From [Mycobacterium] crassicus (GTDB taxonomy: Bacteria > Actinomycetota > Actinomycetes > Mycobacteriales > Mycobacteriaceae): a stretch of DNA of 64,000 nt. Positions 1 to 64,000 of this stretch are shown one piece after another; within the stretch, counting starts at the first letter, position 1, and every line of letters begins with the position of its first letter. Under the pieces are notes generated by a model, which worked only from the letters and a program-made list of their open reading frames with translations, was not told where the DNA came from and searched no databases. The position numbers were made by a program, and so were the translations under genes. The DNA is taken from positions 2,644,617-2,708,616 of the forward strand of contig NZ_CP084029.1 of assembly GCF_020181615.1 (NCBI RefSeq). Direction: 5' to 3'.

Positions 1-1
1 G

Positions 2-577
2 TTCCTGTTGCCCGACATTCCGGTGGTGGCCTGGTGGCCCGAGGCGGCACCGGCGTCGCCGGCCGATGATCCGTTGGGCGCGCTGGCGGTGCGCCGAATC
101 ACCGACGCCACCAACAGTCCCGACCCGCTGTCGGCGATCCGGAGCCGCCTCGACGGCTACCGCGCCGGCGACACCGACCTGTCCTGGAGCCGGATCACCT
201 ACTGGCGGGCGCTGCTGGCCTCCGCGCTGGATCAGCCGCCCTACGAGCCGATCAACTCGGCGCTGGTGTCCGGGCTGTCGACCGAACCGGCACTGGACAT
301 CCTGGCCGGCTGGCTGGCCAGCCGCATCGACGGACCGGTGCGCCGCGCCGTCGGTGAGCTGAAGATCGAGTTGGCGCGCGACAGCGAGACCGTGACCCTG
401 AGCCGACCCCAGGACGGTGTGATCGCCACCTTGAGCCGCACCGGCAGACCCGATGCGCTGCTCCCGCTGCCGCGCCGCGACACGGCCGAGTGTCTGGCCG
501 AGGATCTGCGCAGGCTGGACCAAGACGTCATCTACGGCGCCGCGCTGCGCGGTATCGAAAGAGTGGAGTACCAGTGA
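2..577 (+). CDS. opcA: OpcA, glucose-6-phosphate dehydrogenase assembly protein (3' part)
   Basis: C-terminal part of OpcA, the actinobacterial cofactor that promotes oligomerisation and activity of glucose-6-phosphate dehydrogenase (Zwf), the entry step of the oxidative pentose phosphate pathway. The frame is open at the left edge, so the start lies outside; about 191 residues are visible of the roughly 300 usual for the family. It reads [14 protein letters not shown] at the edge and ends GIERVEYQ, which I recognise as OpcA-like. Its TGA overlaps the GTG of pgl by 4 nt, the usual zwf-opcA-pgl operon arrangement, which supports the call strongly. No catalytic motif is expected; the protein acts by binding Zwf in the cytosol. 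Confidence 0.93.
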
Positions 578-1335
578 CACCTACGACAACCGTCGTGCAG
601 ACCTACGCCGACTCGCAGGAATTGGTGCTCGCCGCGGGCGATCTACTCGCCGACGCGATCGAGTCGGCCATCGCCGCGCGCGGCCGGGCGCTGATCGTGC
701 TGACCGGCGGCGGCAACGGTATTGCGCTGCTGCACCGCCTCGGCGAGCATGCGGGGCGGATCGATTGGGGGTGCGTGCACCTGTTCTTCGGCGACGACCG
801 GTTCGTCCCCGAAACCGACGCCGACCGCAACGCCAAGCAGGCCCGCGAAGCACTGCTGGGGCGCATCGACGTCCCGGCCGCCAATGTGCATGCCATGCCG
901 GCCAGTGACGGCGAGTTCGGCGACGACCTCGACGCCGCCGCGCAGGCCTACCAGGAAGTGCTGGCCGCCAACGCCGAACCCGGCCAGCCCGCACCGGATT
1001 TCGATGTGCACCTGTTGGGGATGGGCGCCGAGGGCCACATCAACTCGCTGTTTCCCGACACGGACGCGGTACGCGAGACGACCCGCCTGGTGGTCGGGGT
1101 GCCGGATTCGCCCAAGCCGCCGCCGCGGCGTATCACGCTGACACTGCCGGCCGTTCGACGCTCCCGCCAGGTGTGGTTGGTGGTCGCGGGAGAGGCGAAA
1201 GCCGAGGCGGTGGCCGCCGCGATCGGCGGCGCCGATCCGGTGGCGGTGCCGGCCGCCGGCGCGGTCGGCCGGGAACAGACGGTGTGGCTGCTCGACACCG
1301 CTGCGGCCTCCGCGCTGCCCGGGCAATCCGGCTAG
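574..1335 (+). CDS. pgl: 6-phosphogluconolactonase
   Basis: Hydrolyses 6-phosphogluconolactone to 6-phosphogluconate, the second step of the oxidative pentose phosphate pathway (Pgl/DevB family), in the cytosol. Visible family motifs are LTGGGN near residue 44, FFGDDRFVP (the usual DERxVP block) near residue 70, and [15 protein letters not shown] (the LGMGxDGHxASLFP signature) in the middle. I chose the GTG at 574, inside the opcA stop (GTGA overlap), because it gives 253 residues, close to the family length, and implies translational coupling. Longer in-frame starts would run inside opcA. No promoter is seen between the two genes; it is the last gene of the zwf-opcA-pgl operon. Confidence 0.96.
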
Positions 1336-1380
1336 GCACTCCCGGCGTGCCGGCCGCACCGTCGCGTCATAATGAACGCC

Positions 1381-1770
1381 ATGGCAGACAGAAGCTCGGG
1401 CACCGGCACGGAACGTAAGCGGCTCAAGACACTCGCTCAAGCGGCGCTGAACGCCGACGTGACGGTCGGGCAGCTCGAAGACGTGCTGGGCGGGCTGGGC
1501 AACACGATGGGTGAGCTGAACAATTCCCTGGCCGGGCTCAACGCCACCGTGGAGCGCCTGGGCAACGGACTGGATCATCTGGAGGAGACGATGGCCAGCC
1601 TGGACGATTTGGCCCGCCGACTGGTTGCGCTGATCGAACCGGTGGAGACCATCGTCAGCCGGATCGACTACATCGTGGAGGTCGGCGAGACCGCGATGTC
1701 GCCGCTGGCCGCCACCGAGAACGCGGTACGGGGCATGTTCAACGCCATGCGCAATCGGGTGGTGCGGTAA
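1381..1770 (+). CDS. Conserved coiled-coil-like hypothetical protein (Rv1444c-like)
   Basis: A 129-residue soluble protein without a recognised catalytic motif. Residues about 30-100 carry regularly spaced hydrophobic residues (LEDVLGGLGNTMGELNNS, LNATVERLGNGLDHLEE), suggesting a long amphipathic or coiled-coil helix. Position next to pgl matches my memory of M. tuberculosis Rv1444c, which is of similar length. A -10-like CATAAT ends 7 nt before the ATG at 1381, suggesting a leaderless transcript. The ATG at 1372 overlaps that box and is therefore unlikely as start. Function unknown; the helical pattern would suit a scaffolding or partner-binding role, which is inference only. Confidence 0.8.
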   Translation: MADRSSGTGTERKRLKTLAQAALNADVTVGQLEDVLGGLGNTMGELNNSLAGLNATVERLGNGLDHLEETMASLDDLARRLVALIEPVETIVSRIDYIVEVGETAMSPLAATENAVRGMFNAMRNRVVR

Positions 1771-1772
1771 CC

Positions 1773-1793
1773 CCGGCCGACGCCGTCGGCCGG
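1773..1793. terminator. Perfect hairpin between convergent genes
   Basis: Nine-base-pair perfect stem CCGGCCGAC/GTCGGCCGG with a 3-nt loop, filling the 24-bp gap between the stop of the upstream plus gene and the stop of secG. No T-run follows, which is common for mycobacterial terminators. It could work for both strands. Confidence 0.6.
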
Positions 1794-1794
1794 C

Positions 1795-2028
1795 TCAGGC
1801 GTATTTGATCAGCAGGCCGACCGCGATGATCGAGGTCAGCCAGATGGCAATGACGAAGTAGGTCAGTCGGTCCAGGTTCTTCTCGACCACAGTCGAGCCG
1901 GAGAGGCTGGACTGCACACCGCCGCCGAACAGGGTCGACAGGCCGCCACCCTTGGCGCGGTGCAGCAGCACCAGCAGGATCACCAGCAGGCTGGTGATCA
2001 CCAAGAGAATCTGCAGCGTCAAGATCAT
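1795..2028 (-). CDS. secG: Preprotein translocase subunit SecG
   Basis: SecG, the small auxiliary subunit of the SecYEG protein-export channel in the cytoplasmic membrane. The 77 residues form two membrane segments (about 3-22 and 55-74) flanking a polar Gly-rich loop (HRAKGGGLSTLFGGG), the classic SecG topology and sequence. It lies 29 bp downstream of tpiA and is the last gene of the gap-pgk-tpiA-secG run, an arrangement also seen in other Actinobacteria. It is followed by the hairpin at 1773-1793. Family identity is clear from the loop motif and length. Confidence 0.95.
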   Translation of the reverse strand: MILTLQILLVITSLLVILLVLLHRAKGGGLSTLFGGGVQSSLSGSTVVEKNLDRLTYFVIAIWLTSIIAVGLLIKYA

Positions 2029-2057
2029 GCCGCTACCCTACCGGTCGTCACAGCGCG

Positions 2058-2843
2058 TCAAGGCAACGGCCCGCCCGCGGCCAGCGCGGCCAGGATGGCG
2101 AACTGCTCACCGTCGAGCGACGCCCCGCCGACCAGGCCACCGTCCACATCGGGCTGGCCGATCAGCTCGGCGACGTTCTTGGCGTTGACCGAGCCGCCGT
2201 AGAGCACCCGGACGGTCTCGGCGATCTTCGGCGAAGCGAGCTTGGCCAGTTCGGCGCGCACCGCGGCGCACACCTCCTGGGCGTCCGCGGCGCCGGCGAC
2301 CCGGCCGGTGCCGATCGCCCACACCGGTTCGTACGCGATGACGCTCGCACCGATCTGGTCGGCACTCAGGCCGGCCAGCGAACCGCGCAGCTGCTCCAGG
2401 CAGTGCTCGACGTGGTTGCCGGCTTCGCGGATCTCCAGGTGCTCGCCGATGCAGATGATCGGGGTGAGTCCGTGCTTGAGCGCCGCGGCGGCCTTGGCGG
2501 CCACCAGCGCGTCGTCCTCGCCGTGGTAGCTGCGTCGTTCGGAGTGTCCGACGACGACGTAGCTGCAGCCCAGCTTGGCCAGGAACGCACCGCTGACCTC
2601 GCCGGTGTAGGCACCGGAGTCGTGCTGCGAGACGTCCTGGGCGCCGAAGGTGAGCCGCAGCTTGTCACCGTCGACCAGGGTCTGCACGCTGCGCAGGTCG
2701 GTGAAGGGCGGGAGGACCGTGACGTCGACCTTGTCGAAGTACTTGTCCGGCAGCGAGAACGCCACCTTCTGCACCAGGGCGATGGCCTCGAAGTGGTTGA
2801 GGTTCATCTTCCAGTTGCCCGCGATCAGCGGCTTGCGACTCAT
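2058..2843 (-). CDS. tpiA: Triosephosphate isomerase
   Basis: Interconverts dihydroxyacetone phosphate and glyceraldehyde 3-phosphate in glycolysis; a cytosolic TIM barrel of 261 residues, normal for the family. Visible active-site elements are GNWKMN with Lys12, the electrophilic His in VVGHSERR, the catalytic Glu in [11 protein letters not shown] with the following phosphate loop, and the late GGSVN phosphate-binding motif. The ATG overlaps the pgk stop by 4 nt (ATGA), so translation is probably coupled to pgk. It belongs to the gap-pgk-tpiA-secG operon. Confidence 0.98.
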
Positions 2844-4078
2844 TGCGCCCCTCCGGTTTCCAGCACCTGCAGGCCTGGCAGCGGCTTGCCCTCAAGGTAT
2901 TCCAGGGACGCCCCGCCCCCGGTGGAGATGTGCGAGAAGCCGTCCTCGTTCAGGCCGAGTGCCCGCACCGCCGCGGCGGAGTCGCCGCCGCCGACCACAC
3001 TGAACGCACCCTTGCCGGTGGCGTCCGCGATCGCCTCGGCCACGCCCTTGGTGCCGGCCGCGAACGCCGGGAACTCGAAGACCCCCATCGGCCCGTTCCA
3101 GAAGATGGTCTTGGCGTTGGACAGCAGTGCGGCGAACCGCTGCACCGAGCCCGGGCCGATGTCCAGACCCATCTTGCCGTCCGGAATGGCGTCGACCGGG
3201 ACCACCTCGCCGGTGGCGGCGGCGTCGAACTTGTCGGCGACCACGATGTCCACCGGCAACCGCAGCACATCGGCGTAGTCGTCCAGCAGCTGCCGGCAGG
3301 TGTCGACCATGTCGGCCTCCAGCAGGGAGGTACCGACCTGAAGCCCCTGTGCGGCCAGGAAGGTGAAGCACATGCCGCCGCCGATCACGATGGAATCGGC
3401 CTTGGTCGCCAGCGACTTGATCACCCCGAGCTTGTCGGAGACCTTGGAGCCGCCCAGCACCACCGCGTACGGCCGCTCGGTCGACTCGGTCAGCTGCTGC
3501 AGCACGTTGATCTCCGCTGCGACCAGAGTGCCGGCGTAGGACGGCAGCAGGGTGGCCACGTCGTAGACCGAGGCCTGCTTGCGGTGCACCACACCGAATC
3601 CGTCGGAGACGAACGCCCCAGGCGAGCCGTCCGGCGCGGCCACCAGCTCGGCCAGCGCGCGGGCCAGCCCGAGACGCTCGGCGTCGTCCTTGCTGGTCTC
3701 CCGCGGATCGAAGCGGATGTTCTCCAGCAGCAGCACGTCGCCGTCTGTCAGGCCCTCGGCGCGGGCCAGCGCGTCAGTGCCGACCACGTCACCGGCGAGC
3801 TGGACGTGCCGGCCCAGCTGCTCGCCCAGCGCCTTGGCGACCGGTGCCAGCGACAGCTTGGGGTCAACAGCACCCTTGGGCCGACCCAGGTGTGCGGTCA
3901 CCACGACCTTGGCGCCGGCGTCGACCAGCGCCCGCAGGGTGGGCACCGAGGCGGTGATCCGCCCGGCGTCGGTGATGTTGCCGTCGTCGTCGAGCGGGAC
4001 GTTCAGGTCGGAGCGCACGAGCACTCCCCGACCCGAAACACCCTCGGCCAGCAGGTCGTCGAGCGTCTGGTGAGCCAC
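2840..4078 (-). CDS. pgk: Phosphoglycerate kinase
   Basis: Transfers phosphate between 1,3-bisphosphoglycerate and ADP in glycolysis; cytosolic, 412 residues. The N-terminal domain shows [14 protein letters not shown] and LGRPKG of the substrate site; the C-terminal domain ends with the nucleotide-binding [17 protein letters not shown] region. I chose the GTG at 4078 (product begins [13 protein letters not shown]) because it gives the usual family length and lies 5 bp after the gap stop; the frame stays open further upstream only by reading antisense-like sequence inside gap. It is sandwiched between gap and tpiA and overlaps tpiA by 4 nt. Confidence 0.98.
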
Positions 4079-4083
4079 AGCGC

Positions 4084-5109
<1,026 letters not shown>

Positions 5110-5272
5110 CTACTCCTCGTGTCGTGCTGAAATGTGCCGATGTATTCCCAGCCAGCCTAATGCGTGACGTAGCCCACGGCGCAGGGGTCTCGGCGTTAAG
5201 CCCGATACAGCGCCCGGCGGCGCCGGAACCGGCGCAGGAATCAGTCCGCCGTCACCGCGGTTGAGTTCTGTC

Positions 5273-5908
5273 ATGCGCATACAGATCTGGTCGGACGTGG
5301 TGTGCCCCTACTGCTACATCGGCAAACGCAGGCTGGAGGCCGCGCTGGCCGAAACCGGGATCGCCGCTGACATTCAATGGTGCAGCTTCGAGCTGGATCC
5401 GCAGGCGCCGCCCCTGCTCGACCGGCCGCTGGCCGAGGCGATGGCCGCGAAATACGGCTTCAGCCAGGACCGGGCCCGGACCTTCCTCGACGGCCAGTGT
5501 CAGTCGGCCGCCGCTGTGGGCCTGTCGTTCGACTATGCGAACATCAAGCGCGGTAACACCTTCAACGCCCACCGCCTGATCCACCTGGGCGCATCACAGG
5601 GGCTGGCCGACAGCGTCAAGGAGCGGTTCCTGCGGGCGTATTTCACCGAGGGCGCCGCAATCGGGGACCGCGACGTGCTGGCCGGTTTGGCCGTTGAGGC
5701 CGGCCTGGACGCCGGGGCGGTGGCGGCGGTGCTGGCCGGCGACGCCTACGCCGCGCAGGTGCGGGCCGACGAGCGCCGGGCCGGTGAGCTCGGTATCCAC
5801 GCGGTGCCGCATTTCCTGATCAACGAGCGCACGGCGATCTCCGGGGCGGCGGAGGTGGCGACGTTCGCCGCGGCACTGCGCGCTGAGGCGGCTACCGGTC
5901 CGGCTTGA
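5273..5908 (+). CDS. DsbA-family (FrnE-like) thiol oxidoreductase
   Basis: A 211-residue thioredoxin-fold protein of the DsbA/FrnE (2-hydroxychromene-2-carboxylate isomerase-like) group. The active-site C11-P-Y-C14 lies directly after the first strand (WSDVVCPYCYIGKRR) and the cis-Pro motif is GIHAVPHFLIN near the C-terminus. There is no signal peptide, so it is probably a cytosolic disulfide or glutathione-type oxidoreductase. I chose the ATG at 5273 because the strand with the active site begins immediately after it; a TTG at 5261 would add only four residues. Its 3' end overlaps the end of the convergent membrane-protein gene by 17 nt. Confidence 0.88.
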   Translation: MRIQIWSDVVCPYCYIGKRRLEAALAETGIAADIQWCSFELDPQAPPLLDRPLAEAMAAKYGFSQDRARTFLDGQCQSAAAVGLSFDYANIKRGNTFNAHRLIHLGASQGLADSVKERFLRAYFTEGAAIGDRDVLAGLAVEAGLDAGAVAAVLAGDAYAAQVRADERRAGELGIHAVPHFLINERTAISGAAEVATFAAALRAEAATGPA

Positions 5909-7643
5909 TCCGACCGCGCGCGGTGACCCGAACCGGGATTTCGTCGCCCGGTTCGGGCCAGGGTTGACGGCTGAGCATGTCGGCCACCGCGACGTAGCCC
6001 GCTTCGATCAGCCCGGAGCTGGCGTCGACGATCCGGTAGGCCTGTTCTTTCCGGTGGATGGGCTGGCCCTCTAGGACGATCACCCGCAGATCGCCGTCGG
6101 CGAAGTGGCAGCGGCGCTGGACCGCGGCCAGCAGCTGCTCGTTGTGCAGGTGGCCTTCTCCGAAATTCCAGCCGATCAGCGGGCCGGCGATGATCTCGCC
6201 GTCGCGGATGTCGTACTGCGCGATGCCATCGACAGCACGGGACAGCAGACCGTTGAGCGCACGGCCATGCAGGTGCATGGCACGGAACGCCCCGGGGACC
6301 TTGTCGGCGACGAGGTCGGCGGTCGACTGGTCGTAGAACCTCGCCAACTGGTTGATCACCAGTGCGGAGCTCTTGACCACATTGGCCTCCACGGTGTCCT
6401 CGGTGCCGGCGCGGAAGCACCAGAAGCTGGCCGCCCAGTTTCCGGCGTAGTACCGCATCGCCGGGAGGAACGAAATCTGTTGCGGAAACATGTTTCCGGC
6501 GATCACGATCACGACCAGGCAAGTGAAGAGGATGGCCATCAACAACGGCGACCGCAGGTCGTAGACGCTGACTTCGGGGTGCTGTCCGAACAGGAAGAAC
6601 AGCGAGAAGAGGAAGAACACATTCCATTCCAGCGGGACTCCCATCGGGAGGTTGGAAAGGATGTTGAGGTGGAAGATCACCATGAACGCGATCAGGAACC
6701 ACCGCCACGGGTGATCGCCGGCGACCAGCACCAGCAGCGCCGGCACGACAAATTCGGCTGTGGTGCCACCGACGTGCGCCATCAGCTGCGGTATCCGGGT
6801 GGGACGCAGGTCGTTGACGTGATCGCGGTACATCAGGTGCTTGAGGCCGGTGAAGACCTTCGAGCGCAGCAGGGCGTTGTTGCTGGTCATCACCGCGACC
6901 ACATAGGGAAAGTGGTGGTTGAGTTTGGATGTGGCCGCACCCCACCACAACCCGAGAATGATGAGCTTGAACGCGGCCATCTGGTCGACATACGGGAAGA
7001 AGAAAACCAGCAGGGTCAGGCCGTAGTGCTCGGCGCGGGCGGCCAGGAAGATCGTCTTATCCCGCAGGCCCAGCAGAACCAGGGCGACGATCATCGGCAC
7101 CACCAGCATTGGGTCGAGCAGGCCCACCGGGCCGGGTTCACCCTGCCCCGGTGACAGCAACGCCCAGATACCGGAGCCCAGCACGGCGGCGTACAGCACG
7201 ACATCGATCACGGTGCGGGTGTCGCCTTGGGTGAGCGGAACCTTGCCGGGCCAGGGCGGCAACCGGATTGTGTTGGGACGCAACCAATACAGGACGCCAC
7301 CGATAGGCGGCCAGAACCGGGCGGTCAGCGGACCCGATCCGCAGCCCAGGCCCAGGATCTCGAACAGCAGGCTGAAGACAACGACCTTCTGGTAGACGAT
7401 GGGCTGTGTCCACCACTCGGTGATCCGGCCGAGCCCGCCCAGTCCCGGGGTCAGCGCGATGATCGCCGCCGCGCCGACGACGTAGGCCGTGATCTTGAAC
7501 AGGTAGAGCAGGTAGATCGCCGACGGGGTGCCGAAACCCTGTTCGGCCCAGTGCCTGCTGCAGATCTGGATCCGGGTCGCCCACGGGGTGGTGCGCCACG
7601 TTTCGGGGTCGACGTCTGGAACCGACGGTCTGATAAATCCCAT
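5892..7643 (-). CDS. Polytopic membrane protein, DUF3556-like
   Basis: A 583-residue multi-spanning membrane protein. About eight to ten hydrophobic segments are readable between residues 45 and 400, with conserved-looking polar motifs between them (KLNHHFPYVVAVMTSNN, NMFPQQISFLP). The last 160 residues are soluble and resemble a cytosolic domain (DGEIIAGPLIGWNFGEGHLH). Length, topology and sequence recall the mycobacterial DUF3556 transmembrane family, of unknown function; this assignment is from memory. The ATG has an AGGGAGTGAGG ribosome site, and TATAAC at about 7675-7680 (minus strand) is a good -10. Not obviously in an operon with the hydrolase upstream. Confidence 0.75.
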   Translation of the reverse strand: MGFIRPSVPDVDPETWRTTPWATRIQICSRHWAEQGFGTPSAIYLLYLFKITAYVVGAAAIIALTPGLGGLGRITEWWTQPIVYQKVVVFSLLFEILGLGCGSGPLTARFWPPIGGVLYWLRPNTIRLPPWPGKVPLTQGDTRTVIDVVLYAAVLGSGIWALLSPGQGEPGPVGLLDPMLVVPMIVALVLLGLRDKTIFLAARAEHYGLTLLVFFFPYVDQMAAFKLIILGLWWGAATSKLNHHFPYVVAVMTSNNALLRSKVFTGLKHLMYRDHVNDLRPTRIPQLMAHVGGTTAEFVVPALLVLVAGDHPWRWFLIAFMVIFHLNILSNLPMGVPLEWNVFFLFSLFFLFGQHPEVSVYDLRSPLLMAILFTCLVVIVIAGNMFPQQISFLPAMRYYAGNWAASFWCFRAGTEDTVEANVVKSSALVINQLARFYDQSTADLVADKVPGAFRAMHLHGRALNGLLSRAVDGIAQYDIRDGEIIAGPLIGWNFGEGHLHNEQLLAAVQRRCHFADGDLRVIVLEGQPIHRKEQAYRIVDASSGLIEAGYVAVADMLSRQPWPEPGDEIPVRVTARGRIKPDR

Positions 7644-7719
7644 CCTGGCCTCACTCCCTGGCGTCTGCTCGTTCAGTTATAGCGACAGCCCGATCCCCAC
7701 GACGCGGTTTCGGGGCGGC

Positions 7720-8547
7720 TCAGCTTCGCGGGTAGGCGGTGCGCAGCAGTGGCGGCGCCCGGAACGGGTGCCAGTCCCCGACCGGCTGTGACAGTCGGTC
7801 GGCGATCGCGAAAACGACCGCCGGGTTGCAGGAGAACCCGAGGTGGCTGGCGGCGACGGCGATGTTCTCCGCCTGCGGGCCGGTGTCGGTGCGGCAGACC
7901 CGCCAGCCCACGATTCCGTCCAGCACCGAGTAGATCGAGGTGGTGGGCACCGGCGGCGGGTCGGCACCGCCCGGCGTCCCGGCCTGAAGGTCGCCGTACC
8001 AGCGGGCCCAGTCCGACCAGCGTGGCCATTGCGGAAAGTCGGACAGGTCGTGGCTGATGTCCGACTGGCCGGCCACGCTGTCGTCGAGTCTTACCGGGGT
8101 GCCCAGGGTGATCACCTGGCGGACCGATTCGGGGCTGCGCCGCGCCAACCGGCGGGCGTAGAGTCCGCCGAGGCTTGAGCCGATCAGTGAGATCGGGGCG
8201 GCGTATCGGGCGGCCAGTTCGTCCAGTCGCGCGGTCATCCCGGCACGCGCCGCCGGTGTCGGTCCCAGGTTGGTGCCCAGCCCCCAGCCGTGGACCCGGT
8301 AGCCCAGGCTCCGCAGCAGCCGGCGCAACACCAACGTGGCGGTGTCGTCGGCACCCAGGCCCGGCAGCACCAGCACCGGGTGGCCGTCCCCGCGCGGCAG
8401 CAGCGGCAACAGCGGCGCCACCCCGGCGAGCATTCCGAAATCGACGGCGGCGCGGGCCGGTTCGGTGAGGTAGAGCAGCCGGCCAGGAACAGCGGGACGG
8501 TGATCGGGCTGCGTGTCGTCGGTCGCCACGACTTGAGCCTTGCACAC
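7720..8547 (-). CDS. Alpha/beta-hydrolase (esterase/lipase-like)
   Basis: A 275-residue alpha/beta-hydrolase. The oxyanion strand is PVLVLPGLGADD near residue 60, the nucleophile elbow is IGSSLGG near residue 122 (GxSxG form), and candidate acid and base residues lie in the last third (VLDGIVGW and AASHLGF). There is no clear signal peptide or membrane helix, so it is probably cytosolic or membrane-peripheral. The family resembles triacylglycerol-lipase/PGAP1-like hydrolases; the substrate is unknown. The GTG at 8547 lies 13 bp after the DUF222 gene stop, so the two are probably co-transcribed. A second in-frame GTG six codons later is an alternative start. Confidence 0.82.
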   Translation of the reverse strand: MCKAQVVATDDTQPDHRPAVPGRLLYLTEPARAAVDFGMLAGVAPLLPLLPRGDGHPVLVLPGLGADDTATLVLRRLLRSLGYRVHGWGLGTNLGPTPAARAGMTARLDELAARYAAPISLIGSSLGGLYARRLARRSPESVRQVITLGTPVRLDDSVAGQSDISHDLSDFPQWPRWSDWARWYGDLQAGTPGGADPPPVPTTSIYSVLDGIVGWRVCRTDTGPQAENIAVAASHLGFSCNPAVVFAIADRLSQPVGDWHPFRAPPLLRTAYPRS

Positions 8548-8560
8548 CGGATCGCGTCAT

Positions 8561-9940
8561 TTAGGCGGCTTCGTCATCGGGTGGGTCGGGGTTGCCGTGG
8601 AGGAGTTCTTCGGGGTGGTGGGCGTGGTTGATGTGGGGTGGTGTGGTGCCGTCGGTCCAGCCCAGGCGTCCGGTTGTGGTGACGATGGTCTGCTGGTGGC
8701 CGTCGGTGGTGTCGGTGTGGTGGGGGCCGCAGGCGAAGTAGAGGTTGTTGGCGTTGGTGTGTCCGCCGCGGGCCCAGGGGTTCGCGTGGTGGACTTCGCA
8801 GTGATACCCCGGCGCCAGGCAGTTGGGTTGGGTGCAGCCGCGGTCGCGGGCGTAGCAGATGAGGCGTTGCTCGGCGGTGGCGATGCGTTTTTGCCGGCCC
8901 AGATACAGCGGACGCTTGGTGTGGTCGTCGAAGACCGCTAGGTAACAGATCGTGTTGGCGGCCATGGCGATCAGGTCGCGCATGGGTAGCCGGGAGCCGC
9001 CACCGGTGTGAGCCGGTGGCGGCATCGCGATGGCCGGGTCGATGGCGGCGTGGGCGGCTTGGTTGAGTTCGGCCAGGGTGGTGGCGACTACGACCGTGAC
9101 GGGATGCCCGCGATGGGTGCCGAGTTTTCCCGAAGAAATTGCGGTGGCCATGCCGAGTTTCAAGGCGTCGTGGCAGCGCTGCGCCGGGCTGCGCTCGTCT
9201 CGTTCCTCGGGTCCGTCGGGTAGGTGGCGTCCCGGCCGTACGGCGGCCGCAACCGCTTCGAAGTAGGCGCGGGCCTGGGGGTCCAGGAGTCCGGAGAGCT
9301 TCGACATGCCGTCGGGGCCTTGGCGGCCCAGTGTCAGGCCGCGCCGGCGTGCCCGGTCCTGGTCGCTGAACAGTCCGTCGGGGTTGAGGTGGTCGACGAT
9401 GCGCTGCCCCAGCTTGGCCACCACACCCGAGTCCACGCGGGTGGCGTGCTCGACCAGGGCCTGCTCGGCCGCGGTGATCTCCGCCGGTGGCACCACGGCG
9501 GGCAAGACATCAACGGCCTGGCACACCGCCCGGATGTGATCTTCCCCGACGGCACCGGATTCGACGGCGGCGGCCAGGGCCGGCAACTCCGGTGCAATGT
9601 CGGCGCCGGTCAGGGAGCGCCGGCCCCGAATCCGGGCGGCCAATCGGCAGCGGCGGGTGATCTCGCGTGGGGTGATGCGCAGTCGTTTCCACAGGGCGGC
9701 GCGTACTGCGGCGATCGAGCCGTTCCCGTCGGGAGGGTCGGCCAGTTCCCCGAAGATCCGGTACATCAACCCACGATTGATCCGGTCCTGGAACTCCAAC
9801 CGCTCGGCGACCTCGACCCGAAAGTCATTGCCCACCAGATCCGACGACGTCTCCCGCAACACCTGGTGGGCGGCATCAATGGCAGTCAGCGCAGCGCAGA
9901 TCTGCTCCCGTGCCGCTGCCGCACCCAAAGCCATTGCCAT
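8561..9940 (-). CDS. DUF222/HNH endonuclease-like protein (13E12 family)
   Basis: A member of the mycobacterial 13E12 repeat family: an N-terminal DUF222 helical region (about 1-330) followed by an HNH nuclease fold near the C-terminus with HCEVHHANPWARGG and FACGPHH as metal/catalytic histidines, preceded by CTQPNC (zinc cysteines). 459 residues. I chose the ATG at 9940 because TAGCGT ends 7 nt upstream, a leaderless arrangement; earlier in-frame codons would precede that promoter box. Biological role unproven; these proteins are multicopy and sometimes DNA-damage induced. Unlike the second copy at 54.3 kb, no SOS box is visible upstream. The alpha/beta hydrolase follows after 13 bp. Confidence 0.87.
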   Translation of the reverse strand: MAMALGAAAAREQICAALTAIDAAHQVLRETSSDLVGNDFRVEVAERLEFQDRINRGLMYRIFGELADPPDGNGSIAAVRAALWKRLRITPREITRRCRLAARIRGRRSLTGADIAPELPALAAAVESGAVGEDHIRAVCQAVDVLPAVVPPAEITAAEQALVEHATRVDSGVVAKLGQRIVDHLNPDGLFSDQDRARRRGLTLGRQGPDGMSKLSGLLDPQARAYFEAVAAAVRPGRHLPDGPEERDERSPAQRCHDALKLGMATAISSGKLGTHRGHPVTVVVATTLAELNQAAHAAIDPAIAMPPPAHTGGGSRLPMRDLIAMAANTICYLAVFDDHTKRPLYLGRQKRIATAEQRLICYARDRGCTQPNCLAPGYHCEVHHANPWARGGHTNANNLYFACGPHHTDTTDGHQQTIVTTTGRLGWTDGTTPPHINHAHHPEELLHGNPDPPDDEAA

Positions 9941-10041
9941 ACATCCGACGCTAAAAACCACCCCCGACAACAAGGCCCGAACGACGGCCCGGCACAGGCC
10001 AGACTGTGGAACAAACCCCAACTGTGGATAAGTAGCGCCCC

Positions 10042-11019
10042 TCAGGCGTCTTCCAGCAGCTCCGGGGTGACCGCGGACTCGGTGTCGGGGATACCGTCCT
10101 GCTTGGCCTTGCGATCGGCCATCGACAGCAGCCGCCGAATCCGGCCGGCTACCGCGTCTTTCGTCATCGGCGGGTCGGCCAGCCGGCCCAGTTCCTCCAG
10201 CGAAGCCTGCCGGTGCTCCACCCGCAGCTGACCTGCCGAGGCAAGATGATCCGGCACGGTGTCGCCGAGGATCGCCAGCGCGCGTTCCACCCGCGCGGCC
10301 GCGGCCACCGCGGCGCGCGCCGAACGACGCAGGTTGGCGTCGTCGAAGTTGGCCAGCCGGTTGGCGGTCGCCCGCACCTCACGGCGGATCCGACGCTCCT
10401 CCCACACCAGCCGGGTGTCCTGGGCACCCATCCGGGTCAGCAGCGCACCGATCGCCTCGCCGTCGCGCACCACCACCCGGTCGGCGCCGCGCACCTCACG
10501 GGCCTTCGCACTGATCCCCAGCCGCCGCGCCGCGCCGACCAGCGCCAGCGCGGCCTCCGGTCCCGGGCAGCCCACCTCCAGGGCCGAGGATCGGCCCGGT
10601 TCGGTGAGTGATCCGTGCGCCAAAAACGCGCCCCGCCAAGCGGCTTCGGCGTCAGCGACACTTCCGCCGACGACCTGGGCGGGCAGGCCGCGCACCGGGC
10701 GGCCACGCAGATCCAGCAGGCCGGTCTGGCGGGCCAGCGCCTCACCATCCTTGGTCACCCGCAGCACGTAGCGGGTGTTCTTGCGCATGCCGCTCGCCGA
10801 CAGCACGTGCACGATCGCGTTGTAGCCGTACAGGTCGAAGATGTCCTTGCGCAGCCGGCGCGCGATCACACCCTGATCCACCTCAGCCTCGACCACCACC
10901 CGGCCCGCCACGATGTGCAGGCCGCCGGCGAAGCGCAGCAGCGCCGCCACCTCGGCGCGGCGCGCAGTGACCGAGCTGATCACGAGACGGCTCAGTTCGT
11001 CCTTGACTTCGGCCGTCAT
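10042..11019 (-). CDS. whiA: Sporulation/cell-division regulator WhiA
   Basis: WhiA, a DNA-binding protein with an N-terminal degenerate LAGLIDADG homing-endonuclease fold and a C-terminal helix-turn-helix ([17 protein letters not shown] and following). In Actinobacteria it controls cell division and, in Streptomyces, sporulation septation. 325 residues, as expected for mycobacterial WhiA. I chose the ATG at 11019 because it overlaps the cuvA stop by 4 nt (ATGA) and gives the family N-terminus [11 protein letters not shown]; the GTG two codons upstream is less likely. Last gene of the rib-uvrC-rapZ-cuvA-whiA run. The rapZ-cuvA-whiA trio is conserved across Gram-positives. Confidence 0.97.
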
Positions 11020-12095
11020 CGCCACGGCTTGTCACCTCCCGGTCCGAGCCCGCTCGGACCACTCACGCCGGATTGCCGGCCCCCGCCCTCAACCGGCGGC
11101 ACGATCGGTGTCGGGACGGTCAGCGTCGACCCGCCGGCCTCCCGGACCCCATCCAGCACTGCCGCCAGCTTTCCTGGGTCATGTAAAGGTGTACCAGGTC
11201 TGGCCACGTCCACGAACCGAACCTCGGCCGCGAACACGGTCGCGGCCCGACGCAACTGCTCACGCTCCCGCTCACTGGGCACCCGACCGGCGTCGATGAC
11301 GATGTGGTCGACGGTGAAATCGGGTGCGTGCTGGGCCAGTACGTGCAGGTGGCGCTCCACCGAGAATCCCGCGGTCTCCCCCGGCTCGGCCACCAGATTG
11401 AGCACCAGGGCACGCCGCGCCTTGGTGGCCTGCAGCGCCGACGCCAGCCCCGGCACCAGCAGGTGCGGGATCACGCTGGTGAACCACGAACCCGGGCCGA
11501 GCACCACCAGATCCGCGGACATGATGGCGTCGACGGCCTGGCGGGTCGCCGGCGGGTTGCCCGGCAGCAGCCGCACCCGGCGCACCTTCCCCGGCGTCGT
11601 CGCTATCGCCACCTGGCCCCGGATCAGCCGGAACAGCCGCGGGTCGGCGTCCAGCCCGGACACGTCGGCCTCGATCTGCAGCGCGATCGGGCACATCGGC
11701 AGCACCCGCCCCTTGACGCCGAGCATCCGGCCGAGCTCATCGAGCGCGGCCACCGGGTCGGCCAGCACCTCGTTGAGACCGGCCAGCAGCAGGTTGCCGA
11801 TCGGGTGCCCGGCCAGTGCCCCGGTGCCGCCGAACCGGTGCTGCAGGATGGTCGCCCACAGTCGCCCGCTCGGGCTGTCGGAGGCCAGCGCCGCCAGCGC
11901 CATGCGCAGGTCCCCCGGCGGCACCACGTCCAGTTCGCCGCGCAACCGGCCCGACGAGCCGCCGTCGTCGGCGACGGTGACCACCGCGGTGACATGCGGG
12001 GTCAGCCGGCGGGCAGCCGACAGTGTGGCGTACAGACCGTGCCCACCGCCGAGCGCGACAATGCTCGGGTTGCCGTTCGCGGGCTCAACACTCAT
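11016..12095 (-). CDS. cuvA: CuvA/YvcK-family protein (UPF0052)
   Basis: A YvcK/CuvA protein, related in fold to 2-phospho-L-lactate transferase CofD and known to bind UDP-sugars; in mycobacteria it is linked to cell-wall synthesis and use of gluconeogenic carbon sources. 359 residues. Visible motifs are [10 protein letters not shown] at the N-terminus, [14 protein letters not shown] (nucleotide/anion loop), [13 protein letters not shown], and [19 protein letters not shown]. It starts with an ATG overlapping the rapZ stop by 4 nt and overlaps whiA by 4 nt, so the three are translationally coupled. The C-terminal Gly/Ser/Pro-rich tail (about the last 35 residues) looks disordered. Confidence 0.95.
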
Positions 12096-13027
12096 TCACG
12101 GCCCAGATCCCGGTGCAGCACCCGCACCGACAGCTCGCCCAAGGTGTCCTCGCTGTCCAACAGCCGAGCCAGTGCCTCCGCGATGGCGACACTGCGATGT
12201 TTGCCGCCGGTGCACCCGATGGCCACGGTCATGTATCGCTTTCCCTCTCGTCGATAGCCGCCGACCACCAGGGACAGTAGCCGGTGGTAGGCAGCGAGGA
12301 ACTCGTCGGCGCCCGGTTGGCTCAGCACGTAGTCGCGCACCGCCGGGTGCTGTCCGGAATGCGGTCGCAGTTCATCGACCCAATGCGGGTTGGGCAGGAA
12401 TCGCACGTCCATCACCATGTCGGAGTCCATCGGCAGGCCGTACTTGAAGCCGAAGGACTCCACCGTGATCGACGTGGGAGCGGTGACGGCGTCGCCGCCG
12501 AACATCTCCTCGATGCTCTCCCGCAGTTCGCGCACGCTCAGCACCGAGGTGTCGATGACGAGGTCGGCCACCGCGCGGACCGGCGCCAGCATGGTCCGCT
12601 CGGCGGCGATGCCCTCGGTCAGGGTCTGCTGCCCCTGCAGCGGGTGACTGCGACGGTTGTGCTCGTAGCGGCGGATCAGCACGTCGTCGCTCGCCTCCAT
12701 GAACAGCACCCGCGGATTGATCCCGCGGGTCGCCAGCTCGGAGCGAACCGAGTCGAGGTCGCCGGTGAACCCGGCCGAGCGCACGTCCATCACCACCGCC
12801 AGCTGGGTGATCCGCGATCCCGCCGCCAGGCCCAGGTCCACCATCCGGGCGATCAGCTCCGGTGGCAGGTTGTCCGCGACATACCAGCCCAGGTCCTCGA
12901 GCACCTTTGCGGCAGTACCACGACCCGCACCGGACAATCCTGTCACCAGCACGACGTCGATGCCCGCACCGTCTCCGGGGCCGGCGACGTCGCGTTCTCG
13001 CACGCCTTTGGCTGATTCGCTGTTCAT
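12092..13027 (-). CDS. rapZ: RapZ-family nucleotide-binding protein
   Basis: RapZ/YvcJ-family P-loop protein, an RNA-binding adaptor in E. coli (control of GlmS via GlmZ) and an NTPase in Gram-positives. 311 residues. The N-terminal P-loop is [12 protein letters not shown]: the usual Lys of GxGKS/T is Arg here, which I recall as normal for mycobacterial homologues. The C-terminal domain has [18 protein letters not shown], the highly conserved RapZ signature. It starts at the ATG inside the uvrC stop (ATGA overlap) and overlaps cuvA by 4 nt. The substitution makes ATP turnover uncertain. Confidence 0.95.
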
Positions 13028-14982
13028 CCCGACATCCGTTGCTGCTGCGCGGCGCCCGTCGCGCCGTCGGCTCCCAGTGCCTCCAGTACGGCGGTGGCGG
13101 TCGCCGCGCCGATTCCGGGGATCGAGGTGAGCTCCTCGACGGTAGCGTTCTTCAGCCTCGCCACCGAACCGAAATGCGCGATGAGTACCTTGCGCCGGTG
13201 CTCGCCGAGCCCGGGCACCGCGTCCAGCGCCGACGCCGTCATCCGCCGGGATCGTTTGCTGCGGTGATAGGTGATGGCGAACCGGTGCGCTTCGTCGCGG
13301 ATGCGCTGCAACAGGTATAGGCCTTCGCTTTGGCGCGGCAGGATGATCGGGTCCGGCTCCGAGGGCACCCACACCTCCTCCAGTCGTTTGGCCAGGCCGA
13401 TGGTGGCCACGTCGGTGATACCGAGTTCGGCGAGCACCTCGGCTGCGGCATTGACCTGCGGAGCACCGCCGTCCACCACGTAGAGGTTCGGAGGGTAGGC
13501 GAACTTTCGCGACTTGCCTTCGGGGGAAAGCACTTCGGGGTCCAGGTGTCGACGGAACCGGCGGCGGGTCACCTCGGCGATGGAGGCCACGTCGTCGGAA
13601 CGTCCCTCCCCGGCGGCTTCGCGGATCGCGAAGTGGCGGTAGTCGGATTTGCGGGGCAGGCCGTCCTCGAACACCACCAGCGAGCCGACCACATCGGTGC
13701 CCTGCACGTGGCTGATGTCGACGCATTCGATGCGCAGCGGTGCGTCGGCCAGCCCCAGCGCTTCCTGAATGTTCTGCAGTGCAGCGGATCTGGCGGTGAA
13801 ATCGCCGGCACGCTTCAATTTGTGTTGCTGCAGAGCCTCTTTGGCGTTTCGCTCCACGGTCTCGGCCAGTGTGCGCTTGTCGCCCCGCATCGGCACTCGC
13901 AGCGACACCCGCGAGCCCCGCAGGTCAGAGAGCCAACTGGTCAGCTCGTCGGCATTGGCGGGCAGGCAGGGCACCAGCACCTCACGCGGTACCGGGTTGG
14001 CCGGCTCATCCGCGGCCCCCTCCAATTCGGCCTGGTCACCGTAGAACTGGGTGACGAACTGCTCGACCAGGGCCTGCAGGGAGTTCTCCGCATCACCGGG
14101 GTCCCCCGGTTTCTCGACGATCCAGCCGCGCTGCCCGCGAACCCGGCCGCCGCGCACGTGAAACACCTGCACCGCCGCCTCCAACTCGTCGTCCGCGAAC
14201 GCCACCACGTCGGCGTCGGTGCCGTCACCGAGCACCACTGCCTGCTTCTCCAGGGCCCGCTTCAGCGCCGCGACGTCGTCTCGCAGGCGGGCGGCGCGTT
14301 CGAAGTCGAGCTCATCGGAGGCGGCCAGCATCTGCTGTTCCAGGGTACGGACCAGCCGGTCGGTCCGGCCGGCCAGAAAGTCGCAGAAGTCGTCGACGAT
14401 CCGGCGGTGCTCCTCGGCGCTGACCCTCCCGACGCACGGTGCCGCGCATTTTCCGATGTAGCCCAGCAGGCAGGGCCGGCCGATCTGCTGGTGGCGCTTG
14501 AACACCCCCGCCGAGCAGGTCCGCGCCGGAAAGACCCGCAGCAGCAGGTCCAGGGTTTCGCGAATCGCCCAGGCATGCGAGTAGGGCCCGAAATAGCGGA
14601 CTCCTTTGCGGCGCGGCCCGCGGTAGACCATCAGCCGCGGGTATTCCTCGTTCAGGGTGACCGCCAGCACCGGGTAGGTCTTGTCGTCGCGGTAGCGGAC
14701 GTTGAACCGGGGATCGAACTCCTTGATCCAGTTGTATTCCAGCTGCAGCGCCTCGACCTCGGTGTTGACCACCGTCCACTCCACTTTGGCGGCGGTGGTC
14801 ACCATCTGGCGGGTGCGCGGGTGCAGGCCGGCGATGTCGGCGAAGTATGACGTCAGCCGGGGCCGCAGGCTTTTCGCCTTGCCGACGTAGATGACCCGGC
14901 CGTGCGGGTCGACGAATCGGTAGACGCCGGGCTCGACGGGAATGGACCCGGGTGCCGGGCGATAGGTCGCGGGATCTGGCAC
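13024..14982 (-). CDS. uvrC: Excinuclease ABC subunit C
   Basis: UvrC makes both incisions in UvrABC nucleotide-excision repair. 652 residues. Domains in order: GIY-YIG-type nuclease (about 15-95; [21 protein letters not shown]), a Cys-containing middle region ([15 protein letters not shown]), UVR motif around 210-245, RNase H-like endonuclease (about 400-560; [30 protein letters not shown]), and tandem helix-hairpin-helix DNA-binding motifs at the end ([36 protein letters not shown]). GTG start at 14982, 10 bp after the PH-protein stop. Co-transcribed with rapZ-cuvA-whiA through a 4-nt overlap, as in other Actinobacteria. Confidence 0.97.
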
Positions 14983-14992
14983 GACTACAAGG

Positions 14993-15945
<953 letters not shown>

Positions 15946-17223
15946 CTACAGCGCCCCACCGAACTCGTCCGGGCGGTGGCTCGCGTCGTCGAACTCCTCC
16001 AGCCCGGTCAGCTCGTGGCCCATCCGGTCGCGCTTGGTCAGCAGGTAGCGGATGTTCTCGGAGTTGGCTCGTACCGGTAGCGGCACCCGCTCGATGATGT
16101 GCAATCCGTAGCCGTCCAGACCGACGCGCTTGGCCGGGTTGTTGGTGAGCAGGCGCATCGAGCGGACCCCGAGGTCTCCCAGGATCTGCGCCCCGATTCC
16201 GTAGTCGCGCGCGTCCGCGGGCAGCCCCAGTTTGAGGTTGGCGTCGACGGTGTCGTCCCCGGCGTCCTGCAGCTGGTAGGCCTGCAATTTGTGCAGCAGC
16301 CCGATGCCCCGGCCCTCATGGCCGCGCATGTAGAGCACCACCCCGCGGCCCTCGTGCGCCACCATGGCCAGCGCGGCGTCGAGCTGCGGTCCGCAGTCGC
16401 AGCGCCGGGAGCCGAAAACGTCGCCGGTCAGGCACTCCGAGTGCACCCGGACCAGCACGTCGTCGCCGTTGTTGTTGGGCCCGGCGATCTCACCGCGGAC
16501 CAGCGCTACGTGCTCGACGTCTTCGTAGATGCTGGTGTAGCCGACCGCACGGAACTCGCCGTGCCGGGTCGGGATGCGGGCTTCGGCGACACGCTCGATG
16601 TGCTTCTCGTGCTTGCGGCGCCACTCGATCATGTCGGCGATGGAGATCAGGGCCAGGCCGTGCTCGTCGGCGAAGATCCGCAGCTCGTCGGTCTGGGCCA
16701 TCGCGCCCTCGTCCTTTTGGCTGACGATCTCGCAGATCGCGCCGGCCGGCTGCAGGCCGGCCATCCGAGCCAGATCGACCGCGGCCTCGGTGTGGCCCGG
16801 CCGGCGCAGCACGCCGCCGTCCTTGGCGCGCAACGGCACCACGTGACCCGGCCGGGTGAACTCGTCGGCGACACTGCCCGGATCGGCCAGCAGACGCATC
16901 GTCGTGGCCCGGTCGGAAGCCGAAATGCCAGTGCCGACATTGTTTTTCGCGTCGACTGTGACGGTGTAGGCGGTGCCGTGCTTGTCCTGGTTAACCGCGT
17001 ACATCGGCAGCAGTCCGAGCCGGTCGCAGATGGCGCCGTCCAGCGGTACGCACAGATACCCAGAGGTGTAGCGCACCATGAACGCCACCAACTCGGGGGT
17101 GGCCTTCTCGGCGGCGAAGATCAGATCGCCTTCGTTCTCGCGGTCCTCGTCGTCGATGACGACGACGGCCTTGCCCGCCGCGATGTCGGCAACCGCCCGC
17201 TCGACGGTGTCCAACTTCGTCAT
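15946..17223 (-). CDS. ribBA: Bifunctional DHBP synthase / GTP cyclohydrolase II
   Basis: Two-domain riboflavin enzyme. Residues about 1-200 are 3,4-dihydroxy-2-butanone-4-phosphate synthase ([16 protein letters not shown] metal loop, [21 protein letters not shown] region); residues about 205-400 are GTP cyclohydrolase II (zinc site [16 protein letters not shown], then [13 protein letters not shown] and LTNNPAKR). It supplies both branch substrates of the pathway. I chose ATG 17223 ([11 protein letters not shown]), which matches the known homologue N-terminus and gives 425 residues; a GTG three codons earlier is possible. No FMN riboswitch is recognisable upstream, where the 57-bp repeats lie. 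First gene of the operon that runs to whiA. Confidence 0.97.
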
Positions 17224-17342
17224 CTGTCCCACCTTGAGTCGTTCGCCGTCGGGAGCGCAGCGGTCACATGACGCCCGAGCAGCGGCTTTTTGTCAATTAT
17301 GAACCACATAGCGGGCCTGGTCGTAATTCCGCCCGCCGCACC

Positions 17343-17570
17343 CGGCGGTTCAGCGAGCCTCGACGGAGGAGAGGCGAAGCTGGAACCGCCGCATGAGCGC
17401 CGCGATTCAGCGAGCCTCGACGGAGGAGAGGCGAAGCTGGAACCGCCGCATGAGCGCCGCGGTTCAGCGAGCCTCGACGGAGGAGAGGCGAAGCTGGAAC
17501 CGCCGCATGAGCGCCGCGGTTCAGCGAGCCTCGACGGAGGAGAGGCGTAGCTGGGACCGCTGCATGAACT
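17343..17570. repeat. Four tandem 57-bp hairpin-forming repeats (VNTR-like)
   Basis: Copies begin at TTCAGCGAGCC at 17349, 17406, 17463 and 17520, an exact 57-bp period; the first three are almost identical and the fourth decays after about 45 bp. Each unit can fold: in copy 1 CGGCGGTTC (17343-17351) pairs with GAACCGCCG (17383-17391), inside that AGC/GCT and GCCTC/GAGGC separated by a GA/GAA internal loop. Because 57 is divisible by 3, both strands stay open as 19-residue repeats, but neither reading looks like a real protein. Unit length and tandem form resemble mycobacterial MIRU/VNTR loci. It lies in the 5' region of ribBA. Confidence 0.85.
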
Positions 17571-17580
17571 CGGACGATAG

Positions 17581-17634
17581 TCTGGGCGGGCTGGGCTACT
17601 CAATGTTGAGTCCCGCTGAAAGGGAACACCCAGA
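17581..17634 (+). other. Predicted nested RNA hairpin upstream of a short ORF
   Basis: Three nested complementary blocks: TCTGGG (17581-17586) with CCCAGA (17629-17634), CGGG (17587-17590) with CCCG (17612-17615), and a terminal hairpin ACTCAA/TTGAGT (17598-17611). An AAAGGGA ribosome-site-like stretch lies in the 3' arm, so the fold could mask the start of the 31-codon ORF at 17637. I do not recognise it as a named riboswitch family. Confidence 0.35.
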
Positions 17635-17636
17635 AC

Positions 17637-17732
17637 ATGCCATCGCGAATCGGCCGGCGTGCCCTGCGTCGGCGATGGCTCGTCGCACCGGTGGTCTCGT
17701 TGGCCGAGGCAGCGCCCCAGCCCAGTCCCTAG
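17637..17732 (+). CDS. Possible 31-residue Arg-rich peptide (uncertain)
   Basis: Short ORF beginning MPSRIGRRALRRRWLVAP and ending EAAPQPSP, with an AAAGGGA box about 11 nt upstream. The Arg-rich start followed by hydrophobic residues resembles the beginning of an export signal that has lost its core, so it may be a decayed gene or a leader peptide rather than a functional protein. Its TAG overlaps the ribC stop on the other strand (CTAG, 17729-17732). No homologue is recognised. Confidence 0.3.
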   Translation: MPSRIGRRALRRRWLVAPVVSLAEAAPQPSP

Positions 17733-18340
17733 TCCCGAGCCAGCAACCGCTCGACGTACTTGGCTATGACGTCGACCTCGAGATTGACCACTGCGCCGAC
17801 CGGCGCCCGGCCCAGCGTGGTCAGCTCCAGCGTGGTCGGAATCAACGAGACTTCAAAGTAATCTCCGGGGTCACTACCGTCGCGGCCCAGCCCCGACACG
17901 GTCAGCGAGGTGCCGTCGACGGTGATCGAGCCCTTTTCGACCACGTAACGCGCCAGCGACGCAGGCAACCCGATCCGCACCACCTCCCAGTGCTGCCCGG
18001 GAGTGCGGACCAGCACCCGCCCGGTGCCGTCGACATGGCCCTGCACGATGTGCCCGCCCAGCCGGCTGCCCAGCGCGGCTGCCCGCTCCAGGTTGACCCG
18101 GCTGCCGGCCTGCAGTTTGTCCAGGCTCGAGCGGTCCAGGGTCTCGCGCATCACGTCGGCGGAGAACCGGCCGCCGGGCAGTACCTCGACCACGGTCAGA
18201 CACACCCCGTTGACGGCGATGGAATCGCCGTGACGGGCGTCGGAGGTGACGGTGGGTCCCTCGATGACCAGGCGTGCGGCGTCGACCAGCTCATCTCGGC
18301 TGACCAGCTCGCCCAGTTCTTCGACGATTCCGGTGAACAT
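17729..18340 (-). CDS. ribC: Riboflavin synthase alpha subunit
   Basis: Dismutates two 6,7-dimethyl-8-ribityllumazine molecules to riboflavin and the pyrimidine precursor, the last step of riboflavin synthesis. 203 residues in two similar beta-barrel halves: first half MFTGIVEELG ... GDSIAVNGVCLTVVE, second half GGHIVQGHVDGTGRV ... GSITVDGTSLTV. The MFTGIVE start is the family hallmark. TAGCCT ends 6 nt before the ATG, so the transcript is probably leaderless. It is separated from ribBA-ribH by the repeat region and from ribD by lprG-P55, so riboflavin genes here lie in three units. Confidence 0.97.
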   Translation of the reverse strand: MFTGIVEELGELVSRDELVDAARLVIEGPTVTSDARHGDSIAVNGVCLTVVEVLPGGRFSADVMRETLDRSSLDKLQAGSRVNLERAAALGSRLGGHIVQGHVDGTGRVLVRTPGQHWEVVRIGLPASLARYVVEKGSITVDGTSLTVSGLGRDGSDPGDYFEVSLIPTTLELTTLGRAPVGAVVNLEVDVIAKYVERLLARD

Positions 18341-18346
18341 CCCATC

Positions 18347-18352
18347 AGGCTA
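18347..18352 (-). promoter_or_regulatory. -10 box of leaderless ribC promoter
   Basis: TAGCCT on the minus strand, 6 nt from the ribC ATG at 18340, the spacing expected when transcription starts at the A of the start codon. No convincing -35 is seen, which is usual for mycobacterial SigA promoters. Confidence 0.5.
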
Positions 18353-18456
18353 GCGACGATCGCAAGCGCGACGGAGTCGGGCGCCGGGAGCACCGCCGCC
18401 GTGCGGCGGACGCGTCGCCGCCGTGTGTTTATGTCCACGCCGGGCAGCCGCCACCG

Positions 18457-18486
18457 CGTAGCCGGTATATACGTAGCCGGTATATA
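18457..18486 (+). repeat. Tandem 15-bp repeat in the lprG promoter
   Basis: Two perfect copies of CGTAGCCGGTATATA (18457-18471 and 18472-18486), directly before lprG. Each carries a TATATA that can act as a -10 element. At the junction after the second copy, TACGAT (18485-18490) ends 7 nt before the ATG at 18498, suggesting a leaderless start. A promoter duplication is the simplest reading. Confidence 0.7.
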
Positions 18487-18497
18487 CGATGACTCCC

Positions 18498-19190
18498 ATG
18501 CGCAGACTTCTCATCGCCTTGGCCACCGCGACCACCGCCGCCGCCATGCTCGCCGGCTGCTCCTCCAGCAAGGATTCCGGCGCCCCACTGCCGGAGGCCT
18601 CGACCCTGGTCAAGGAGTCCGCGACCACCACGGCCGACCTCAAGAGCGCGCACCTGGCGCTGACGGTCACCGGCCAGATCAAGAACCTCCCGGTCAAGAC
18701 CCTCGAAGGTGACCTGACCAACGAGCCGACCACCGCGGCCAAGGGCAGCACGACGATCACCATGCTGGGCTCCGACGTCGACGCCAAGTTCGTCGTGATC
18801 GATGGCGACCTCTACGCAGCCATCACCGGCGACGACTACGACAACTACGGCTCGGCCGACAAGATCTACGACGTCGCGGCGATCCTGAGCCCCGACAAGG
18901 GCCTGGCCAACATGCTGGCCAACCTGACCGACCCGAAGGCGCAGGGCCGCGAAACCATCAACGGCCAGAAGACAATCCGCGTCACCGGCGAAGTGCCCGC
19001 CGACGAGGTGAACAAGCTTGCGCCGCAGCTCAAGGCCACCGCCCCCACCGCATCCACGGTGTGGATCCAGGAGGACGGCGACCACCAGCTCGTTCAGGCC
19101 AGGCTCGACCCCAGCGCGGGCAACGCGATCCAGATGACGCTGTCGAACTGGAACGCCCCGGTCACCATTGAGAAGCCGGCAGGAGCGTGA
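18498..19190 (+). CDS. lprG: Lipoprotein LprG
   Basis: Secreted lipoprotein that carries triacylated glycolipids/lipids (such as lipoarabinomannan precursors) across the mycobacterial envelope together with the P55 transporter. 230 residues from ATG 18498: signal peptide [17 protein letters not shown], lipobox LAGC with acylated Cys21, then the LppX/LprAFG fold ([47 protein letters not shown]-like [11 protein letters not shown]). An ATG three codons upstream (18489) lies inside the predicted -10 region, so I prefer 18498. Its stop overlaps the ATG of the P55 gene by 1 nt, and the pair is a conserved operon. Confidence 0.95.
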
Positions 19191-20734
19191 TGCGGGTCAA
19201 CCGCAGACTCGCGATCAGCGCAGGCAGCCTCGCTGTTCTGCTCGGCGCCCTCGACACCTATGTCGTGGTCACGATCATGCGCGACATCATGGCGCCACAG
19301 CCGGCCGGTGTCGGGATCCCGATCAACAAGATCCAGCAGCTCACCCCGATCATCACCTGCTACCTGCTCGGTTACATCGCTGCGATGCCGTTGCTGGGTC
19401 GGGCCTCCGACCGGTTCGGCCGCAAGATGCTGCTGCAGGTCAGCCTGGCCACGTTCGCGGTCGGCTCGGTGGTCACCGCGCTGTCGATGGATCTGTCGAT
19501 GCTGGTGGTCGGCCGCACCATCCAGGGCGTCGCCAGCGGCGCCCTGCTGCCGGTCACGCTGGCGCTGGGCGCCGACCTGTGGTCGCAGCGTAACCGGGCC
19601 GGTGTGCTCGGCGGGATCGGCGCTGCCCAGGAACTGGGCAGCGTGTTGGGACCGCTGTACGGCATCTTCATCGTCTGGGCGCTGCGGGACTGGCGCGACG
19701 TGTTCTGGATCAACCTGCCGCTGGCCGCGATCGCCATGGTGATGATCCACTTCAGCCTGCCGTCGAAGGCCAAGGACGAGGGCCCGGCCGAACGCGTCGA
19801 TGTCGTCGGCGGGCTGCTGCTGGCGGTCGCCCTGGGCCTGGCTGTCGTCGGCCTGTACAACCCGGAGCCCAACGCCAAGCAGGCCCTGCCCAGCTGGGGA
19901 CTGCCGATGCTGGGGGCCGCACTGGTGGCCACCCTGCTGTTCGCGGTGTGGGAACGGTTCGCCCGCACCAAGCTGATCGACCCGACCGGCGCCCGGTTCG
20001 GGCCGTTCCTGGCGGCGTTGGGTGCCTCGGTGTGCGCCGGAGCGGCCCTGATGGTGACGCTGGTGGACGTCGAACTGTTCGGGCAGGGCGTGCTGGGTAT
20101 GACCCAGAACGAGGCCGCCGGACTGCTGCTGCGTTTCCTGGCCGCGCTGCCGGTCGGTGCTCTGATCGGTGGCTGGATCGCGACCCGGATCGGCGACCGG
20201 GCGGTTACGTTCGCGGGCCTGCTCATCGCGGCCGGCGGCTACTGGCTGATCTCGAAGTGGCCGGTCGATCTGCTGACCTACCGTCACGACATCTTCGGCC
20301 TGGTCCAGCTGCCCGCCCTGGACACCGACCAGATCCTGGCCGGTTTCGGTCTGGGCCTGGTGATCGGCCCGCTGACCTCGGCGGTGATGCGGGTGGTTCC
20401 GCCGCGCGAGCACGGAATCGCCGCGGCTGGCGTGGTGGTGGCCCGGATGACGGGGATGCTGATCGGCATGGCCGCGCTGTCGGCGTGGGGGCTGTACCGG
20501 TTCAACCAGATTCTGGCCGGCCTGCCCAAGGTGCCCGGCGGCAGCCTGGCCGAGAAGATGGCCTCGACCGCGGCCAACTCCAAGCTGGCGTTCGCGATGA
20601 TGTACGGGGAGATCTTCGGGATCACCGCCGTCGTCTGCGTGGTGGGTGCGGTGCTCGGGCTGTTCATCGGCAGCAATGAGATCCACGCCGAGGACCCGGA
20701 GTTACCCGAGGCGCAAGCCACCCTCGCCCGCTGA
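19190..20734 (+). CDS. MFS efflux pump P55 (Rv1410c-like)
   Basis: A 514-residue major facilitator with about 14 membrane segments (DHA2-like). It begins [19 protein letters not shown], has the TM1 motif [13 protein letters not shown], the loop 2-3 motif [10 protein letters not shown], and a long hydrophilic stretch between TM segments near residue 190. In M. tuberculosis P55 (Rv1410c) works with LprG in export of triacylglycerides/lipids and drug tolerance. ATG 19190 is preceded by AGGAG with 4 nt spacing and overlaps lprG by 1 nt; a GTG one codon earlier is too close to the ribosome site. Its end forms half of a hairpin shared with the convergent ribD gene. Confidence 0.95.
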
Positions 20735-20750
20735 GCGGTCCTCCGCTCAG
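20731..20750. terminator. Hairpin built from two convergent stop regions
   Basis: CTGAGCGG (20731-20738) and CCGCTCAG (20743-20750) form a perfect 8-bp stem with a 4-nt loop. Each arm contains the stop codon of one gene (P55 on +, ribD on -). Probable bidirectional terminator without a T-run. Confidence 0.55.
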
Positions 20751-21766
20751 TTCGGGACCAGCGAGAGCAGCAGATCCGGGCCGATCGACTGCACCGAGTC
20801 GTAGCGCCAGCGCAACGCCCGGCCGATGCTGGGCACCCCGACGTCGTCGACGGCGGTGACCGGGCCGCCCAGCAGGATCGGCGCCACATACGCCAGGATG
20901 CGGTCGATCGCCCCGGCGCGCAGGAACGCCCCCGCCAGCGTGGGGCCGCCCTCGATCAGCACGTCGGTGCGGTCCGCCAGTGCCCGCAGCACCTCGGCCG
21001 GGTCGTGGGTACGGATCACCATGGTGCGCGAATCGTCGTTGAGCACCTTCGCGTCCGCGGAGATCTCACGCTCCCCCACCACCACCCGCAGCGGCTGCCG
21101 GTCGGTCAGGGTGCCGTCGGGTAGCCGGGCGGTCAGTGTCGGGTCGTCGACCAGCACCGTGCCGGTGCCGACCACGATGGCCTCGGCGGCGGCGCGCCGG
21201 CGGTGCAGATCGGCCCGGGCCGCCTCGCTGGTGATCCACTGGCTGGAACCGTCCGCGGCCGCGCTGCGGCCATCGATGCTGGTGGCGTACTTCCAGGTGA
21301 CATGCGGTCGACCGGTGCGCTGCTTGTGCAACCACTCGCGTAGCGGCCCGGCGGTCACCGCGTCGGCCTGTACCCCGGCGACCACCTCGACTCCCGCTGC
21401 CGCCAGCCGAGCCGCCCCGTCGGCGGCGACCGGGTTGGGGTCGGTCACCGCATAGACCACCCGCGCCACCCCGGCGGCCAGCAGCGCTTCGGTGCACGGC
21501 GGGGTCTTGCCGTGGTGGTCGCACGGCTCCAGGGTGACCACTGCGGTGCCCCCGGCAGCCAGGCCGGCGGCTCGGCGCAGCGCCACCACCTCGGCATGCG
21601 CGTGCCCGGCTGGCTCGGTGCCGCCGACCCCCACCACCCGGTGCTCGCGATCCAGGATGACCGCGCCCACCGGGGGGTTGGGATAGGTGGCGCCTTTGAC
21701 CTTCTCGGACTGTTCGACGGCCAGCAACATGGCGGCCTCGTCGTCCAGCACCGAATTGGAGCTCAT
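20747..21766 (-). CDS. ribD: Bifunctional riboflavin deaminase/reductase RibD
   Basis: Catalyses the second and third steps of the purine branch of riboflavin synthesis: deamination of the pyrimidine ring and reduction of the ribosyl side chain. 339 residues. N-terminal deaminase (about 1-145) shows the zinc site [10 protein letters not shown] and [12 protein letters not shown]-terminal reductase (about 150-335) shows [32 protein letters not shown] and [17 protein letters not shown] at 21766 overlaps the rpe stop by 4 nt. Order on the minus strand is fmt-rsmB-rpe-ribD, the conserved mycobacterial arrangement (ribG in older naming). Confidence 0.97.
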
Positions 21767-22440
21767 AGCGATAGATGTGGTGAAGCAGCGCCCGCCTGGC
21801 GGCGCAGTGCCTCGACGGCGGCGCCCGGGTCCGCGGCGCTGTAGACGGCCGAGCCGGCGACGAAGCAGTCGACGCCGGCTTCGGCGGCCTGTTCGACGGT
21901 GTCGGCGTTAATACCGCCGTCGATCTCCACCAGGATGTTCAATTCCCCGGCGTCGACCAGTTTGCGCACCGCGCGGACCTTGCCGAGCACCTCGGGAATG
22001 AAGGACTGCCCACCGAAGCCCGGCTCCACCGACATCACCAGCAGGGTGTCGAAGTCCCGCAGGATCTCCAGGTAGGGCTCCAGCGGGGTGCCGGGTTTGA
22101 TGCTGAGCCCGGCTTTGGCTCCGGCGGCCCGGATGTCACGAGCGACCGCGATCGGGTTGTCGGTGGCCTCGGCGTGGAACGTGACGTTGTAGGCGCCCGC
22201 CTCTGCGTAGGGCGGGGCCCAACGGCCCGGGTCCTCGATCATCAGATGGCAGTCCATCGGGATGTCGGTGGCTTTCAGAAGGCTCTCCACCACCGGCAGG
22301 CCGAGGGTCAGGTTGGGGACGAAATGGGCGTCCATGACGTCGACGTGCAGCCAGTCCGCCCCCTTGACGGCGGCGGCCTCGTCGGCGAGGCGGGCGAAAT
22401 CCGCGGACAGGATCGACGGCGCGATCATGGGTCGTGACAC
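21763..22440 (-). CDS. rpe: Ribulose-phosphate 3-epimerase
   Basis: Interconverts ribulose 5-phosphate and xylulose 5-phosphate in the pentose phosphate pathway; a TIM barrel of about 225 residues. Motifs: [13 protein letters not shown] (first strand), [16 protein letters not shown] (metal and catalytic Asp), DCHLMIEDP (metal His), [11 protein letters not shown] and EIDGGIN (second catalytic Asp), GSAVY phosphate site. The start is not certain: GTG 22440 (VSRPMIAPS) lies 5 bp after the rsmB stop and ATG 22428 is four codons later; neither has a strong ribosome site. The gene overlaps ribD by 4 nt. Confidence 0.96.
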
Positions 22441-22445
22441 GACGC

Positions 22446-23861
22446 TCAGCCTACTTGCAGCGCCGCGGCGAACATGGCGTCGGTGCCGTGCCGGTGCGGC
22501 CACAACTGCACGTGCGGGCCGTCCCCGAGCTCGCCCAGGGTGTCCAGGGGCGCGAACAGCGGCCGGGTGTCCAGCGCGGTCACCGGCTGGCGCCGCAGCG
22601 CGTCGGCCACCACGCCGACCGTTTCGGACAGGTGCGGCGAGCACGTCGCATACAGCACCACGCCGCCGGGCCGGGTCAGGGCGATCGCCGCCGCCAGCAG
22701 CTCACGCTGCAGTTTCGCCAGGACGGGGATGTCGGCGGGTTGGCGACGCCAACGCGCTTCGGGCCGCCGCCGCAGTGCGCCCAGACCGGTGCACGGGACG
22801 TCGACCAGCACCCGGTCGAAACCGGGCCGCAGGCCGGACTCGCGTCCGTCGGCGGTCAGCACCTCCACGTCCAGACCGCGGGTGTTCTCCGTGACGAGGG
22901 CGGCCCGCTGCGGGGCCTGTTCCACCGCGGTCACCCGCGCCCCGCGTTGCGCGGCGAGGGCCGCCAGCAGTGCGGTCTTGCCGCCTGGTCCGGCGCACAG
23001 ATCCAGCCATCGCCCGGTGTCGCCGTCCACCGGAGCCAAGGTCAGGGCCCGGGCCACCAGTTGGCTGCCCTCGTCCTGGACCAGGGCCTGGCCGGCGCGC
23101 ACCGGCTCGAGCTGCCCGGGGTCACCGCCGGGCAGGTACACCGCGTACGGCGAATACCGGCCCACGGTGCCGTCCACGGCGGCGGCCAGTTCCGCGGCGG
23201 TCAGGACGCCGGGCCGCGCGGCCAGGTGTACTCGGGGCCGTTCGTCGTCCCCGGCCAGCACCGCGTCGAGTTCACCGGCGGCGGCCCCCAGCGCATCGGC
23301 GAACGCCTGCGCGATCCAGCGCGGGTGGGCGCGGGTGAACGCCAGGTGGCCGATCGGATCGGTGGTCCGGTCCGGGGCGAGTTCCGCGGTCCACGACGCC
23401 TCGTCGCGAGTGCTGATGGTGCGCAGTACACCGTTGACGAATCCTGCTCGCGCCGAATCGAATTCGATGGCGGCCTGCTCGACGGTGGTGGATACCGCGG
23501 CATGCGGTTCAACCCGGGTGCGCAGCAACTGATAGCTGCCCAGCCGCAGCAGATCCAGCAACACCGGGTTGATGGTCTCCGGGGAGCGCTGCGCCGCCGC
23601 CCCGATGATCGCGTCGAGCAGTCCACGGACCCGGCAGGTGCCGTAGGTCAGTTCGGTCGCGAAAGCCGCGTCGCGGCCGGTGATCCCGCGTTCCCGCAGC
23701 ATCGCCGGCAATGCCAGGTTGGCGTAGGCATCGCGTTCCGACACCGCGCGCAGCACGTCGAAGGCGGCACGACGCGCCGGATCCAGGGGTTTGCGCTCAC
23801 GTCTGCGCGACCCGCCCGGGGCCCGCTGCGGCCGGCGCTGGTCGCGATTCGGGCCGGTCAT
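22446..23861 (-). CDS. rsmB: 16S rRNA m5C967 methyltransferase (RsmB/Fmu family)
   Basis: SAM-dependent RNA cytosine-C5 methyltransferase of the Sun/Fmu/RsmB family. 471 residues: a basic N-terminal tail, a NusB-like RNA-binding domain (about 25-165; [27 protein letters not shown]), then the Rossmann methyltransferase domain with [17 protein letters not shown] (SAM loop), [15 protein letters not shown] (catalytic-assist Cys) and YATCSPH (nucleophile Cys). ATG 23861 overlaps the fmt stop by 4 nt. Its position in the fmt-rsmB-rpe-ribD operon matches the mycobacterial fmu gene. Confidence 0.95.
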
Positions 23862-24790
23862 GACGCCCGCACCCCCTCGTCGAGTCGGGCGCCGCGCGCC
23901 CAGTCGCCGGCATTCATCGGCTTTTTTCCGGGCGGCTGAATCTGACCCAACCGAACCGACAGCGAGCCGGTACCGACCCAGACGTGTCGCCGGTCGACAT
24001 GAATATCCCCGGGCGACAGTCCCTCTGGCCCATCATCGGCGAGGCCGACAGGACCGAGTTTGACCCGTAGGTCACCGATCTGCGTCCAGGCACCCGGGTT
24101 CGGGGTGACGGCGCGGATCCGGCGATCGATCACCGCGGCCGGCAGGTCCCAGCGCACCCGGGCGTCGTCGACAGTGATCTTCGGGGCGTAGCTGACCCCG
24201 TCGCGTGCCTGCGGTACCGCCGTCAGCGCCCCGTCGGCGATCCCGTCGAGGGTGGCCGCCAACAGTTCGGCGCCCGAAACCGCCAGCCGCCCCAGCAGTT
24301 CACCCGCGGTGTCGTCGGGCCGGATGGTCTCGGTGGCGACCCCGTAGACCGGCCCGGAGTCGAGTTCGAGCTCGATCTGGAAGGTCGTCGCTCCGGTCAC
24401 CTCGTCACCGGCGGCGATCGCCGCCTGCACCGGGGCCGCACCCCGCCAGGCCGGCAACAACGAGAAGTGCAGGTTGACCCAGCCGTGTGTCGGCACCGCC
24501 AGCAGCTCGTCGCGCAGCAGCGCGCCGTAGGCGACCACCGGACAGCACTCCGGTGCCAGCTCGGCCAGCGCGGCGACGGATTCAGGCGCGTTGGGCTTGG
24601 CCGGGCGCAGTACCGGAATGGCGTGGTCGAGCGCGAACTGCGCCACCGGAGAGGGCTGCAGCTGCCCGCGCCGCCCCGACGCCGCATCGGGCCGAGTCAG
24701 TACCGCCACCACCTCGTGGCGTGGCGAGTCGAGGAGCCGTTGCAGCGACGGCAACGCGGTGTCCGGCGTGCCGGCGAAGACAATGCGCAC
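23858..24790 (-). CDS. fmt: Methionyl-tRNA formyltransferase
   Basis: Formylates initiator Met-tRNA with 10-formyl-THF. 310 residues from the GTG at 24790: N-terminal formyltransferase fold with [21 protein letters not shown], the catalytic His/Asp region [18 protein letters not shown] and [19 protein letters not shown]-terminal OB-like tRNA domain ([23 protein letters not shown]). I preferred GTG 24790 to the GTG two codons upstream (24796) because TAGACT ends exactly 6 nt before it, a leaderless arrangement, and the family begins MR(L/I)VFAGTP. First gene of the fmt-rsmB-rpe-ribD operon. Confidence 0.97.
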
Positions 24791-24796
24791 CGGCAC

Positions 24797-24802
24797 AGTC
24801 TA
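24797..24802 (-). promoter_or_regulatory. -10 box of leaderless fmt promoter
   Basis: TAGACT on the minus strand, 6 nt from the GTG at 24790. It abuts the alternative GTG at 24796, which therefore cannot be in the transcript if this box is used. Confidence 0.5.
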
Positions 24803-25497
24803 AGGACATGGTTTCCCTTGTTTCGCCTGCGTATCGATGGGAGACCCAAAAACAGTCGGCCCCGCATCGGCTGCACGCGGCGGTTGAAGGATTGCGCTTC
24901 GGTAGCCGCAAGTCATTTCGAGGCCGGCCCAGGACGGACTAGAATCACCGGAATCGCTGCGGCAACGGCTACCGCGGAACTGGCCGAAACCAAGAGTTGA
25001 CCGGCTGAACCACCACGGCTGCCACCGCCGACCACCATCAGTTGGACGGACCACCCGCCGCTCAACGGACACAGCAGGATGTTGCTCTTGGTAGCCCGCT
25101 GAACACCGCTTCATCATCACCGCTGACCATCCGGCCAACTGTTCCGGTTGTCGGTCTATGGCGTGGCTCGAGCTGGTACGTGAAGACGGTGGCACCTCGA
25201 TGGGTTCAGCAGTGCCGCCCTCGGCGAATATTCCGAAAGATGCGGGCCCTCAAACCCTTTCGCGAATGCCAAACCCGTGATGCAATATCCGTATCAAGTC
25301 GAATACGTGACTGCCGAGTCGACAGCCACCGGGAGACTACGTACATAAACCACAAGACAGTCCCAGCGGAGAAGCATTCCACCGCCCAGCCCGTTCTTGT
25401 CTGACGTGGGTCAATTCTCAAAGCAGGCAACGGTGGCGGCCTCCCCACCCTGACGGCCGGAGGCGGGCACGGCCCGTAGCGAACGGAGGCCGGCGCC
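24803..25497. other. Gene-poor stretch between fmt and the DUF732 gene
   Basis: About 700 bp without a convincing gene. Open frames on both strands are short, lack ribosome sites and have no recognisable motifs. Base composition falls below the neighbours in 25200-25400 (for example AATATTCCGAAAG). I see no terminator with a T-run, tRNA or repeat here. It may hold regulatory DNA or decayed genes. Confidence 0.4.
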
Positions 25498-26385
25498 ATG
25501 TACACCCGAAGCACCACCTACCACGGCGTCATGACCATCGCCGCTGTGGCGCTCGCCGCCGCCCTGCTGCAGTGCGGCACAGCAGCAGCAGATCCGAACC
25601 AAGACGACCAATTTCTGGCGTTGCTCCAAAGCAAACAGATCCCTGCCAGGGAGAACGTGCCGACCGTCATCGCCGCCGGACATACCGTCTGCCGCAAACT
25701 CGACGATGGGATGGCGGCGGACGCCATATTGGACGGGTTGACCGAAGATGCGGACGAGATGAATCCGCTGTTGCGTAACGAGCCGGCCCGACTCTCTGCC
25801 ACCATGAGCCGCTTCATCGCGGCCGCGGTAGAGGTCTACTGTCCGGGCGATCAAGCCAAGATCGCTTCGCTGCTGGCCAGCGGTGCCCGCCGCTCAAGCA
25901 CACCCTCGCACCTGTTCGCCCCGGCGACGTACCACCCGATGACCGTGGCGGGTAGCGACGCCTCCGATCGTCCCCGCGCCGACATGCACGGCGCCGTGTT
26001 CGGCTCACCGGTCGGCGCAGTAGCCAGCGGGGAGATATCTCAGCCGAGCCCGCCGCAGATTCCGCCGCCCAAGGTGCCGGAGGCGAAGATCCCGAAGTCG
26101 CCCCGGGTTGTCACGAAACCACCACCGCCACAACAGATCCAACCGCCACCACAACAGATCCAATCGCCGCCGCCGCAACCGATCGAGCTACCCCCACCGC
26201 AACAAGCCCCAGCCCCACCGCAGCAGAGCGAACCCCCTGCGGGCGGTCCCCAACCCGGGGACGCCCCCGGTAGCGGTGGCAGGAACGGCGGAGATAGCAG
26301 CGGCGGCGGGAACGCCGGCGGTGACCCTCCTACCGAGCCCGCACCGCCTATGCCGCCGGGGATGATCCAGCTCGTACCTTGGTGA
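25498..26385 (+). CDS. Secreted DUF732-like protein with proline-rich tail
   Basis: A 295-residue predicted secreted protein. Signal peptide about 1-31 (VMTIAAVALAAALLQCGTAAA, cleavage near AAA-DPNQDD); then a DUF732-like helical domain (about 33-118: DQFLALLQSKQIP, VIAAGHTVCRKLDDG, AAAVEVYCPGD) with the two conserved Cys that probably form a disulfide; then a low-complexity tail from about 185 with PPPQQIQPPPQQIQ and later Gly/Asn-rich runs. DUF732 is abundant in mycobacteria and of unknown function; the long Pro/Gln tail is unusual for it and may span or bind the cell wall. ATG 25498 has a GGAGG ribosome site. No operon partner. Confidence 0.8.
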   Translation: MYTRSTTYHGVMTIAAVALAAALLQCGTAAADPNQDDQFLALLQSKQIPARENVPTVIAAGHTVCRKLDDGMAADAILDGLTEDADEMNPLLRNEPARLSATMSRFIAAAVEVYCPGDQAKIASLLASGARRSSTPSHLFAPATYHPMTVAGSDASDRPRADMHGAVFGSPVGAVASGEISQPSPPQIPPPKVPEAKIPKSPRVVTKPPPPQQIQPPPQQIQSPPPQPIELPPPQQAPAPPQQSEPPAGGPQPGDAPGSGGRNGGDSSGGGNAGGDPPTEPAPPMPPGMIQLVPW

Positions 26386-26642
26386 GTCAGCCAGTTTTTC
26401 GTGACGGCCGCGCTCACTTGGCAGGTCGACCCGGCAGGCCATGGGGGTCACCGGCCCCGCCACCCGGGACCGGATCCGGCTGCCAGGCAGCGATCGGATG
26501 TGGCGATTCCTGCCGTGATAGTCGCAACCCGGTCGTCGAGGCTGCGATACGGGCAGCATGCCCCCCCGGAATGTCCGGACCCGCCGCACCGTTGGAATAG
26601 GTTGCTTGGCTAACGACTTCCTGACGTGTCTGGAGTTCGATC

Positions 26643-27623
26643 ATGATCATTCCGGGTTCCCCGCACCGTGATTTCGACAGCGTCGGGACAACCCGGACCC
26701 TGCAACCCGGCCCGAGCCTGGCTGCGCGTGTCGTCACCGGTGCCGTCCGATTGACCCTGCACAACGCAGTGGCGTTCGGCAGCACCGCACTGGGATGGCC
26801 GCTGCCCTTCGGCGCTATCGAACGTGCCGCGCGCGCCCTGCCAGCACCCCGCGGATTGACCCGTACCGCGGTGCGCCTGCCGCATGCCCGGGCGCAGCTG
26901 CTGCGGGCCCGCGGCGTGGCGGCCCGTACCGGTCGGGTTGTGCTGTACTGCCACGGCGGCGCCTTCCTGTGCTGCGGAATCAGCACCCATCTGCGGCTGA
27001 TGGACAAACTGTCGGAGTTCTCCGACAGCCCGGTGTTGGCCGTCGACTACCGGATGCTGCCCAAGTACACGATCGCGATGGCCCTGCAGGACTGCCACGA
27101 CGCCTACCGGTGGTTGCGGGCGCATGGTTATGAGCCCGAGCAGATCGCAATCGCCGGTGACTCCGCCGGCGGATACCTCGCCCTGGCGCTGGCTCAGCGC
27201 CTGCACGCCGAGGGTGAGACACCGGCGGCACTGGCGTTGCTGTCCCCGCTGCTGCAGCTCGACCCGAACCGGCCCGCCGCAGACGGGCCGATGCTGCCGC
27301 ACAGCTCGTTCGCGGCGCTGACCGCACTGATCGCCGCCCACGACGGGGTGCTCTACGAACCGCTGGAACACATCGAATCCGGCCTGCCCCCGACACTGAT
27401 CCACGTCTCCGGCGCCGAGGAACTCGCCTATGACGCCCGGCTCGCCGTACAGCGGCTGACCGCCGCCGCCGTTCCCGTCGAGCTGCAGATCTGGCCCGGC
27501 CAGATTCACGTCTTCCAGCTGGCCGCTCCCCTGATCCCGGAGGCCACCCGCTCGCTGCACCGCATCGGCGCCTATCTGCTCGCGGCGATGAGCGAGGACG
27601 AGGAACCGGAGTCGGTTGCCTAG
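26643..27623 (+). CDS. Alpha/beta-hydrolase, hormone-sensitive-lipase-type esterase
   Basis: A 326-residue esterase of the HSL/GDXG (Lip) family. Oxyanion motif YCHGGAF near residue 100 (HGG form), nucleophile elbow GDSAGG near residue 170, catalytic Asp probably in GAEELAYDARLA and His in GQIHVFQL near the C-terminus. The N-terminal 80 residues form the cap. No signal peptide. Mycobacteria carry many such lipases acting on short or medium acyl esters; I cannot assign a specific Lip name. ATG 26643 has a GGAG ribosome site about 9 nt upstream. The next gene follows after 112 bp and has its own ribosome site. Confidence 0.87.
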   Translation: MIIPGSPHRDFDSVGTTRTLQPGPSLAARVVTGAVRLTLHNAVAFGSTALGWPLPFGAIERAARALPAPRGLTRTAVRLPHARAQLLRARGVAARTGRVVLYCHGGAFLCCGISTHLRLMDKLSEFSDSPVLAVDYRMLPKYTIAMALQDCHDAYRWLRAHGYEPEQIAIAGDSAGGYLALALAQRLHAEGETPAALALLSPLLQLDPNRPAADGPMLPHSSFAALTALIAAHDGVLYEPLEHIESGLPPTLIHVSGAEELAYDARLAVQRLTAAAVPVELQIWPGQIHVFQLAAPLIPEATRSLHRIGAYLLAAMSEDEEPESVA

Positions 27624-27735
27624 CCCGGCGCCCGATTCGGGGGCTGCGGCGCACGCCTGACTACCAACGGCCCTTCCGCGGGACTCCGCGTCGCACAACA
27701 ATGGGTGGCACGCGGCGAAGAGATCGGAGATTGCG

Positions 27736-28719
27736 ATGCCCGCCCCGACGGGCCAGACCGAAGTCATCAGGGATGCGGTAGTGGCTGCCTGCCGCGCTCC
27801 GTCGCTTCACAACGTCCAGCCGTGGCGTTGGGTGATGGACGCCGACGAGGTCCAGTTGTTCCTCGACCCGACCCGCATGTTGCCCTCTGATCGCTCCGGC
27901 CGTGAGGCGCTCATCGGTTGCGGCGCGGCACTGGACCACCTCCGGATCGCGACGGATTCAGCGGGTCTACACGCCAACGTCGATCGGTTTCCCAACCCGA
28001 ACGACCCCGACCATCTGGCGTCGGTCCACTTCACCCCGATGGATTACGTCACCGAGGGACACCGCCGTCGCGCTCAGGCGATATGGGCACGCCGCAGCGA
28101 CCGCTTGCCAATGGAATCGCCGGCGAACTGGGAGTCGTTCGAACCGGTGTTGCGCGACCGCATCGATCGCTACCGCGTGCACCTGGACGTGTTGCCCGAG
28201 AATTCGCGTCCCCGCCTGGCGCAGGCATCACGGCTGGCCGAGTCGCTGCGACTCTACGATTCCGGATACCACGCTGAATTAGCCCGCTGGACAGTGCCAT
28301 TCGAGGAATCCGCGGGTATCCCCGACAGCTCGTTGGCATCAACGGCCGAAGGTGACCGGGTCGAGGTCGGGCGTGCCTTTCCGGCCGGCCACCACCATGA
28401 CCGGCGAGTTCATCTCCACGAGGACCAGGCCACGATTGTGGTGCTGTCCACCGACGGCGGTTCGCGCGCCGACGCTTTGGAGACCGGCGAAGCACTGTCC
28501 ACGGTTCTGCTGGAGTGCACGATGGCCGACTTGGCCACCTGCCCTCTCACGCACCTCACCGAGGTACCTGCCGCACGGGAGATCGTCGAGACGCTGGTCG
28601 GTGGCACCGCGGTACCGCAGATCCTGATTCGGATCGGACACGCTCCCGCCACCGAGAAATCGCCGCCTCGCACCCAGCGACGTCGACTCGACGACGTCCT
28701 GGAGGTACGGGGTCGATAG
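27736..28719 (+). CDS. Acg-type nitroreductase-fold protein
   Basis: A 327-residue protein of the mycobacterial Acg family (Rv2032/Rv3131-like), a nitroreductase fold of two fused half-domains. The N-terminal ACRAPSLHNVQPWRW is the characteristic FMN-site motif of the group, and VVLSTDGGSRADALETGEAL in the C-terminal half is typical. Acg proteins are dormancy-associated in M. tuberculosis and are thought to sequester FMN rather than reduce nitro compounds; no activity can be read here. ATG with a GGAG ribosome site. Only a DosR-like half-site (GCGGGACT, 27678-27685) is visible upstream, so DosR control is not supported. Converges on priA with 12 bp between stops. Confidence 0.85.
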   Translation: MPAPTGQTEVIRDAVVAACRAPSLHNVQPWRWVMDADEVQLFLDPTRMLPSDRSGREALIGCGAALDHLRIATDSAGLHANVDRFPNPNDPDHLASVHFTPMDYVTEGHRRRAQAIWARRSDRLPMESPANWESFEPVLRDRIDRYRVHLDVLPENSRPRLAQASRLAESLRLYDSGYHAELARWTVPFEESAGIPDSSLASTAEGDRVEVGRAFPAGHHHDRRVHLHEDQATIVVLSTDGGSRADALETGEALSTVLLECTMADLATCPLTHLTEVPAAREIVETLVGGTAVPQILIRIGHAPATEKSPPRTQRRRLDDVLEVRGR

Positions 28720-28731
28720 GCCCCGTCCTGG

Positions 28732-30741
28732 TCAGCCGATATGCAGCGGATCGATCTGCACCCGCACCGGATGGTGCGAACCGCGTGCGCTGAGCACCCC
28801 GATGCCGTGCCGCAACGCGGCGGCCAGCGTCAGACCGTGGTCGCGGCCGACCCGAACCAGCATCCGGATGACAGCCAGCTCGTCGGGAACCCCCGGCGGG
28901 CGACGCGCCCCCGGCGGCAGCGGCACCGGACCCAGCAGTTCGGCGCCGTCGGGTAACCGGGCCTCCTCGAGCAGTGCGGTGACCGAATCCGGGTCACCGT
29001 CGAGGGCGGCCATGTGCACCGCGGGCGGCAGACCGACCTCGGTGCGGGTGGACAGTTCGGCGTCGGCGTGGCCGACCGGATCCCAACGGATCAGGGCTTG
29101 CACGGTCGGGATCGAGGACTCGGCGACCACCGTCACAACCCCGCCGGATGCGCGGTCACGCACCAGCGCCGCCGCCGCCAACCAGCGCCGTAGCGTGTCC
29201 TCGGCCGCGCGCAGATCCTGCCGGCCCAGCAGCGCCCAACTGTCCAGCAGCAGCGCCGCCCCGTACCCCCGTGGCGCGCGCGGTTCGGCGCCGGGCGTGG
29301 CGATCACCAGGGCGGGACCGTCGTCGGTGTGCTCGACGATCGTGTCGCCGGCGGACGTGATCACGGTGGTGCCCGGGAAGGCCCGGCCGAGCTCTTCGGC
29401 GGTGCGACGGGCGCCGATCACCACGGCGCGCACAGCGTCGGACCCGCAGCGCGCACACTTCAGCGCCGGGTCGCCCCGGCCGCACCATCGGCAGACCGCG
29501 GCGCCGCCGCGCTCCGGCAGGGACAACGGACCGGTGCAGTACCGGCAGCGGGCGATCATGCGGCAGCGCCCGCACGCCAGCGACGGCACGTACCCGCGCC
29601 GTGGAACCTGCACCAGCACCGGCGCGCCCGCGGTCAGCGCGCTGCGCGCGGCCTGCAAGGCGATCGACGGCAACCGGGCGGTGCGCGCCGCCGCGTCACG
29701 CTCGTCGGCGTAGCCGCTGTCATCGAGGGCCACCACCCGCGGTACGGCCGCCCGCAACACCGCCCGCGATGCCACCACGTCGCGGGCCCACCCGCTGCGC
29801 ACCAGCGCCTGCGCCTCCGCGGTACGGGCGTATCCCCCGATCAGCGCGGCGCAGCCCGACAGGTGCGCCCGCAGCATCGCGACGTCGCGGGCATGCGGGT
29901 ACGGCGCCCGCGGCTCGGCCAGGGTGTCGTCACCGTCGTCGAAGACCATCACCAGGCCCAGATCGGCGAGCGGGGCGAACACCGCGCTGCGGGTGCCGAT
30001 CACCAGACGGGCCCCGCCGCGCAGCACCGCCAGCCAGCGCCGGTAGCGGGTGGTCGGTCCCAAGCCCGCCGACAGCGCGACGACCACCGACTCGTCGATC
30101 CGGGCGATCGCGGCCTGCCACAGCGCGTCGACGTCGCGCTGGTCGGGAACGATCGCCAGGGCCGTGCGGCCCGCCCGCACCGTCTGCGCCGCGGCCTCAG
30201 CGAACCGCTCGCTCCACGAATCGCCGGGCAACACCTGCCACACCGCACGCGCCGCTCGGCCCTCTCCCAGCGCGGCCAGGAACTGGCCGCCCGCCTGGTA
30301 GCGCGCCCAGCCCGCCTGATCGACAGGCTCGACGACGGGCGGGTCCGGTGCGATCTCCGGCGCCGGCTCGCGTTCCACCCGCGCGTGCCGTGGCGGAATC
30401 GCCAGCCGCAGCACATCGGCGCGGCTGCCGGCGTAGCGGGCTGCCACCGCCTCCACCAGCCGGCGCACCTCCGCGGTGAGCACCGGTTCGGCCGAGACCA
30501 CCCGCTCCAGCCGGCCCAGCCGGCCGACGTGGTCGGTATCGGCGCGGCGCTCGAAGATGAAGGCGTCGACCAGCCGGCCGTGGAATCGCACCCGCACCCG
30601 CGCCCCGGGCCGGGCCTGCTCGGACTGTTCCGGCGTCACCAGGTAGTCGAACTCACGATCCAGATGCGGCACCGACAACATCGGCAGCACCCGGGCGATC
30701 GGTTCACCCTCGACGCTCTCAACGCTCTCGACGCTCACCAC
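28732..30741 (-). CDS. priA: PriA-like primosomal protein lacking ATPase motifs
   Basis: Actinobacterial PriA (primosomal protein N'), 669 residues. The N-terminal DNA-binding domain (about 15-120; PIARVLPMLSVPHLDREFDY), the zinc cluster (CGRCRMIARCRYC and CRWCGRGDPALKCARC, about 390-440) and the C-terminal ITPR-like regions are present. The Walker A (GxxxGKT) and DEAH-type motifs of true PriA helicase are absent; the equivalent of the Walker B site reads VFDDGDD. The protein therefore probably binds forks and recruits partners without unwinding. This degeneration is, to my knowledge, general in mycobacteria. The start is GTG GTG at 30741; the N-terminus repeats SVES/VES from a short 9-bp duplication. 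Confidence 0.93.
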   Translation of the reverse strand: MVSVESVESVEGEPIARVLPMLSVPHLDREFDYLVTPEQSEQARPGARVRVRFHGRLVDAFIFERRADTDHVGRLGRLERVVSAEPVLTAEVRRLVEAVAARYAGSRADVLRLAIPPRHARVEREPAPEIAPDPPVVEPVDQAGWARYQAGGQFLAALGEGRAARAVWQVLPGDSWSERFAEAAAQTVRAGRTALAIVPDQRDVDALWQAAIARIDESVVVALSAGLGPTTRYRRWLAVLRGGARLVIGTRSAVFAPLADLGLVMVFDDGDDTLAEPRAPYPHARDVAMLRAHLSGCAALIGGYARTAEAQALVRSGWARDVVASRAVLRAAVPRVVALDDSGYADERDAAARTARLPSIALQAARSALTAGAPVLVQVPRRGYVPSLACGRCRMIARCRYCTGPLSLPERGGAAVCRWCGRGDPALKCARCGSDAVRAVVIGARRTAEELGRAFPGTTVITSAGDTIVEHTDDGPALVIATPGAEPRAPRGYGAALLLDSWALLGRQDLRAAEDTLRRWLAAAALVRDRASGGVVTVVAESSIPTVQALIRWDPVGHADAELSTRTEVGLPPAVHMAALDGDPDSVTALLEEARLPDGAELLGPVPLPPGARRPPGVPDELAVIRMLVRVGRDHGLTLAAALRHGIGVLSARGSHHPVRVQIDPLHIG

Positions 30742-30756
30742 GCAGGTCTAGCAGAC

Positions 30757-30781
30757 TCCGCCGACCGCGGCAGTCGGCGGA
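30757..30781. repeat. Inverted repeat in a divergent intergenic region
   Basis: TCCGCCGAC (30757-30765) and GTCGGCGGA (30773-30781) form a perfect 9-bp dyad with a 7-nt spacer, between the starts of priA and the DUF1023 gene. It could be an operator or an RNA hairpin in the 5' leader of either gene; nothing in the sequence decides. Confidence 0.5.
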
Positions 30782-30848
30782 TCACAGACCGCGCGGCCTG
30801 TGCATCGGCGACTGCTCCGCGGCACGCGCCGAATTACCTTGCTGCGGT

Positions 30849-32201
30849 ATGCCCGAGGAGGACGGGGCCCACGCGGATGCCGCGCGAACCCGCGAGACTG
30901 CCCTCGCTGTCAGATCGCGGGCTTCCGCGGGTGCCGATCAGGTGCTGGCCGCGGCGGTGTATGAGGCAGCCGATCACGCCCGCGCAGGCCGCCGCCGCCT
31001 CGATGCGATCGGCGCCGAGATCCGCGACGCGCTGGCCGACGGGGCCGAGCTGGCGTTGGACACGCCGTCCGGTGCCCGCCAGTTCCAGCTCTTCCTGGCC
31101 GCCAAGACCCGCGATATCCGCCGGGTGGTCGGTGATGCGGTCGCCGACAGCCGGGCCGGCGCGGAACTGCTGCGAGCGACGGGCGCCGGCTACGGCGTCC
31201 CGGCGCGGGTCCGCGACCGGGTCAACCGGCAGCTGCTGGCTGCCGACATCTGCCGGGTGGAGAACGGCACCGAGCCGGTCAGCGCGGCCGACCGGGTTCG
31301 TTACGGCAACGCGGTACGAGTCCGTGAGGGTCTGTGTGCCAACGCCGTTGCCGGCCCGGCACTGCTGCTCAGCTACGACCCGGTGGCCTTCGGCGGCCGG
31401 GGCCGGGCCGCGATCGCGATCGGCGACCCGGACATCGCCGACAACACCACCGTGCTGGTGCCCGGCGCCCACAGCAGTGTCCGCGACGGCTACCTGTCGC
31501 ACCCGGACGGACGCGACGTCTACCGCGAGGTCTGCCGCACCGATCCGGGCCGCACCAATTCGGTCATCATGTGGATGGGTTACCGCACCCCCGACAGCCT
31601 GTTCGATCTGCAAGTGGCACAACCGGCTTCGGCGCGTGCCGGCGGCCGGCTGCTGGCCGCGGATGTCAATGCTCTGCGACTCACCCACCGCGGTGCCGCA
31701 CACATCACCGTCATCGGTCATTCGTACGGATCGACGACGGTCGCCGACGCCGCCGCAGGGTTCGGGATGCGCGCCGACGACGTGGTGCTGGTCGGTTCGC
31801 CCGGAACGGACCTGGCTCGCTGCGCCGCCGATTTTCACCTGCCCACGGCCGGGCGGGTGTACGTGGGTGCGGCGTCGACGGATCCGATCACCGGCTTGGG
31901 CGGGGAACCGCAACTGATGGTGCCCGGAACGGCGGCGACGGTGGGATTGGGTGCTGACCCCGCCGCCGACGGCTACGGATCGACCCGGTTCAAAGCGGAA
32001 GGCCGGGGCCTGGCATCACCGATGAGCGCCCACGGTTCCTACCTCAAACCCGGCAATGAGGCCCTGTTCAGCATCGGCGACATCGCATCCGGCCACGGCG
32101 ACGCACTGGCACGCGATCACATGACCGCACCGCACCGCCGTCGACTGCCCGCGTTCGACCCGGAACGGGTGCGCCCCGGCAGCGGAGACCACCGGCATTG
32201 A
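30849..32201 (+). CDS. DUF1023 alpha/beta-hydrolase
   Basis: A 450-residue protein with an N-terminal helical half (about 1-150) and a C-terminal DUF1023 alpha/beta-hydrolase domain. The nucleophile elbow is VIGHSYGSTTVADAA near residue 297; the oxyanion region is NTTVLVPGAHSSVRDGY; candidate acid and base residues are near VYVGAASTDPI and MSAHGSYLKPGN. Related mycobacterial DUF1023 proteins are cell-envelope associated hydrolases of unknown substrate; no signal peptide is visible here. TACCTT ends 8 nt before ATG 30849, so the gene may be leaderless. It is divergent from priA and converges on the lysoplasmalogenase gene. Confidence 0.85.
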   Translation: MPEEDGAHADAARTRETALAVRSRASAGADQVLAAAVYEAADHARAGRRRLDAIGAEIRDALADGAELALDTPSGARQFQLFLAAKTRDIRRVVGDAVADSRAGAELLRATGAGYGVPARVRDRVNRQLLAADICRVENGTEPVSAADRVRYGNAVRVREGLCANAVAGPALLLSYDPVAFGGRGRAAIAIGDPDIADNTTVLVPGAHSSVRDGYLSHPDGRDVYREVCRTDPGRTNSVIMWMGYRTPDSLFDLQVAQPASARAGGRLLAADVNALRLTHRGAAHITVIGHSYGSTTVADAAAGFGMRADDVVLVGSPGTDLARCAADFHLPTAGRVYVGAASTDPITGLGGEPQLMVPGTAATVGLGADPAADGYGSTRFKAEGRGLASPMSAHGSYLKPGNEALFSIGDIASGHGDALARDHMTAPHRRRLPAFDPERVRPGSGDHRH

Positions 32202-32224
32202 CCGCCAGCGGTTTTCAGTCGTGG

Positions 32225-32950
32225 TCAGTCCAAGGCCGCCTGTCGCTCGCCGCCGTGAGACCGGCCGAAGAAGAACCCCGCCGTGATGAGCACCTGAGCC
32301 GCCGCGTAGGTCCACCAGACCGGCACTGCCAGCGCCTCATTGCCCAGCACGAACCGGCTGATCGCGATCATCGAGTCCGACACCGCGAAACACACCGCGC
32401 CGACCGCCGTCCAACGAGTGGGCAGATCGGCCAGCAGGGCTGCACACACCATGGCACCCAGCACCGCGACGTAGACCGTCACCGGCACCGTCATGCCCTC
32501 GCGGACCAGGCCTGGCCAGAACCAGACCAGCAGACCCAAACAGCTCACACAGACCACGCCCACCCCGATCAGCCCGCCGCGTGACACCACCGCCAGCGGA
32601 ACCAGCGCGCCCAGAAAACACAGGTGCGCCAACAGGAATGCCGACAGGCCGGCCACGAACGACGGTTCCCACCACGGGATGGCCAGCAGCCAGTCACCGG
32701 CGGCCGACAAGATCAGTGCCGGGATCAGCCAGCGCGCCTCGCGCAGGATCGGGTGTGCGACCGCGGCGACGGCCAGCAACACCGCCATCGACGCCTTGAA
32801 GGCCGGCTGGCCGATCCAGTGCCCGGTCAGGGCGTCGCCCGGCGTCGACCGGAACTGCAGCACGATCAAAAAGATGCCGTAGGCCGCTCCGGCCCAGCCG
32901 GCGGCGGCCCACGCAGTGGAGACCTGTCGTGTTGCGTACGGTGTGTCCAT
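32225..32950 (-). CDS. Lysoplasmalogenase-like membrane protein (YhhN family)
   Basis: A 241-residue integral membrane protein with about eight helices, of the YhhN/TMEM86 family, some members of which cleave the vinyl-ether bond of lysoplasmalogens. The conserved acidic motif [12 protein letters not shown] and the later [13 protein letters not shown] are readable; these Asp residues are the family's presumed catalytic pair. Similar in place to M. tuberculosis Rv1401. Its ATG (32948-32950) shares two bases with the ATG of the divergent esterase gene, so there is no conventional 5' leader between them. Substrate in mycobacteria is unknown. Confidence 0.87.
32937..32942 (+). promoter_or_regulatory. 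-10 box of leaderless esterase promoter
   Basis: TACGGT, 6 nt before the ATG at 32949, inside the first codons of the divergent lysoplasmalogenase gene. It would allow a leaderless transcript where no ribosome-binding site exists. Confidence 0.45.
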
Positions 32951-33887
32951 GCCGGCTATCGACCCCATAGTGCTGAAGGTACTGGACGCTGTTCCCTTCC
33001 GACTATCACTGGACGACGGCGTCGAGGCCGCGCGTCGGCAGATGCGCGATCTGCCGCGGCTGCCGGTGCACCCGGAGCTGCCCAGTGAGGATCGGGTCAT
33101 CGACGGCCCGGGCGGCGATCTGCCGATCCGCATCTACCGGCCGCCAACCGCTGCTGCCGGCGCCGCCCCGGTCGTGGTGTTCTTCCACGGCGGCGGTTTC
33201 GTCGCCGGCGATCTGGACACCCATGACGGCACCGCCCGCCACCATGCGGCCGGCGCCGACGCGGTGGTGGTGTCGGTGGACTATCGGCTGGCTCCCGAGC
33301 ACCCGTTCCCGGCCGCCGTCGAAGACGCCTTCGCGGCCACCGAGTGGGTGGCGCAGCACGCCGCCGAGCTGGGTGTCGACCCGGCCCGGCTGGCGGTGGC
33401 CGGAGACTCGGCGGGCGGAAACCTGGCCGCGGTCGTGGCTCAGCTGGCCCGCGACGCCGGCGGCCCGGCGATCGCCTTCCAGCTGCTGTGGTATCCGGCG
33501 ACCACCTACGACATCACCTTGCCGTCGTTCACCGAGAACGCCCACGCGCCGATCATCGACCGTGATGCGATCGCCGCGTTGACCCTCGCCTACGCCGGGG
33601 AGGTCGACCTGAGCAATCCGCCGGCGGCGCTGGCGCCGGCCCGTGCCGCGAACCTGGCCGGTCTGCCGCCGGCCTACATCGCGGTGGCCGGTCACGACCC
33701 GCTGCGTGACGACGGCCTTCGCTACGGCGAGCTGCTGGCCGCCGCCGGGGTGCCGACACAGGTACACAACGCCGAGACGCTGATTCACGGCTACCTGGGC
33801 TACGCCGGGGCGATTCCGGCGGCCACCGAGGCCACCGACCTCGGGCTGGCGGCTTTGAAGCAGGCCCTGGCCACCACGCGTTCCTGA
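32949..33887 (+). CDS. LipH/LipI-type carboxylesterase
   Basis: A 312-residue hormone-sensitive-lipase-family esterase. [14 protein letters not shown] gives the oxyanion hole, GDSAGGN is the nucleophile elbow, the catalytic Asp is in [10 protein letters not shown] and the His in LIHGYLGY. The conserved [19 protein letters not shown] is typical. Close in sequence and place to M. tuberculosis LipH/LipI (Rv1399c/Rv1400c); I cannot tell which of the two, so no symbol is given. I chose ATG 32949, which abuts the start of the divergent membrane-protein gene and has TACGGT 6 nt upstream; a start at 32916 would lie inside that promoter. The VOC gene follows after 4 bp and is probably co-transcribed. 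Confidence 0.92.
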
Positions 33888-33891
33888 ATCG

Positions 33892-34278
33892 ATGCGGCTG
33901 AACCAGGTCACCATCGGCTGCTCCGACATCGACGCCTCGGAGCGGTTCTACCGGCTGCTGGGACTGCGGCTGATCGTCAAGACGGACCACCACCTGCGGT
34001 TCGAATGCCCGGACGGGGACAGCACCTTCTCGGTTGAACGCGCCGACGCGGTCCCGGCCGGCGAGCAGGTGACGATCTACTTCGAAACCGACGACCTCGA
34101 CGCCGAATACCAGCGCCTGCGCGACTCGGTCGAGTTCAGCCGGCCACCTACCGACATGCCGTGGTTGTGGCGCGAGGCTCGGCTGCGAGATCCCGATGGG
34201 CACCGGCTGTGCCTGTATTCGGCCGGGGAAGCCCGCCGGAATCCGCCCTGGCGGCTCGATCCCCCGGATTTGGGCTAA
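33892..34278 (+). CDS. Glyoxalase/VOC-family protein
   Basis: A 128-residue single-module VOC (vicinal oxygen chelate) protein: MRLNQVTIGCSDIDASERFYR at the start and LRDPDGHRLCLYSAGE at the end are the two beta-alpha-beta halves of the fold. Possible metal ligands are a Glu in the first half (ERFYR region) and His/Glu residues late in the domain; the usual first-position His is not seen. Such proteins include glyoxalases, dioxygenases and resistance proteins, so substrate and even metal use are unknown. ATG lies 4 bp after the esterase stop; the flavin monooxygenase follows after 64 bp with its own GAGGAG site. Confidence 0.85.
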   Translation: MRLNQVTIGCSDIDASERFYRLLGLRLIVKTDHHLRFECPDGDSTFSVERADAVPAGEQVTIYFETDDLDAEYQRLRDSVEFSRPPTDMPWLWREARLRDPDGHRLCLYSAGEARRNPPWRLDPPDLG

Positions 34279-34342
34279 CGCGACCTCACCCCGCTGGGTG
34301 GCACGCTACCGTCGAGCGCACAGCGGCGATGAGGAGCGACCC

Positions 34343-35827
34343 GTGACCGAGCATCCAGACCACGACATCCTGATCGTCGGCGCCGGCTTCTCCGGTATCG
34401 GGGCGGCGATCAACCTCGACGCCGCGGGAATGTCGGACTACCTGGTGATCGAGGCCGGTGACGGGGTCGGCGGCACCTGGCACTGGAACACCTATCCGGG
34501 TATCGCGGTGGACATTCCGTCGTTCTCGTATCAGTTCTCGTTCGAGCAGAGCGCCAAGTGGTCGCGCACCTACGCTCCCGGCCGTGAGCTGAAGGCCTAC
34601 GCCGAGCACTGCGTCGACAAGTACGGCCTGCGTGACCGGATCCGGTTCGGCACGCAGGTGGCATCGGCGGAGTTCGACGAGCAGCGCGGGTGGTGGCGGG
34701 TGCAGACCGACCCCGGCGGCGTCCTGACGGCGCGATTCCTGATCAACGCCAGCGGCGTGCTGACCATCCCGAAGCTGCCCGACATCGACGGTGTCGATAC
34801 GTTCGCCGGCCGGACCCTGCACACCGCACGCTGGGACCACTCGCAGGATCTGAGCGGTAAGCGCGTCGCCGTGATCGGCACCGGGGCGTCAGCGGTGCAG
34901 GTTATCCCGGAGATCGCCCCGATCGTCTCCTCGCTCACGGTGTTTCAGCGCACCCCGATCTGGTGCTTTCCGAAGGTGGACGTGCCACTGGCGGCACCGG
35001 TCCGCTGGGCGATGCGGCTTCCCGGCGGGATGGCGCTGCAGCGACTGGCCAGCCAGGCGTTCGTCGAAGCGACCTTCCCCATCGCGGCGCAGTACTTCAC
35101 GGTCTTTCCGCTCGCCAAGCGGATGGAGTCCGCCGGGCGGTCATATCTGCGCCGGCAGGTGCACGACCCGGTGGTCCGCGATCAGCTCACTCCGCGCTAC
35201 GCGGTGGGCTGCAAACGGCCCGGCTTCCACAACACCTATCTGTCGACGTTCAACCGCGACAACGTGCACCTGGTCGTCGACCCGATCGAGCGGATCACGC
35301 CGACCGGCGTCGTCACCGTCGACGGAACCGCCCACGACGTCGATGTCCTCATCCTGGCCACCGGGTTCAAGGTGATGGACAGCGACAACATCCCGACCTT
35401 CGCCGTCACCGGCAGCGGCGGGCAGTCACTGAGCCGGTTCTGGGACGAGCACCGACTACAGGCCTACGAAGGCGTCAGCATCCCCGGGTTTCCCAACCTG
35501 TTCAGTATCTTCGGGCCGTACGGCTACGTCGGCTCGTCGTACTTCGCGCTGATCGAGGCGCAGACGCATCACATCGTGCGCTGCCTGAAGCGCGCCCGAC
35601 ACGACGGTGCCACCCGGGTCGAGATCTCCCAGGCGGCCAATGACCGCTACTTCGCGGAGATGATGCGCAAGCGGCACCGGCAGGTGTTCTGGCAGGACAG
35701 CTGCCAGCAGGCCAACAGCTACTACTTCGACAAGAACGGCGACGTCCCGCTGCGGCCCACCACCACCGTCGAGGCGTACTGGCGCAGCCGGCGCTTCGCC
35801 CTCGACGACTACCGGTTCAGCGCCTGA
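34343..35827 (+). CDS. Flavin-containing (Baeyer-Villiger-type) monooxygenase
   Basis: A 494-residue flavoprotein monooxygenase, similar in length and neighbourhood to M. tuberculosis Rv1393c next to metK. FAD Rossmann motif ILIVGAGFSGIGAAINL at the N-terminus; a Baeyer-Villiger-like fingerprint FAGRTLHTARWD (FxGxxxHxxxW with D instead of P) near 155; NADPH Rossmann VAVIGTGASAVQVIPEI near 175; ILATGF near 335. It should insert oxygen into a ketone or oxidise a soft nucleophile; the substrate is unknown. I chose GTG 34343 because GAGGAG lies 6 nt upstream and the FAD strand begins nine residues later. Confidence 0.92.
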   Translation: MTEHPDHDILIVGAGFSGIGAAINLDAAGMSDYLVIEAGDGVGGTWHWNTYPGIAVDIPSFSYQFSFEQSAKWSRTYAPGRELKAYAEHCVDKYGLRDRIRFGTQVASAEFDEQRGWWRVQTDPGGVLTARFLINASGVLTIPKLPDIDGVDTFAGRTLHTARWDHSQDLSGKRVAVIGTGASAVQVIPEIAPIVSSLTVFQRTPIWCFPKVDVPLAAPVRWAMRLPGGMALQRLASQAFVEATFPIAAQYFTVFPLAKRMESAGRSYLRRQVHDPVVRDQLTPRYAVGCKRPGFHNTYLSTFNRDNVHLVVDPIERITPTGVVTVDGTAHDVDVLILATGFKVMDSDNIPTFAVTGSGGQSLSRFWDEHRLQAYEGVSIPGFPNLFSIFGPYGYVGSSYFALIEAQTHHIVRCLKRARHDGATRVEISQAANDRYFAEMMRKRHRQVFWQDSCQQANSYYFDKNGDVPLRPTTTVEAYWRSRRFALDDYRFSA

Positions 35828-35840
35828 CCCGACGAAACGG

Positions 35841-37052
<1,212 letters not shown>

Positions 37053-37187
37053 AATGTCACCCTTCCGTGCCCTTTTCGCACTGTAAAAAAAGTTAGGCCG
37101 GGAGAATATATCGCCCGCATCCTCTACGTTCCTGAGCGCTGCCCCAGCCTGCGTCACAACCCCCGGCTCGCTACCGTAGCAGCGCCC

Positions 37188-38453
37188 TCACCCGTCGTGC
37201 CCACGCAGGAAGGCCGCGACCGCATCTACGATCCGGCTGGCCATCAATGTCTTGGATCCCGGCTCCAGTGCGGACTCGGTCCCGTCTGCGGCCAACAGCC
37301 ACCCGTCATTGTGGTCCACCTCGAAGGCCCTGCCGTCCCCGACGGCGTTGACCACCAACAGATCGCATCCCTTGCGGCGCAGCTTCGCCCGTGCGTGGAA
37401 CAACACGTCGCCGTTCTCGTCGCCGGTCTCGGCGGCGAACCCGACAATGGCCCGCATGTTGGGCAGCTGCCCTTCGCTGCGTGCCCGCACCGCACCGGCC
37501 AACACGTCGTCGTTGCGGACCAGATCGATGGTGGGCGGCTGGTCGTCCTCGCCGGGGCCCTTCTTGATCTTCGCCTGCGCCATCCGGGCCGGGCGGAAAT
37601 CGGCGACCGCGGCGGCCATCACCAGCACGTGTGCCTCCGGGGCGTGTTTGGTGACCGCTTCGTGCAGCTGCGGGGCCGAGCTGACGCGGACCACGTCGAC
37701 ACCGGCCGGGTCGATCAGACCGGCGGTGTGCGCGGAGATCAGGGTGACCTCGGCGCCGCGCTGGGCGGCCACCCGCGCCACCGCGTAGCCCTGCTTACCG
37801 GAGCTGCGGTTGCCGATGAAACGGACCGGGTCGATCGGCTCACGGGTTCCGCCCGCGGTCACCAGTACCTTGTGCCCGGCCAGGTCGTAGGACAGCGCGT
37901 CGGCCCGCTCCAGAAGCAGCGACGCGAAGGTGTTGATCTCCTCGGCCTCGGGCAGTCGGCCCGGCCCGGTGTCGGCGCCGGTCAGCCGTCCCGATGCGGG
38001 TTCGAGGACCACCGCACCGCGCGAACGCAACGTTGCCACGTTCGCTCTGGTGGCCGGGTGCTGCCACATCTCGGTGTGCATCGCCGGCGCGAACAGCACC
38101 GGGCAGCGGGCGGTGAGCAGGGTGGCGGTCAGCAGATCGTCAGCGCGTCCCGTAACCGCGCGGGCCAGCAGGTCTGCGGTGGCCGGGGCAACCACCACCA
38201 GGTCGGCCTGCTGACCGATGGCGACATGCGGCACCTGCGGCACGTCGTCGAAGACCCCGGTGTGCACCGGGTTTCCGGAGAGCGCCTCGAAGGTGGCCGC
38301 CCCGACGAACCGCAGTGCGGATGCGGTCGGGACGACGCGCACCGAATGGCCGACCTCGGTCAGCTGCCGAACCACGGTGCACGCCTTGTAGGCGGCGATG
38401 CCACCGGAGACGCCGACGACGATCCGTTTAGGTTCCACGGGTATCGGCACCAC
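37188..38453 (-). CDS. coaBC: CoaBC: phosphopantothenoylcysteine decarboxylase / synthetase
   Basis: Bifunctional coenzyme A enzyme (Dfp). N-terminal CoaC flavodoxin-like decarboxylase (about 1-190): VVGVSGGIAAYKACTVVRQL, catalytic His in QVPHVAIGQQ, and PAMHTEMW. C-terminal CoaB synthetase (about 195-420): TREPIDPVRFIGNRSSGKQG, the AAAVADFRP segment and the KIKK loop. Start choice is open: GTG 38453 (421 aa) or GTG 38438 (416 aa); homologues of about 418 aa do not decide. I list 38453, which has a GGGGC-rich ribosome-site-like stretch upstream. It follows rpoZ by 16 bp in the mihF-gmk-rpoZ-coaBC run. Confidence 0.95.
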   Translation of the reverse strand: MVPIPVEPKRIVVGVSGGIAAYKACTVVRQLTEVGHSVRVVPTASALRFVGAATFEALSGNPVHTGVFDDVPQVPHVAIGQQADLVVVAPATADLLARAVTGRADDLLTATLLTARCPVLFAPAMHTEMWQHPATRANVATLRSRGAVVLEPASGRLTGADTGPGRLPEAEEINTFASLLLERADALSYDLAGHKVLVTAGGTREPIDPVRFIGNRSSGKQGYAVARVAAQRGAEVTLISAHTAGLIDPAGVDVVRVSSAPQLHEAVTKHAPEAHVLVMAAAVADFRPARMAQAKIKKGPGEDDQPPTIDLVRNDDVLAGAVRARSEGQLPNMRAIVGFAAETGDENGDVLFHARAKLRRKGCDLLVVNAVGDGRAFEVDHNDGWLLAADGTESALEPGSKTLMASRIVDAVAAFLRGHDG

Positions 38454-38469
38454 CCGCCCCGAGCCCCTG

Positions 38470-38784
38470 CTACTCGCCTTCGGTGTATTCGAGCAGGTCG
38501 CCGTGGATCTCGCGCAGCGCGATCGACAGCGGCTTCTCCTGCAGACCGGGCTCGACCAGCGGCCCGACGTACTCGAGGATGCCCTCACCGAGCTGGTTGT
38601 AGTAGTCGTTGATCTGGCGAGCCCGCTTGGCCGCGTAGATCACCAGCGCGTACTTGCTCGACGCGCGCTGCAGCAGCTCGTCGATGGGTGGGTTGGTGAT
38701 GCCGAGCGGCGTGTCGTAGCCGCCGATGGACGCCGGGTCGAACTCTTCGACGTCGGTGGCCGCCTCGACCTGTGAGGTACTCAC
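38470..38784 (-). CDS. rpoZ: RNA polymerase omega subunit
   Basis: The small RNA polymerase subunit that helps assemble beta-prime. 104 residues with the family core [18 protein letters not shown] and [24 protein letters not shown] start at 38784 with an AGGAG ribosome site about 10 nt upstream on the minus strand. It lies between gmk and coaBC, the standard actinobacterial order, and probably belongs to the same transcription unit, with 82 bp between gmk stop and this start that may hold an extra promoter. Confidence 0.96.
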
Positions 38785-38866
38785 TTAAGACATTCTCCTG
38801 GCTTGTGATGACTGAGCTTTGGATGACTGGGGTTCGGTCACGCCTGCTGACGGTGGTCCGGGCCGG

Positions 38867-39469
38867 TCAGACCGGACCCGGTGCGCTGTCCACCAGCAAG
38901 GATACCAATTCTGAGCAGGCGGTTTCCAATCGAGCGTTTACCACCACCCGGTCAAAGTCGCCTTGGGCCGCCAACTCGGTTCGCGCGGTGGCCAGGCGGC
39001 GTTCCATCACCTCCGCGGATTCGGTGCCGCGGCCGGCCAGCCTGGCCTGCAGAGTCTCCCAATCCGGGGGCGCCAAAAACACCGTGACAGCCTCGGGAAG
39101 CGCCTTCTTGATAGACCTGGCACCGGCCAGATCAACCTCGATCAGGACCGGTTTACCGGCCCGGGTCGCGTCCGCGACCGGGCCCGCCGGAGTACCCGAT
39201 CGCTGCAGGCCGCCGTGGATGTCGGCCCACTCCAGCAACGCGTCGGCTTCGATCAACCGGTCGAACTCCTCCGGCGTCACGAACCGGTAGTCGACACCGT
39301 CGACCTCACCGGGCCTAGGCGCGCGAGTGGTGGCCGACACGCTGAAGTACAGGCTCGGCACCCGCTCCCGCAGGCAACGGACCACGCTCGACTTACCGAC
39401 CGCGGATGGACCGGACAGCACCACGACGCGTCCCGCGTACCTGCTGTCCGGTCCTCCACCGGCATTCAC
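38867..39469 (-). CDS. gmk: Guanylate kinase
   Basis: Phosphorylates GMP to GDP with ATP. 200 residues. The P-loop is [18 protein letters not shown]; the GMP-binding region is [22 protein letters not shown] (split here as [14 protein letters not shown] and GVDYRF); the lid region is later ([33 protein letters not shown]). The GTG at 39469 lies 7 bp after the mihF stop, so the two are co-transcribed. An N-terminal extension of about 14 residues before the P-loop strand is normal for mycobacterial Gmk. Confidence 0.97.
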
Positions 39470-39476
39470 TGACGGA

Positions 39477-39794
39477 TCAGGAGAAGTCGAACTTCTCCAG
39501 CAGCGCCTTGCGCTGCCGGTCGCCCAGGCCGCGCAACCGGCGGGTGGGGGCGATCTCCAGTTCGGTCATGATCTCCTGCGCCTTGACCTTGCCGACCTTC
39601 GGCAACGCCTCCAGCAGCGCCGAAACCTTCATCTTGCCGAGGACCTCATCGGTCTCGGCGTCCTTGAGCACCTGCTTGAGATTGGTGCCGCCGCGCTTGA
39701 GCCGGTCCTTGAGCTCCGCCCGGATTCGACGCGCGGCCGCCGCCTTCTCCAACGCGGCGGCGCGCTGCTCGTCGGTCAACTGGGGAAGGGCCAC
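39477..39794 (-). CDS. mihF: Mycobacterial integration host factor mIHF
   Basis: Actinobacterial nucleoid-associated protein, unrelated to the E. coli IHF fold; it bends DNA, is essential in M. tuberculosis and supports phage L5 integration. 105 residues: [19 protein letters not shown], a basic helical segment [20 protein letters not shown], then the helix-two-turn-helix [18 protein letters not shown] with [16 protein letters not shown]. This is the short (105-residue) form. GTG start with GGAGGA 5 nt upstream, a strong ribosome site. First coding gene of the mihF-gmk-rpoZ-coaBC run. Confidence 0.97.
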
Positions 39795-40771
39795 GATTCC
39801 TCCGTATCGTCATCATCGACAACGCCGATGTTTTCCTTGTCCCGGCCGGGTACTCCAGCCAGAGACGACGACCGTACCCACGCCGTCTGACGAAATCTAA
39901 CCCCACCCCCCGTTTCCGGCTACAAATGCCCAGCGTGTGGCGTCGCCGCAGCGTGGTCCGACCCGAGTTGACCAAGATCGGGCGCCCCGGTCCAGGTGAG
40001 CCGCACCAGCCCGTTACGCGGCCCGAAAAACCCTGTTTGAGCTGGTGTTTTGATCCGATTCGCCTGGTCGGACGGGTGCCGCGCTTCGGCCCTACTGTCC
40101 CCGTCTGGGCAGGACGGGGAATTCGTGGCATTGACTTCGCACCTCACGGCGTGTCGCGCGTGTCGAAACCGGTTTTCGGCCGCCCGGCGTCATCGCGGAT
40201 CAGGGATGGGAGCCAGACGCGAAGGGCCCCGCAGGGCGCTGAACGGCTACCTGCCAGCCGCCAGAGCCGGTCGAACGGGTAACCCCGCCAGGCATGCGGT
40301 GCGATGAGTCGGCGGACGGCGTCAGGCCCCCGGATCCGGTGTCGTAGCCGGGCACGGGCGGTGGATCGGCCAGGATCAGCCGCTCACAGGCCCGGGCCCG
40401 CCGGTGAGTCCGCGACCGTTCATCGGCCAGGTGGTCTCTCCGCCGGATGTGGTCAGGCCGGGGTTCGAGCAGTCGGACCGGAATGGGTAGTCGTCGATCG
40501 ACGGGCAAGGATGCGGGTTGGCGACGGCACGCCGAGGGCTCCGGTATCGGCTGCGCTGGTGGGGCGGCCTACCGGATGACCGGGCCATACCCCTCGAAAT
40601 GCCGACCTGACGGCCCGGACACAGCTTTCCCTTCGGATCCCTTGATGAACCTCGTACCGCTCACTGCCCGTTGATATTTCACAGCGAGACGAGAATGCGT
40701 TGCCAGACTCTTCGAGGGTTGGGCCGACTAGGTTGGATCAAGATCAGCGAGAACGGAACGGAGTTGATGCC
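39795..40771. other. Long stretch without a convincing gene
   Basis: Nearly 980 bp upstream of mihF and of the divergent small secreted protein. The open frames on both strands are Arg/Pro-rich shadows without ribosome sites or motifs. One clear structure is seen, the hairpin at 40098-40120. A reading frame around 40420-40490 on + encodes a plausible-looking peptide ending in a stop but has no start, so it could be a gene remnant. In M. tuberculosis a PE/PPE pair occupies this interval, from memory; I see no PE or PPE signature here. Confidence 0.45.
40098..40120. repeat. Inverted repeat in the mihF upstream region
   Basis: TCCCCGTC (40098-40105) and GACGGGGA (40113-40120) form a perfect 8-bp stem with a 7-nt loop. 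No T-run follows. It could be a terminator-like element or part of an untranslated RNA. Confidence 0.4.
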
Positions 40772-41017
40772 ATGAACGCCCAACGCGTACTGTGCGCCGC
40801 TGCCCTGTCGGTGGGTGTTGCCCTGACCAGCCTCGTCGGTGTCGGAGTCGCGGTGGCGAATGCGGCCGGTCCGGCCTACATCGCCACCACCAAGGAGACC
40901 CCGACCCCGCAGCCGGTCCCCGGCCCAACGCTCAGCCACCACGACCAGAAGAAGCTCGACAAGTACCTCAAGAAGCACCCGGAGATCGCCGTGCCCAACC
41001 CGGGCGCACACCGGTAA
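40772..41017 (+). CDS. Small secreted protein, unknown
   Basis: An 81-residue predicted exported protein. N-terminal signal peptide MNAQRVLCAAALSVGVALTS continuing to VAVANA with cleavage near residue 32; the mature part is short, rich in Lys/His/Pro (TPTPQPVPGPTLSHHDQKKL, DKYLKKHPEIAVPNPGAHR). No domain recognised. I chose ATG 40772, preceded by ACGGAG about 8 nt away. A perfect 13-bp hairpin follows 15 bp after the stop, so it is a single-gene unit. Composition is typical of mycobacterial secreted antigens, but function is unknown. Confidence 0.75.
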   Translation: MNAQRVLCAAALSVGVALTSLVGVGVAVANAAGPAYIATTKETPTPQPVPGPTLSHHDQKKLDKYLKKHPEIAVPNPGAHR

Positions 41018-41032
41018 AGACTTGACCCGCAG

Positions 41033-41061
41033 CGGCGGGCCACCGTATCGGTGGCCCGCCG
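41033..41061 (+). terminator. Perfect 13-bp hairpin terminator
   Basis: CGGCGGGCCACCG (41033-41045), loop TAT, CGGTGGCCCGCCG (41049-41061), immediately after the small secreted protein. Perfect pairing and position support a terminator despite the missing T-run (GTTGG follows). Confidence 0.75.
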
Positions 41062-41399
41062 TTGGACTTCGTCGATTCGGCGCCTATCCGGCCAGTTGCA
41101 CCGCCAGCTGGATTTGGACGCCGAATTCCTCACACGGTCTCCGGGGGTTCCTGCGGTGACCGTAAACCACTTGGCAGCCAACATCTTTCATTGGCCAGAA
41201 GGGGCGCCGGCAAGAAGCCGGGAGCCCCCCGGAATGACGGCAACAATTAAGGGAAACCTGACCTTGGCGACGTTCAAGTCGCGGGTTACCCCCATAGGGT
41301 CTCCGTCAGGTGGATGGTCCACCCGGGGGTATTTATTGGGGGGGATATGTGCATGGGCATTTCCGCTGAATACCTTTGCGGTAGCGAAAGTGGGAATTG
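41062..41399 (+). other. Gene-free region, possible structured leader
   Basis: No gene seen. Just before the Gly/Asn-rich gene there is a nested dyad: ACCCCC (41288-41293) pairs with GGGGGT (41325-41330) and encloses GGTGGA/TCCACC (41309-41323). An AT-rich ATTTATT patch and a run of G follow. It may be a 5' leader that folds, or simply promoter DNA; no named riboswitch is recognised. Confidence 0.35.
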
Positions 41400-41831
41400 A
41401 TGAAAATGACGGCAATCGGCCATTCCGGCCGGTGGGCGCTGGCGGCGGCCACCGTCTTGACCCTCGGCGCCTTCGGGATCGGCGTGGCCGGCGCCGATCC
41501 CAATGACGGGATCAGCGGCGGTGCCGGCAACAACGGCGAGGCGAATGTCAACGTCGGGCCGTTCGGCGGTGGCATGAACGCCGGTAACAACGGCGGGTTC
41601 AACTTCGGCCCCAACGGCATCGACGGTGGCGCCGGCCAGAACAACAGCGCCAACGTCAACATGGGACCGTTCGACGGCCGGGTGAACACCGGCGACAACG
41701 GCGGGTTCAACTTCGGCCCCAACGGCATCAACAGCGGGGGCGGCGAGAACAACAGCGCCAACGTCAACATGGGGCCCTTCGGCGGCGGCTACAACACCAA
41801 CACCGAAGGCGGCGCCAACTTCGGCCGCTGA
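41400..41831 (+). CDS. Secreted Gly/Asn-rich repeat protein
   Basis: A 143-residue exported protein. Signal peptide about 1-32 (MKMTAIGHSGRWALAAATVL, then GAFGIGVAGA, cleavage before DPNDG). The mature part is almost entirely three imperfect repeats of about 36 residues built on NN(S)ANVNMGPF, a variable link (GGGMNAGN, DGRVNTGD, GGGYNTNT) and NGGFNFGPNGI. It lacks a PE/PPE or PGRS domain. The regular spacing suggests a beta-solenoid or a surface-exposed repetitive shell, which is inference. ATG 41400 has a weak ribosome site; ATG 41406 is an alternative start. A strong intrinsic terminator follows. Confidence 0.72.
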   Translation: MKMTAIGHSGRWALAAATVLTLGAFGIGVAGADPNDGISGGAGNNGEANVNVGPFGGGMNAGNNGGFNFGPNGIDGGAGQNNSANVNMGPFDGRVNTGDNGGFNFGPNGINSGGGENNSANVNMGPFGGGYNTNTEGGANFGR

Positions 41832-41844
41832 CGGCGATCCAAGG

Positions 41845-41889
41845 CCTGCGTGGGTGGCCCCGGCCGCGGTTTACCCACGCAGGTCTTTT
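41845..41889. terminator. Intrinsic terminator between convergent genes
   Basis: CCTGCGTGGGT (41845-41855) pairs perfectly with ACCCACGCAGG (41873-41883), followed by TCTTTT on +. The 17-nt loop is GC-rich. It ends the repeat-protein transcript on + and lies just beyond the stop of pyrF on -. Confidence 0.8.
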
Positions 41890-41903
41890 CGCGGGCCGTG
41901 GGG

Positions 41904-42745
41904 CTACCCCGCGGCGGCCAGATACGCCACGGAGTCGCGCAGGCGCTCCCCCGCCGCGCGCAGCGCCGCGACGTCGGGACCGGCACGCAGGACTTCGCGG
42001 GAGACCGCGGGCAGCAACGTGCCCGGCGCGGCCCCGCCCAATCCGGCAAGATCGCCCGGCCGTCCGCCCTGCGCCCCGATGCCCGGGATCAGCACCGGGC
42101 CACCGAGGGCACTGAGGTCGGGCACCTCGAGCAGCGTGGCACCGACCACCACCCCGATCGAGCCGAGTTGCGACTCGGCCGAGCGGTTGGCCCTGTTCAC
42201 TTCGGCCGCGGCGTCGACGATCGACTGCGCCACCGTCCGCCCGTCCCCCGCCAGTGCGCGTTGCACGCCCGCGCCTTCCGGGTTGGAGGTGGCGGCCAGC
42301 ACGAAGACGCCGCGCTGGTGCGCGGCGGCGGTGTCCAGCAGTGGCTGCAATGACCCGAAGCCCAGGTACGGCGAGGCGGTCACCGCGTCGGCCGCCAGTG
42401 GCGAATCACCCGCCCAGGCGGCCGCATAGGCGGCCATGGTCGAACCGATGTCACCGCGTTTGGCGTCGGCCAGCACCAGCACACCGGCCTCGCCCAGCGC
42501 AGCGATGGTTCGCTCCAGCACGACGTAGCCGGCCGAACCGTACGACTCGAAGAATGCCACCTGCGGCTTGACCACGGCGAAGCCCGCGAACGCCGCAACG
42601 CAGGTATCGCTGAACGTCGCCAGCCCATCGGCCGTCGCCGGCAGACCCCATGCGGCCAATAGTTCGGGGTGCGGGTCGATGCCCAGGCACAGCGGCCCGC
42701 GATCCGCCGTTGCCGCGGCCAGTCGTACCCCGAACGGGCGCGTCA

Positions 42746-42746
<1 letters not shown>
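41904..42746 (-). CDS. pyrF: Orotidine-5'-phosphate decarboxylase (type 2)
   Basis: Decarboxylates OMP to UMP, the last step of pyrimidine synthesis. 280 residues of the longer, mycobacterial type 2 family: [17 protein letters not shown] at the start, the catalytic [38 protein letters not shown], and IPGIGAQGG near the end. GTG 42746 overlaps the carB stop by 1 nt (TAGTG). Last gene of the pyr operon; transcription ends in the terminator at 41845-41889. Confidence 0.97.
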
Positions 42747-46086
<3,340 letters not shown>

Positions 46087-46087
<1 letters not shown>

Positions 46088-47211
46088 TATTTCTCCCCTG
46101 CCATCAGGTCGACGAACTGGTCGAACAGGTGTCCCGCGTCGTGCGGTCCGGCTGCGGCTTCCGGGTGGTACTGCACCGAGAAGGCCCGGCCGTCGACGAG
46201 CTTCACGCCCTCGACCACCCCGTCATTGGCACAGGTGTGGCTGACCACCGCCGGCCCGAACGCGGTGTTAAAGGTCTCCCCTGCTTCTCCTTCCAGGGCG
46301 AAACCGTGGTTCTGCGCGGTCACCGCCACCCGGCCGGTTTCGTGGTCGATCACCGGGATATTGATGCCCCGGTGCCCGAACCTCAACTTGTAGGTGTTCA
46401 GGCCCAGCGCCCGACCCAGAATCTGGTTACCGAAACAGATTCCGAACAACGGGATTCCGGCACCGAGCACCTCGCGGGTCAACGCCACCAACCGGTCGGC
46501 GGTGGCCGGGTCCCCGGGCCCGTTGGACAAGAACACCCCGTCGGGCTTGAGGTCGGCGAGCGCGGCGAAGTCCACCGACGACGGCATCACGTGGCAGCGG
46601 ATACCCCGGCGGGTGAAGTTGCGCGGCGTGTTGATCTTGATGCCGAGATCCAGCGCGGCAACCGTGAACCGGTGCTCCCCATCGGGTTCCACCACATATT
46701 CGGCGTCGGTACTGACCTCACCGGTCAGGTCGGCGCCCAGCATCGACGGCTGTTCGCGGACCCGGCTCACCAGCTCCTCGGCCGGGGCGAGCGCGTCACC
46801 GGAGAACACCCCGGCCTTCATCGAGCCGTGGTTGCGCAGGTGCCGCACCACAGTTCGGGTGTCGACCCCGGCCAACCCGACGATGCCCTGGTTGACCAGT
46901 TCGTCGTCCAGGGTCCCGGTCGCCCGCCAGTTCGACGCACGCGGCGAAGGGTCGCGAACCACGTAGCCGGCCACCCAGATCTTCTCGTCGCGGCTCTCAC
47001 TGTCCTCGCGGTTCCAGCCGGTGTTGCCGATCTGCGGGGCGGTGGCCACCAGGATCTGCCGGTGATAGCTGGGGTCGGTCAACGTCTCCTGATAGCCGGA
47101 CATGGCGGTGGAGAACACCGCCTCGCCCAGGCTCTGGCCAACGGCCCCGAACGCCGTTCCGGTGAAGATCCGGCCGTCCTCAAGGACCAGGGCGGCCCGT
47201 GTGTTGCTCAT
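46087..47211 (-). CDS. carA: Carbamoyl-phosphate synthase small subunit
   Basis: The glutaminase subunit that feeds ammonia to CarB. 374 residues: N-terminal CPS small domain ([51 protein letters not shown]) and C-terminal class I glutamine amidotransferase with [13 protein letters not shown], the nucleophile Cys in [21 protein letters not shown] and the late [11 protein letters not shown] with catalytic His/Glu. ATG 47211 overlaps the upstream gene by 4 nt. It lies between the Rv1382-like gene and carB in the pyr operon. Confidence 0.98.
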
Positions 47212-47717
47212 TGCTCATCCTCCAGCCAGCGGGTGTATTCGGCACGGTCGTCGGCACGGAAGCCGACGTCTATCTCGGTGCCCGACGGCAACCGCCAACG
47301 GATCGCCAACACGCCGTCGTTGTTGCGAGTAGGGATGGCCCGGCCGGCGACGCCGCGTTCGGTACGGACCGCGATGATCGAGTCATCCGGTATCCAGATC
47401 GGACGGGCTCCGCTGCGCTGCACCATGATTCCCTCCGGATACCGGGTCAGCACGGCCTTGGTGCGATAGCCCAGGTCGGACACCACCACCCGGTCGTTCC
47501 ACTTCGGGGCCAGGGTGCAGCCGAGATACAGCCCGCGAGTGGCGGCCACGGTCGGCGAACCCACTGTGTCGGGCACCGTCGGCAGTGTCCCGATCAAGGC
47601 GTCCTGCAGCTGTCCACGGTGCCGCCAGCCGCGCATCATCAACCGGATCACCACGCCGATGAGCACCACCAGCACCGCCGCGAAGATCAGCGATCCGATC
47701 ATCGTGGGCGTGTTCAC
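47208..47717 (-). CDS. Membrane-anchored protein of the pyr operon (Rv1382-like)
   Basis: A 169-residue protein with one N-terminal membrane helix (about 7-27, [18 protein letters not shown]) and a soluble C-terminal domain resembling a bacterial PH-like fold ([55 protein letters not shown]). It is translationally coupled on both sides: GTG overlaps the pyrC stop by 4 nt and its stop overlaps carA. Its place between pyrC and carA is the same in M. tuberculosis (Rv1382, from memory). Role unknown; the fixed position suggests a link to pyrimidine enzymes or merely co-expression. Confidence 0.82.
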
Positions 47718-49006
47718 GCCGGTGACCTCCCGTCGCGGGCGGTCACCCGGCCGCGCAGCAGAGTCGCGGTGACGGTGGCCGGCAGCGTCATCGCCTCATA
47801 CGGGGTGTTGTCCGACCGGCTGGCCAGCTGCGTTCCGGCGACCACCCAGCTCGCGTCGGGGTCCACCACCGTCAGGTTGGCCGGCTCGCCCACCGCCAGC
47901 GGGCGACCCTGGTCGGGCAGGCCAACGATCTCGGCCGGCCGCTCGCTCATCACCCGGGCCACGTCCCGCCAGCTCAACAGCCCGGGCTGCACCATGGTGG
48001 CGACCACCACGGACAGCGCGGTCTGCAGGCCGAGCATCCCAGGCCGGGCGGCGGCGAATTCGCAGGACTTCTCCTGCTCGGCGTGCGGGGCGTGGTCGGT
48101 GGCGACGCAGTCGATGACGCCGTCGGCCAGTGCCTGACGCAGCGCCTCGGTGTCGGAGGCCTCGCGCAGCGGCGGGTTGACCCGGTTCATTCCGTCGTAG
48201 TCGGCCAGCCGGCTGTCGTCGAGCATCAGATGATGTGGCGTGACCTCTGCGGTAACCGAAATACCTTGAGCCTTAGCCCATTTGAGAAGTTCGACCGTAC
48301 CGGCGGTGGAGGCGTGACAGATGTGCAGGCGGGCACCGGCGTCGCGGGCCAGCAGGGCGTCGCGTGCCACGATCGACTCTTCGGCGACGCGCGGCCAGCC
48401 GGCCAGGCCCAGCCGGGCGGCGTTGGGGCCCTCGTGGGCGACCGAGCCGACGGTCAGCCGGGGTTCCTCGGCGTGCTGGGCGATCAGCACGCCCAGCCCG
48501 GTGGCGTATTCCAGGGCGCGGCGCATCACCAGCGGATCGGCCACACACACACCGTCGTCGGAGAACATCCGCACGCCCGCGGTGCCGGCGGCCATCATGC
48601 CCATCTCGGTCAGCTGTTTCCCGCCCAGTCCGACGGTGACCGCACCGACCGGGTGCACGTCGACCAGGCCGACCTGCCGGCCGCGCTGCCAGACGTGGTC
48701 GGTGACCACCGGGGAGTCGGCGACCGGCTCGGTGTTGGCCATCGCGAACACCGCGGTGTAGCCCCCCAGAGCCGCTGCCGCCGAGCCGGTTTCGATGTCC
48801 TCGGCGTATTCGCGGCCCGGTTCGCGCAGATGGGTGTGCAGGTCGACGAAGCCGGGCAGCAGCACCTGGCCGGGCGCATCGATGACCTCGCACTCGTCGG
48901 GAACGGACAGTCCGGTACCGATCTGCGCGATCTGGCCGTCCTCCACCAGGACATCGACCTGGTCGCCTTCGCCGTAACACCGCACGCCGCGAATCAGCAC
49001 GCTCAC
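47714..49006 (-). CDS. pyrC: Dihydroorotase (type I)
   Basis: Cyclises N-carbamoyl-aspartate to dihydroorotate. 430 residues, class I zinc amidohydrolase: [15 protein letters not shown] (metal His pair), the metal-bridging residue region [15 protein letters not shown], and [15 protein letters not shown] (catalytic Asp). GTG 49006 overlaps the pyrB stop by 4 nt (GTGA) and its stop overlaps the next gene. It works after PyrB in the same operon. Confidence 0.97.
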
Positions 49007-49971
49007 AGCTCTGCCTCCCCCGCCGACTCGCTACCCACCAGCAGATGGAACAGCACCGCCATCCGCACGTGCACGCCGTTGGAAACCTGTTGCAGGACCG
49101 CCGATTGCGGTGAGTCCGCCACCGACGAGGCGATCTCCATGCCGCGCAGCATCGGACCGGGGTGCAGCACCACCGCGTGGTCGGCCAGCATCGTCCGGCG
49201 CTTCTCCGAAAGTCCGTAGCGCACCGAGTACTCGCGCGTGGAGGGGAAGAACCCGCCGGTCATCCGTTCGGCCTGCACGCGCAGCATCAACACCGCGTCA
49301 GCGGCGGGCAGCTCGGCGTCGAAGTCATGCGAGACCGTCACCGGCCAGTCGGCCACTCCGGTCGGCAGCAGGGTCGGCGGCGCCACCAGCACCACCTCGG
49401 CGCCCAGCGTCGCCAGCAGGCTCACATTGGAGCGGGCCACCCGGCTGTGCACGATGTCACCGACGATCACCACGCGCCGGCCCTCGATACCGCCCAGCCT
49501 CTGGCGCAGGGTCAACGCGTCCAGCAGCGCTTGGGTGGGGTGCTCGTGGGTGCCGTCGCCGGCGTTGATCACCGACGGGCCCGTCTCCTCGGCACCTACG
49601 GCCCCCGCGGTCCAATCGGCGAGCAGGTGGGCTGCTCCCGAAGACGGGTGGCGGATGATCAGGGCGTCGGCGCCGGCGGCCCGCAGAGTGAGGGCCGTGT
49701 CGCGCAGCGACTCCCCCTTGCTGACCGAGGATCCCGACGCCGACACGTTGATCACGTCGGCACTCATCCACTTACCGGCCACCTCGAACGAGACGCGGGT
49801 GCGGGTGGAGTTCTCGTAGAACATGGTGATGACGGTCCGCCCGCGCAGGGTGGGCAGCTTCTTGACCTCGCGGCCCACCAGCGCCTGAGCGAACCGGTCG
49901 GCGTCGTCGAGGATCGCGGTTGCCGCCTCGCGGGTCAGGTCCGCGGCAGCCAGCAGGTGCCTGGTCGTCAT
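49003..49971 (-). CDS. pyrB: Aspartate carbamoyltransferase catalytic subunit
   Basis: Joins carbamoyl phosphate and aspartate, the committed step of pyrimidine synthesis. 322 residues. Carbamoyl-phosphate loop [15 protein letters not shown], the SxxxGES-type loop [37 protein letters not shown], and the Asp-binding LRVQAER region. No regulatory PyrI gene is present, as usual in Actinobacteria. ATG overlaps the pyrR stop by 4 nt. Confidence 0.98.
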
Positions 49972-50540
49972 CGGGTGATCACCACCGCATCACGTCCGTC
50001 GTGTTCGGCCAATAAGACGTGCACGCTCTCGCCGCGTGCGGTGGGTACGTTCTTGCCGACGTAGTCGGCGCGCACCGGAAGCTCACGGTGGCCGCGATCG
50101 ACCAGCACCGCCAGTTGCACGATCCGGGGCCGGCCCACGTCGCGCAGCGCATCCAGCGCGGCCCGCACCGAGCGGCCTGCGTAGAGCACGTCGTCGACCA
50201 GGATCACCAGGGCATCGTCGATACCGCCGGCCGGGATCGAGGTGGATTCCAGGGGCCGTGGCGGCTGACGCATCAGGTCGTCGCGGTACAGGGTGATGTC
50301 TAGGGCGCCGTGGCTTACCTCGACCCCACAGAATTCGCTGATCTTGGCGGCCAACCGCTGGGCCAGCGTGACCCCTCGGGTCGGAATGCCCAGCAGCACC
50401 ACCCGGGGTGCGTTGGGATCGTCGGAGCCGTCGAGAGCAGTCTTCTCGATGATCTGATGTGCGATCCGAGAAACAGTGCGACCCACATCCGCCGAGGACA
50501 TCAATTCCCGGTCGGTGCTGGAATTACCGGCAGCGCCCAT
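49968..50540 (-). CDS. pyrR: PyrR, pyr operon regulator / uracil phosphoribosyltransferase-like
   Basis: RNA-binding repressor of pyrimidine genes with phosphoribosyltransferase fold. 190 residues. PRPP loop is [31 protein letters not shown] and TLYRDDLMR are typical of PyrR. UMP/UTP-bound PyrR binds a stem-loop in the mRNA leader. In mycobacteria this is thought to repress translation rather than cause attenuation. ATG 50540 is preceded by AAGGAGG and, further upstream, by a PyrR-binding-loop-like hairpin (50562-50579). First gene of the operon pyrR-pyrB-pyrC-47208-carA-carB-pyrF, all joined by 1- to 4-nt overlaps. Confidence 0.96.
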
Positions 50541-50552
50541 GCGAAACGCAGG

Positions 50553-50590
50553 ACCTCCTTCTCCGCCTCGCAGGACGGATCGTTAAAGGA
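50553..50590 (-). promoter_or_regulatory. PyrR-binding-loop-like RNA element in the pyrR leader
   Basis: On the minus strand the leader reads TCCGTCC, loop TGCGA, GGCGGA (50579 to 50562): a six-pair stem with one bulged T and a GCGAGG-type loop, followed at once by GAAGGAGG, the ribosome site of pyrR. Stem, purine-rich loop and SD overlap fit the PyrR-binding loop known from mycobacterial pyr leaders, so UMP-PyrR could hide the ribosome site. Recognised by pattern only. Confidence 0.6.
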
Positions 50591-50606
50591 TGTCGAACTG
50601 CCGGGT

Positions 50607-50612
50607 AGCCTA
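50607..50612 (-). promoter_or_regulatory. Probable -10 box of the pyr operon
   Basis: TAGGCT on the minus strand, about 67 nt upstream of the pyrR ATG, which would place the PyrR-binding loop inside the transcript. No clear -35. Confidence 0.4.
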
Positions 50613-50671
50613 GCATCCGCGCGGGTCACGGCCGTTAATCGCCCGGTTGCGATCACCGCTAACCTGGGCGG

Positions 50672-51874
50672 GTGAATCTCGACCCGAACCAGGCATCCAT
50701 CCGTGAGGCCTGCGAGGCGGGCCTGCTGGCCGGTGCGGTGACCGTCGTCTGGCAGCGCGGGCAGGTGCTGCAGGTCAACGAGATCGGCCATCGCGATGTC
50801 GGGGCCGGCCTGCCGATGACCCGCGACACGGTGTTCCGGATCGCCTCCATGACCAAGCCGGTCACCATCGCCGCCGCGATGACCCTGGTCGACGAAGGAC
50901 GGCTGCGCCTGACCGACCCCATCGCACAGTGGCTGCCGGAGTTCGCCACGCCACGCGTGCTGGTCGACCCGGCCGGTTCGCTGGAAGCCACCACCGCGGC
51001 GCGGCGGGCGCTGACGGTCGACGATCTGATGACGCACCGCTGCGGTATCGGCTACGGGTTCTCGGTGCCCGGGCCGATCGCGCGGGAGTACCAGCGGTTG
51101 CCCTTCGGGCGCGGACCCGACGCCTGGCTGACGGCACTGGCCGCCCTCCCGCTGGTGGACCAGCCGGGCGAACGAATCACGTACGGCCACGGCACCGACG
51201 TGCTGGGCGTACTGCTGTCGCGGATCGAGGGCAAGCCGCTGCCGCAGGTGCTCGACGAGCGAATCCTGGGCCCGCTGGGGATGACTGACACCGGGTTCTC
51301 CATCTCCCCCGCCGCCCGCCGGCGCAGCGCGACCATGTACCGGCTCGACGGCGACACGCTGCGCGACGATGCGATGGGGCCGATGCCGATCACCATGCCG
51401 GCGTTTCCCAACGCCGGGGGCGGGCTGATGTCCACCGCGGATGACTACCTGGCCTTCGCGCGAATGCTGCTGGCGGACGGCATATTCGACGGCAACCGAG
51501 TGCTGTCGGAAGCCTCAGCCCGGACGATGCGCACCGACCGGCTCACCGACACCCAGCGGCGGCACCCGTTCCTGGGGGCGCCGTTCTGGGTCGGCCGCGG
51601 ATTCGGACTCAATCTGTCGGTGGTGACCGATCCGGCGAAGTCCCAGCCGCTGTTCGGGCCGGGAGGTGCCGGAGCGTTCAGCTGGCCGGGCGCCTACGGC
51701 ACCTGGTGGCAGGCCGATCCTTCCGCGGATCTGATCCTGATCTATCTGGTGCAGAACGCGCCGACGTTGTCCACCGAGTCGGCCGCGGCCGTCGCCGGCA
51801 ATACCTCGGTCGCCAAACTGCGCATCGCACAACCGAAGTTCGTGCGCCGCACGTACGCGGCGTTGGGTTTGTGA
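50672..51874 (+). CDS. Beta-lactamase-fold serine hydrolase (class C/esterase type)
   Basis: A 400-residue protein of the AmpC/esterase-EstB-like serine hydrolase family. The SxxK motif is S59-M-T-K62 (RIASMTKPVTIAAAM); the Tyr of the second motif lies in ERITYGHGTDVLG; GPGGAGAFSWPGAYGTWW is in the place of the KTG motif. No signal peptide, so it is more likely a cytosolic esterase or peptidase than a secreted beta-lactamase; it recalls M. tuberculosis Rv1367c. The GTG at 50672 is preceded by TAACCT 6 nt upstream, a leaderless promoter divergent from pyrR. Converges with the azoreductase gene at 51882, 7 bp away. Confidence 0.87.
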   Translation: MNLDPNQASIREACEAGLLAGAVTVVWQRGQVLQVNEIGHRDVGAGLPMTRDTVFRIASMTKPVTIAAAMTLVDEGRLRLTDPIAQWLPEFATPRVLVDPAGSLEATTAARRALTVDDLMTHRCGIGYGFSVPGPIAREYQRLPFGRGPDAWLTALAALPLVDQPGERITYGHGTDVLGVLLSRIEGKPLPQVLDERILGPLGMTDTGFSISPAARRRSATMYRLDGDTLRDDAMGPMPITMPAFPNAGGGLMSTADDYLAFARMLLADGIFDGNRVLSEASARTMRTDRLTDTQRRHPFLGAPFWVGRGFGLNLSVVTDPAKSQPLFGPGGAGAFSWPGAYGTWWQADPSADLILIYLVQNAPTLSTESAAAVAGNTSVAKLRIAQPKFVRRTYAALGL

Positions 51875-51881
51875 GCGAGTC

Positions 51882-52514
51882 CTAGAGGCTCGTCCCCGCA
51901 CAGCGGGCCTTCTCCAGAGCGGCTTCGCGCATGTGCGTCCGCTCCTCGGCCGTCCACCTGGTCGTCGGCTCGACCACCAGGGTCTCCACCTGGTAGCCCA
52001 GCATGGTGAACACGAATTCCAGGTAGGGCCGCTGGAAGTCCTGCAGGTCGGGACGGTTGCCGTCGTAGGCGCTCGAGCGGGTCAAGATCAGCTGTACCGG
52101 TCTGCCCTGGCCCAACGTGCCGACGTGTTCGCCGCGTTCGTTGACCGTGAAACTGGCCATCGGCTGCACGATCACGTCGATCCACGCCTTTAACGCGTGC
52201 GGCACATGCCAATTCCACATCGGCGACGACACCACCAGCCGGTCGAATGAGCGCACCCGTTCGATCTCGGCCAGCACCTTCGACCAGATCTGCTTCTGTT
52301 CCGGTGTTCGTCGTTCGCCGTAGAGCGGTGCGAACTTGGCCAGAGCGGCATCCCGCCCGAAGACGAGCATCTCGTCGGTCCACACCGAGAACCGTTCGAC
52401 CTCGCCGACCGCGGCGGCGGGCGCGGAGTCCAGGAAAGCCTGAGCGAGTGCCGAGGACAGCGAATGTTCCTGTTTGGGGCTGGCCTCCACCCACAGGGTC
52501 TTCATCGCGGCCAT
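51882..52514 (-). CDS. FMN-dependent NAD(P)H oxidoreductase (azoreductase family)
   Basis: A 210-residue flavodoxin-like enzyme of the AzoR/quinone-reductase family. N-terminal FMN loop VEASPKQEHSLSSALAQAF (SPR-S-type phosphate loop); SSPMWNWHVPHALKAWIDV is the characteristic SPM(Y/W)NxxxPxxLKAWID motif. It should reduce flavin, quinones or azo dyes with NAD(P)H. The ATG overlaps the monooxygenase stop by 1 nt, so it may supply reduced flavin to that partner. A second ATG three codons later is possible. Last gene of the TetR-controlled operon. Confidence 0.87.
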   Translation of the reverse strand: MAAMKTLWVEASPKQEHSLSSALAQAFLDSAPAAAVGEVERFSVWTDEMLVFGRDAALAKFAPLYGERRTPEQKQIWSKVLAEIERVRSFDRLVVSSPMWNWHVPHALKAWIDVIVQPMASFTVNERGEHVGTLGQGRPVQLILTRSSAYDGNRPDLQDFQRPYLEFVFTMLGYQVETLVVEPTTRWTAEERTHMREAALEKARCAGTSL

Positions 52515-53674
52515 CAGATCATCGCGATCGGGGAGATCTTCACGCCCGCCTCGAGCGCGCCGGACAGTTCCCGTGCCACGTCGTAGTCGAAAACGACGTG
52601 TCCGCAGATGATGTCGACGTCGCGCTTGGCGCGTTGCATCGGATTGGCCAGGAAATGCACGCTGGCACCGGACGCTTCGAGCAGATCGGCGATCACGGCC
52701 CGCGACTCGTGCACGATGTGGGCGGCCGCCGCACGGGCGTCGGCCCGCACACCGCGGCCGATCCGCTCACCGGCGTCGACCGCCGTCTGAAGCCGCCCCA
52801 CCGTGTCGTCGAGCAAACCATGCAGTGCCCGCAGCCGAACCCGGGCGTCGCCGAGGCGGATCTGCGCGGCGGGCTGGTTCTTCTGCGCTGCACCGGAGTA
52901 CGCGAGCACCCGCTCGCTCAGCCGCTGGGCAAACAGGTCGGCGACCCGTTCCGCCGCGCCGAGGGCGGGCATCGCGGCAACCATCGCCAGCGCCGGAACC
53001 ATCGGCCACCGGTACGCCGAACCGTCGTGCAGATCAGCGCCCGGTGCTGTGCCCGAGTAGATGTCGACGACTCTGACCAGTCGATGCTGCGGCACCCAGG
53101 CCCCGTCGATCACGACGTCGTTGGAGCCGGTGGCCCGCATACCGGAGGTGTGCCAGACATCCTCGACGGTGATGTCGGCCGCCGGCAAAAGAACCAACGC
53201 CGGGTACGGCGCGTCGTCAGTGCCGCAGATCGCTCCGACCATGATCCAGTCGGCGTCGGCCACTCCGGTGGCCCAGGACCACCGCCCGCTCAGGCGGATC
53301 CCGTCGCCGTCGGGCATCCCGCGGCCGGTCGGGGCCAGCGGCGCCGGGCACAGCACCGGCCCGTCGGCGAACACCTCGTCCTGAGCCTGCTCGCCGAACA
53401 GCGCCAGCATCCAGTTGTGCAGTGTGTAGAACCCGAGCGTCCACGCACTCGAGGCGCAGCCGTGCGCCATCCGGCGGATCGGGTCGAGGATCTGGCCGAA
53501 CTCGGCCTGCCGGCCGCCGTAGCGCGCGGGCAGCAGCAGGCCGGCCAGCCCGGACTCGCGGTAGGCGGTGAGGGTGTCCGCCGGAAGACGGCGCAACTCT
53601 TCGGCTTCCGCGGCGCGTTCGGCCAGGCCGGTGACGAATTCTTCGGTCAGTCCGGCTTCCGCAGCAAGCGACAT
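52514..53674 (-). CDS. Acyl-CoA dehydrogenase-fold flavin monooxygenase
   Basis: A 386-residue protein with the acyl-CoA dehydrogenase fold. The N-terminal part (RRLPADTLTAYRESGLAGLLLP, YGG) and RLSGRWSWATGVADADWIMVGAI resemble HsaA/HpaH-type group D flavin monooxygenases rather than true acyl-CoA dehydrogenases; VHFLANPMQRAKRDVDIICGHVVFD near the end is the matching C-terminal signature. Group D enzymes use FADH2/FMNH2 from a separate reductase, and an FMN oxidoreductase gene follows directly. ATG 53674 is preceded by TACGGT with 7 nt spacing and by a perfect palindrome at 53688-53705. Substrate unknown (aromatic or steroid-like). Confidence 0.83.
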   Translation of the reverse strand: MSLAAEAGLTEEFVTGLAERAAEAEELRRLPADTLTAYRESGLAGLLLPARYGGRQAEFGQILDPIRRMAHGCASSAWTLGFYTLHNWMLALFGEQAQDEVFADGPVLCPAPLAPTGRGMPDGDGIRLSGRWSWATGVADADWIMVGAICGTDDAPYPALVLLPAADITVEDVWHTSGMRATGSNDVVIDGAWVPQHRLVRVVDIYSGTAPGADLHDGSAYRWPMVPALAMVAAMPALGAAERVADLFAQRLSERVLAYSGAAQKNQPAAQIRLGDARVRLRALHGLLDDTVGRLQTAVDAGERIGRGVRADARAAAAHIVHESRAVIADLLEASGASVHFLANPMQRAKRDVDIICGHVVFDYDVARELSGALEAGVKISPIAMI

Positions 53675-53687
53675 GCGCCGAACCGTA

Positions 53688-53705
53688 CCATACCTTTTGG
53701 TATGG
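53688..53705. promoter_or_regulatory. Palindromic operator candidate for the TetR regulator
   Basis: CCATACC-TTTT-GGTATGG, perfect 7-bp arms with a 4-nt spacer, in the 34-bp gap between the TetR gene and the monooxygenase gene. Its arm TATGG lies directly upstream of the predicted -10 TACGGT (minus strand), so a bound repressor would block RNA polymerase. A TetR dimer site is the natural reading; a weak RNA hairpin after tetR is the alternative. Confidence 0.6.
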
Positions 53706-53708
53706 AAG

Positions 53709-54263
53709 TCAGTGGCGCAACATCACGTCCACGAACTGTTCGCGCCGGCTGACGGCGCGCGGACTCGGGCGGGCGCCGGACAGATGCAGGAAGCCGATTC
53801 CGGCGGCGAACACGGCGCCCGCGCGCATCTCGGCCTCTTCCGCGTCGAATCCGTCGTCGAGAAAGACCTGCCGAACCGCCCGGAGCACCCGGCGATCCGA
53901 GGACCGCACCGCCTCGGCGACGCTCCCCTCCGAGCGCGCCCACTCCCGCATCGCACGCTCCAACATCCAGTGGCGGGGGCCCACCAGGGAGTTCATCATC
54001 CGCGACAGTCGCTCACGCGCAGGCAGTGCGGCCAGCACTTCGAAATCGCCGCGATCGGAGTCGCGGACCGCGGCCCAGGTGTCGATCAGCGACTGCCGGT
54101 AGGTCTTCATGTCGGCGAAGTGCCAGTAGAAGCTCCCCTTGGTGACCCCCAGCCGCCGGCAGAGCCGGTCGATGGTCAGCGCCTTGATCCCGTCCTCGGC
54201 CAGCAGCCCGAAGCCCGCCTGCACCCAGTCCTGCACGGACAGGCGGGGATTCGACATGGTCAT
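53709..54263 (-). CDS. TetR-family transcriptional regulator
   Basis: A 184-residue TetR repressor. The HTH is at about 25-55 (IKALTIDRLCRRLGVTKGSF, then YWHFADM), typical for the family; the C-terminal helical ligand-binding domain is variable and gives no clue to the ligand. It lies immediately upstream of the monooxygenase/reductase pair on the same strand, and a perfect palindrome separates them, so it probably represses that pair and perhaps itself. ATG 54263 (MTMSNPRLSV) is used; an ATG two codons later is possible. No operator copy like 53688-53705 is seen upstream of the tetR gene. Confidence 0.92.
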   Translation of the reverse strand: MTMSNPRLSVQDWVQAGFGLLAEDGIKALTIDRLCRRLGVTKGSFYWHFADMKTYRQSLIDTWAAVRDSDRGDFEVLAALPARERLSRMMNSLVGPRHWMLERAMREWARSEGSVAEAVRSSDRRVLRAVRQVFLDDGFDAEEAEMRAGAVFAAGIGFLHLSGARPSPRAVSRREQFVDVMLRH

Positions 54264-54334
54264 GCCGAGTCAGCGTACTGATCAGACCGTCGGCCGGGAG
54301 CCGGTAACGCCCGACGCGTGTCACGAGTCCGTGA

Positions 54335-54340
54335 TAGTAT
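54335..54340 (+). promoter_or_regulatory. -10 box of leaderless DUF222 promoter
   Basis: TAGTAT, ending 7 nt before the ATG at 54348. It overlaps the left end of the SOS box by one base, so LexA would occlude the transcription start site. Confidence 0.5.
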
Positions 54341-54355
54341 CGAACATATGTTCGA
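54340..54355. promoter_or_regulatory. LexA SOS box overlapping a start codon
   Basis: TCGAACATATGTTCGA matches the mycobacterial SOS consensus TCGAAC-N4-GTTCGA exactly. It sits in a longer perfect palindrome of 22 bp (54337-54358), and its centre contains the ATG (54348) of the DUF222/HNH gene. LexA-controlled 13E12-family genes are known in M. tuberculosis, which supports the function. Confidence 0.85.
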
Positions 54356-55949
54356 TACGAAGATTTGCGGCGGCGCGGCAGTCGCCGATCTGCCGCCGGA
54401 CCAGCTCGCCGACGTGATCACGGCGTCGCATCGGATGGAGTCAATGCTGATCGCGCGCCGATTGGCCGCGATCGCCGCGCTGCTGTCCCACCACGACGGG
54501 ATGAGTCCGTCGGCTATCGGGCAGCATCCGGACATGGTGGCCGGTTATGAGCGCACCTGCGCCGAGGTGTCAGCGTTGCTGAACCTCGCTCCCGCCGCGG
54601 CCGGTCGGCAGGTGCACTACGCCGAGGTCCTCGACATCCGCCTGCCGAAGGTCGCCGCCGTGTTCGGCGTCGGCGGAATCGACTGGCGCAGCGTGCAAAT
54701 CATCATCGATCGCACCGATCTCGTTGACGAGGACCTCATCGCCGGCCTCGACGATCAGCTGGCGGCACGGGTGACGAACTGGTCCAGTTGGTCCCGACAG
54801 CGCGTCATCAACGCCGTCGATGCCGCGGTCCTGGCAATCGACAACGATGCCGTCCGCCAACGCCGCAAAGAGGCCGATGGGGACCGCTACATCTGGGTGG
54901 GCCCGGACCAGGACGGCATGGCGAGAATCGACGGCAAGGTGGCTGCAGCCAACGCCACCGCATTCGATCGTCGCCTCACCGAACTGGCCCAGGCCGTCTG
55001 CCCCGGCGACCCGCGCAGCTTGGAGCAACGCCGAGTCGACGCGCTCGACGCGCTGACCGAGGGCCGCACGCTGGCGTGCGAGTGCGAGAGCAACGACTGC
55101 CCGGCCCGCAACGCCGATGCACCACCCCGGCCCTCCGGAACGCGAGTGATTCTCAACGTCATCGCCACCGCCGACACCATCGCCGGCACCAGTGATCGCC
55201 CCGGTTACCTCGACGGGTTCGGCGTCATCGACGCCGAACAGGTCCGACAACTGGCCGATGTCGCCACCCAGCGCCGACTGGATGCCACCGTCGCCGCCCA
55301 GGCCGCGCTGAGCTACCAGCCGTCAGCAGCACTGGCCCGAGCGGTCCGGTGCCGGGATCTGACGTGTCGGTTTCCCGGATGTCACCGCCGCGCCACCATC
55401 TGCGATCTGGATCACACCATTCCGTTCAATCATGCCAACCCCGCCGCCGGAGGGCAGACTGTCGCATCAAATATGAAGTGTCTGTGCCGTTTTCATCATC
55501 GTATGAAGACGTTCACCGGCTGGCTCGACAAACAATTGCCCGACGGCACGGTGATCTGGACCAGCCCCGGAGGGAAGACCTTCACGACCAAACCCGGTAG
55601 CGCGGAAGTGATCCCCGAACTTCCCGACGCGCTGAGTCGCATCGAACAACGCCCGCTCCCACAGCGCTGCGCCAATCGGGCGACGCAGCGGGCCGCGCAG
55701 GTCACCCGTATCCGCCGCGACAACCGCGTACGCCACGCCGCCAACCAGCTCCACGAAGCGCGTCAAAGCGAAATCAGAGAACGCAAACGGCGCAACCGAG
55801 CCCGCGATCTGCTCTTCATCCTCAGCGGCAAGCCCAGCACCAGCCCATACGGCACCTGGGTCAACGAACCGCACCAGCCCGAAGAACTCCCGCCGGACTG
55901 GCAACCACCGCCACCACCGCCACCCCTGCCCGACGATCCGCCGTTCTAA
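54348..55949 (+). CDS. SOS-controlled DUF222/HNH endonuclease-like protein (13E12 family)
   Basis: A second 13E12-family protein, 533 residues. DUF222 region about 1-320; HNH domain about 335-395 with CRDLTCRFPGCHRRATICDL (zinc cysteines), DLDHTIPFNHANPAAGG (catalytic His and Asn/Asp) and CRFHHRM. Beyond the HNH there is a basic helical stretch (LHEARQSEIRERKRRNRAR) and a Pro-rich tail (WQPPPPPPPLPDDPPF). ATG 54348 lies in the SOS box with TAGTAT 7 nt upstream, so transcription is probably leaderless and DNA-damage induced. Its stop overlaps that of the convergent decarboxylase by 3 nt. Divergent in sequence from the copy at 8.6 kb. Confidence 0.88.
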   Translation: MFDTKICGGAAVADLPPDQLADVITASHRMESMLIARRLAAIAALLSHHDGMSPSAIGQHPDMVAGYERTCAEVSALLNLAPAAAGRQVHYAEVLDIRLPKVAAVFGVGGIDWRSVQIIIDRTDLVDEDLIAGLDDQLAARVTNWSSWSRQRVINAVDAAVLAIDNDAVRQRRKEADGDRYIWVGPDQDGMARIDGKVAAANATAFDRRLTELAQAVCPGDPRSLEQRRVDALDALTEGRTLACECESNDCPARNADAPPRPSGTRVILNVIATADTIAGTSDRPGYLDGFGVIDAEQVRQLADVATQRRLDATVAAQAALSYQPSAALARAVRCRDLTCRFPGCHRRATICDLDHTIPFNHANPAAGGQTVASNMKCLCRFHHRMKTFTGWLDKQLPDGTVIWTSPGGKTFTTKPGSAEVIPELPDALSRIEQRPLPQRCANRATQRAAQVTRIRRDNRVRHAANQLHEARQSEIRERKRRNRARDLLFILSGKPSTSPYGTWVNEPHQPEELPPDWQPPPPPPPLPDDPPF

Positions 55950-58684
55950 AGCGCGCTGGCCCGAGCGGCCTCGAACCGGGCCAGGGCTTCCTGGGTGAAC
56001 ACCGCCAACCCCAGGTCGGGGTTGTAGCCGTGGATCTCCTTGACGTCGAGTTCGGCCAGGAAATACAGGATCTCCTTGGAGATCACCTGCCCGGGGACCA
56101 GCACCGGGAAGCCCGGCGGGTACGGCACGACGAAAGTAGTCGACACCAGGGACTTGCCGTCGGCCACCCGGCGGCCGGCATCGCCGAGCAGAACATGCTC
56201 GCGGTCGGACTCCTCGTAGCCTCCGTAGAACGCAGTTCGCATGTCGCCGAACGGGCTTGCGTTGTCAGGTCGAAACGCGTGGGCGAACTCACTGAAGTCC
56301 GGCAGCGGCGGCAGGTCCGCAGTGATCTCGACGATCCGGCGCTGCTGCAGCGCGCGGTCGTCGGTGCTGGCCGAGTTGAAGGTGCGGTCCAAGTCGGTGG
56401 AAACCCGGCGCAGGGCGTCGAGCAGGTAGTGCACGCTGGACCAGGTGACACCGATGGTGAAGATCAGCAGCACGGAATTTATCGATGTCTTGTTGATCTG
56501 AATTCCGAACTGGCCCATGAGAATCTTCTCGCGGAAGTCGTAGCCGTTCATCCCGGTCCTGCCGACGAACAGTGTGACCCGGGTGGGATCGAGCACGAAT
56601 TCGTCGGAGCGCCAGGCCTCGTTCCACTCCGCCAGCGCGCCCTGGCGAACCTGGCGGTAGGAGCTCACCGTCGACGCCCGGAATCGGTCGGGCACCAGGT
56701 CGTCCTCGTCGAGGATGCGGAACCACTTGCCGATCAACCGGTCTTTGCGGACCCGGTGGCGAAACACCAGCGCCATGTCGTAGACCCGCCGGACCATCTG
56801 GAACCCTTCGATGTCCACCTGCCGTCGGGCCAGGTCCAGCGAGGCCAGCAGCTGCTGATTCGGTGAGGTCGAGGTGTGGGTCAGAAACGCCTCGGTGAAC
56901 GACTCGCGGGCCAGCGCGTTGAAGTCCTGATCGCGCACGTGGATCATCGACGCCTGCCGCAGCGCGGACAGCGACTTGTGGGTGGAGTGGGTGGCATAGA
57001 CACGCACCCGCGTCCCGGGCGCAGGCAGCAGCCGGTGCTCGGCCCATTGCGAACGGTCGACACCGGCCATCGAGGCACGCCACGCCTGGTATTCCGCGGT
57101 GTATTCGGCCGAGCTGAGCATGGTCTCCAGCCGTTCGGCGGCAACCATCGCGGTGCGCTGCCGGGCCCACGGCACCGCGGTCGCGAACGCGTACCAGGCC
57201 TCGTCCCACAGGAAGCAGATGTCCGGCTTGATCGCCAGGATCTCCTCCATGACCCGTTGCGGGTTGTAGACGACACCGTCGAAGGTGCAGTTGGTCAGTA
57301 GCAGCATCCGAACCTTGTGCAGCTGCCCGGCGGCCTCCAGGTCCAGCAGCGCGCGTTTGATGGTCTGCAGCGACACCGCGCCGTAGATCGCGAACGGCGC
57401 CAGCGGATAGGCATCCAGGTACATCGGATATGCCCCGGCCAGCACCAGGCCGTAGTGGTGGGATTTGTGGCAGTTCCGGTCGATCAGCACGATGTCGCCC
57501 GGCCGGGTCAGCGCCTGCACGACGATCTTGTTGGCCGTGGAGGTCCCGTTGGTGACGAAGTAGGTGTGGTCGGCGTTCCAGGTCTGCGCGGCCTTGTTCA
57601 TCGCGACCCGGATGGTGCCGTGCGGATCGAGCAGCGAGTCCAGCCCGCCGGACGTCGACGAGGTCTCGGCCATGAAGATGTTGCGGCCGTAGAACTCCCC
57701 CATGTCCTGCAGTGAGCGGGAGTTGAAGATGCTGGCGCCGCGCGCCACCGGAAGCGCATGGAACTGGCCGACCGGCTCGGCGGCGTAGGCCCGCAGCGCA
57801 TCGAAATACGGTGTGGAATAACGCTTCCGAATACCGGCGAGCACGGTGCTGTGCAGGTCGGTGACGTCGTTGAGCCGGTAGAAGGTGCGGTCGTAGACGT
57901 CCGGTTCGGCCTCGGTGTCGGCCGCGATCGACTCGTCGGTGAGCAGGTACAGGTCGATGTGCGGACGCAGCAACCGCATCCACTCCCCGCATTCGATGGC
58001 ATCACGGCCGCAGTCGACGGTGCCGGCGTCGTCGTTGGCGCCCAGCAGGGTGTTCATCAGCGGCGCCCGGTCCCGCGACCGCAGCGGCAGGTCGTGCCGG
58101 ACGATCGCGGCCTGGATCTCGCCGTTGAGCGCCACCGCGGTGACGGCGTCCTCGACGCTGGAGACCACCAGCAGCTCGATCTGCACTCCGTCGTCGGCGT
58201 TACGCAGCGCCCGCAGGCTCTCCGCCAGGCTCTCGGGGGCCTCCGGCGGCGAGTCGTCGGCCAGCAGCACGGTGTAGAACTGCTGATGCCGGGCCTGGGC
58301 CACCAGTTCCTGGTCGGATAACGGCGAACCGAGGTCGAACAACGCCGCCCGGTCGCCGTAGTCCGACAACAGCCGCACCACCAGCGACACGTGTTCGGTG
58401 AGCGACACGGTGGCCCCCGCCTGGAGGTAGCCTCGGAAGCTGGCCAGATTCGCCGCGCCGGGGAACAGCCAGTACCGCTCGTAGGCGCCGATCCGGTCCA
58501 GCAGGCGCTTCACCCGCGCGACGTGGTGGGTGGTGTCCAGACCGGTCCGGTCGGCCGCGGCCAGTTGCCGGCAGGCATCGTCGAGCAGGTTCCAGGTGTC
58601 GACCCGCGAGTAGGACGGATTCGCCACCGCGGCCAGCGCCGACACCCGCAACCTGTGCGATTGCCCGCCTGCGCCAGAGGTCAT
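55946..58684 (-). CDS. PLP-dependent Orn/Lys/Arg-type decarboxylase (Rv2531c-like)
   Basis: A 912-residue fold-type I PLP enzyme of the prokaryotic ornithine/lysine/arginine decarboxylase family. N-terminal CheY-like wing region (about 90-240; FYTVLLADDSPPEAPESLAE, DLPLRSRDRAPLMNTLLGAN), then the PLP core with FMAETSSTSGGLDSLLDPHG, FVTNGTSTANKIVVQAL, DRNCHKSHHYG, FLWDEAWYAF and the PLP-Lys motif THSTHKSLSALRQAS; a C-terminal domain follows. Substrate unknown. I chose ATG 58684, which matches the homologue start (SALAAVANPSYSRVDTW follows); the long open frame upstream of it is antisense to the small gene at 58847. Confidence 0.93.
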   Translation of the reverse strand: MTSGAGGQSHRLRVSALAAVANPSYSRVDTWNLLDDACRQLAAADRTGLDTTHHVARVKRLLDRIGAYERYWLFPGAANLASFRGYLQAGATVSLTEHVSLVVRLLSDYGDRAALFDLGSPLSDQELVAQARHQQFYTVLLADDSPPEAPESLAESLRALRNADDGVQIELLVVSSVEDAVTAVALNGEIQAAIVRHDLPLRSRDRAPLMNTLLGANDDAGTVDCGRDAIECGEWMRLLRPHIDLYLLTDESIAADTEAEPDVYDRTFYRLNDVTDLHSTVLAGIRKRYSTPYFDALRAYAAEPVGQFHALPVARGASIFNSRSLQDMGEFYGRNIFMAETSSTSGGLDSLLDPHGTIRVAMNKAAQTWNADHTYFVTNGTSTANKIVVQALTRPGDIVLIDRNCHKSHHYGLVLAGAYPMYLDAYPLAPFAIYGAVSLQTIKRALLDLEAAGQLHKVRMLLLTNCTFDGVVYNPQRVMEEILAIKPDICFLWDEAWYAFATAVPWARQRTAMVAAERLETMLSSAEYTAEYQAWRASMAGVDRSQWAEHRLLPAPGTRVRVYATHSTHKSLSALRQASMIHVRDQDFNALARESFTEAFLTHTSTSPNQQLLASLDLARRQVDIEGFQMVRRVYDMALVFRHRVRKDRLIGKWFRILDEDDLVPDRFRASTVSSYRQVRQGALAEWNEAWRSDEFVLDPTRVTLFVGRTGMNGYDFREKILMGQFGIQINKTSINSVLLIFTIGVTWSSVHYLLDALRRVSTDLDRTFNSASTDDRALQQRRIVEITADLPPLPDFSEFAHAFRPDNASPFGDMRTAFYGGYEESDREHVLLGDAGRRVADGKSLVSTTFVVPYPPGFPVLVPGQVISKEILYFLAELDVKEIHGYNPDLGLAVFTQEALARFEAARASAL

Positions 58685-58846
58685 AGGGCCAGTGTGGCCC
58701 GCTTCGTGACGAATCGGGGCGCTTTCGCGGCGTCCGGCGAGCGGCCGGTCAGGATCCGGCACGAGGATGGCAAGAGGATTAGGCCCCTGCGCACGGGAGC
58801 CGAATGGCTGTGTCGGTGCCGCGCCGTTCTGGGTAGCCTCGGTCAG

Positions 58847-59122
58847 ATGGGTGACATCCCCAAGATCGACGCCTATACCGCTGTGCTGGCCGGCGCGCAG
58901 ACCGCCGATGAGGCCTGCCAGCGCCTGGCCGCCGCCGGTTGCACTGCGGCGATGGAGGGCGAATCGGTCGTCATCGACGACGGCGAGGCGAAGGCCAGCC
59001 CGTTCGAGGGTGTCAACAAGATCGGCGACACTTTCTACCTCTGGTGCCTGAACGACGCGGGTGGCGAGCTCATCCGGTGCGTCGCGCGTGGGCCGCAGGG
59101 CAGTTGCCCTCCGCGGCACTGA
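58847..59122 (+). CDS. Conserved small hypothetical protein
   Basis: A 91-residue protein, starting MGDIPKIDAYTAVLAGAQTA, with two Cys-containing stretches (DEACQRLAAAGCTAAMEGES, FYLWCLNDAGGELIRCVARG). No domain recognised. Codon use and composition look coding, and TAGCCT ends 7 nt before ATG 58847, a leaderless promoter divergent from the decarboxylase. No signal peptide or membrane helix. It may be a small regulatory or binding protein; no role can be assigned. Confidence 0.65.
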   Translation: MGDIPKIDAYTAVLAGAQTADEACQRLAAAGCTAAMEGESVVIDDGEAKASPFEGVNKIGDTFYLWCLNDAGGELIRCVARGPQGSCPPRH

Positions 59123-59519
59123 GCCATAGGCCCTTTCTCGGTATCGGATCCGGCAGACGCCGTCTCCGACGCCCTGCCCCACTTCACCACCACATCGGCG
59201 ACGGCCGGCTTCGCCGCGTCCGCGCACCGCACCGCGTGTAGCAATTCAATTTGTCTCAGAGTGAGACATCGAAGCACTGAATCCGCGGATTAAATCTGTC
59301 GTGCATTAACCCTTCCGGCACCCCCGCCGGTACGCACGCAGGAGGCGCAATTTGAACGGGTAAGGCCCAACGAAGGCTATTGCAGCGCTGCTCTTCTCGG
59401 TTGAAACGACGACCTCACGGACCGTCACGGCCGAGGGTGCTATCAGCGCAATAACCACCCCGTCAGACCTCCCGCTTGCCGGGTTATCACTTCCAACCTC
59501 TACCGAAGGATTTCAACAA
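59123..59519 (+). other. Upstream region of the GMC oxidoreductase cluster
   Basis: About 400 bp without a gene. It holds the inverted repeat at 59252-59268, an AGGAGG at 59340-59345 with a TTG 6 nt downstream that opens only a three-codon frame (TTG AAC GGG TAA), and a stem GCAAT/ATTGC (59347-59351 with 59379-59383). It could be a regulated promoter plus a long leader of about 150-250 nt before the PEBP gene; no named riboswitch is recognised. Confidence 0.45.
59252..59268. promoter_or_regulatory. Perfect inverted repeat, operator candidate
   Basis: TGTCTCA-GAG-TGAGACA, perfect 7-bp arms with a 3-nt centre, in an AT-richer patch about 250 bp upstream of the PEBP gene and about 130 bp downstream of the 91-aa gene. 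Typical geometry for a dimeric regulator or an enhancer-binding protein; no regulator gene is visible beside it in this window. Confidence 0.55.
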
Positions 59520-60056
59520 ATGGCCGCACGCCCGCCCTTGCCCTTTGACTTCTTGCCCAAAGTGCCGACATTCACCGTTACCAGTACGGAGATCACCGAC
59601 GGACAACCGATGCCCCAACCTCAGGCATCAGGAAAGTTCGGCGCCGGCGGCGAGGACTGCTCGCCCCACCTCTCCTGGTCCGGATTCCCAGCGGAGACCA
59701 AGAGTTTTGCCGTCACCTGCTACGACCCGGACGCTCCCACCCAAAGCGGGTTCTGGCACTGGGCCCTCGCGGACATCCCCGCCGATGTGACCGAATTGCC
59801 CAGCGGAATCGGACTTCTGGGCAAGCGCGACTTCACCAACGGTGCGATCTCTCTGGCAAACGACGCCAGCCTGCCCGGGTATCTGGGTGCTGCTCCCCCC
59901 GCCGGCCATGGTCCGCACCGCTACATCTTCACCGTGCACGCCGTCGACGTCGAGACCCTGGGACTTCCTGCCGAGGCAACTCCGGCATTCCTCGGCTTCA
60001 ACCTGTTCAGCCACACCCTGGCGCGCGCAACCATCATCCCCACGTTCGAGCAGTAG
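59520..60056 (+). CDS. PEBP-family protein (YbhB/YbcL-like)
   Basis: A 178-residue phosphatidylethanolamine-binding-protein-fold protein of the bacterial YbhB/YbcL type. Signature blocks: [58 protein letters not shown] and [13 protein letters not shown], with the conserved His and Asp/Glu residues of the anion pocket. No signal peptide. Ligands of bacterial members are largely unknown. ATG 59520 has an AAGGA site about 9 nt upstream. It is the first gene of the oxidoreductase cluster; the next gene starts 30 bp after its stop. Confidence 0.87.
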
Positions 60057-60086
60057 CCGCCTGACGACGAAACAAAGGTAGTAACA

Positions 60087-60551
60087 ATGACCAATCAGAA
60101 ATTGGCGGATCAGCGAGAGCTGTTGTTCCAGGCGCTGGTTCCGGCTGAGGCGGCGAACCTCGTGGCGTTGATGGAGAACATCGTCCCCCATCGGGATCCT
60201 GAACTCCGCGACATCGTTTTCTATACGGCCCTGTGCTTCGACGCCGGCTTGGCCACCGCCACGGCGTTGCGCGGCGAGGTACGGGATCTGCTCAAAGAAC
60301 TCGACCAGCAGGCCGTCGCGGCTGGAGCCACCTCCTTCGCCACGGCCGCACCGGACGTCCAGAAATCATTGCTGATCGCAATCGAAGGCCGACCGATTTT
60401 CCAACAGCTGGTCTACGCCACGGTGTCGGATTTCTACAACCGCCACATCGTCTGGCAGGCCATCGGTTATCCGGGCCTGGCCCAGCGGGACGGCAAGGGC
60501 TACATCAATCAGGGATTCGACGTCCTCAACTGGGACGAGCCGACGGCCTGA
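60087..60551 (+). CDS. Gluconate 2-dehydrogenase subunit 3-like protein
   Basis: A 154-residue protein resembling the small (subunit 3, PF13618-type) partner of gluconate 2-dehydrogenase and related GMC dehydrogenases. It is helical; the C-terminal FQQLVYATVSDFYNRHIVW and AIGYPGLAQRDGKGYINQ match the family hallmark around YYs...gYPG. Family members carry a Tat signal in many Proteobacteria, but none is seen here, so the complex is probably cytosolic. The GMC subunit gene follows after 48 bp, which strongly supports the pairing. Confidence 0.8.
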   Translation: MTNQKLADQRELLFQALVPAEAANLVALMENIVPHRDPELRDIVFYTALCFDAGLATATALRGEVRDLLKELDQQAVAAGATSFATAAPDVQKSLLIAIEGRPIFQQLVYATVSDFYNRHIVWQAIGYPGLAQRDGKGYINQGFDVLNWDEPTA

Positions 60552-60599
60552 TCGCAACACGCGCGAACACATTGCTTGAGTATCGAAAGAAGGTGCCAC

Positions 60600-62198
60600 A
60601 TGGCTAGAACTGCACTCAACGTACCCCTCGACGAGGCGGTAGAGGTCGTTGTGATCGGGACCGGAGCCGGGGGCGGCAACGTCATCCGTGAACTCTGCCT
60701 CGCCGGCGTACGGGTGGTGGCCCTGGAGGCCGGTCCACGACTGGACGCCGACAACGACTTCGAGGAAGACGAAGTCGGGATGTACCACAAGCTGAGTTGG
60801 CTCGATCCGGTCGGCGTCACCGGAGCCGACATCAGCGGAAGCGCCGCCTGGATATGTAAAACGGTCGGCGGCAGCACGACGCACTGGGCAGGCGCCGCAC
60901 TGCGGTGGCAGCCGCACGAGTTCAAGGCCAAGACCACCTACGGGGACGTCGAAGGCGCCGATCTCGTTGACTGGCCGATCGACTACGACACCCTCGCCCC
61001 TTACTACGACAAGGCCGAGAAGCTCCTCGGGGTGGCAGGCGCTGTCACCAAGCTGCCCACGGGAAACACGAATTTCCTTGCCCTCAAGCGCGGAGCCGAC
61101 GTCCTGGGAATCGACGCCCACGCCGGAAACATCGCGATCACCACCGAGGACTACCAGGGCCGCGGTATCTGCACGCAGCGCGGCTATTGCTTCCAAGGCT
61201 GCCGCAATCAGGCCAAGTGGAGCAGCCTGTTCGAAGCGATCCCGACAGCCGAGGACACGGGGTGGCTCGACCTGCGCCCGAATTGCCAGGCACTGAGCAT
61301 CACCACTGATGAAGATGGACGTGCCAGCGGCGTGGTTTACGCCGATCCGGACGGCAAAATCGTCGAGCAGAAGGCTCAGTACGTCGTGGTCGCCGGCAAC
61401 AGCATCCAGACACCCCGACTGCTGCTGAACTCGGCCACACCGCGCTTCCCCGACGGTCTGGCGAACGGCAGTGGCGCCGTGGGTCGCTATTACATGCGGC
61501 ACCTGACGGCGTCCAGCTACGCCAAGTTCGAGAAGCCGGTGCACGCCTACAAGGGCATCACCATGATGGGCATGGTCGATGAATGGCACGACAGCCGACC
61601 CGAGGACCGCGGGTTCGTCGGAGGATTCCACCTCGAGACGATCTTCCTCGGCCCGGCATTCACCGCCGTCTTCGTCGCCCCCGGCCCGCTGACATCGACA
61701 AGTGGCAGCCGTGCCATCTGGGGCGAGGAACTGGCCGACATGATGGAGTCATACACCCATCTGGCAGGCCTGTGGATCGTCGGCGAAGACATGCCGCAGG
61801 CAGACAACCGAGTCACGGTCGACCCGGACCACAAGGACCAGTTCGGCATGCCGATTCCGGTGGTCAACTACGCCGACCACGCCAACGACACGGCTATGCG
61901 TGAATTCGCCTGGGGTAAGTCTCGGGACCTGTACACCGCCGGTGGGGCAACCACCGTGTGGGACACACCCCCGTACCCGGCGACGCACAACCTGGGCACC
62001 TGCCGGATGGGGTCGGACCCCGCCACCTCGGTGGTCAACGAATTCGGACAGGCCCACGAGGTCCCCAACCTGTTCATCGCCGACGGCAGCGTGTTCCCGA
62101 CGAGTGGGTCGGAGAACCCCACGCTCACCATCAGCGCCCTGGCGATCCGCCAGGCGGAATACATCACCTCGGTGATGGCTGAGGAAATGTCGGGGTAG
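60600..62198 (+). CDS. GMC oxidoreductase, large subunit of a sugar/alcohol dehydrogenase
   Basis: A 532-residue FAD enzyme of the glucose-methanol-choline family, closest to the gluconate 2-dehydrogenase large-subunit type. FAD motif VVVIGTGAGGGNVI at the N-terminus; second FAD segment KTVGGSTTHWAGAAL; a Cys-rich stretch ICTQRGYCFQGCRNQAKWS; NSIQTPRLLLNSA; C-terminal HNLGTCRMG and PTSGSENPTLTISALAIR (catalytic-domain His/Asn region). The electron acceptor is unknown. ATG 60600 has AAGAAGG about 7 nt upstream. The adjacent subunit-3-like gene is its likely partner, and the next gene starts 2 bp after its stop. Confidence 0.88.
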   Translation: MARTALNVPLDEAVEVVVIGTGAGGGNVIRELCLAGVRVVALEAGPRLDADNDFEEDEVGMYHKLSWLDPVGVTGADISGSAAWICKTVGGSTTHWAGAALRWQPHEFKAKTTYGDVEGADLVDWPIDYDTLAPYYDKAEKLLGVAGAVTKLPTGNTNFLALKRGADVLGIDAHAGNIAITTEDYQGRGICTQRGYCFQGCRNQAKWSSLFEAIPTAEDTGWLDLRPNCQALSITTDEDGRASGVVYADPDGKIVEQKAQYVVVAGNSIQTPRLLLNSATPRFPDGLANGSGAVGRYYMRHLTASSYAKFEKPVHAYKGITMMGMVDEWHDSRPEDRGFVGGFHLETIFLGPAFTAVFVAPGPLTSTSGSRAIWGEELADMMESYTHLAGLWIVGEDMPQADNRVTVDPDHKDQFGMPIPVVNYADHANDTAMREFAWGKSRDLYTAGGATTVWDTPPYPATHNLGTCRMGSDPATSVVNEFGQAHEVPNLFIADGSVFPTSGSENPTLTISALAIRQAEYITSVMAEEMSG

Positions 62199-62200
62199 CC

Positions 62201-62608
62201 ATGGGGTGCACAGACCGGTGTGGGAGGCCGGCAGCGCGGACTGAGCTGCCGGTACGGGTGTTTCACAACTTCAACGAGGAACCCATCCCGTTCCATGCCG
62301 ACGACCAGTTGCGCAAGGTCGCGGAGTTCGGCATCAGCATGGATGCGGACGCGACACCCGACACCATCCAGACGTTGTTGGCGTTCGTGGCCAAACAACT
62401 CAATCGTGATGCGCCCACCGCGCTTTGGGGAAAGGATCGCCGGTACCGGCGTGACCACAACCTGGACGTCGGAGACGTCGTCGCCATCGGCGACCAGGCC
62501 TGGGCACATGAAGGCACGGGCTGGCGGCGCGTGACCCTGCTGAACGACCAGATCTGGGTGGAAGTAGGGCGCACCAGGAGCGGAGAGCCGTTGCTGTCCC
62601 GTGGGTGA
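62201..62608 (+). CDS. Hypothetical protein in the GMC cluster
   Basis: A 135-residue protein that I do not recognise. It begins MGCTDRCGRPAARTELPVRV, with a short Cys-containing start, then a mixed alpha/beta-like sequence (VFHNFNEEPIPFHADDQLRK, TIQTLLAFVAKQLNR) and a C-terminal strand-rich part (GDVVAIGDQAWAHEGTGWRR). No signal peptide or membrane helix. ATG 62201 starts 2 bp after the GMC gene stop, so it is certainly co-transcribed; the AceE-like gene starts 12 bp after its stop. The placement suggests a cluster-specific accessory. Confidence 0.7.
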   Translation: MGCTDRCGRPAARTELPVRVFHNFNEEPIPFHADDQLRKVAEFGISMDADATPDTIQTLLAFVAKQLNRDAPTALWGKDRRYRRDHNLDVGDVVAIGDQAWAHEGTGWRRVTLLNDQIWVEVGRTRSGEPLLSRG

Positions 62609-62620
62609 GGACACCACCCG

Positions 62621-64000
62621 ATGACCGACCCGAAGTCACAGCCCCTGACCAGTCACGTATTGGAGACGACCGTCGAGCCCATCGATCCGTTGACCCAAGT
62701 CGAACACAGGGTGCTGTGGCTTTCGACCGCGATGATCCACCATGCCAATCGGATTCGCCCTAATCCGTCCGGGATCAAGGTCGGCGGGCACCAGGCGTCG
62801 TGCGCATCGATCGTGACGATCATGACGTCGCTGTGGTTCGATCTGTTGGGCCCGGATGATCGGGTCTCGGTGAAACCGCATGCCGCTCCGGTGCTCCACG
62901 CGATCAACTGCCTGCTCGGCAAGCTCGATCCGAAGTACCTGACGACATTGCGTGAATTCGGCGGCCTGCAGTCCTACCCCAGCCGGCACAAGGATCCGGA
63001 TCCGGCCGACTACGCCACCGGTTCGGTGGGCATCGGTGCCACCGCACCGATCTGGGGCGCCCTCGCCCGGCGCTACGTCAACACGGTCAGCGGTCAGACC
63101 GGCTCAGGCCGACAGTATTCCCTGGTCGGAGACGCTGAGTTGGACGAGGGCGCGGTGTGGGAGGCGATCATGGATCCCGCGACCGCAGAACTCGGCGAAG
63201 TCGTGTGGATCATCGACCTGAATCGGCAGTCACTGGACCGGGTAGTACCCAGTATCGCAGCGGGGCGACTGGAGGCGATGTTCGCCGCCGCAGGCTGGCA
63301 GGTCATCATGGTGACTTTTGGCAGGCTGTTGCGGAAACTGTTCGCGCAACCCGGCGGCCCGGCACTGCGCACCCGACTGCTCGAAATGCCCAATCCCGAA
63401 TACCAGCGGCTACTGCGCTGCAGCCCGGCGACATTGCGCGCCCGGCTACCCGGCGTCGGGGCCCAAGCCGCTGAGATCGCGCGACTGATCGCCGATCTCG
63501 ACGATGCCACCCTCGTCCGTGCGATCAGCAATCTCGGGGGCCATGACCTTGCGGCGCTCCGCGCCGCGTACGCCCAGATCGACGACACGCGACCGACGGT
63601 CATCATCGCCTACACCGTGAAGGGCTACGGACTGCCGTCCCAGGGCCACCCGCAGAACCACTCCTCGCTGCTGACGGCCGAACAATTTCACCAGCTGGCT
63701 GCCGATCTCGACGCGAACCCCGACCAGCCCTGGGAACTTTTCGAACCGGACTCCCCCGCGGGACTCCTGTGCGCCGCCACCGCGGCACGGTTGCACCGCA
63801 ACGAACCTGACCATCTCGCGGCGCCGAAGGTGCCCACCGATATCGGCCGAACGCCGAAAGGCGTCTCGACGACCCAGGCCGCCCTGGGACGAGCCCTCCT
63901 CGATCTGACCCGGGAGGCGCCGCAGGTGGCCCGACGGGTCGTCACCGTCAGCCCGGATGTCAGTTCCTCGACGAATCTGGCCGGCTGGCTGAACAAGGTA
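62621..64000 (+). CDS. AceE-like TPP-dependent 2-oxoacid dehydrogenase E1 (5' part)
   Basis: The first 460 residues of a thiamine-diphosphate enzyme related to homodimeric pyruvate dehydrogenase E1 (AceE) and transketolases; the frame runs off the window. Signatures: GGHQASCASIVTIM (TPP-pyrophosphate region), GDAELDEGAVWEAI (the GDGxxDE TPP/Mg motif with A for G), VVWIIDLNRQSLDRV, and IIAYTVKGYGLPSQGHPQNH. AceE normally works with E2 lipoyl partners; none is visible here. A 2-oxoacid dehydrogenase or transketolase-like carboligase role in the same pathway as the GMC enzyme is inference. The GAGG before ATG 62621 (11 nt) is a weak ribosome site. Confidence 0.8.
   Translation, partial: MTDPKSQPLTSHVLETTVEPIDPLTQVEHRVLWLSTAMIHHANRIRPNPSGIKVGGHQASCASIVTIMTSLWFDLLGPDDRVSVKPHAAPVLHAINCLLGKLDPKYLTTLREFGGLQSYPSRHKDPDPADYATGSVGIGATAPIWGALARRYVNTVSGQTGSGRQYSLVGDAELDEGAVWEAIMDPATAELGEVVWIIDLNRQSLDRVVPSIAAGRLEAMFAAAGWQVIMVTFGRLLRKLFAQPGGPALRTRLLEMPNPEYQRLLRCSPATLRARLPGVGAQAAEIARLIADLDDATLVRAISNLGGHDLAALRAAYAQIDDTRPTVIIAYTVKGYGLPSQGHPQNHSSLLTAEQFHQLAADLDANPDQPWELFEPDSPAGLLCAATAARLHRNEPDHLAAPKVPTDIGRTPKGVSTTQAALGRALLDLTREAPQVARRVVTVSPDVSSSTNLAGWLNKV

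Follow-up and report, generated by a model that had tools for sequence, protein, structure and literature searches.

The stretch of DNA that was analysed (the window; 64,000 nt) originates from [Mycobacterium] crassicus (assembly GCF_020181615.1, contig NZ_CP084029.1, positions 2,644,617–2,708,616 of the forward strand). At its right end, five genes are found on the plus strand, coding for a 178-aa PEBP (YbhB/YbcL-like) protein (59520..60056), a 154-aa small subunit of the gluconate 2-dehydrogenase subunit 3 family (60087..60551), a 532-aa GMC flavoprotein with GMC_oxred_N and GMC_oxred_C domains, the putative large subunit of an acetol dehydrogenase (60600..62198), a 135-aa orphan protein (62201..62608), and a ThDP-dependent E1 of the AceE/transketolase superfamily (62621..64000, truncated by the window end). 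The length of the GMC protein is counted from the ATG at 60600, and the TTG at 60576 is a possible alternative start. The ORF coordinates gave the same intergenic gaps (30, 48, 2 and 12 bp) as a preliminary description of this DNA, and the identities assigned there to the genes agree with the Pfam/NCBIfam results. Since the gene order is kept in five genomes (that of the window, L034, L035, L036 and L156/G439), the ORFs do not lie together by chance, and the five genes probably constitute one transcription unit. In line with the earlier grouping of E1 with the other genes, no separate E1 promoter was detected: the region 59200–62800 contains no sigma-70-like sites (mean of 0.6 in shuffled sequences), such a scan being weak in mycobacteria.

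The first gene product matches PF01161 (PBP; 139 bits) and TIGR00481 (125.7 bits; cut-off, 57.75), and the Pfam and NCBIfam scan of the 135-aa protein returned no family match. The search for relatives of the latter found 12 proteins, including that of the window, which are 60–99% identical; two of the copies bear organism names ([Mycobacterium] vasticus and Mycolicibacter algericus). Judging by these sequences, the protein is apparently lineage-restricted.

Extension of the locus past the window revealed that a MimABCD-type propane/acetone monooxygenase cluster starts 503 bp downstream of E1. In this Mycolicibacter-type genome, the cluster also holds genes for a chaperonin, an alcohol dehydrogenase and a MimR-like regulator, and its Pfam matches include two Phenol_Hydrox proteins (PF02332), a Fer2/FAD/NAD reductase, an MmoB-type coupling protein (PF02406) and a chaperonin (PF00118). 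As in the MimABCD/propane monooxygenase clusters of mycobacteria and Rhodococcus, four monooxygenase genes are accompanied by those for a GroEL-like chaperonin, an alcohol dehydrogenase and a Fis-type regulator, with a palindrome upstream of mimA. The cluster differs from them in that the operon described above is added under the same palindrome, and MimB–D reach only 49–54% to the versions of genome G123 and Rhodococcus JS3073. By homology, the adjacent MimABCD may oxidize both propane and acetone, and the five genes probably form the downstream half of a propane/acetone degradation system of mycobacteria. The grouping regarded as unfamiliar in the preliminary description is real as a five-gene set, but it is one operon added to a larger system beyond the window edge, the mimABCD, chaperonin, alcohol dehydrogenase and regulator part of which is largely known.

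A perfect 17-bp palindrome (TGTCTCAGAGTGAGACA; 59252..59268, no strand), in which the arms TGTCTCA and TGAGACA flank GAG, opens exactly at the position given earlier as the cluster start, 59252; its last base lies 251 bp upstream of the PEBP start codon. The pattern GTCTCA-N3-T(G/A)AGAC (GTCTCANNNTRAGAC) has three sites in the whole 4.87-Mb genome, all of them at this locus (upstream of the PEBP gene, of mimA and of the alcohol dehydrogenase gene), and the reversed-pattern control has none in the same genome. The palindrome was found in all five genomes with the five-gene operon and, with 0–1 mismatch, about 100 bp upstream of mimA at all 13 loci with a mimA orthologue, among them that next to the window. 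None of the 25 E1 loci taken from other genomes has it at ≤1 mismatch. This candidate operator of the five-gene operon is likely bound by the MimR-like regulator. The literature matches listed for the palindrome halves include none on the subject by title, and the palindrome is not claimed to be unreported.

The small subunit scores narrowly above the cut-off of Gluconate_2-dh3 (PF13618; 25.7 against 23.4 bits). The GMC protein is approximately 50–52% identical to the best proteobacterial GMC proteins, several of which adjoin mim genes, and its nearest solved structures are the large subunits of fructose and glucose dehydrogenases. All three cysteines of its C-x5-C-x3-C motif align with fructose dehydrogenase, a likeness to the FAD glucose/fructose dehydrogenase-type complexes, in which such residues bind a [3Fe-4S] cluster; the motif is absent in other actinobacterial GMC proteins (L157–L161). 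Unlike the small subunits of such complexes, which possess a twin-arginine signal, that of the window lacks the RR motif, which is absent from five out of five Mycolicibacter-type copies. No cytochrome c partner was noticed among the translated ORFs of the locus (L003). Another likeness is to the Msil_1641-type GMC of Methylocella, which also has subunit 3 directly upstream and soluble di-iron monooxygenase (mim) genes nearby. In the comparison, Msil_1641 is represented by the copy of Methylocella tundrae (51% identity to the window GMC; 27% between the small subunits), the locus of which also codes for a member of the window's E1 family (41% identity). The window system differs in the lack of the twin-arginine motif, in having no VOC or cytochrome c gene adjoining GMC, and in its actinobacterial host. 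As stated in a passage of PMC7364539, deletion of Msil_1641 in M. silvestris results in acetol build-up and no growth on 2-propanol or acetone. We propose the window GMC as a concrete acetol dehydrogenase candidate.

Relatives of GMC are present on 124 plasmid records versus 21 for mimA (defined at E ≤ 1e-100), and most of the GMC records have no mimA on the same record. In 11 of the 21 mimA-bearing plasmid records, all 11 from another phylum, GMC lies ≤11 kb from mimA (coordinate comparison; six inspected directly); in Indioceanicola, the two are found on opposite sides of the record's start. No GMC was found within 12 kb at six inspected mimA loci. In a survey of 400 genomes of the phylum of G900, GMC hits at E ≤ 1e-140 numbered 0, an outcome that carries no weight. 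A VOC gene adjoins GMC in 11 out of 13 inspected proteobacterial loci, the Sphingobium locus holds gloB and D-lactate dehydrogenase genes (with no mim gene in the stretch), and that of Skermanella has genes for glycolate/D-lactate-type oxidase and pyruvate carboxylase. Such neighbours (glyoxalase/VOC, D-lactate dehydrogenase/oxidase, pyruvate carboxylase) fit a route from methylglyoxal to pyruvate. An E1-type enzyme also recurs beside GMC: besides that of M. tundrae, which is of the window's family, Gemmobacter and Phaeobacter have a set of alpha/beta E1, lipoyl protein, E2 and ligase, and E1 is absent in five of the eight GMC-mim records examined. The Gemmobacter E1 has its best scores, below cut-off, with pyruvate dehydrogenase models. 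These E1-lipoyl-E2-ligase sets, which have a Fis-type regulator with them, resemble acetoin dehydrogenase systems, from which the window E1 differs in being single-chain and without a local E2.

The full-length E1 (780 aa; L003:3638-5980) continues past the window end and contains Transketolase_N, PDH_E1_M and Transketolase_C_1 domains, of which the windowed piece shows Transketolase_N plus a sub-threshold aceE match. The nearest solved structure by sequence is E. coli AceE (1l8a; E-value, 1e-45), a homodimeric pyruvate dehydrogenase E1. The cut-off of TIGR00759 (aceE; 859.9) is reached neither by the 460-aa window piece (136 bits) nor by the full-length M. tundrae homologue (174 bits). For the residue alignment and trees, 69 of 80 loci passed the length filter and 11 were left out. 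H106, H142, K392, E571, Y599 and H640 of AceE, presumably catalytic or substrate-contacting, are conserved in 69/69 rows as well as in the window and M. tundrae, and S109 is conserved too. At the presumed phosphate-binding positions of TktA, R520 is replaced by T in 68/69 rows, H461 by P and H100 by P, and R358 is kept in 68/69. The window E1 shares superfamily and catalytic residues with AceE, but it is far under the aceE cut-off, carries the changes Q140 to K and E522 to V, and is shorter at the N-terminus: its H57 aligns with AceE H106, so that about 50 residues, presumably of the E2-binding region, are absent. Moreover, the AceE His407 column has no His in 69/69 rows, and a His two columns away is kept; His407, a loop residue of AceE, serves acetylation of E2 according to a passage of PMC2663715.

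The neighbourhoods of E1 were compared at the best 80 of 96 loci found, with flanks of up to 10 kb, some ended by contig ends. In the preliminary description, scattering of homologues was named as evidence against the cluster, and this is partly the case for E1: the neighbourhood is kept in the five operon-bearing genomes, the E1 copies of which are 87–94% identical, but 77 of these best 80 loci have none of the other four genes (tblastn; E ≤ 1e-8). An Lrp/AsnC-like gene is present at 38/80 and an E2 gene at 10/80 of the same loci, and the Leisingera copy abuts a methionine gamma-lyase gene; judging from such neighbours, the family may prefer other 2-oxoacids. A literature search for mdeB found no papers. 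In the genus sample, E1 is found in 11 of 13 mim-bearing genomes and 15 of 135 without mim (Fisher p 3.8e-8, or 1.8e-7 minus the own genome; the test ignores phylogeny). It is not beside mim in nine of the 11 genomes with both, five of these having the two on different contigs of fragmented assemblies. In Rhodococcoides (L050; gene names by reading), E1 follows genes for an amidohydrolase, an Fe-S protein and an alcohol dehydrogenase (74%), the same palindrome lies at the regulator's start, and no GMC was found within the examined stretch. Genome G123 has E1 in a mim-linked setting and no GMC at E ≤ 1e-90. In the tree (69/80 loci), the Mycolicibacter E1 clade nests among non-mim copies. The preliminary description had suggested looking to the right of the window for an E2/lipoyl partner; the scanned or read ORFs of the 19.4-kb locus include none, the mim cluster lies there instead, and an E1 acting with a local E2 was dropped. 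The E2 that accompanies E1 genes at other loci has no close copy in the genome of the window, where the best match (51%) lies in a frame of 598 aa. An enzyme converting methylglyoxal to pyruvate was likewise not seen at the locus.

With moderate confidence, we read the five genes as a transcription unit of a propane/2-propanol/acetone-degradation regulon, in which acetol is handled by GMC and E1 acts at the pyruvate exit. The MimABCD monooxygenase, aided by its dedicated chaperonin, would hydroxylate both propane and acetone; 2-propanol would be converted to acetone by the zinc alcohol dehydrogenase. The small-subunit/GMC pair would oxidize acetol to methylglyoxal in the cytoplasm, with electrons leaving FAD for an acceptor, probably by way of an iron-sulphur centre. 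An enzyme encoded outside the locus would turn methylglyoxal into pyruvate, and E1, the substrate of which is most likely this downstream 2-oxoacid, would decarboxylate pyruvate and hand the acetyl group on to an acceptor such as a lipoyl E2. By binding the common palindrome, the MimR-like regulator would switch on all three transcription units. The oxidation of a hydroxy compound followed by E1 action on a 2-oxoacid, as suggested earlier, comes close to this reading, except that the compound is likely acetol from propane/acetone and not a sugar acid.

It is doubtful that E1 splits a C3 carbonyl instead of pyruvate, as acetoin dehydrogenase E1 splits acetoin, so that acetol would yield a two-carbon ThDP adduct and formaldehyde, or methylglyoxal the same adduct and formate. 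This would suit the mim-linked E1 without GMC in G123 (E ≤ 1e-90) and Rhodococcoides (examined stretch), the E1-lipoyl-E2-ligase sets alongside GMC in Gemmobacter and Phaeobacter, and an active site departing from that of AceE (His407 column, Q140, E522, N-terminal residues), but H106, S109, H142, K392, Y599, E571 and H640 are all kept, which fits a 2-oxoacid, as do the relatives adjoining methionine gamma-lyase or E2. An older report (Hartmans and de Bont 1986), cited in a passage of PMC4033308, has Mycobacterium Py1 cleaving acetol to acetate and formaldehyde, although the activity was termed a monooxygenase. Slightly more doubtful is that E1 is a dedicated C3-ketone ThDP enzyme, itself cleaving acetol or methylglyoxal to a two-carbon unit and formaldehyde or formate; were it so, the locus would provide a gene-level candidate for the C2 + C1 split of acetol described in one mycobacterium, and E1 would have been recruited into mim/GMC loci more than once, in two architectures.

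A transketolase-type carboligase, forming C–C bonds in, e.g., formaldehyde fixation, is quite improbable: in 69/69 rows, TktA H261 is matched by a His of the loop, and many records label E1 relatives as transketolase, but the phosphate positions R520, H461 and H100 are lost, though R358 is kept, and AceE is the closest solved protein by a wide margin. E1 is widespread, mostly elsewhere, and the nesting of its Mycolicibacter clade would agree with a recent insertion that keeps a separate role without part in C3 metabolism; against this, which we consider highly improbable, stand the order kept in five genomes at 87–94% E1 identity and the separate linkages in M. tundrae, G123 and Rhodococcoides. 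The mim linkage and the common palindrome led us to set aside a sugar-acid pathway as the preferred reading. That the operon serves another alcohol or a sugar acid as a mere neighbour of mim is improbable; the nearest solved relatives of GMC (fructose and glucose dehydrogenases) and its 124 plasmid records versus 21 for mimA, mostly without mim on the same record, speak for it, but the palindrome is confined to the locus, GMC and mim are linked in 11 of 21 mimA records, all 11 of another phylum, and the Msil_1641 deletion (passage of PMC7364539) points to acetol.

The locus bears on the fate of acetol after acetone hydroxylation in mycobacteria and their relatives, for which an actinobacterium proteome study, in a passage of PMC7176365, proposes conversion to methylglyoxal by Adh1, and the older report cited in PMC4033308 describes acetate and formaldehyde. 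The literature search found no paper combining propane, GMC, acetone, monooxygenase and transketolase. The locus yields an acetol dehydrogenase candidate and, unexpectedly, an E1 belonging to its regulon, as well as a palindrome that is confined to this locus within the genome and by which the system may be found elsewhere. According to a passage of PMC12235487, the verrucomicrobial pmoCAB3 C3 cluster comprises gmcAB, gloA, lactate dehydrogenase and ppsA, and, likened by description and not by sequence, it similarly links an acetone monooxygenase to an enzyme on the pyruvate side and to a GMC encoded by two genes, but its monooxygenase is particulate and PEP synthase takes the place of E1.

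Re-reading of the window returned exactly the five plus-strand ORFs and four gaps of the preliminary description, and the gene families named there were recovered: PEBP (59520..60056), gluconate 2-dehydrogenase subunit 3 (GDH3, the small subunit; 60087..60551), whose score is barely above the Pfam cut-off, GMC oxidoreductase (60600..62198), a 135-aa orphan (62201..62608) and an E1/transketolase-type protein (62621..64000), which runs beyond the window end to a full length of 780 aa. The genome around the window is a single contig of 4.87 Mb. To the right of E1, where a search for E2/lipoyl or transketolase partners had been suggested, the 19.4-kb locus L003 enters a mim cluster: 503 bp past E1 are found genes for a MimA-like hydroxylase, a reductase, a second hydroxylase subunit, an MmoB-type coupling protein and a GroEL-like chaperonin. 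Judged by sequence, this is the known mimABCD layout, described as acetone-hydroxylating in Mycolicibacterium in the available text of PMC7176365. Farther right, on the opposite strand, lie a zinc alcohol dehydrogenase (ADH) gene and a GAF/Fis-type ("GAF" by reading), MimR-like regulator gene (L003:16411–18174, minus strand, outside the window) with lid and HTH matches. The order PEBP–GDH3–GMC–orphan–E1–mim is kept in five genomes (own, L034, L035, L036 and L156/G439); the three named relatives with the same locus are Mycolicibacter. The five genes form a genuine, conserved operon, for which the best explanation is that it makes up the acetol-side half of a mim regulon; its interest centres on the step taken by E1 and on the PEBP and orphan proteins.

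An 83-aa ORF (L003:6021–6269, minus strand) between E1 and mimA, divergent from the latter, shares 73–93% identity with copies in four other Mycolicibacter-type genomes and has no match in any other fetched locus (E ≤ 1e-3). A short transposase-like ORF (by reading; L003:14144–14569, minus strand) separates the chaperonin and ADH genes. At window positions 54318–55949, a protein that we take to be 13E12-repeat-like adjoins with its end a large decarboxylase-like gene (55946–59227, minus strand; by reading only).

In 5/5 operon genomes, (T/C)GTCTCAGAGTGAGAC(A/G) is located upstream of PEBP and (C/T)GTCTCA-N3-TAAGAC upstream of mimA. In the own genome, GTCTCANNNTRAGAC gave five match rows, which amount to only three places because two of them were read on both strands: one ahead of PEBP, one ahead of mimA, and one between the end of the regulator gene and the start of the ADH gene. 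The reversed-pattern control gave 0 matches in this genome. The palindrome at the third place is present in L034, L035 and L036 too. With 1 mismatch allowed, the window alone yielded 2 matches (one palindrome, both strands), a number reached by 11 of 100 shuffles; thus, a single site proves nothing, and it is the genome-wide count that carries weight. At 0–1 mismatch to GTCTCANNNTGAGAC, the palindrome was found upstream of mimA in 13/13 orthologue loci, own included, and in 0 of 25 E1 loci of other genomes searched with 1.5-kb flanks. Three Rhodococcoides loci carry it where the gene for a MimR-like regulator (33–37%) begins; ADH (74% to the own ADH) and E1 genes run divergently from this regulator gene. 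In the Rhodococcoides locus L050, amidohydrolase-like and Fe-S-assembly-like genes (names by reading) precede ADH, and a 107-aa protein separates ADH and E1. By inference, the palindrome is the binding site of the MimR-like protein. The GAFTGA motif, the sigma-54 contact, is absent from the own regulator and present in that of Methylocella tundrae; the own protein looks like a sigma-54 activator turned sigma-54-independent.

GMC was detected in 3 of 401 genomes of the family (E ≤ 1e-90) and in 11 of 396 genomes of the phylum sample, own included in both. Plasmid-borne relatives amounted to 124 records (E ≤ 1e-60; 40 of 124 listed), all below 60% identity. Coordinate comparison placed GMC within 11 kb of mimA in 11 of the 21 mimA plasmid records (E ≤ 1e-100); six others (L178–L183) have no GMC within 12 kb, and for two Caballeronia, the Shinella HZN7 and the Rhodococcus ruber records no same-record GMC was among the matches listed. 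A VOC gene adjoins GMC in 11 of 13 inspected proteobacterial loci (L117–L122, L174–L177, L187, L195, L196), with none in those of Gemmobacter or Phaeobacter. The Sphingobium locus adds hydroxyacylglutathione hydrolase and D-lactate dehydrogenase, with no mim genes in the stretch inspected; in Skermanella, the extra genes are those for pyruvate carboxylase and for glycolate/D-lactate-type oxidases. Read from such neighbours, the route would lead from acetol through methylglyoxal and lactate to pyruvate. Deletion of the Methylocella silvestris GMC gene Msil_1641 causes acetol to accumulate, according to the available text of PMC7364539.

All three cysteines of the GMC motif C-x5-C-x3-C align with fructose dehydrogenase. 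Presumably, they have an iron-sulphur role. If so, direct electron transfer to NAD, as assumed in the available text of PMC7364539, would not take place. Five other actinobacterial copies (L157–L161) have GMC without the Cys motif and small subunits without the RR motif, so the Cys motif is not universal across the wider GMC family. The twin-arginine motif is absent from 5/5 Mycolicibacter small subunits; among the 13 proteobacterial ones, nine have it by motif search and four are so annotated.

The E1 subfamily is separate from housekeeping AceE (70–78% within the genus sample versus 27–32% to AceE-like hits). The comparison of neighbourhoods proposed in the preliminary description recovered the whole gene set at 3 of the best 80 of 96 E1 loci, the other 77 being without it. 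An Lrp/AsnC-like gene (named by reading one representative) occurs in 38 of these 80, and in ten (L107:12352–13419 and nine further loci) E1 is immediately followed by an E2 gene. The one E2 scanned has lipoyl and catalytic domains and no peripheral-subunit-binding domain match. Among 148 genus genomes, E1 (about 70% or more) is present in 26, mimA (75% or more) in 13 and both in 11; E1 thus accompanies 11/13 mim-positive versus 15/135 mim-negative genomes (Fisher p 3.8e-8, phylogeny ignored). In 9 of the 11 genomes with both, E1 lies away from mim, distant on the same contig (four) or on different contigs (five). In genome G123, E1 lies next to mim with the regulator gene in between, and an Lrp-like gene diverges from E1; in M. 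tundrae, GMC is followed by an Lrp gene and then by a same-family E1 (41%).

E1 was examined in 8 of the 11 GMC–mim plasmid records, three Azospirillum records being left out, and was found in three: two of M. tundrae (one by coordinates only) and Gemmobacter. It is absent from the B510, Ponticoccus and Bradyrhizobium records by tblastn; for Skermanella and for one side of Indioceanicola, its absence is read from annotation only. The would-be E1 place is occupied by pyruvate carboxylase in Skermanella and, in the available text of PMC12235487, by PEP synthase in verrucomicrobia, which favours a probable pyruvate-side role for E1.

Residues H106, S109, H142, Y177, K392, E571, Y599 and H640 of E. 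coli AceE are kept in the window's E1 and in 69/69 family rows (those of the 80 loci that passed the length filter). The family differs from AceE by K for Q140, V for E522, a missing His at the His407 column and an N-terminus about 50 residues shorter, and from transketolase by the loss of three phosphate-site residues, R358 being kept. In a quick tree, the five Mycolicibacter copies form one clade (support 100) inside a group (94–95) with L039, L040, L042 and G123.

In Gemmobacter fulvus (L184:9272–15246) and Phaeobacter inhibens (L187), genes for E1-alpha, E1-beta, a stand-alone lipoyl protein of 77 aa, an E2 catalytic domain of 230 aa and a lipoate ligase form an operon-like run that ends with the GDH3–GMC pair; in the stretch seen, mim accompanies it in Gemmobacter but not in Phaeobacter. 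Roseibium and Paracoccus seriniphilus have the first five genes of the run too (the ligase by position), but no GMC with them.
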